Part shown: positions 1 through 22,209 of the stretch, one piece after another
Numbering within the stretch: position 1 is the stretch's first letter
How the letters are laid out: each line of letters starts with the position of its first letter
From: a virus
IMG/VR virus record: IMGVR_UViG_3300035145_002507
Span: 1-22,209 of that record
Length of the DNA: 22,209 nucleotides
Reading direction: 5' to 3' (one strand)
The notes under the pieces: model-generated
Databases searched by the model: none
Seen by the model: the letters and a program-made list of their open reading frames with translations, nothing else
What the model was told of the DNA's origin: nothing
Made by a program: the position numbers and the translations under genes

Positions 1-227
1 TGTGTATGTTCTATTGAACGTTAGTATTTAGTGCCACACTTCTGTTGCTAGGCAGTGGCCGCCCCCTTAATTATGCTGCTAGAGCGTAACCAGAAGGTGC
101 AAAGTTATCGTTTGCATTTGTGTTTTGTAAACTTGCCTACCTGTCGAAACCTATTTCGCCCCCATAGTGTTTATGGTGGAGGCGTCCGGTACTGCCCCGG
201 AGTCCAAATACGCTTTGTAACGCTTAC
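1..227 (-). ncRNA. ssrA: tmRNA, circularly permuted two-piece type, probably reaching the left edge
   Basis: tmRNA rescues stalled ribosomes by adding a degradation tag. Read on the minus strand, the acceptor piece comes first (about 227-174) and ends in a CCA (176-174). A short spacer (173-164) follows, then the coding piece from 163. The acceptor stem is 7 bp, GGGGGCG (163-157) with CGCCUCC (184-178), and its third pair is G.U, the alanine identity element. A T-arm-like hairpin TCCGG/CCGGA with a 7-nt loop directly precedes the 3' acceptor strand. The conserved GGTTTCGACAGG lies at 151-140. The tag frame (115-71) reads ANDNFAPSGYALAA then TAA. GUUUAC near the 5' part of the coding piece can pair with GUAAGC at 227-222, a P2-like helix. 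Downstream of the tag, GCCAC/GTGGC complementarity could form a further stem or pseudoknot. The order acceptor-spacer-coding is the alphaproteobacterial permuted arrangement. The exact ends of the mature pieces are not visible, and the coding piece may continue past base 1. Confidence 0.92.
71..115 (-). other. tmRNA tag reading frame (ANDNFAPSGYALAA)
   Basis: Fourteen codons followed by TAA. With the alanine carried by the tmRNA, the appended tag would be A-ANDNFAPSGYALAA. The final ALAA is the classic ClpX/ClpA recognition end. The initial AND(N) part resembles the region that SspB binds in E. coli. It sits at the expected distance downstream of the conserved GGTTTCGAC block. Confidence 0.9.
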
Positions 228-231
228 AGAT

Positions 232-239
232 TATTTATA
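232..239 (-). promoter_or_regulatory. T4-type late promoter for the tmRNA
   Basis: The octamer TATAAATA, a perfect T4 late promoter core, starts immediately after the TAG stop (240-242) of the preceding gene. Initiation 6-7 nt downstream would place the transcript 5' end at about 227-226, just where the tmRNA acceptor piece begins. Confidence 0.65.
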
Positions 240-449
240 CTACCATTTGGGTATATTTGTCAAGTGTTTTTGTGCACGAACTGCATTTAATAGTCTTAAT
301 ACTTTTTGGCTGTTGTCCTTTGGTACCCAGCCGTTTTTTGTTTTAAATTGTTGTTTGCGTTCGTTAAGTTGAGCAAACTCTTGCCCAAGTAGTTTTTCTA
401 AGTATGTTAAATCATCATTACTTAGACTTGCTATTGCTTTACTTACCAT
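240..449 (-). CDS. hypothetical protein, 69 aa
   Basis: A small basic protein that I do not recognise. The start at 449 (MVSKAIASL) is chosen over an in-frame ATG at 503. A GGGAAG Shine-Dalgarno lies 7 nt before it, and the longer version would overlap the upstream gene by 65 nt. With the chosen start the overlap is 11 nt, typical of this genome. The middle is helical and charged (DDLTYLEKLLGQEF, then NERKQQFKTK), with a possible basic C-terminal helix. No signal peptide or membrane segment is seen. Its stop codon abuts the late promoter of the tmRNA gene, so it is the last protein gene before ssrA. It is real by spacing and frame conservation; the function is unknown. Confidence 0.65.
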   Translation of the reverse strand: MVSKAIASLSNDDLTYLEKLLGQEFAQLNERKQQFKTKNGWVPKDNSQKVLRLLNAVRAQKHLTNIPKW

Positions 450-636
450 AAGTTTCTTCCCAAAGTTTCTCAAAGTGTTCTCTACTATATACCATCCGTT
501 CATGATTTCCCCAAAGTCGTTTCATATAAGAGTCGTGTATACTCCATACAGTTTCTTCGTCATAATTGGGATTGATTAGATGGCCTTTTACTGCATAATG
601 CAGTTCGTTTGCGAACTTCCATTGTTCTTGTGTCAT
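439..636 (-). CDS. hypothetical protein, 65 aa
   Basis: A small soluble protein rich in aromatic and charged residues (three Trp in the second half: TVWSIHD, KRLWGN, EKLWEE). No family recognised. A GAGG Shine-Dalgarno lies 6 nt upstream of the ATG. It overlaps the next gene (start 449) by 11 nt, so the two are probably translated together. The 67-nt gap to the AlgH stop holds TGTAAC and GTTACA as inverted arms and a weak TAAATA run, but no convincing promoter or terminator. Confidence 0.65.
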   Translation of the reverse strand: MTQEQWKFANELHYAVKGHLINPNYDEETVWSIHDSYMKRLWGNHERMVYSREHFEKLWEETYGK

Positions 637-703
637 GTTAGCCTCACATTGTTATTGTAACTTTATTTACAGAACTGTTACAAAGTTGTACGCTAACATA
701 GTA

Positions 704-1249
704 TTAAAAATTGAGGAATTTTTCTGTTAAATTTTCTGCTGCAGTTTGAATTGCAGTGTCCCACTGCCTAGGTGGTTGAGTGTTCCACATTAAATCGTGA
801 CTGTAAGGACAATTGGTCCAACTACTACGTCCTTGTCGATGTAGTCCAACAATTTCATCTTCTAACTGTCCTGGTCCCCATTGACTGTTGCCAATTATAA
901 TACGCCAGTATTCAGGAAACTGTCCTAAATTAAAAACATTAATAATTGCTTTATCACGAGTAACACTTAATGTATCATTTAATTGTACTGTACTTGGAAT
1001 TTTAAAATCATTTGTATGTAAAACGTATGCATGATTTACTTCTACTGGTCCGCCATAATAAAGAGGAACATTTTTATGTAAACCCATTCCTTTACGTAAG
1101 CGTTCACTAACTTGATTATCAAGTTGTCTATTAACGACCCAGCCGCTAGCGCCATTCATTGAAAACTCGTTCATATAAATTACAGTCTTATTGAAACTGA
1201 CGTCACGCAATGTTGGCATGCTAACTAAAAATCTGTCTGCTAATTCCAT
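704..1249 (-). CDS. algH: YqgE/AlgH family protein (UPF0301, DUF179)
   Basis: At 181 aa it has the usual length of the family. The N-terminus ADRFLVSMPTLRDVSFNKTV matches the family opening (FL.AMP.L.D..F...V). GASGWVVNR (about residues 33-41) and YYGGPVEVNHAYVLH (about 64-78) match the two central conserved blocks (GA.G...N and GGPV......LH). The family is widespread in Proteobacteria. Its biochemical role is not settled, although AlgH was named as a transcriptional regulator of alginate genes in Pseudomonas. The ATG overlaps the stop of the upstream 53-aa gene (TAATG), so the pair is an operon driven from the promoter at 1432-1460. This looks like a host gene captured by the phage; identity is secure, function in the phage is not. 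Confidence 0.9.
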   Translation of the reverse strand: MELADRFLVSMPTLRDVSFNKTVIYMNEFSMNGASGWVVNRQLDNQVSERLRKGMGLHKNVPLYYGGPVEVNHAYVLHTNDFKIPSTVQLNDTLSVTRDKAIINVFNLGQFPEYWRIIIGNSQWGPGQLEDEIVGLHRQGRSSWTNCPYSHDLMWNTQPPRQWDTAIQTAAENLTEKFLNF

Positions 1250-1410
1250 TACTTTGTTAATTCACCTATTCGCTTATAACTATTTTGCAATTGCTCTTGA
1301 AGTTCTTGTACATTTTTTCTTAATATTTCATTTTCTTGAGTTAATGCTAATAGTTCACGACGGTATAATTCGTTGCCTGTCGGGTCTAGTGTTAGTCCGC
1401 TATTGTCCAT
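1249..1410 (-). CDS. coiled-coil mini-protein, 53 aa
   Basis: A short gene that length-based ORF listing easily misses. It reads MDNSGLTLDPTGNEL followed by a helix with leucine/isoleucine heptads (residues about 15-48, including LLALTQENEILRKNV and ELQEQLQNSYKRI), so a parallel dimeric coiled coil is likely. Support: a perfect GGAGG Shine-Dalgarno at 1420-1424, 9 nt before the ATG; a sigma70-like promoter at the right distance; and a TAATG overlap with algH. SlyX and ZapB-type proteins have a similar look, but no specific family is recognised. The translational coupling suggests it works with, or is made in proportion to, AlgH. Confidence 0.75.
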   Translation of the reverse strand: MDNSGLTLDPTGNELYRRELLALTQENEILRKNVQELQEQLQNSYKRIGELTK

Positions 1411-1431
1411 AAACAAGTACCTCCGTGTACA

Positions 1432-1460
1432 AGTATATTTATCGTATTAAATTTTGTCAA
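1432..1460 (-). promoter_or_regulatory. sigma70-like promoter with overlapping late octamer, upstream of the 53-aa gene and algH
   Basis: TTGACA (1455-1460), a 17-bp spacer and TATACT (1432-1437). The spacer end and -10 overlap the late-type octamer GATAAATA (1436-1443). The unit could therefore be transcribed both by unmodified host polymerase and by the late machinery. The -35 sits directly behind the T-run of the preceding terminator. Confidence 0.75.
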
Positions 1461-1461
1461 G

Positions 1462-1488
1462 AAAAAAGACGTCCTAGACCGGGCGTCT
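1462..1488 (-). terminator. rho-independent terminator after the DUF1127 unit
   Basis: On the minus strand, AGACGCC-CGGTCTA-GG(A)CGTCT forms a stem with one bulge, followed by TTTTTT. On the plus strand the same hairpin is followed by CTTTTT, so it might work both ways. It lies after the stop at 1516 and abuts the next promoter. Confidence 0.75.
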
Positions 1489-1515
1489 CTTTTTAGTTTG
1501 TTGTTATGTGGCAAA

Positions 1516-1695
1516 TTATTTTGCTTGTCTTAGTTTTGCAACTTGCATCATACAAGCCTTTGCTTCTTTATGTAACCCTTGACGTGATAATTCTGATGCT
1601 GCTCTTGCATAACCTGCTACTTCACAGAAGTTCCAAAAACCTCTGCCAAATCCTTTAAATGGATTTACGATTGTGTTCATTACTAGTGTACTCAT
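1516..1695 (-). CDS. small protein partnered with DUF1127, 59 aa
   Basis: MSTLVMNTIVNPFKG start at 1695. It is preferred to the in-frame ATG at 1704 because AAGGA would lie 1-2 nt from the latter but 8-9 nt from the former, and because the start then overlaps the DUF1127 stop as TAATG. The second half (ARAASELSRQGLHKEAKACMMQVAKLR) resembles short alphaproteobacterial proteins of the type A.ELAR.G..EEAR..M..L that often accompany DUF1127 domains. That is a resemblance from memory, not a family assignment. The first half is Gly/Phe-rich (FKGFGRGFWNF). Followed by a rho-independent terminator, so it ends the transcription unit. Confidence 0.7.
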   Translation of the reverse strand: MSTLVMNTIVNPFKGFGRGFWNFCEVAGYARAASELSRQGLHKEAKACMMQVAKLRQAK

Positions 1696-1946
1696 TACAC
1701 CCATCCTTTTAAGTTGTTGTTTGTTTCTGCAAATCTTTTATAATCTGCATCTTCGTGTGCGATAGCCCAAATGTCTCCACGTGCTAAACCAATATCGTTT
1801 AGTTCACGATCACTTAATCTAGACAGTTCTTTTATTGTTGCTTTAACTCTTTTAGCATGAGCATAACTTCTTTTTAGATCACGGAAGAAGTCTAGTATTG
1901 CACTGATGTGTAATGCATTGCTTGCTGCAATAATTGCTTGTGTCAT
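1695..1946 (-). CDS. DUF1127 (YjiS-like) small protein, 83 aa
   Basis: The core ELSRLSDRELNDIGLARGDIWAIAH (residues about 40-64) is the DUF1127 signature: an arginine/leucine-rich motif with L.DIG..R.DI. This family is very abundant in Alphaproteobacteria. Some members there affect phosphate and carbon metabolism and RNA turnover. The N-terminal 35 residues contain a basic helix (FFRDLKRSYAHAKRVKATIK) that could bind RNA or DNA. The Shine-Dalgarno is weak (AGAG-type purine run before ATG). The 132-nt upstream gap contains a possible TTGAGT...TGTTAA pair with poor spacing and no good terminator. Presence in a phage suggests capture from, and regulatory action in, an alphaproteobacterial host. 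Confidence 0.88.
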   Translation of the reverse strand: MTQAIIAASNALHISAILDFFRDLKRSYAHAKRVKATIKELSRLSDRELNDIGLARGDIWAIAHEDADYKRFAETNNNLKGWV

Positions 1947-2078
1947 TTTTTTCTCTTTCTATGTATATATATGTGTATTATCGAACTTCTCTTGTTCTTC
2001 ATACTTATTTAACACATAAAACCAAGAAAATCACTCAAGATTTTTGCATTCTCGATATGCACAAATTGCATAGCTAAT

Positions 2079-2903
2079 TTATTGATTGAATAATGTACGA
2101 ATACTTTCAGGATCGTCTAGTGTGAATGGTGATTTATCTTTTGTAACAATTTTACCACCACATACTAAATCAACTTTACGTGCTTGAATTTCTTCGCCAA
2201 CGGCTGCACTTGCTCTACGGCTAGTTGCACCAGTTGAGTCGCCGGCTGGTTTAAAACGTATTTCCATTTTAACTTCACCGTTAAATTTAGGAACACCTAA
2301 ATTAAAAATATCTTTGCCCATGTAAAACAATCCACGGCTACCAACTTGGATGTAATACACGCCCTTTGAGTTATATAGGTTAGCAATAAAGTTAGGACCT
2401 GCGGTTACCATTTGCTGAATTGCTCGCTGATAACCTTCGTTTTTCATCTCTTCTTTGGTGTTATACTCTGCTACAAAAGGAACACCTTTAAGGGCTTGTT
2501 GATGCAATGCTACTGGTTCACGTGTTGCAATTTCATCTAAGTAAGCATCAATTGCCGACTTGCGGTTTTGTAATGCAACTTGAGCAATTTGTAAATCTTC
2601 TGGTTCTACTTTTTCTAAGGCTTTCTTACTAGGAATAAATTCACCACTTTGTTTATTGTACGCCATTAGAAAACTACCCATTGTGTCGCTAGGCCCTGAT
2701 TTACATTCTACTAAAAACGGCTTACCATTGAGCGTGGCTTCAATATCAGCAGGATCAGCGGCACTATATGCAGCACCGCCTGATTTAGTTAATTGTAATA
2801 TAGGAAGTTGTGCATCTACGATTGCTTTTGCAACACGGTTTTCGTAATCAACACCTGCTTGTCCGACGCCCTCATCTAGGTCTAGTAATTCATTTGCTCT
2901 CAT
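2079..2903 (-). CDS. PD-(D/E)XK nuclease-like protein, 274 aa
   Basis: Residues about 50-70 read DPADIEATLNGKPFLVECKSG. This is an Asp (D53), a short beta hairpin, then E66-C-K68, matching the D...ExK metal-binding core of PD-(D/E)XK nucleases in the Holliday-resolvase/restriction style, where the nuclease recognises its own fold with a LVE.K strand. The rest (a helical stretch 90-135 and a beta-rich second half with YYIQVGSRGLFYMG) is not recognised. A late-type promoter (GATAAATA, 2926-2933) stands 22 nt before the ATG, with CAGGAA as Shine-Dalgarno. No nuclease partner or methylase is seen nearby. It could be a packaging, recombination or DNA-degradation enzyme; the fold call is moderate, the role is unknown. 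Confidence 0.6.
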   Translation of the reverse strand: MRANELLDLDEGVGQAGVDYENRVAKAIVDAQLPILQLTKSGGAAYSAADPADIEATLNGKPFLVECKSGPSDTMGSFLMAYNKQSGEFIPSKKALEKVEPEDLQIAQVALQNRKSAIDAYLDEIATREPVALHQQALKGVPFVAEYNTKEEMKNEGYQRAIQQMVTAGPNFIANLYNSKGVYYIQVGSRGLFYMGKDIFNLGVPKFNGEVKMEIRFKPAGDSTGATSRRASAAVGEEIQARKVDLVCGGKIVTKDKSPFTLDDPESIRTLFNQ

Positions 2904-2925
2904 TAAAATATTCCTGTATTAAGAA

Positions 2926-2933
2926 TATTTATC
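2926..2933 (-). promoter_or_regulatory. T4-type late promoter upstream of the PD-(D/E)XK-like gene
   Basis: GATAAATA overlaps the TGA stop (2932-2934) of the GMP reductase gene. Initiation 6 nt downstream leaves a leader of about 17 nt that contains the Shine-Dalgarno. Confidence 0.55.
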
Positions 2934-4128
2934 ACATTTTAGTGGTTGTACTTTCATATACACGATTGAATTGATTGTTAACACGAACGAATGTTGTACA
3001 CTTACTAAGTTGTTTCAATGTAGGTGCACCAACATAAGTGCAAGTACTGCGAATACCACCTAAGATATTTTGTACTGTTGCTGCAACTGCCCCACGATAC
3101 GGAACAAGTACTTCACGTCCTTCACTACTGCGATAATCTTTTAGACCGCCAAAATGTTTAGTATTTGCTGCATCGCTGCTCATACCGTAAAACTTTACAA
3201 ACTTTTTTTCTTCGAACTCAGGACGCATCGGTGGCTCAATTTCGCCAGATTCGATTTGTTCTTGTATCTTTTTTATTTCTTCTTCTGGCATTTCCGGAGG
3301 ATATGGTGGTTGTACTGCTCTGCCGGTTTCATGTGTTTGCTTAATTACTTCGCCGCCGCCTTCATCGTGTCCAGCAAGCATACCACCGAGCATTACAAAG
3401 TCAGCACCAGCAGCAAATGCTTTAGCCACATCACCAGGACAAGTACAGCCGCCGTCAGCAATAATATGACCGCCAAGACCATGAGCGGCGTCTGCGCATT
3501 CAATAACAGCAGATAACTGAGGATAACCAACACCAGTTTGGATACGAGTAGTACAAACACTGCCAGGACCAATACCAACTTTAACAATATCTGCGCCATT
3601 TAAGATTAACTCCTGTGTTTGGTCTGCAGTAACTACATTACCTGCAATGATTACAACATTTGGATAGTCCGTGCGGAATTGTTTTACATAATTTACAAAA
3701 CGTTCGCTATAGCCATTTGCTACATCAATACAAACATATTTCAACCGTTCGCCAACTTCTTTATAAACTATATCAAATTTATTTCTGTCAGAATCTTTAA
3801 TACCGATACTCATTGCAACATTAGAAGTACGATCACTGATACCCTCTCCAAAATATGCAATTAACTCATCGGATGTATATGTTTTTACAAGGCAAGTAAA
3901 CAATCCGCCTGTTGCCATTATATCTGCTTGTTTAAATGTACCAACTCCATCCATGTTACTACCCATAATAGGAATACCATAATAATGAATATTTTCTGAC
4001 TCGTTGCTATAGTTTACAAAATTAAATTCTCTATTTAAGTCTACTTCTTTACGTGAGCCAAGTGTGCTACGCTTCGGACGAATCAAGACATCGCCATAAT
4101 CCAAAAGGATTTCGTTTTCAATTCTCAT
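2932..4128 (-). CDS. guaC: GMP reductase (IMPDH/GMPR family), 398 aa
   Basis: GMP reductase converts GMP to IMP and ammonia with NADPH, linking guanine to adenine nucleotide pools. The catalytic loop [11 protein letters not shown] (185-195, Cys192, Thr194) is followed by [24 protein letters not shown] and [26 protein letters not shown]. These track the GuaC branch of the family rather than IMPDH. The C-terminal YGMSS (314-318), [12 protein letters not shown] and KCTTFVRV also match GuaC. No CBS domains are present, as expected for GMPR. At 398 aa it is longer than the roughly 345 aa of E. coli GuaC, because of a Pro/Glu-rich insert at about 260-309 in the flap region just before FYGMSS. It starts 3 nt after the ClpS stop. 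With NrdAB it points to phage control of nucleotide supply. Confidence 0.92.
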
Positions 4129-4131
4129 TGT

Positions 4132-4431
4132 TTACTCTTCTTCTATTTTAAATGATAGTGGGAAGCCGTTAGTACGACTCACTAGTGTTGCTTCATGAAC
4201 TTTTTGTTCTGCTATTTCGTAAAAATAAATTCCAGCAATACCTTTTCCGTTATTATGCACTTCCATAGTAACTTGTTCTGCTTCTACAGCAGACTTGTTA
4301 AAAATTGCTATTAGTAATTCAATAACAAACTGCATTGGAGTTTGATTATCGTTTAGTAAAATAACTTTGTATTTACTAGGCGTAGTGAAACTAATTGTTG
4401 TATCTTCGGTTACTGAAAGTTGTGTGCTCAT
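4132..4431 (-). CDS. clpS: ClpS, Clp protease adaptor, 99 aa
   Basis: ClpS binds the N-domain of ClpA, delivers N-degron substrates and suppresses ClpAP degradation of ssrA-tagged proteins. The signature is clear: YKVILLNDNQTPMQFVIELL (21-40), then MEVHNNGKG (56-64) and YEIAEQKV (71-78), closing with PLSFKIEE. N-degron pocket residues are present (Asn27, Asp28, Met33 gate, His59). Residue 29 is Asn where the E. coli motif LNDDYTPM has Asp. The extended N-terminal arm (about 17 residues, S/T-rich) is the part that regulates ClpA in other ClpS proteins. A GNRA-capped hairpin lies between it and hsp20. The Shine-Dalgarno is weak (GGAA), so it may depend on read-through from hsp20. Confidence 0.92.
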   Translation of the reverse strand: MSTQLSVTEDTTISFTTPSKYKVILLNDNQTPMQFVIELLIAIFNKSAVEAEQVTMEVHNNGKGIAGIYFYEIAEQKVHEATLVSRTNGFPLSFKIEEE

Positions 4432-4448
4432 ATCTATTCCAAATCAGA

Positions 4449-4468
4449 GGGGCTAGTTGCCTAGCCCC
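4449..4468 (-). terminator. strong hairpin between hsp20 and clpS (attenuator or mRNA-end stabiliser)
   Basis: GGGGCTAG-GCAA-CTAGCCCC: an 8-bp perfect stem closed by a GNRA-type tetraloop. It is followed on the minus strand by TCTGATTTGG, not a T-run, so it is not a standard terminator. It starts 10 nt after the hsp20 stop codon. Confidence 0.55.
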
Positions 4469-4477
4469 CCGGGTGTA

Positions 4478-4912
4478 TTACTTTACATATTCAATTTCAA
4501 TTTTGCGAGGTTTCTTCTCTTCTGGAATAATACGCTCTAGTTCAATATAAAGCATACCGTTTTCCATACGAGCACCATTTACTACTACATCATCCGCAAG
4601 TGTAAATTTACGTTCAAATCTACGCTGTGCAACACCTTTGTGAATATATGTCCATTCAGGCTGTTCCACTTCTTGTGGTGTGTAACGTATCGCTAGTACA
4701 CCGTCTGCGACTTCAATATCTAAATCCTCCAAAGTTACTCCGGCAACTGCCATTTCAATTTGGAAGTTCTCTTCCTGTTGGATAATATTGTAAGGGGGGT
4801 ATCCTGTGTTATTTGAGTGTTCTACATATCTGAACATATCATCAAATATTCTGTCAAATCCAACACTGTGTGGTGTGAGTTTATTCAAGTCGAATGTTGT
4901 TAGTCTTGTCAT
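4478..4912 (-). CDS. Hsp20/alpha-crystallin small heat-shock protein, 144 aa
   Basis: An ATP-independent holdase of the IbpA type. The alpha-crystallin domain spans about 38-128: YPPYNIIQQEENFQIEMAVAG at the start, DLDIEVADGVLAIRY, then RRFERKFTLADDVVVNGARMENGMLYIELER. The oligomerising C-terminal I-x-I is present as IEI (138-140). Length is normal for the family. Small Hsp20 genes are known in T4-like marine phages. It has its own promoter region: a sigma70-like promoter just behind the bS21 stop, a leader of about 175 nt, a late-type octamer inside that leader, and a hairpin able to cover the Shine-Dalgarno AAGGAG. ClpS and GMP reductase follow closely. Confidence 0.94.
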   Translation of the reverse strand: MTRLTTFDLNKLTPHSVGFDRIFDDMFRYVEHSNNTGYPPYNIIQQEENFQIEMAVAGVTLEDLDIEVADGVLAIRYTPQEVEQPEWTYIHKGVAQRRFERKFTLADDVVVNGARMENGMLYIELERIIPEEKKPRKIEIEYVK

Positions 4913-4919
4913 TTTGTTT

Positions 4920-4935
4920 CTCCTTATAAAAGCAA
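4920..4935 (-). promoter_or_regulatory. ROSE-like hairpin over the hsp20 Shine-Dalgarno
   Basis: On the minus strand UUGCUU (4935-4930) can pair with AAGGAG (4925-4920) across the loop UUAU, with a central G.G opposition. UUGCU facing AGGAG with a G.G pair is the hallmark of ROSE RNA thermometers upstream of small heat-shock genes. The stem is only 6 pairs and AT-rich sequence makes chance matches easy, so this is a candidate. Confidence 0.35.
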
Positions 4936-4972
4936 GATTAATGTTATGGACCCTTCATAGGCATCCAATGTT

Positions 4973-4980
4973 TATTTATG
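4973..4980 (-). promoter_or_regulatory. late-type octamer in the hsp20 leader
   Basis: CATAAATA, 60 nt before the hsp20 ATG, matching the NATAAATA late pattern seen elsewhere in the window. It lies directly after the hairpin at 4983-5004. Confidence 0.45.
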
Positions 4981-4982
4981 TC

Positions 4983-5004
4983 GGAGGGCTAACCGTGGCC
5001 CTCC
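4983..5004 (-). other. hairpin in the hsp20 leader
   Basis: GGAGGGC and GCCCTCC form a perfect 7-bp stem with an 8-nt loop. There is no T-run after it on the minus strand; CATAAATA follows immediately. It may be a factor-independent pause site or a structural part of the leader. Confidence 0.5.
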
Positions 5005-5101
5005 ACGTGCTTATTAGGTAGCAACCCCAGTCTTATTAAATTGTTAAAAATGTTTTTGTTTAAGTTTTTCTTTTCGTGTTGGTGTTTTTTCTTATATAAT
5101 T

Positions 5102-5130
5102 AATATAGTACTGACAACAACAATTGTCAA
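5102..5130 (-). promoter_or_regulatory. sigma70-like promoter for hsp20
   Basis: TTGACA (5125-5130), a 17-bp spacer and TATATT (5102-5107). The -35 begins 2 nt after the TAG stop of bS21. The predicted transcript would carry a leader of about 175-180 nt, unusually long for this compact genome. Confidence 0.8.
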
Positions 5131-5132
5131 GA

Positions 5133-5381
5133 CTAGTAGCCGTATTTTTCTTTATTTTTTTCTACTTGTTTTAACCAACGCTTACGAGCCGCTGCTTTTT
5201 CTTTTTTCTTTTTTAAACTAGGCTTTTCATAAAATTCTTTATCACGCATGTCTTTAAATAGACCTTCGTTATTGCACATCTTTTTTAGTTTACGCATTGC
5301 ACGATTAACATCGTTATTACGAACTTCAACATGTAATCCACGTTTAAGTTGCTGTTCTTCATTTGGATTTCTTCTAGGCAT
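5133..5381 (-). CDS. rpsU: ribosomal protein bS21, 82 aa
   Basis: bS21 sits on the 30S platform beside the anti-Shine-Dalgarno end of 16S rRNA. The core VEVRNNDVNRAMRKLKKMCNNEGLFKDMRDKEFYEKPSLKKKKEKAAARKR (about 18-68) follows the bS21 pattern: V...E....ALR.FKR.C...G.....R.REFYEKP...RKRK..A..KR. Compared with the 71-aa E. coli protein it has about 12 extra N-terminal residues (PRRNPNEEQQLK) and a YGY end. Its ATG lies inside the last codons of IF-3 (8-nt overlap), and the Shine-Dalgarno GAGGA is made of IF-3 coding sequence, so the two are translationally coupled. Phage-encoded bS21 is known from marine viruses, including pelagiphages. Confidence 0.94.
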   Translation of the reverse strand: MPRRNPNEEQQLKRGLHVEVRNNDVNRAMRKLKKMCNNEGLFKDMRDKEFYEKPSLKKKKEKAAARKRWLKQVEKNKEKYGY

Positions 5382-5907
5382 TCTTTCCTCTTTTAATTAT
5401 TCCAATTAATCTATTTCCGTTTAAGTTTGGTTTACTATCCCATTCAATTTCATTAAATGAATCAAACACTCTGTTAAGTATTTCAAACCCTATTTGCTTG
5501 TTAGCATTTTCTCTACCACGAAAACGCACCATTAACTTGACTTTGTTTCCTTTAGCAAGAAACTTATCAATATTTTTTAGTTTGGTTTCGAAATCGTGAT
5601 CACCAATTCCTGGGCGAAACTGTATTTCTTTTACTTCAACACGACTTTCACGTTGTCGTTTTGCTGCATCTTTTTCTCGACGCTTTTGCTCGTAGAAGTA
5701 TTTATTCGCATTTAAAATTTTTGCAACAGGAGGGTCGGCTGATTCTGTAATTACTACTAAATCTAATCCTTTACTCTCTGCAATACGTAATGCATCTGTT
5801 TTACTTAATACACCTAATTGGTTTGATTCTTCAATTACTCGCAGTGTATTAAATTTAATTTCGCCATTTATCAATGGCTTTGGTTCTGGTTTGTTAAACT
5901 TGCGCAT
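5374..5907 (-). CDS. infC: translation initiation factor IF-3, 177 aa
   Basis: IF-3 binds the 30S subunit, keeps 50S away and checks start codon and initiator tRNA. It is essentially full length (E. coli has 180 aa). The N-domain (about 11-75) contains PLINGEIKFNTLRVIEESNQ, LGVLSKTDALRIAESKGLDL and ADPPVAKILN. A charged linker helix spans 72-92. The C-domain begins VKEIQFRPGIGDHDFETK (92-109) and includes KVKLMVRFRGRE (122-133) and QIGFEILNRV. The start is ambiguous. The ATG at 5907 (MRKFNK) has only GCAGGT before it and is preferred. An in-frame GTG at 5919 lacks any Shine-Dalgarno. A strong AAGGAG-ATG just upstream drives a different frame (see the short ORF at 5894-5938). No promoter is seen, so transcription comes from upstream genes. 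Confidence 0.94.
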   Translation of the reverse strand: MRKFNKPEPKPLINGEIKFNTLRVIEESNQLGVLSKTDALRIAESKGLDLVVITESADPPVAKILNANKYFYEQKRREKDAAKRQRESRVEVKEIQFRPGIGDHDFETKLKNIDKFLAKGNKVKLMVRFRGRENANKQIGFEILNRVFDSFNEIEWDSKPNLNGNRLIGIIKRGKNA

Positions 5908-5938
5908 TTTTACCTGCACTTGGTATGTTCGATGTCAT
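5894..5938 (-). other. short ORF overlapping the IF-3 start (possible leader peptide or frameshifted N-terminus)
   Basis: ATG at 5938 with an excellent AAGGAG 6 nt before it encodes MTSNIPSAGKNAQV and stops at 5894, beyond the IF-3 ATG at 5907. IF-3 lies in the +1 frame. One base fewer in the AAAAA run would fuse this start to IF-3. It could couple IF-3 translation to a leader, be a programmed +1 shift, or mark a homopolymer error. Confidence 0.45.
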
Positions 5939-5947
5939 TTATTCTCC

Positions 5948-6364
5948 TTATACATACTGAGCAACTACCATATCCATATAGTCCTCAGGTGATTTATAAA
6001 TTGTAAAATCTTTAATTGAATTTAACAATTGTATAACTGTTGGTTTTTTACTATTTTGATTTATCATTACTAAATTTGCATCACTTAAAATTGCAGTTAG
6101 TAATTCAAATTCGTTTATACTATCTATATCAACAAATACATTATCACTCAATCTCATTACACTAAGTATCCATGCAAGATTTCCTTCATTGATATCTCCG
6201 TCAGGATGATATAAATTAATAGGAACTGTTTTAAATAAATTTTCATGTACAGTTTCCACTGATTGTATAAACAACGGATCTTTACTTAATACTGTTACAG
6301 TTGGACCTGACTCTAAAAGTTGCATGTCAGGTGGTGTAATAATGTATACACTATTTTCGCTCAT
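5948..6364 (-). CDS. hypothetical protein, 138 aa
   Basis: Not recognised. It has alternating strands and helices: VYIITPPDMQLLESGPTVTVLSKDP, then SDNVFVDIDSINEFELLTAILSDANLVMINQNSKK. The hydrophobic strands ending in Asp/Asn suggest a Rossmann-like or response-regulator-receiver-like alpha/beta fold, but no nucleotide-binding motif is visible. No membrane segment or signal peptide. The ATG follows a GAGGAATAATAATATTAT stretch, so the Shine-Dalgarno is unusually far (about 13 nt). It sits between the 682-aa membrane protein and IF-3 in the same operon. The function is unknown and the gene itself is well supported by frame and spacing. Confidence 0.7.
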   Translation of the reverse strand: MSENSVYIITPPDMQLLESGPTVTVLSKDPLFIQSVETVHENLFKTVPINLYHPDGDINEGNLAWILSVMRLSDNVFVDIDSINEFELLTAILSDANLVMINQNSKKPTVIQLLNSIKDFTIYKSPEDYMDMVVAQYV

Positions 6365-6373
6365 ATAATATTA

Positions 6374-8422
6374 TTATTCCTCTTTAAAAGGTTTTGTTGG
6401 GGCTAGTTTACCTGTATAACCGTCAGGCCAAATTTCACGTCGAAGTTTAAGTTCTTCTTTAGTTAATTCTTTATCTGATCTACTATCAGTATACGGGTTA
6501 TAGTTATCTTTGTCAACTTCTTTTGGTTGTAATATTTCTTTACTACTATCTTCTTTAAAGTCGCTATAACTTTGTGTAGGTTCATTGACCTTTAATTCTG
6601 GTGTCAATACTAGTGGATCACCAGTTGTTTCTTCAATTTCTGCTTCTTCCCATTTACTTGTTACTGGCTCTGGCTTAGGTTCAGGCTTTGGATCAGATTT
6701 CTTTTTTTTAGGAGATGGAGCAGGACGTGGATTATCTTCACGTCTCCATTCAAAGATATACTGTGCTGCAATTAGTAGTGCAACTGCTAGTGGATCAAAT
6801 ACAAATATAATAATAAGTATTACCCAACGTACTGCATCTTCTAATACATCTCTATCTGCATCTTCGTATATAAATTCTGCTAGATATTTTACAGGTCCTA
6901 CTTCTGCTTCTAATTTACGTGCTTCTGCTTGTAATGCAAATTTACGGTTTGTAATTGTATCTATTTCATCGTTTGCTGATTTAATACGAGCAGTTTGTTC
7001 ATCAATAATTGAATCTAAATCAACATCTTCTCCAATTTGGATTTCGGCACGTAAACGCTCAATAACATTTTGTGCTTGTGCAATTTCGTCTTCTGCTAAT
7101 TGACGCAATCTAGCAATTTCGGTACGTGCTGCAGTAATTATTGCATTATCTGCATTACGTAAATCGGTAATAGTATCTTGTGCTATACTACGAGATTCTC
7201 TGTTAGCAGGAATGTCTGTATCTAGTACTGCATCGATTTTTGCTTGTATGTTGTCACGCTGTGACTGTAAACTGCTGGCTGCATCTGTTCTAATGCGATC
7301 AATTGTATCCAACAATCCTTGCTTGCGATCCTGTACTGCTTCAGTTTGATCACCACGTAAACTTGTTATAAGACCTGTAAGTCTATCACGTTCTTGTGCG
7401 ATAACTGATTGTGCTTGAGCACGTAGTTCTGTTTCTTGTGCTTGTAAACTTGCAATACGATCCTGTTGTGCTGTTACCCATGCTTCTAATGCTCTACGTG
7501 TATTGCCTCCAAACAAACCATCGCTGGTAACACCAATTACAGCCTGTCCTTCACGTATTTTGTCACGCTCTCTACTTTGTAGTTTGTTTGTAGTTACAAC
7601 AATTGATTCTTCAATTGCAGCAATTTGTGCTTTAAGTGTGTCAACTGCACTGTAGTCCGGTTGTAGTTCTGCAATACGTGCTTCATATGCTGCAGCCTGT
7701 TCATCTAATCTAGCAATGTCTGCATCTAGTTGTGCAATTTGATCTATATAAGGCTGTACTTGTTCTTCAACACTTGCTACATTTGTATTAGAAAGTTCTG
7801 TTCTATACTGTTCAACTAATCCATTTAAACGATCTAGTTCGGTATCCAAACTTTGAATTTCATCTTCGTAAACTGCAATGCGTCCTAGTAATGCTGTTTC
7901 TTGTGCACTAATAATGCCTTGCTGTTCTTCAATACTAGGCTGACGTCTTGTATATGCACTGTCAATACGTTCTTGTTCACGATCAATTTTTTCTTGAATA
8001 CCTACATCTTTTTTATCAGCATCTTCTTCTGCTTTTACAATACGATTTTCTGCACGTTGTATAATTTCACGTTGGCGCTCAACTTCTTCGTCCATACGTG
8101 CTATTTGTGCTACTTGTTCTTGTGCCGCTGCTGTTTGTTCAATATGCGCTTTTGATAAGAAACCAAAAATACCCATACTTGTAATAAACATAAGAACTAG
8201 TACGGCTGTACCTAAATACAATCGCATCCACCAACGTGCTCTACTCCAATAACGGTGTAACCAAACAGCCGTTACTAGTTTACCAATTTCTAATGCGCCA
8301 CCCATAATAATAATTGGAATGGCTGCAGCCGCAAAAATAGCAACTAGTCCAGCAACACTGTAATATATTGCAACCGCACTAATTGTAAGGGCTATTAAGA
8401 GTGTAAGTAAACCAAAAAACAT
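6374..8422 (-). CDS. membrane-anchored coiled-coil protein with a peptidoglycan-binding-like motif, 682 aa
   Basis: The N-terminus has three likely membrane helices (about 2-22, 23-45 and 68-89). A long coiled-coil region follows (about 92-290 and 318-510), dense in E/Q/R/A heptads. A fourth membrane helix lies at about 532-557 (VILIIIFVFDPLAVALLIAAQ). The tail (560-682) is proline/lysine-rich (PRPAPSPKKKKSDPKPEPKPEP) then acidic. Within the coiled coil, residues 291-315 (EGQAVIGVTSDGLFGGNTRRAL EAW, written here in two parts) resemble the DG.FG..T..A...W core of a PG_binding_1 domain, but only one short unit is present. The likely topology puts the coiled coil across the membrane from the tail. 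Candidate roles are envelope spanning during lysis, cell-surface remodelling or superinfection exclusion. It is flanked by an SNase-like gene (2-nt gap) and a hypothetical gene. Family not named. Confidence 0.8.
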   Translation of the reverse strand: MFFGLLTLLIALTISAVAIYYSVAGLVAIFAAAAIPIIIMGGALEIGKLVTAVWLHRYWSRARWWMRLYLGTAVLVLMFITSMGIFGFLSKAHIEQTAAAQEQVAQIARMDEEVERQREIIQRAENRIVKAEEDADKKDVGIQEKIDREQERIDSAYTRRQPSIEEQQGIISAQETALLGRIAVYEDEIQSLDTELDRLNGLVEQYRTELSNTNVASVEEQVQPYIDQIAQLDADIARLDEQAAAYEARIAELQPDYSAVDTLKAQIAAIEESIVVTTNKLQSRERDKIREGQAVIGVTSDGLFGGNTRRALEAWVTAQQDRIASLQAQETELRAQAQSVIAQERDRLTGLITSLRGDQTEAVQDRKQGLLDTIDRIRTDAASSLQSQRDNIQAKIDAVLDTDIPANRESRSIAQDTITDLRNADNAIITAARTEIARLRQLAEDEIAQAQNVIERLRAEIQIGEDVDLDSIIDEQTARIKSANDEIDTITNRKFALQAEARKLEAEVGPVKYLAEFIYEDADRDVLEDAVRWVILIIIFVFDPLAVALLIAAQYIFEWRREDNPRPAPSPKKKKSDPKPEPKPEPVTSKWEEAEIEETTGDPLVLTPELKVNEPTQSYSDFKEDSSKEILQPKEVDKDNYNPYTDSRSDKELTKEELKLRREIWPDGYTGKLAPTKPFKEE

Positions 8423-8424
8423 AA

Positions 8425-8772
8425 TTAATCTCCGTAGTGTGAGGCTAAGCCTTCTTCCACTAATTTTTTGTTTACGTCTATTTTATTTCCGTTTTCATCT
8501 AAGACGTGTACATATCCTAATGTGCGTCCTGCTTTTCCACGTTTATTTAATATTGTATTACAGTAAAATTCTTTACCGATTAATTCTATCAATCTATTTT
8601 TACAACGAGCCGCTCGTTCTTTTTCATCAGATGAATAACTTTTTAAATCTGGGGGATTAACACCAAATAATTTAATACGTTGTCTTACTAATATATTAAA
8701 TCCTAGATCAATCTCTGCATCAATTGTGCTACCGTCAATCACTCTGATAGTTAAACATTTATATTCGTACAT
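8425..8772 (-). CDS. staphylococcal-nuclease-like (SNase/TNase) protein, 115 aa
   Basis: It covers the SNase OB-fold: IRVIDGSTIDAEIDLGFNI (about 9-27), then RQRIKLFGVNPPDLKSYSSDEKERA (30-54), helix RLIELIGKEF, KRGKAGRTLGYVHV (77-90) and NKKLVEEGLASHYGD at the end. Metal- and phosphate-binding positions differ from the classic enzyme. The VDTPE block is VNPPD here, so Asp40 becomes Asn, Thr41 becomes Pro and Glu43 becomes Asp. The two arginines (RIKL and GRTLGY) are kept. Asn at the first position is common in phage and plasmid relatives (INTPE type), so activity is possible. No signal peptide, so it would act in the cytoplasm, for example on host DNA or RNA. A strong AAGGAG precedes the ATG; 3-nt gap to the P-loop kinase upstream. 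Confidence 0.82.
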   Translation of the reverse strand: MYEYKCLTIRVIDGSTIDAEIDLGFNILVRQRIKLFGVNPPDLKSYSSDEKERAARCKNRLIELIGKEFYCNTILNKRGKAGRTLGYVHVLDENGNKIDVNKKLVEEGLASHYGD

Positions 8773-8775
8773 GGA

Positions 8776-9465
8776 TTACTCCTTGTTACCTGGCTTTTGA
8801 CTTGCTAGCCATTTTTTAGCCGCTGGCATACGAGGAGGAGTTTCTAAAAATCTATGTAAATCTTTTTGTATTTCATTAAAATTCTTTGCTCTGCTAGGAT
8901 CTTCTAAACCGCCGCTATTATCAACTACTGAAAATTTAGAACCACCGAATACTTGTTGGAATGCCATTATATTTTGTTGCACATCATTCCACATCTTTTC
9001 AACAACTTTTGGATCTAAACTTCTAGGTCTTTGTAAGTTACGATCTTGTGCTACATCCAAACTAGTGTTAACAAACAACATCATTGTTTCATAACCTAGT
9101 TCTTTCAGCATGTCGTTTGTTTTTGAAACTTTAGCAACATCTTTACCTGTGCCATCAATGATTAAACCTAAACGTCCATCTAAATGACTATCTTGCTTGC
9201 GCTTGGTAATTTCTTTAGCACGGTTACGTATTTCTTGTCCTTGTGGCGAAAAAATAGTCTCAGGATCTAACTCCAAGTCTTGTTTTTTCATCATATATTC
9301 ATATATTTCGTCACTGTTAATAGTACGAAGGCCGGTGCCTCTAAGTAGTTTACCAGCCACAAACGACTTTCCACTACCAGGGCCACCAGCCATAAACACT
9401 GCTTTAAAAATGTGAGGGTCGTTTGGACCTTCTTCGATAGGTTGTACTACTTCATAAATTTTCAT
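8776..9465 (-). CDS. P-loop kinase/zeta-toxin-like ATPase, 229 aa
   Basis: Walker A AGGPGSGKS at 26-34 is followed by a helix and INSDEIYEYMMK (50-60), as in zeta-toxin and polynucleotide-kinase-like proteins. The Walker B-like strand LGLIIDGTG covers 99-107 (Asp104). An Arg-rich lid RNLQRPRSL lies around residues 147-155. The fold fits a small-molecule or nucleic-acid kinase that uses ATP. The substrate cannot be told from sequence: candidates are UDP-sugars (zeta toxin), RNA/DNA 5' ends (Pnk) or nucleosides. No phosphatase domain is attached, so it is not a full T4 Pnkp. No antitoxin-like gene lies next to it. The late octamer CATAAATA stands 5 nt before the ATG and no Shine-Dalgarno exists, so its late mRNA would be leaderless. 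Confidence 0.8.
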   Translation of the reverse strand: MKIYEVVQPIEEGPNDPHIFKAVFMAGGPGSGKSFVAGKLLRGTGLRTINSDEIYEYMMKKQDLELDPETIFSPQGQEIRNRAKEITKRKQDSHLDGRLGLIIDGTGKDVAKVSKTNDMLKELGYETMMLFVNTSLDVAQDRNLQRPRSLDPKVVEKMWNDVQQNIMAFQQVFGGSKFSVVDNSGGLEDPSRAKNFNEIQKDLHRFLETPPRMPAAKKWLASQKPGNKE

Positions 9466-9470
9466 ACATA

Positions 9471-9478
9471 TATTTATG
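9471..9478 (-). promoter_or_regulatory. T4-type late promoter giving a leaderless mRNA for the P-loop kinase
   Basis: CATAAATA, then exactly 5 nt, then ATG. If the octamer occupies -13 to -6 as in T4, initiation falls on the A of the start codon. Confidence 0.6.
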
Positions 9479-9489
9479 CAAATATGAAG

Positions 9490-9993
9490 TTAATCTGCAC
9501 GATAAAACTTGTGTACTCCTATTGTGCCAATAAATGTCATTTTACGTGCCCAACTAGGCTTTACATAGTTAGCATGATAATGTGTTGCACCTTCAGTTAA
9601 CCCACGAAAATCTTCAAACTTCATAATACGCCAAGCAAGTGTTTGTGCACTTACCCAAGCGTCTTGATCTGCAGGCACATCTGCTTTTCCGTCACAATAC
9701 CAACTAAATTGACACTTATTACGAATCATATTTCCGTTAGCATCTATACGTCCTTGCTTAACAACTTCGCATACTGTATTAGGATAACGACTGTCACGTA
9801 CACGATTTAACACAACATCACTTACACCAATCTGATCAGCCATGCTAGATCCACGTGCTTCATAGTAGATGTTTAATGCCATGCAGTATGTTTCGGGAAA
9901 ATGTTCTTCGCTGTAACCAGCAAACGTTTGTTCTGTTGCGTGTACACTTGTTGTAAACATAACCGCAACAATGCTCAGTAGAAGTCGTTTCAT
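9490..9993 (-). CDS. SleB-like cell wall hydrolase with signal peptide, 167 aa
   Basis: Hydrolase_2 (SleB/CwlJ) type lytic enzyme. MKRLLLSIVAVMFTTSVHA is a clean signal peptide with cleavage probably after A19. The catalytic domain contains CMALNIYYEARGSSMADQIGV, with the conserved Glu of YYEARG as the likely catalytic residue. VVLNRVRD, KCQFSWYCDGK and GATHYHANYVKPSWARKM follow, ending IGVHKFYRAD, all diagnostic of the family. The start at 9993 is chosen over the in-frame ATG at 10005: GAGG stands 6 nt before it, and the signal peptide then begins with MKR. Secretion through Sec suggests an endolysin that acts from the periplasm, or one released by the signal itself. It follows the 73-aa gene and shares its promoter. 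No holin is evident beside it. Confidence 0.9.
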   Translation of the reverse strand: MKRLLLSIVAVMFTTSVHATEQTFAGYSEEHFPETYCMALNIYYEARGSSMADQIGVSDVVLNRVRDSRYPNTVCEVVKQGRIDANGNMIRNKCQFSWYCDGKADVPADQDAWVSAQTLAWRIMKFEDFRGLTEGATHYHANYVKPSWARKMTFIGTIGVHKFYRAD

Positions 9994-10020
9994 CTTCTGC
10001 CTCATTTTTTTTTGGATTGA

Positions 10021-10242
10021 TTATAACTGTCCAAACCTGATTACTTTACGGACAGCACCTCGGTCATCGAGAAGTTTAACTTCGCCGTCTTTAACTTGTC
10101 CTTGTTGTGTCAAGCCATGACGATCTTTTACTTTATTCCGCATGTGTTGGATCGCTGCATTTTTAGATCCAAACAACTCAAATTCTTTCTTAACACTTCC
10201 GTGTGCATTATACTCAATAGTTTGAATTTCAAATGTTGCCAT
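10021..10242 (-). CDS. hypothetical protein, 73 aa
   Basis: MATFEIQTIEYNAHGSVKKEFELFGSKNAAIQHMRNKV and so on: a short beta-alpha-beta-beta protein with a central basic helix and a C-terminal strand pair (GEVKLLDDRGAVRKVIRFG). Not recognised. AGGAG lies 8 nt before the ATG, and a complete sigma70-like promoter stands at 10267-10295. It is the first gene of a two-gene unit with the SleB hydrolase 27 nt downstream, so co-expression with lysis is possible, but the promoter class suggests early expression. Confidence 0.72.
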   Translation of the reverse strand: MATFEIQTIEYNAHGSVKKEFELFGSKNAAIQHMRNKVKDRHGLTQQGQVKDGEVKLLDDRGAVRKVIRFGQL

Positions 10243-10266
10243 AAAAATAACTCCTAATACACACTT

Positions 10267-10295
10267 AATATAGTACGTTTGTTTACAAATGTCAA
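10267..10295 (-). promoter_or_regulatory. sigma70-like promoter before the 73-aa gene and SleB hydrolase
   Basis: TTGACA (10290-10295), a 17-bp spacer and TATATT (10267-10272). The -35 starts a few bases after the stop codon of the previous gene (10300-10302). Confidence 0.8.
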
Positions 10296-10299
10296 GCGA

Positions 10300-10602
10300 T
10301 TACCAATCTTTTTTCAGACCTTCTTGTTCGTTCCATTCGTATCCTGCATAGTATGCATCAATTTGATCTTGTGACATCATACTACGTTCTACCTTTGCAC
10401 TAGTACCAGTACCTTCTACATAAAAGTGAGGATGTGGTGACCTGCCATAATAACTATCAGCACTACCACGATCAAACGGACCACCATGTCGCAAAAGTTC
10501 ATTACTGCTTTCGAAGTCAAGATCATATTTTTTACCTTTATATTCAAAGTATTCTGGCTGTGTAACTTTTGAAGCAATTGTAATTGGCAACTCACCCGAC
10601 AT
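10300..10602 (-). CDS. hypothetical protein with GGPxDRGxADSYYGR motif, 100 aa
   Basis: Residues about 40-61 read GGPFDRGSADSYYGRSPHPH. I recall this sort of motif (GGP.DRG.AD.YY.R....PH) from small proteins of many T4-like phages and some bacterial genomes, where no function is assigned. A beta hairpin YFEYKGKKYDLDFE precedes it and an acidic C-terminus (YAGYEWNEQEGLKKDW) follows. The ATG overlaps the stop of the 121-aa gene by 1 nt, with GGAGG 8 nt before it. It is likely co-translated with its upstream partner from the promoter at 10997-11025. Confidence 0.72.
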   Translation of the reverse strand: MSGELPITIASKVTQPEYFEYKGKKYDLDFESSNELLRHGGPFDRGSADSYYGRSPHPHFYVEGTGTSAKVERSMMSQDQIDAYYAGYEWNEQEGLKKDW

Positions 10603-10967
10603 TATTCTGCCTCCGCATCTGTGTCTGGAGTTAGTTTTTCAAATCCAATCATTGCAACACGAAACTTGTCGGCACCAATGACCATTATGTCTCCCATTGA
10701 AGTAGAACGAAGACCCATCTTCTTACCGCCAACATCGTGCAAGTCTGCTAGCACTGTAACGTTCTCATTGTAATCACCGTTGATGTGTGTTGTGCCGTCG
10801 GGCATTTCAAAAAACTCTTCTTTAATGCTCCACGAACCCATAATGTTATTAGTCCAACGATAAGCATAAGACATTGCATCTTCTGGAGGACATTCAAACG
10901 GAACCTCAACTACCGCTACTGTGTTTGCTTCTTCTTCGAATGCTGTATGAATTACTGTTACTTCCAT
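10602..10967 (-). CDS. hypothetical acidic protein, 121 aa
   Basis: It opens with strand and helix (VTVIHTAFEEEANTVAVVEVPFECPPEDAMSYAYRWTNN), continues with GSWSIKEEFFEMPDGTTHINGDYNENV, and ends with a strongly acidic tail. The later part (GKKMGLRSTSMGDIMVIGADKFRVAMIGFEKL) resembles a short beta-barrel segment in which a gene product, defined as promiscuous in phages (RSTSVGD.M....), recurs from memory in T4-like genomes. The family name is not known to me. AGGAG-type Shine-Dalgarno present. A sigma70-like promoter sits directly upstream, sharing a 24-nt element with the promoter at 11583-11611. Confidence 0.7.
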   Translation of the reverse strand: MEVTVIHTAFEEEANTVAVVEVPFECPPEDAMSYAYRWTNNIMGSWSIKEEFFEMPDGTTHINGDYNENVTVLADLHDVGGKKMGLRSTSMGDIMVIGADKFRVAMIGFEKLTPDTDAEAE

Positions 10968-10980
10968 TTTAGTCTCCTAT

Positions 10981-11004
10981 TAACGCTTACATATATAATA
11001 TAAG
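10981..11004 (-). repeat. 24-nt promoter/leader repeat, copy 1
   Basis: Identical over 24 nt to 11567-11590. It covers the -10 box and the first transcribed bases (TATATT followed by ATATATGTAAGCGTTA on the minus strand). Confidence 0.85.
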
Positions 11005-11025
11005 ATGTCTCGATGTGTTTTTCAA
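10997..11025 (-). promoter_or_regulatory. sigma70-like promoter for the 121-aa/100-aa gene pair
   Basis: TTGAAA (11020-11025), a 17-bp spacer and TATATT (10997-11002). The -35 overlaps the TGA stop (11022-11024) of the preceding gene. Confidence 0.75.
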
Positions 11026-11294
11026 GAGTTGATTTGAACTTTTTTTACAAAAGTATCTTTTAGTGCTTTTTCTGCAACACCTGATGCTAGCACTGTATCA
11101 CGCATCAAACCTTTTGAAATAGTGTATGTACCATCTTCTTCTTGGTCAATATTATAGTGTGTTGCATCTGGAGTGCGTGTGTATAACATAATTTGCAAAC
11201 CAGTAGGAGTACTATAAGAACTGGTTCTGCCATAATCAAAATGATCAAAGCCTTGCGATTTAAGTATCTCGTTAATCTTAGTACCCATGTTCAT
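11022..11294 (-). CDS. hypothetical protein, 90 aa
   Basis: MNMGTKINEILKSQGFDHFDYGRTSSYSTPTGLQ and so on: an N-terminal amphipathic helix, then a beta-rich middle (LQIMLYTRTPDATHYNIDQEEDGTYTISKG) and a C-terminal helix with basic end (EKALKDTFVKKVQINS). Not recognised. AAGGA lies 8 nt before the ATG at 11294; MGTK at 11288 is a possible alternative start. It overlaps the 41-aa gene by 17 nt and is the last of three coupled small genes transcribed from the promoter at 11583-11611. Confidence 0.68.
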   Translation of the reverse strand: MNMGTKINEILKSQGFDHFDYGRTSSYSTPTGLQIMLYTRTPDATHYNIDQEEDGTYTISKGLMRDTVLASGVAEKALKDTFVKKVQINS

Positions 11295-11403
11295 TGTATT
11301 CTTCCTTTAGTGCGTTCCAAAATGTTTCGGGAATTACGTAATAGCCTTGTGCAGCACGTGCTGCACAATATGCTTTGTATGTCGGATAACTAACTGCTAA
11401 CAT
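11278..11403 (-). CDS. small hypothetical protein, 41 aa
   Basis: A short gene missed by length cut-offs. It reads MLAVSYPTYKAYCAARAAQG, then YYVIPETFWNALKEEYNEHGY. The ATG is fused to the stop of the 49-aa gene as TAATG, and the coding end overlaps the next gene by 17 nt, whose Shine-Dalgarno (AAGGA) it contains. The tight coupling on both sides is the main reason to believe it is translated. The Tyr/Ala-rich N-terminal helix and a YYVIPxxFW turn look like a compact helix-turn-helix-size fold, but no family is recognised. Confidence 0.62.
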   Translation of the reverse strand: MLAVSYPTYKAYCAARAAQGYYVIPETFWNALKEEYNEHGY

Positions 11404-11552
11404 TAAAGTTGCTCACATGCTGCTTCACCTTCGGACAGGTCTACTACAACAACATTATCTATTACAGGATACTGTGTAATAAAGTCGGACGCTGACTGAA
11501 AGTCGGTGAAAAAGAAACTTTTTTGACGGTCGAAATCTACTACTGCAAACAT
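11403..11552 (-). CDS. small hypothetical protein, 49 aa
   Basis: MFAVVDFDRQKSFFFTDFQ, then SASDFITQYPVIDNVVVVDLSEGEAACEQL. The start at 11552 is preferred to the in-frame ATG at 11645 because AAGGAG stands 6-7 nt before it, and because the promoter at 11583-11611 lies inside what would be the longer reading. The alternation of strands (VFAVVDF, NVVVVDL) around one helix suggests a small alpha/beta domain. The fold recalls fragments of FMN- or NAD-linked proteins, without any motif. It heads a three-gene coupled unit. Confidence 0.68.
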   Translation of the reverse strand: MFAVVDFDRQKSFFFTDFQSASDFITQYPVIDNVVVVDLSEGEAACEQL

Positions 11553-11566
11553 TATTAACTCCTTTT

Positions 11567-11590
11567 TAACGCTTACATATATAATATAAG
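11567..11590 (-). repeat. 24-nt promoter/leader repeat, copy 2
   Basis: Identical to 10981-11004, covering the -10 box and initial transcribed region. The 11-mer TGTAAGCGTTA within it also occurs at the tmRNA 5' end (218-228). Confidence 0.85.
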
Positions 11591-11611
11591 TGCCAAAAGG
11601 GCTAAAGTCAA
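11583..11611 (-). promoter_or_regulatory. sigma70-like promoter for the 49/41/90-aa unit
   Basis: TTGACT (11606-11611), a 17-bp spacer and TATATT (11583-11588). The -35 lies in the loop of the overlapping terminator hairpin at 11595-11622. Confidence 0.75.
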
Positions 11612-11622
11612 CCCCTAGCCCT
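11595..11622 (-). terminator. rho-independent terminator overlapping a promoter
   Basis: AGGGCTA and TAGCCCT form a 7-bp stem with an 11-nt loop, followed by TTTT (minus strand). It ends the 89-aa/180-aa unit. The loop contains the -35 hexamer of the next promoter. Confidence 0.7.
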
Positions 11623-11638
11623 AATTTAGTTTCTTTAG

Positions 11639-11663
11639 TTTTCAATGACTTATAATTTTTTTA
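11639..11663 (-). repeat. 25-nt gene-end repeat, copy 1
   Basis: Identical over 25 nt to 12599-12623. On the minus strand it starts with the TAA stop codon of the 180-aa gene, then an A-run and TTATAAGTCATTG, ending AAAA, and leads towards the terminator. Confidence 0.85.
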
Positions 11664-12203
11664 CAAAAACATTTCAAAATGATCTTCAATTGTCATGGTT
11701 GTGTTGACATCTTTACCAGTGTATGTTTCAAATAAGCCTTCTGTATTAAAGCAATAGTTGTAACGTTCCCAGAAGTTGTACACATCGGGCGTCTTACTAG
11801 CCCAACCTGCTTTACGCAACTTGATATCGTTTTCTTCACTTAGTGTGCACGTAGGCACGTTACAGGCTTGCTGTGGTGTAATATGTCCTGCTAATAGCAA
11901 GTCACGTACTGTGCTGTTTGGAATCATATGTTCAAACACACTTTTGCCTGTGATGTTGCGTTCACGATAATGGCTACCAATGTTTTCTTTGATACAGTAA
12001 CCGTGATACCGACGCAAGTGATGATCAATTGTGTCACGTATTAGTCGACGTGTTTGTACATCGTCGTTGCTGTTACGATACGCTTCAACAGCAATTTCCA
12101 ACTGTGCGTAGGTATATGCGGCTGTTGCCGCATATGTTTCTGATCCACGTGTTGCTTTTGTATAAACAGGTTGAATAAAGTTTTCTAGTGCTTCACGTAA
12201 CAT
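11661..12203 (-). CDS. hypothetical protein, possible divergent HNH-type nuclease, 180 aa
   Basis: The N-terminal half is helical (AAYTYAQLEIAVEAYRNSNDDVQTRRLIRDTIDHHLRRYHGYC). The centre reads SVFEHMIPNSTVRDLLLAGHITPQQACNVPTC, where E91-H92-M-I-P resembles the (D/E)H-x-h-P strand of HNH/His-Me nucleases. C114 and C119 could then be metal ligands, and LSEENDIKLRKAG would follow as the N-containing helix. I do recall related unnamed proteins in marine T4-like phages, but I cannot confirm nuclease activity. It overlaps the preceding 89-aa gene by 1 nt (TAATG), with AAGG as Shine-Dalgarno, and ends in the 25-nt repeat and terminator. Confidence 0.7.
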   Translation of the reverse strand: MLREALENFIQPVYTKATRGSETYAATAAYTYAQLEIAVEAYRNSNDDVQTRRLIRDTIDHHLRRYHGYCIKENIGSHYRERNITGKSVFEHMIPNSTVRDLLLAGHITPQQACNVPTCTLSEENDIKLRKAGWASKTPDVYNFWERYNYCFNTEGLFETYTGKDVNTTMTIEDHFEMFL

Positions 12204-12472
12204 TATGCTACCTTGGCTTGAGTTACTTTTGTTAGACCTAACTTAGTAAGTGTATCTATCAAAATTTGCTCTGCTTTGTTTGCATCGGACATTGTTGAAT
12301 ACTTTTTAGGTAATTTTGTCCATCCTTTGTTTTCTGTAACAAGATATGGATTTGTATCATCATACAAACCAGTGACTGGATCTTGTTTCCAATGCTTGCT
12401 CTTTTCAAAATCTCGAGCAGTTACGGAAAAGTTTGGTACTTTGATTTTATAAGCAAGTTCATAGTTTGACAT
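12203..12472 (-). CDS. hypothetical protein, 89 aa
   Basis: MSNYELAYKIKVPNFSVTARDFEKSKHWKQDP and so on. The start at 12472 is supported by AAGGAG 7 nt upstream; an in-frame ATG at 12526 would lie close to the predicted transcript start and has no Shine-Dalgarno. Strand-rich first half, then NPYLVTENKGWTKLPKKYSTM and a C-terminal helix pair. Not recognised. It is the first gene of the unit driven by the promoter at 12543-12571, coupled to the 180-aa protein by a TAATG overlap. Confidence 0.68.
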   Translation of the reverse strand: MSNYELAYKIKVPNFSVTARDFEKSKHWKQDPVTGLYDDTNPYLVTENKGWTKLPKKYSTMSDANKAEQILIDTLTKLGLTKVTQAKVA

Positions 12473-12542
12473 AAGAAATCTCCTTTTTGTATCCTTTTTG
12501 TCAATTAAGTTTTGTAAGCAAAGCAATATCGCCTACACTATT

Positions 12543-12571
12543 AATATAGTATTTTAACAACCAAATGTCAA
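12543..12571 (-). promoter_or_regulatory. sigma70-like promoter for the 89-aa/180-aa unit
   Basis: TTGACA (12566-12571), a 17-bp spacer and TATATT (12543-12548). It begins 3-4 nt after the T-run of the terminator at 12575-12602. Confidence 0.8.
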
Positions 12572-12574
12572 CCA

Positions 12575-12602
12575 AAAACGCAAGAAAAGAATCTTGCGTT
12601 TT
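12575..12602 (-). terminator. rho-independent terminator after the ParB-like gene
   Basis: AAAACGCAAG and CTTGCGTTTT form a perfect 10-bp stem with an 8-nt loop and a T-run on the minus strand. The symmetrical A/T flanks could also stop transcription from the other strand. Confidence 0.85.
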
Positions 12603-12623
12603 CAATGACTTATAATTTTTTTA
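12599..12623 (-). repeat. 25-nt gene-end repeat, copy 2
   Basis: Identical to 11639-11663. Here it starts with the TAA stop of the ParB-like gene and runs into the terminator stem. Confidence 0.85.
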
Positions 12624-13700
12624 TGCTAGTACCAACTCTCGGCTTGGGTTTACAGAGATTTGCAAGTTAGCACCACTACCGTGTGTTGGCAGTGCAATCG
12701 AACCACCGTTTAGCATGTATACTTCACGCAAGAAGTTGGACATCATCTGCGGAGCACTCCAAGTACGACCTGGTGAAATGTGTTCAACTTGAATTTTACA
12801 CTGGTTCTTAAACAAACTGCTTGCTTGTCCAGTGCTGCTGAACATGGTGCTGCGTGGGTAAGTTTTTGCTACAGTTTGTAACACTTCTGTCATCCATCCT
12901 TCTGGCAACAAATCAAACTCGTCCAAACGTGATAGTTCATACAAACCAATGTACAAGTCTTGGTTAACTTCTTCGTCATCTGGATAAACTGAGATAATTG
13001 CTTCTAGTATGTTACGTAGTGTTTGTCCAGTCTTGTCAAGTTCAATGCCTTTTTGTGCAAACTTAAAGTGACTAAAGAACCATGGCTTACGCTGTTCGGT
13101 GCCCATGCTCTTACGTGCATTTTTATCACACAAGTCAATATCACAGAAATCAAATGCATCTTGCATCTTACGTGCTTGTACTGTTTTAAGTTCACGGTTA
13201 CCCAAGTCAAAACGTGTTAAACGGTTGCGGTGCAAATCACCTGGAGTAAGTTTACTAATACCTGTTTCGTTTAGCATTTCAAACGCATAACTAGGAAAAC
13301 TAGGATCTTCTGTGCGTACTACTTTTAGTGGTACTGCAGTGTATCCAAGCAAGCCCATTGCAACAACAGTGTGCTGACCATCATAGATTTGAATTTTACC
13401 GTCGTTATTTGCAGTAACAATACAGCCTTCTGCAATACGTACTAGGCGTGGATCAAAATTTGTAATAATTTGAATTAGGTTTTTCCAACGCAGATCACGC
13501 TGTACTTGATAATCAATTACTGGATTTTCCATGTCGATTTCAACCATTGGACAACCTTCAGCAAATGCATGTCCTGCTGCTTCAACTTGTTCACGTAGTC
13601 TTTGGAAATCTGCTTCTTTGAATCCGTATTCTGCAATCAAAGTTAAACGTGCTTGTTTAATAACCTCACGTAGGGTTTTTGTTGGTCGCTTATTGCTCAT
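12621..13700 (-). CDS. ParB/DGQH-domain protein, 359 aa
   Basis: Residues 55-72 (IDMENPVIDYQVQRDLRW) resemble the VRP..QR.L opening of ParB-type domains. Residues 101-128 read GKIQIYDGQHTVVAMGLLGYTAVPLKVV, the DGQHR/DG.H...A....G...VP..V strand-helix-strand of the ParB/sulfiredoxin superfamily. D107-G108-Q109-H110 would be the CTP/ATP-contacting loop. The C-terminal 200 residues are unrecognised and mostly helical. No helix-turn-helix of chromosome-partition ParB is evident, so a partitioning role is unlikely. Relatives include DndB-like and phage ParB-like nucleases or CTPases. A single gene with its own promoter (13756-13784) and terminator (12575-12602). Good AAGGA before the ATG. Confidence 0.78.
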   Translation of the reverse strand: MSNKRPTKTLREVIKQARLTLIAEYGFKEADFQRLREQVEAAGHAFAEGCPMVEIDMENPVIDYQVQRDLRWKNLIQIITNFDPRLVRIAEGCIVTANNDGKIQIYDGQHTVVAMGLLGYTAVPLKVVRTEDPSFPSYAFEMLNETGISKLTPGDLHRNRLTRFDLGNRELKTVQARKMQDAFDFCDIDLCDKNARKSMGTEQRKPWFFSHFKFAQKGIELDKTGQTLRNILEAIISVYPDDEEVNQDLYIGLYELSRLDEFDLLPEGWMTEVLQTVAKTYPRSTMFSSTGQASSLFKNQCKIQVEHISPGRTWSAPQMMSNFLREVYMLNGGSIALPTHGSGANLQISVNPSRELVLA

Positions 13701-13755
13701 TTTGTTTCCTTTACAATAAAGTTACTCGGGACACCATGTCCTCCGTTACAACTAT

Positions 13756-13784
13756 AATATAGTGTTTCTAAACCCAAAGGTCAA
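13756..13784 (-). promoter_or_regulatory. sigma70-like promoter for the ParB-like gene
   Basis: TTGACC (13779-13784), a 17-bp spacer and TATATT (13756-13761). It lies in the 102-nt gap after the HNH gene. No terminator hairpin is evident in that gap. Confidence 0.78.
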
Positions 13785-13802
13785 GAGTTTTTTTAATCTT
13801 TT

Positions 13803-14333
13803 TTAATTATTTTCTAAATCAAGCCATTGATACCAACTTGGATGCCTGACTTGTATTTCCATTTGTTTGCGTTTACGCACAAGTTCAAAGTATCCAGGTC
13901 TATAAGGCTTCGTTTTAGGTCTCCATTCTGGACCTACTTTATTACCTTTGCGACTGTTGCAAGGGTTACATGCTGTTACACTGTTTTCCCATGTAGTTTG
14001 TCCACCTCTACTTAACGGATGTACATGGTCTAATGTCAATGACGATTTAGCAAATTTGTTTTCACAATACTGGCAAACATACATGTCTCTCATATACAGG
14101 TTTGCTCGTGAAAAACGCACCTGTCTGGTGCGTCTTAGATAATCCTTTAACATAATCACAGCGGGGACTTTTGTCTCCCAGGAGGGACTCCGGACCATCC
14201 AATCATCATACCACTCCATTACTGTACACTTATCATGATACATATACATGATAGCCTCTTTCCATTGTACAACGCTAAGTGGGAGAAAGTTTACGGGTTG
14301 CCCATCGGCATTTAAAACAAGTGTATCGCTCAT
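13803..14333 (-). CDS. HNH endonuclease, 176 aa
   Basis: The HNH core spans 85-133. CxxC at C87/C90 (YVCQYC) and a second CxxC at C122/C125 (ACNPCN) form a structural zinc site. D102-H103 with H105 (LDHVHPLSRGG) form the catalytic beta strand, and ENSV and NSRKG complete the finger. The N-terminal 80 residues (VLNADGQPVNFLPLSVVQWKEA, then YLRRTRQVRFSRANLYMRD) match a widespread stand-alone HNH family that occurs in many bacteria and phages. It is not necessarily a homing enzyme, as the gene is not inserted in another gene. AATAAATA stands exactly 5 nt before the ATG and no Shine-Dalgarno is present, so a leaderless late mRNA is predicted. Confidence 0.92.
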   Translation of the reverse strand: MSDTLVLNADGQPVNFLPLSVVQWKEAIMYMYHDKCTVMEWYDDWMVRSPSWETKVPAVIMLKDYLRRTRQVRFSRANLYMRDMYVCQYCENKFAKSSLTLDHVHPLSRGGQTTWENSVTACNPCNSRKGNKVGPEWRPKTKPYRPGYFELVRKRKQMEIQVRHPSWYQWLDLENN

Positions 14334-14338
14334 ACTAA

Positions 14339-14346
14339 TATTTATT
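14339..14346 (-). promoter_or_regulatory. late-type octamer giving a leaderless mRNA for the HNH gene
   Basis: AATAAATA, 5-nt gap, ATG. It overlaps the final codons/stop of the 121-aa gene (stop at 14342-14344). Confidence 0.5.
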
Positions 14347-14707
14347 TTTCGTCATCAAAGAAGGCGCTTAAATCGGGTTCATATATAAATTCTTCACCGT
14401 CTTCAAGTTCAACCTCAAACAGATCTTCTGTATCAAAATTATAACTTACATTATATACTTGTTCTGTATCCAGTGTTTGGATATCTCTCCAAAGTCTGCC
14501 AAGTGCTTCATCTGTCCAGCCATGATTTGCAGGTAGTTCAACATCTTGAATTACATTTAAGAATCCACACCAACGATGGTACTGATTTACATCATCGCTG
14601 TTGCAAGGATTGTATCCTTCTTTGATCATGTCTTTTAATAGTGCACGATCTTTAATGCCACTCTTATGGTATGCACGTTCCAGTGCAAAGTCAATTACAT
14701 TATCCAT
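14342..14707 (-). CDS. hypothetical acidic protein, 121 aa
   Basis: MDNVIDFALERAYHKSGIKDRALLKDMIKEGYNP and so on. The VIDFALERA.....GI opening is often seen in small phage proteins of unknown role. A central helix contains two cysteines (NPCNSDDVNQYHRWCGF). The C-terminus is strongly acidic with alternating strands (NFDTEDLFEVELEDGEEFIYEPDLSAFFDDEK), which could mimic nucleic acid. The ATG overlaps the 96-aa gene stop (TAATG). The Shine-Dalgarno is weak (AGAGTG), consistent with re-initiation by coupling. Confidence 0.7.
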   Translation of the reverse strand: MDNVIDFALERAYHKSGIKDRALLKDMIKEGYNPCNSDDVNQYHRWCGFLNVIQDVELPANHGWTDEALGRLWRDIQTLDTEQVYNVSYNFDTEDLFEVELEDGEEFIYEPDLSAFFDDEK

Positions 14708-14997
14708 TAATCACACTCTGGGAATTTGTATTCTACGATTTTCTTGATAGGTTTATAATGTCCGTTAAGTTTTTCTTTAACGTACGATTTGGGTTCTTCT
14801 GTACCAAATCTGTAGATTGCTTGTTTTGCAAAACTGAATATTTGTCTTTTATTACTAGACAGTATTGTTTCACGCATATCATTGTCGCCTAAATCATCTA
14901 AGTATCGTAAGGCATATGTAGTAATATCATCGATACTTAATGGGACCTCTACCTTTGCCAATATTTTACGTCCGTTGCCAGTGTCTTTGCTTCTCAT
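14707..14997 (-). CDS. hypothetical protein, 96 aa
   Basis: MRSKDTGNGRKILAKVEVPLSIDDITTYALRYLDD and so on. First a basic N-terminus, then a VEVPLSIDDITTYALRYL segment (strand and helix), helix KRQIFSFAKQAIYRFG, and a C-terminal FPECD. Not recognised. AAAGG stands 9 nt before the ATG. Driven by the sigma70-like promoter at 15071-15099, perhaps also by the late octamer at 15124-15131, and coupled to the 121-aa gene. Confidence 0.7.
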   Translation of the reverse strand: MRSKDTGNGRKILAKVEVPLSIDDITTYALRYLDDLGDNDMRETILSSNKRQIFSFAKQAIYRFGTEEPKSYVKEKLNGHYKPIKKIVEYKFPECD

Positions 14998-15070
14998 TGT
15001 TGTGCCTTTCAGTGCCTAAATATGTATTGTCATGTGCCATGACATCCTCCATAATTTCTTACTATGTAAG

Positions 15071-15099
15071 ATACTATGGCAAGATGACTTGCTTGTCAA
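15071..15099 (-). promoter_or_regulatory. sigma70-like promoter for the 96-aa/121-aa pair
   Basis: TTGACA (15094-15099), a 17-bp spacer and TAGTAT (15071-15076). The -35 overlaps an AACCAA/TTGGTT inverted repeat. A leader of about 70 nt separates it from the ATG. Confidence 0.7.
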
Positions 15100-15123
15100 C
15101 CAAAAAGTATTGGTTTGCAGTAA

Positions 15124-15131
15124 TATTTATT
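15124..15131 (-). promoter_or_regulatory. late-type octamer after the structural gene
   Basis: AATAAATA overlapping the stop (15130-15132) of the 832-aa structural gene. It would give a leader of about 120 nt for the 96-aa gene. It fits the pattern but has no direct support. Confidence 0.35.
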
Positions 15132-17628
15132 AAATGATATCTAAGATTTCTAAACTTACAGCCCAATTAACGTCAGTTACGTCATCGCCTTTGGTTGTAA
15201 TTCTGAAACTATTGCTGAATACACTTGCTGTAACATTCCAACCGTCGTAATACAACACAAACTTTGTATTGTTAGCAGGATCGTCTTCAAAAGGATTTAC
15301 AGTTTGCCCAGCATCTACTTCCCACAATTTATAATCATATTCGACTACATCTCCTGCATTGTAAGTTGTTGATACATTCCATAAGTCATATGTGCTTTCT
15401 TGTGTATTTCGTTGATAGTCTGTTCTAACAGGAGTACCTACCATTGTTGTTGTACCCCCTACATTTTGAACAGTTCCTTCGATTTTAAAAGTTCTTGTTT
15501 GATTTGTAGTAGGAGATTTACCAATTGCCTTTATTGTAAAAAACCAAGATTCATCTGTTGCAGGTTGAGGTAATGTTCCGTCAAATAGTACATCAGTTGT
15601 AATAGAGGATGTAGTTGTTGAGGTTGTTGCTTTTAGTAACCCAGGATTACTAATAGTAACTGTATTGCCTGTGTCTGTTACATTAACTGTACTGTCGCCT
15701 ACAAGTGTTTTAAACTGGAATGTATTTCCTGTTCTGCCAGATAATATTTCGACTTCATTACCGATATTTTCTGCTGTTATTTGATCACTGATAGTAATAT
15801 CACTAGCGTTTTGTGTTACTGTAATACCAGCACTACCATTTAATTTACGAAACTCTGCATCACCGGTAAACACATTTGTTTGTGCATAAAGTTCAGATCC
15901 GTTTCCTATGTTAGCAAATGTAACTGTTGTTGAACTACCAGATCCGTCTATATCACGCCAATTATTGATATCCGCAAAAAATGCTTCTACTTTATTTGTA
16001 TCTGTATTATATCTTAGGCGGCCTACTTCTCCAGTTGATCTATCTAGTGTACTGCCGGATGGAATTTTTACACTTCCTGTTCCTGGTATAACTGTGTTAT
16101 CAGCAAGTCGTGCAACAATATCTCCGCCGGCACCCGTTGAATTGTTAATTACTATTTGATTTACTGTTCCGTATATTCCACGAGTAACCGATTGATTGCC
16201 ATTTTTAACAACAACGCCATTTGTTTGTAACTCTGCTAGAGATGCTATAAAGTTTGTAAGTGTAAGCGCCATTGGGTGGAAATCGAACATTGAGTTTGTA
16301 TTAACTAATCCAACATCTTTTCGAACAAAACTAGAAATTATATCTGTTCTTACTACAATATCATTTGTACCCAGTGTTAATGCTAATTGTTCTGACTCAC
16401 TATTAACTACATGAACAGTGTTACCAGTTGTAGTTGTATTATTGTTAATAATTGTTGTATTATTACTTCCGCCCGACGAAGACTCGGTTGTTGAAAATGT
16501 CGGTAAACTGCCTGCATTATATCCAGGATTATTTGTTATTTCTTGTGGTACTGTACCATCGCTGACTTGCTGATCTCTTTGTTCAAAAACTTCTCTGTAA
16601 CCTTTAATATTACCACAGTAGTCGTATATAGGAACTTGATTACTACTAGTAGGAAGAGGCTCGTCATCTTTATCTAGTATAGATAACAACTCGTCGTCTA
16701 AAAGTAATTCGAATATATTATTATAATCTTCTACTTCTCCAGTGTCTGGATCAATGTATTGCACAGGATATCCGGCTAAATTGTCGTATATACTTTTTAA
16801 ACTATTTGCAAGATTTGCATTGTTAGACATATTACCACTTTTTGGATTGTGTAATACTCCTACACGGTTACTATTTTTACAACCAAAGTCAGGTAAACTA
16901 AAACTACTACCACCTAGGTTATAAGCACCAGTAATATTATTTTCAAAATTAATTAAGTTTGTAACAGATCCACGTAGTGCTTCGGCTTGTGCTACAAGAC
17001 TAGCAACTTCATTTAACGGAAGTGTTCCTGATAACACACTGTCTATTTTTCTTCCAATATCATTTAAAAAGCCGCCGACAAATGCACTAGGATTAAAATC
17101 TTGTCCACATAATGTACAACTAACATCAGGTAACATTGAACCAATGTCGTTCATTATTTTTTGACCTGGCCCTAAAAAACTACCAAATGCTCGTTCTAGC
17201 ATATTAGGAATTGCAATTGGATCAACTGGCTGTCCGCAAAAGTTTAGCATACTTGCTACTTGCTGTGCTTCAGATAATACTAGATTTGCACGGCCAATGA
17301 CATTATCAAGTTTAGTATGATCCATAAAATCATTTAATGCATCTTCTACTTTTTCAATAGCATCATACACTTCTTGTTGCATGTTTAATGGATTTTGTAT
17401 TAACGATTGTAAACTACAACTTAATCCAAGTTGTAGGTTCGGTAATTTAACACCATCGCCGCTTAACATTCCGCAAAGCAATTCACGCATAGTAAAACTA
17501 TATTCGGCACTAACTGCAATTTTTGCTGCATTCGTACCTGCACTAACTTTACCACTTAAATGATGTTTACCATCTAAGTAATCATTTGCATTTTGTAAAC
17601 CTGATTTAAAATCTGTATAATCTACCAT
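15130..17628 (-). CDS. phage structural protein, fibre/baseplate-like, 832 aa
   Basis: Two parts can be seen. The N-terminal part (1-375) is helical and contains seven cysteines (C52, C71, C131, C171, C174, C250, C338), including a CxxC. It has hydrophobic Gly-rich segments such as FGSFLGPGQKIMNDIGSMLP. A Ser/Thr/Asn-rich linker (378-402, TTIINNNTTTT) follows. The C-terminal part (405-832) is beta-rich in the manner of tail fibres. LRYNTDTNKVEAFFADINNW (538-557) is the marine-phage fibre motif LRYNT.T..VE.......W, followed by repeats of the T...I.N/NVTDTGNTVTISNPG kind and a jelly-roll-like end. The gene starts 2 nt after the PAAR-like gene, with GGAAG as Shine-Dalgarno. Together they suggest a baseplate or spike complex; the exact T4 counterpart is not identifiable. 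Confidence 0.82.
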   Translation of the reverse strand: MVDYTDFKSGLQNANDYLDGKHHLSGKVSAGTNAAKIAVSAEYSFTMRELLCGMLSGDGVKLPNLQLGLSCSLQSLIQNPLNMQQEVYDAIEKVEDALNDFMDHTKLDNVIGRANLVLSEAQQVASMLNFCGQPVDPIAIPNMLERAFGSFLGPGQKIMNDIGSMLPDVSCTLCGQDFNPSAFVGGFLNDIGRKIDSVLSGTLPLNEVASLVAQAEALRGSVTNLINFENNITGAYNLGGSSFSLPDFGCKNSNRVGVLHNPKSGNMSNNANLANSLKSIYDNLAGYPVQYIDPDTGEVEDYNNIFELLLDDELLSILDKDDEPLPTSSNQVPIYDYCGNIKGYREVFEQRDQQVSDGTVPQEITNNPGYNAGSLPTFSTTESSSGGSNNTTIINNNTTTTGNTVHVVNSESEQLALTLGTNDIVVRTDIISSFVRKDVGLVNTNSMFDFHPMALTLTNFIASLAELQTNGVVVKNGNQSVTRGIYGTVNQIVINNSTGAGGDIVARLADNTVIPGTGSVKIPSGSTLDRSTGEVGRLRYNTDTNKVEAFFADINNWRDIDGSGSSTTVTFANIGNGSELYAQTNVFTGDAEFRKLNGSAGITVTQNASDITISDQITAENIGNEVEILSGRTGNTFQFKTLVGDSTVNVTDTGNTVTISNPGLLKATTSTTTSSITTDVLFDGTLPQPATDESWFFTIKAIGKSPTTNQTRTFKIEGTVQNVGGTTTMVGTPVRTDYQRNTQESTYDLWNVSTTYNAGDVVEYDYKLWEVDAGQTVNPFEDDPANNTKFVLYYDGWNVTASVFSNSFRITTKGDDVTDVNWAVSLEILDII

Positions 17629-17630
17629 TG

Positions 17631-17945
17631 TTAACTTCCATTGCCTGCACGAACATTAGGACTTGCTGTTGTTGCTTTAGGATTACCATGCGGGTGGCCT
17701 TCGTGTCCTATTTGTCTAAAAAGCCTGTCCGGAGATGCAGGATCATTTAAAACTATTACAGGCATAGAGTTGGCACGAACTTTACCTTTGGTAATTGTTG
17801 CTTTTAATGCGCCGCCGGTGTGTGTATTAACATCGTCTTGTATACTGACAAAGCGAGAATTAACACGCACATTATTGCAACGTGTTTTTGTTCTCGCTCC
17901 GCAATCTCTCGAATCGTTTTGTCTATGGATAGGTCTGTGTGCCAT
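17631..17945 (-). CDS. PAAR-like spike-tip protein, 104 aa
   Basis: The C-terminal half (IGHEGHPHGNPKATTASPNVRAGNGS) carries the His/Gly-rich turn and SPNV.A.G pattern of PAAR-repeat proteins, the sharpened tip of contractile tail spikes (T4 gp5.4, T6SS). An earlier segment (THTGGALKATITKGKVRANSMPVIVL) resembles a second PAAR-type repeat (G......G...V.V). Cysteines at the N-terminus (DCGARTKTRC) and His residues could hold the metal. At 104 aa the size is right for PAAR. The perfect late octamer TATAAATA lies 5 nt before the ATG and there is no Shine-Dalgarno, so its mRNA would be leaderless. The large structural gene follows directly. Alternative: a general structural protein with a coincidental motif. 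Confidence 0.62.
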   Translation of the reverse strand: MAHRPIHRQNDSRDCGARTKTRCNNVRVNSRFVSIQDDVNTHTGGALKATITKGKVRANSMPVIVLNDPASPDRLFRQIGHEGHPHGNPKATTASPNVRAGNGS

Positions 17946-17950
17946 ACTAC

Positions 17951-17958
17951 TATTTATA
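17951..17958 (-). promoter_or_regulatory. T4-type late promoter giving a leaderless mRNA for the PAAR-like gene
   Basis: TATAAATA, then GTAGT, then ATG. It overlaps the end of the Sm-like gene (stop 17954-17956). It is the cleanest of the three leaderless cases because the octamer matches the T4 consensus perfectly. Confidence 0.72.
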
Positions 17959-18274
17959 GTATGAGAGATGCCTCTGCTTTTGCTATTCCAGTGGTAGATT
18001 CTAAATAACTATTACCAAGAGTATCAATTGGTTTGCTTACTGCAACAATTTGACTTTTGTTAATAACAACAGGTGTGCTATCATGTGCATCAATACTCAT
18101 TAACCATGGAATAAGCATTGCTTGTCCATTCGACGGGTTGAGTGTTAGCACTGTTGGCTTAACAACTTTTAGTTCGCTTCCTGTATCGGCATCAAAGCGA
18201 GTTACTAATTCTTCTCCTGTACTGAGTTTAATTGTAACTGTGTCACCTTTTTTAAAGTTTGAAATCACCAACAT
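17954..18274 (-). CDS. Sm-like/beta-barrel protein, 106 aa
   Basis: MLVISNFKKGDTVTIKLSTGEELVTRFDADTGSELKVVKP and so on. The pattern of five short strands with a G-D-x-V-x-I-K-L then G-E-E-L-V-T-R turn is that of Sm/LSm (Hfq-like) or SH3-like barrels. A proline-rich loop and a SKPIDTLGNSYLESTTGIA tail follow. Similar small proteins annotated as Sm-like occur in T4-type marine phages. An RNA-binding role is possible but not shown. It overlaps the glutaredoxin gene by 23 nt, the longest overlap in the window, so it is probably translationally coupled. The distance to GGAG is about 12 nt, which is long. Confidence 0.66.
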   Translation of the reverse strand: MLVISNFKKGDTVTIKLSTGEELVTRFDADTGSELKVVKPTVLTLNPSNGQAMLIPWLMSIDAHDSTPVVINKSQIVAVSKPIDTLGNSYLESTTGIAKAEASLIL

Positions 18275-18530
18275 CTAATTTAATATCTCCAATAAGTTCA
18301 CGGACGTATTCTGGCTGTAATCTTTGTAGTGCCATACCTCCGCCTTCAATTAATAGTTTACCTTTGTGATAAATTTGTGGCATTGTTCTATGACCTTCTG
18401 CCATCAAAAACTCACGTGCTTCATTATTTTCCATAATATCAATTACTTCGAAATCAAACTCGTGCTTTTCTAAGTATTGTTTTGCAATTGTACAATACGG
18501 ACAATTTGGTTTACTGTAAAGTGTAATCAT
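18252..18530 (-). CDS. grx: glutaredoxin, 92 aa
   Basis: A dithiol glutaredoxin of the NrdH/GrxC kind. The CPYC active site lies at 10-13 (SKPNCPYC), the cis-proline at TMPQIY (P51 within residues 49-54), and the glutathione/edge motif at EGGGMALQRL. Typical length. It would regenerate the ribonucleotide reductase encoded just upstream; phage NrdA-NrdB-Grx clusters are familiar from T4. The ATG overlaps the 70-aa gene stop by 4 nt (ATGA) with GGA before it. The active site is CPYC, as in the classic glutaredoxin/T4 family. Confidence 0.93.
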   Translation of the reverse strand: MITLYSKPNCPYCTIAKQYLEKHEFDFEVIDIMENNEAREFLMAEGHRTMPQIYHKGKLLIEGGGMALQRLQPEYVRELIGDIKLDVGDFKL

Positions 18531-18739
18531 TCGTCCATCAACTTTTTCATTAACTTGGCTTCTTCAGCCTGTTTTTCAATTGTCTTTGGGACAAACAAAA
18601 AGATAATACCAACAAGTAGTGGACTAATAAGTGCAGCGGCAATAGCCCAGCCTGCCGCATTGCGTCCTTTAGACTCTGCCCACTTGTAAATTAGGTATAC
18701 GAATAGTGCCCAAAAGGCAACGGTTAATAGTAGTTCCAT
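18527..18739 (-). CDS. small two-helix membrane protein, 70 aa
   Basis: The first membrane helix is at about 2-19 (LLLTVAFWALFVYLIYKW). The second is at about 29-50 (AGWAIAAALISPLLVGIIFLFVP), with a positive/polar turn between (AESKGRNA) and a charged C-terminal helix (KTIEKQAEEAKLMKKLMDE). The topology is probably a hairpin with both ends on the cytoplasmic side. It could be a holin-like or membrane-anchoring protein, but position inside the nrd operon (TAATG with nrdB, ATGA with grx) argues for a link to reductase expression rather than lysis. No family recognised. Real gene by tight coupling. Confidence 0.72.
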   Translation of the reverse strand: MELLLTVAFWALFVYLIYKWAESKGRNAAGWAIAAALISPLLVGIIFLFVPKTIEKQAEEAKLMKKLMDE

Positions 18740-19866
18740 TATAAACTAAATCCTTTAAATGTATCTTCTGTTACGTCTTGTTTTGTACCACCGTTTACAT
18801 AACTTGTAATTTCTGTTTCTTGTGGTGCAACTTGTACGTCACTTCCTGCAATCCATTTTTGTGTCCAAGGCAACGGGTTAGTTGTTACATTGTAGATTTT
18901 AGGAAGTCCTGCATTGTTCATACGCTTCATTGCAATATGTTCAATGTATTCGCTGAGTAGTTCTTTGTTAAGACCTAGCATACTACCGTCTTTAAACAAA
19001 TAGTCAGCCCATGCTTTTTCTTGATCCACTGCATCAGTAAACATTTTGATACATTCTTCTTCTGTTTCTTTTGCTATTTCCGCAAAAACGGGATCATCTT
19101 TTTTAAGCGTTTTAAGAAGTAACTGTGTACTGCCCAAGTGCAAATTTTCGTCACGAGCAATAAACTTAATGATTTTAGCATTACCTTCCATCTTTTTGAG
19201 TTCGGCAAACGCCCACGAGCAAGCAAATGATACATAGAAACGGACTCCTTCTAAGATATTTACACTCATAATAGCAAGCCAAAGTTTCTTCTTAAGGTCA
19301 CGCAAATCGACAACAACTTTCTTACCATTAACTGTATGTGTACCTTCACCTAGTAGATTATAGTATCCTGCTGCTTCAATAAGGTCATCATAATACTTTG
19401 AAATATCTCCTGCACATTCTAGGATTTCCGGAATGTCCATTAGTTCATCAAAGATAACACTAGGATTGTTGTACACGTTACGAATAATATGTGTGTAACT
19501 ACGACTGTGAATTGTTTCACTAAATGTCCAAGTAATAATCCAATTTTCTAGTTCTGGCAAACTTACAATACTGCCAAAACTTTCCGCTGGTGCACGACCT
19601 TGTACACTGTCTAGTAGAATCTGACGCTTTAAGTTACTAGTAAAAATATGTTGCTCGTGTGCTGTAAGATTTTTAAAGTCTTTGCCATCACGGTATGTGT
19701 CTACTTCTTCTGGTCTCCAAAAGAATCCTAATTGTTTATCTGTAAATTTATCAAAACTAGGATACTTCATAGTATCGTAACGTTGAATAGTTACACCTCC
19801 CGATGGATCAAGAAATGCTAAGTTTTCAGTATGATTACTTTTATTTGTTACGTCAAATACACTCAT
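18739..19866 (-). CDS. nrdB: ribonucleotide reductase class Ia, beta subunit, 375 aa
   Basis: NrdB carries the diiron-tyrosyl radical cofactor. All ligands are visible in family order: D86 (LLDSVQG), E117 and H120 with the radical Tyr124 (TFSETIHSRSYTHI), E206 (NILEGVRF), and E240/H243 (ARDENLHLGS). The C-terminal end DTFKGFSL is the tail that docks to NrdA. Length equals E. coli NrdB. The Shine-Dalgarno AAGGA (19873-19877) overlaps the nrdA stop; the gap is 9 nt. Classical Tyr radical and Glu/Asp ligands, so no sign of a NrdB-independent mechanism. Works with NrdA and the glutaredoxin downstream. Confidence 0.97.
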   Translation of the reverse strand: MSVFDVTNKSNHTENLAFLDPSGGVTIQRYDTMKYPSFDKFTDKQLGFFWRPEEVDTYRDGKDFKNLTAHEQHIFTSNLKRQILLDSVQGRAPAESFGSIVSLPELENWIITWTFSETIHSRSYTHIIRNVYNNPSVIFDELMDIPEILECAGDISKYYDDLIEAAGYYNLLGEGTHTVNGKKVVVDLRDLKKKLWLAIMSVNILEGVRFYVSFACSWAFAELKKMEGNAKIIKFIARDENLHLGSTQLLLKTLKKDDPVFAEIAKETEEECIKMFTDAVDQEKAWADYLFKDGSMLGLNKELLSEYIEHIAMKRMNNAGLPKIYNVTTNPLPWTQKWIAGSDVQVAPQETEITSYVNGGTKQDVTEDTFKGFSL

Positions 19867-19875
19867 TGTTTTTCC

Positions 19876-22182
19876 TTATATCACGCAGCTTTCACATGCT
19901 TCGTCTTCGTTAATTACAATATCATTATTTTCTACATTAGCAGAATTATCTAGTTTGTCAATATCTATTTCACCTGCACCGTCATTTGTGTTAAAGTAAT
20001 ACAGTTGTTTACCACCGTACTTGTAAAACATCATCAAATGCTGTAACATAGTTGACATTGGAATTTTTTCATCGTCGTAGTGTGCAGGGTTATAACTTGT
20101 GTTTACACTGATGCCTTGGTCAATGTACTTTTGTAGCACAGCCATAATCTTCAAATAACCTTCTGGACTTGTTTGATCCCAAAGTAATTCATACTTGTTT
20201 TTAAGATGATGGATACCAGGTACAACCTGCTTTAGTACTCCGTGTTTTGATTGCTTAACACTTACCAAACTGCGTGGCGGTTCAATACCATTTGTAGCAT
20301 TTGAAATCTGTGCACTTGTTTCTGCTGGCATTAGTGCCATTAGTGTACTGTTACGAATACCTGTTTCACGTAGTTGTGCTCGTAGTGCATCCCACTCCAT
20401 ACGTTCTTGCGGTGCTACTAGTTCATCCACATCACGCTTGTATGTGTCAATTGGTAGTACACCATCATGATATTTTGTTTGGTCACTCCACAAGCAAGCA
20501 CCTTGTTCTGCTGCTAGGTCTGCACTGGCTTTGATTAGATAGTACGACCACGCTTCTGCATACTCGTCAATCATTTCTAAGTCTGGATCACTGTATGTCA
20601 TACCATTACGTGCTATCCAGTATGCAAGGTTAATAATACCAACGCCAAGTGGACGTCTGCCCATTGTAGCCATTTTTGCTGCAATTACAGGATAGTTTTG
20701 ATAACTTAACAGTGCATCAAGTCCACGTACTGCTAGTTTACAAATACGTTCAAAATCTGCAGGCTTACGAACATTACCCCAGTTAACAGCACTCAGTGTA
20801 CACAGTGCAATTTCACCATCCGGATCATTAAAGTCGTTTAGTGGTTTTGTTGGTAAGTCAATTTCACAGCACAAGTTACTTTGACGCACAGGTGCTACTT
20901 CTTGTTTAAACGAACTGTGCGTATTAGCATTGTCTACGTTCATCAAATAAATGCGTCCGGTATCTTTGCGTTCACCCATGAACTGACTAAACAGATCTAG
21001 TGCTTTGATTGTTTTCTTACGTAGTCTTGTGTTGCGTTCTGCACGTTCGTATAGTTCTTTAAACTTGTCTTGGTCTGCAAAGAATGCTTCATACAATCCA
21101 GGAACATCGCTAGGTGAAAACAGTGTAATGTCACCGCCTGAGATAAGACGTTCGTACATCAATTTGTTAAACTGTACACCGTAGTCCATATGACGTACAC
21201 GGTTGTCTTCTACACCTTTGTTGTTTTTGAGTACTAGTAAGTCTTCAACTTCCAAGTGCCAAATTGGATAGTAAAGTGTTGCTGCACCATTGCGTACACC
21301 GCCTTGGCTACAACTACGTGTAGCACTTTGGAACATTTTATAGAAAGGAACAACACCTGTATGATAAGCATCACCTTTGCGGATTGGAGAACCCAGTGCA
21401 CGAATACTTCCTGCACCAATGCCAATACCTGCTTTTTGACTCACATACTTTACAATACTGCTAGTAGTAGCATTAATGCTATCAAGACTATCACCAGTTT
21501 CAATAAGAACACAACTGCTAAACTGACGCTGAGGAGTACGAACCCCGGCCATAACAGGAGTAGGCAAACTAATGTCAAAGTTGCTAACAGCATCATAATA
21601 TTCCTTTACCCAACGCAAACGTGTTTCTACAGGATAATCTGCAAACAGTGTTGCAGCAATCAACATATAAGCCATTTGCGGTGTTTCTTTAATTTCACCT
21701 GTTACACGGTTCTGCACTAGGTACTTACCACGCCACTGTTCCATTGCAGCATATGTGAAGTTTTCATCACGTTCGTGTTTAATGTAACTGTTTAGTTCAT
21801 CCCATTCTTCAGCAGAATATTTTTCTTGCAATTCCGGATCGTACCATCCTTCTGACACATTACGTTCAATAAGTTCCGCAATATGACAAGGCTCAAACGA
21901 ACCATAAACATTTTTTCTAATATGATAAACAATAAGGCGTCCTGCAACCCACTGATAGTTTGGAGTATCTTCGTCGATCAGTTCTGCAGCACTTTTAATA
22001 AGAGTTTCTTGAATGTCGCTACTAGTAATACCATTGTAAAAATGCAAGTTACTTTTCATTTCAACTTGACTCGGACTAACGCCATTAATATCTTTACATG
22101 CATAAAACACTACTTTGTGAAGTTTTTCGATATTAATTTCTTCTTTATCGCCGTTTCGTTTGGTTACTAGAATATTACTCAT
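19876..22182 (-). CDS. nrdA: ribonucleotide reductase class Ia, alpha subunit, 768 aa
   Basis: NrdA reduces ribonucleoside diphosphates to deoxy forms. An ATP-cone occupies about 1-90 (VTKRNGDKEEINIEKLHKVV opening). Catalytic residues can be followed with E. coli numbering: C224 (SSCVLIETGDS), N436-L-C438-C439-E440, C461 (ALCTLSAVNWG), and the radical-transfer pair Y728/Y729 (LYYFNTND). The C-terminal redox pair is CESC (C763, C766), the shuttle reduced by glutaredoxin. The specificity-site region matches class Ia. The Shine-Dalgarno AAGGA lies 10 nt before the ATG. The promoter is off the right edge. Length is normal (E. coli 761), no intein or intron seen. Confidence 0.97.
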   Translation of the reverse strand: MSNILVTKRNGDKEEINIEKLHKVVFYACKDINGVSPSQVEMKSNLHFYNGITSSDIQETLIKSAAELIDEDTPNYQWVAGRLIVYHIRKNVYGSFEPCHIAELIERNVSEGWYDPELQEKYSAEEWDELNSYIKHERDENFTYAAMEQWRGKYLVQNRVTGEIKETPQMAYMLIAATLFADYPVETRLRWVKEYYDAVSNFDISLPTPVMAGVRTPQRQFSSCVLIETGDSLDSINATTSSIVKYVSQKAGIGIGAGSIRALGSPIRKGDAYHTGVVPFYKMFQSATRSCSQGGVRNGAATLYYPIWHLEVEDLLVLKNNKGVEDNRVRHMDYGVQFNKLMYERLISGGDITLFSPSDVPGLYEAFFADQDKFKELYERAERNTRLRKKTIKALDLFSQFMGERKDTGRIYLMNVDNANTHSSFKQEVAPVRQSNLCCEIDLPTKPLNDFNDPDGEIALCTLSAVNWGNVRKPADFERICKLAVRGLDALLSYQNYPVIAAKMATMGRRPLGVGIINLAYWIARNGMTYSDPDLEMIDEYAEAWSYYLIKASADLAAEQGACLWSDQTKYHDGVLPIDTYKRDVDELVAPQERMEWDALRAQLRETGIRNSTLMALMPAETSAQISNATNGIEPPRSLVSVKQSKHGVLKQVVPGIHHLKNKYELLWDQTSPEGYLKIMAVLQKYIDQGISVNTSYNPAHYDDEKIPMSTMLQHLMMFYKYGGKQLYYFNTNDGAGEIDIDKLDNSANVENNDIVINEDEACESCVI

Positions 22183-22209
22183 TGCGTCTCTGTCCTTAAA
22201 AAATGTATT

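Follow-up and report, generated by a model that had tools for sequence, protein, structure and literature searches.

A compact two-piece tmRNA behind a putative late promoter in a phage lineage that also encodes ClpS

Introduction

A tmRNA releases stalled ribosomes and labels the unfinished protein for degradation; in phages such RNAs have so far been known as isolated curiosities, and their role, assumed to be an early one, was a guess. A 22,209-base IMG/VR viral record of a marine-type bacteriophage (the whole stretch analysed here, hereafter the window) carries at one end an unusually small tmRNA gene split into two pieces, which raises the questions of whether such a gene belongs to the phage and works, when in infection it would be transcribed, and what would become of the proteins that it tags. 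A sequence-only reading of the window named only one-piece tmRNAs as known in some large phages; this view is out of date, since two-piece phage tmRNAs were published in 2022, with 53 structures, 50 of them from aquatic phages (PMC9004378). Two-piece phage tmRNA is thus already known, and what is new is a compact subclass, a putative late promoter at a fixed position and a conserved block of Clp and translation genes. The open papers searched yielded neither the compact form lacking the pseudoknot PK1 nor the conserved late promoter, nor a phage lineage that combines tmRNA with ClpS, ClpP and ClpA.

A complete permuted tmRNA gene at the end of the window

The sole Rfam match in the window is a permuted tmRNA, complete at 30-228 on the minus strand. 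RF04321 (tmRNA_permuted) matched 228-71 with 79.6 bits (cut-off 47) and RF01849 (alpha_tmRNA) matched 267-30 with 76.9 bits and E 1.3e-19 (cut-off 50), in both cases over the whole model. A second search of the viral record reproduced the permuted tmRNA match with E 3.2e-23, and among the alpha, beta and cyano clade models only RF01849 was reported above its cut-off. The sequence-only reading had proposed a two-piece permuted tmRNA of alphaproteobacterial type, to be checked with the Rfam alphaproteobacterial model, and these full-length matches bear it out. It had placed the element at 1-227; the tmRNA does lie there, but the boundaries had to be redrawn, with gene and promoter occupying 30-239. 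The parts are as follows.

232-239, minus strand: putative T4-type late promoter TATAAATA, 59 nt upstream of TCCACCA and directly 3' of the stop of the ORF at 240-503
174-228, minus strand: tmRNA acceptor piece, the 5' part of the transcript, with P2 strand 228-222, T-arm and acceptor 3' strand
164-173, minus strand: IVS spacer TAAACACTAT, 10 nt, read from the sequence and expected to be lost from the mature molecule
30-163, minus strand: tmRNA coding piece, with G1 at 163, acceptor 5' strand, TTCGAC, P2 strand 132-126, tag and 3' pseudoknot
71-115, minus strand: tag frame ANDNFAPSGYALAA plus TAA (tag 115-74, stop 73-71), coded by GCAAACGATAACTTTGCACCTTCTGGTTACGCTCTAGCAGCA
33-64, minus strand: 3' pseudoknot PK2, with S1 64-61/53-50, S2 59-55/37-33 and loop AGCAACAGAA, supported by covariation

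The acceptor piece (about 227 to 174) precedes the coding piece and terminates in CGCCTCCACCA, with its CCA end at 174, and the coding piece begins with GGGGGCGAAATAGGTTTCGAC at G1 = 163, GGGGGCG running from 163; its 3' end near 30 is taken from the RF01849 match. The pieces can pair through a 7-bp acceptor stem with G3.U70 and a 7-bp P2, and a short lead separates the second P2 strand (132-126) from the tag, ANDNFAPSGYALAA, which is short, in frame and provided with a degradable hydrophobic end. The CCA end and G3.U70, the alanine identity element, are invariant in 14 relatives. Every part named in the earlier reading (acceptor piece with CCA, short spacer, coding piece, tag frame, 7-bp stem and G3.U70) was found. 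Alphaproteobacterial ssrA (RF01849; Caulobacter, Pelagibacter) shares with the window the order of the pieces, G3.U70, a AATGCAAACGA-like resume region and a PK2 with a CAACAGAA loop, whereas bacterial ssrA controls differ in a distance from G1 to the tag of at least 82 nt, in the absence of TATAAATA at this place (0/103) and in the rarity of [FY]ALAA endings.

A compact form without PK1

The distance from G1 to the tag is 48 nt in the window, which is one of 20 phage loci with 47-50 nt. Applied to bacteria, the same pattern collected 105 genes, each with at least 82 nt and none compact. The compact form is without about 35 nt between acceptor stem and tag, the place where PK1 lies, and no PK1 is present between the tRNA-like domain and the tag in the window tmRNA, as in about 20 phage loci. 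PK1 is important in E. coli tmRNA. RF04321 pairs the tRNA domain only, and PK1 is usual but not demanded by that model. By its sequence, the window tmRNA is a member of a phage-only compact subclass.

ARAGORN called no gene in the window because the compact form falls in its blind spot: it detects 38/52 normal-length phage and 101/105 bacterial permuted tmRNA genes, but only one of the 20 compact ones. Censuses of phage tmRNAs based on ARAGORN are therefore too low. Huge phages were reported to carry IF3, S21 and tmRNA as takeover genes (PMC7162821); the tmRNAs in that study were called with ARAGORN, which overlooks compact permuted genes, and 'Clp' is absent from that text.

One close relative of the window phage (G004; NrdA 87%, YqgE 91%) carries at 13907 a tmRNA whose tag and PK2 match those of the window at nearly every base. 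It is nevertheless of normal length, with an insert of PK1 length, and its acceptor stem, T-arm and spacer differ from those of the window. This mosaic suggests that tmRNA halves seem to be exchanged between phages.

Conservation of structure and tag

Scored from the CAACAGAA anchor, since gaps shifted the PK2 region in the MAFFT alignment, 73 of the 74 distinct phage loci have a PK2 stem of at least 5 bp, whereas shuffling the partners among loci left 22 on average and 33 at most. Paired changes thus preserve the stem beyond chance, as if under selection. P2 co-varies in the compact clade (GUAAGC/GUUUAC, GUGGAC/GUCUAC, GAAGAU/GUCUUC), and its shuffle test, weak because of few distinct types, gave 6.8 pairs versus 5.9 in shuffled sets (maximum 6.8). 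Tag variation among relatives is mostly synonymous or stays inside the [FY]ALAA pattern, and most of the compact clade conserves the tag as ANDNFAPS-x-[FY]ALAA. Such endings occur in 27 of 47 distinct phage tags versus 4 of 56 bacterial ones, an excess to be read as a tendency and not as a test, because related sequences are not independent. Taken with the linked clpS, the [FY]ALAA endings argue, at the level of sequence, for the importance of degradation. Four other permuted tmRNA loci (L143, L144, L156 and L158) have an apparent tag of 24 residues, GNDKTSFTTELTVEGLFEDQLLAA, identified by eye and far above the usual length.

A putative late promoter at a fixed position

The late promoter proposed earlier for this locus gained support from a comparison of phage and bacterial loci. 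With its copy at 239-232, the window is one of a class: of 123 phage permuted tmRNAs, 58 have a TATAAATA that begins 57-75 nt before TCCACCA, when the contigs themselves would lead one to expect 0.3, and of 103 bacterial loci none has it. Within the window TATAAATA is not over-represented (2 observed, 2.5 expected), so its weight as a promoter comes from its fixed position and not from its count there. In the 133-kb relative G012, 9 of 15 copies lie at most 60 nt upstream of a gene start, compared with 12.6% for shuffled octamers of the same composition, and the genes so preceded include the tail-tube gene. From the spacing of T4 late promoters, the transcript is predicted to start near 227.

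Late sigma factors of the gp55 type are present in PA5oct, Atu_ph07, RaK2, GAP32 and XaC1, of which PA5oct is among the jumbo phages nearest to G012 by terminase, and on permuted-tmRNA phage contigs such as G035 (48% to PA5oct) and L072. Queries with Melnitz gp55 and PA5oct-type gp55 found none in the available parts of G012, G017 and G027; the smaller contigs among these are without other core genes and look incomplete.

The published two-piece tmRNAs of Melnitz EXVC043M/044M are among the closest known counterparts. They are likewise permuted and of alpha type; the acceptor piece comes first, its end lies 70 nt downstream of TATAAATA, and the core is similar (44% of the 300-base window query covered at 83% identity). 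They differ from the window in a 142-nt spacer, in a tag at the usual distance, in the presence of a glutamine riboswitch, and in having no ClpP or ClpA match and no annotated ClpS. The authors inferred early tmRNA expression from a predicted sigma70 promoter and retained intergenic promoters only (PMC9004378), which is probably why the gene was called early: in MZ577097, TATAAATA lies at 46000-46007, inside the annotated tmRNA feature 45984-46436. Judged as a sequence match, this copy contradicts the early-expression inference. A putative late promoter at a near-constant distance in dozens of phage loci makes the timing testable and argues against the published early model.

A conserved block with Clp and translation genes

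Upstream of the tmRNA on the same strand lie genes for translation and protein quality control.

240-503, minus strand: ORF of 87 aa, no family, adjoining the tmRNA in the syntenic clade
439-636, minus strand: ORF of 65 aa, no family, conserved in synteny
704-1249, minus strand: YqgE/AlgH (DUF179) family protein (Pfam E 1.2e-29)
2932-4128, minus strand: GMP reductase (NCBIfam NF003470, 502.9 bits, above cut-off)
4132-4431, minus strand: ClpS, ClpAP adaptor (Pfam E 3.2e-27; best PDB match 3dnj, E 9.3e-19)
4478-4912, minus strand: Hsp20 small heat-shock chaperone, IbpA-like (Pfam E 1.5e-17)
5133-5381, minus strand: ribosomal protein bS21 (Pfam E 2.5e-18; TIGR00030 above cut-off)
5374-5919, minus strand: translation initiation factor IF-3, both domains (Pfam E 3e-27 and 5.1e-23; TIGR00168 above cut-off)

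ClpS is above the Pfam cut-off and below the NCBIfam equivalog cut-offs. Aligned to 3dnj (Caulobacter ClpS), it retains ND..TPM and VH, residues lining the N-degron pocket. The window also codes for a class Ia ribonucleotide reductase, a glutaredoxin, a large tail-like protein and an HNH nuclease. Elsewhere in it, a zeta-toxin/AAA_33-type P-loop kinase gene (8776-9465) adjoins nuclease-like (SNase) and cell-wall-hydrolase genes, and 6374-8422 encodes a 682-residue protein, hydrophobic in segments close to each terminus and coiled-coil-like over a long central part, which is conserved in the lineage and matched no family above cut-off.

Where a contig encodes a related ClpS, its gene order agrees with that of the window over up to 15-20 kb. 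The block common to them runs IF3-bS21-Hsp20-ClpS-GMP reductase-(DUF1127)-YqgE-two small ORFs-tmRNA, with the tmRNA at its end. The tmRNA was found in 15 of 26 ClpS contigs, and nearly all the others end before or near its expected place; the clear exception is G021. Contigs of this clade that extend well beyond YqgE and the small ORFs carry the tmRNA. ClpP is encoded in 9 of 21 related records and ClpA in two large contigs, G012 and G017; a relative's ClpA (744 aa) aligns over its full length to E. coli ClpA (E 1.7e-204) and is below the curated equivalog cut-off. None of the 21 records encodes SmpB, and the phage tmRNA would therefore depend on host SmpB. G012 itself carries ClpA, DnaJ, ClpP and PhoH (8993-11227, 11288-12052, 36646-37233 and 13933-14658) along with ClpS, Hsp20 and tmRNA.

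Among large contigs, ClpS accompanies a compact-type tmRNA core in 6 of 8, versus 0 of 12 with other permuted tmRNAs, and in six isolated ClpS phage groups (jumbo phages) no tmRNA scored above cut-off. PA5oct shares the Hsp-ClpS neighbours and Vibrio phage 2.275.O the IF3-S21-ClpS-like neighbours of the window, and Atu_ph07, in which ClpA, ClpP and ClpS together are already known (PMC6102473), has these three with DnaJ; in none of these phages did a tmRNA exceed the cut-off. By these counts the tie between ClpS and tmRNA holds in one lineage, not generally.

A general ClpS-tmRNA partnership was considered and rejected on the six isolated ClpS groups and the 12 contigs with other tmRNAs. As a separate observation, one ClpS contig (L148, on G018) has a permuted tmRNA of beta type, not alpha type, and two ClpP genes, possibly an independent pairing.

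Phage origin and the question of the host

The claim that the tmRNA is phage-borne holds: the record is viral, it codes for ribonucleotide reductase, tail-like and HNH proteins, and genes for terminase, sheath and tail tube are found in syntenic relatives. In G012 these are joined by a helicase gene (tail tube and neck were named by eye), its terminase being nearest to those of the jumbo phages PA5oct (57%) and Phosso (54%). A 29-base core of the tmRNA occurs in no genome among 84,980 species, a 32-base version of it occurs in 60 viral contigs, and no bacterial tmRNA found came closer than 65% identity. When phage and bacterial cores were placed in one tree, 69 phage sequences grouped together before any bacterial sequence joined them; with about 150 columns and a set of loci collected by two patterns, this tree is supportive only. 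Phage-only tmRNA clades imply that the gene was kept through phage evolution.

The alphaproteobacterial host that had been proposed from the tmRNA type does not follow from these data, given a nearest bacterial tmRNA at 65% and a core confined to viral contigs in these searches. Moreover, Melnitz has an alpha-type tmRNA in an OM43 host, so that tmRNA type can differ from the host. Sequence likeness leans towards Alphaproteobacteria for DUF1127, for the tmRNA type and for ClpS with its match to 3dnj, and towards Pseudomonas phages for the G012 terminase. Assignment of a host by the tmRNA sequence was tried and rejected, no close bacterial relative having been found.

Proposed function and its alternatives

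We consider it probable that the window encodes a functional two-piece tmRNA that is made late in infection, works with host SmpB and marks proteins for destruction by Clp proteases. A gp55-type late sigma factor, as in T4, would direct host RNA polymerase to TATAAATA (239-232), and the transcript would start near 227, at the first P2 pairs. By analogy with Caulobacter, tRNA-processing enzymes would excise the 10-nt spacer, and the two pieces would stay together through the 7-bp acceptor stem and P2, whose pairing the sequence and covariation show. The observed G3.U70 would make the molecule a substrate of alanyl-tRNA synthetase. With host SmpB and EF-Tu it would enter ribosomes halted by cut mRNAs or by nonstop mRNAs and append (A)ANDNFAPSGYALAA, whose ...ALAA end would send the product to ClpXP or ClpAP. 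Phage ClpS, in relatives also ClpP and ClpA, would set what the protease takes, and together with phage IF-3, bS21 and Hsp20 the system may sustain phage translation and protein quality during structural-protein synthesis. Against this reading count the absence of PK1, the dependence on host SmpB, the lack of a late sigma factor match in the available parts of the closest relatives and the isolated ClpS jumbo phages with no tmRNA above cut-off; in place of PK1, P2 and the short single-stranded lead are presumably enough.

ClpS reportedly alters the substrates of ClpAP and turns it away from ssrA-tagged proteins (Dougan and co-workers, 2002, cited in PMC6102473). For this reason, phage ClpS could either keep ClpAP off the tagged proteins, which would then fall to ClpXP, or redirect the protease elsewhere. 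We put forward more tentatively, as a possibility that we do not favour, that late tmRNA with its own tag, ClpS, ClpP and, in some members, ClpA form the lineage's own relay from rescue to proteolysis. If true, only SmpB, EF-Tu and AlaRS would be needed from the host, and both late ribosome rescue and the choice of destroyed proteins would be under phage control. The association of the tmRNA with ClpS, ClpP and ClpA suggests phage control over the removal of proteins, besides translation, in some cases.

The missing PK1 would also fit an RNA that only frees ribosomes, a stripped recycling form with the tag and its Clp neighbours as bystanders; the isolated ClpS phages without tmRNA and the permuted-tmRNA phages outside the lineage without ClpS (0/12) are in line with it. 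We regard this as unlikely, since the tag has remained a coding frame in which the [FY]ALAA end recurs, ClpS is linked in 6 of 8 large compact-group contigs and ClpP is often present. The reduced body and the lack of a phage SmpB could instead indicate a decoy that blocks a host response by tying up host SmpB, AlaRS or ribosomes or by displacing host tmRNA, but a decoy would not need the resume site, in-frame tag, stop and other functional parts, all of which are conserved, and we give it very little credence. Slighter still are the chances of the early weapon proposed for Melnitz, in which host proteins are tagged early and amino acids recycled: in its favour is the inference that the Melnitz authors drew from a predicted sigma70 promoter (PMC9004378), and against it is the putative late promoter directly before the tmRNA, here and in Melnitz. 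We rate just as low a functionless relic or misbinned host gene. The position at the very end of a fragment contig and the compact body would be compatible with such an origin, but the same gene order recurs on many viral contigs, the structure co-varies, and the core is absent from the 84,980 species genomes and falls in a phage-only clade. The functional, late-made tmRNA is the reading that we retain.

Spacers of phage tmRNAs

The spacer between TCCACCA and GGGG is 10 nt in the window and 3-376 nt among relatives. In a survey of 108 distinct phage permuted tmRNA spacers, the ends may pair as a closing helix (e.g., TAAACACA...TGTGTTTA), of at least 6 bp in 54 of 87, and some spacers of 78-80 nt resemble structured RNA and had no Rfam match of their own. 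Long spacers carry small ORFs on the sense strand (L126, L200, L209, L203, L138/L155, L228, L224 and Melnitz L002), often behind a purine-rich site like a ribosome-binding site; most of these ORFs stop at the TGA within the conserved spacer end ...TGTGTTTATGAT. On this pattern, the phage tmRNA spacer looks like a cargo slot. The L200 and L209 spacers encode homologous membrane-like peptides of 51 residues, with 31 base differences between them, 4 of which are at second positions.
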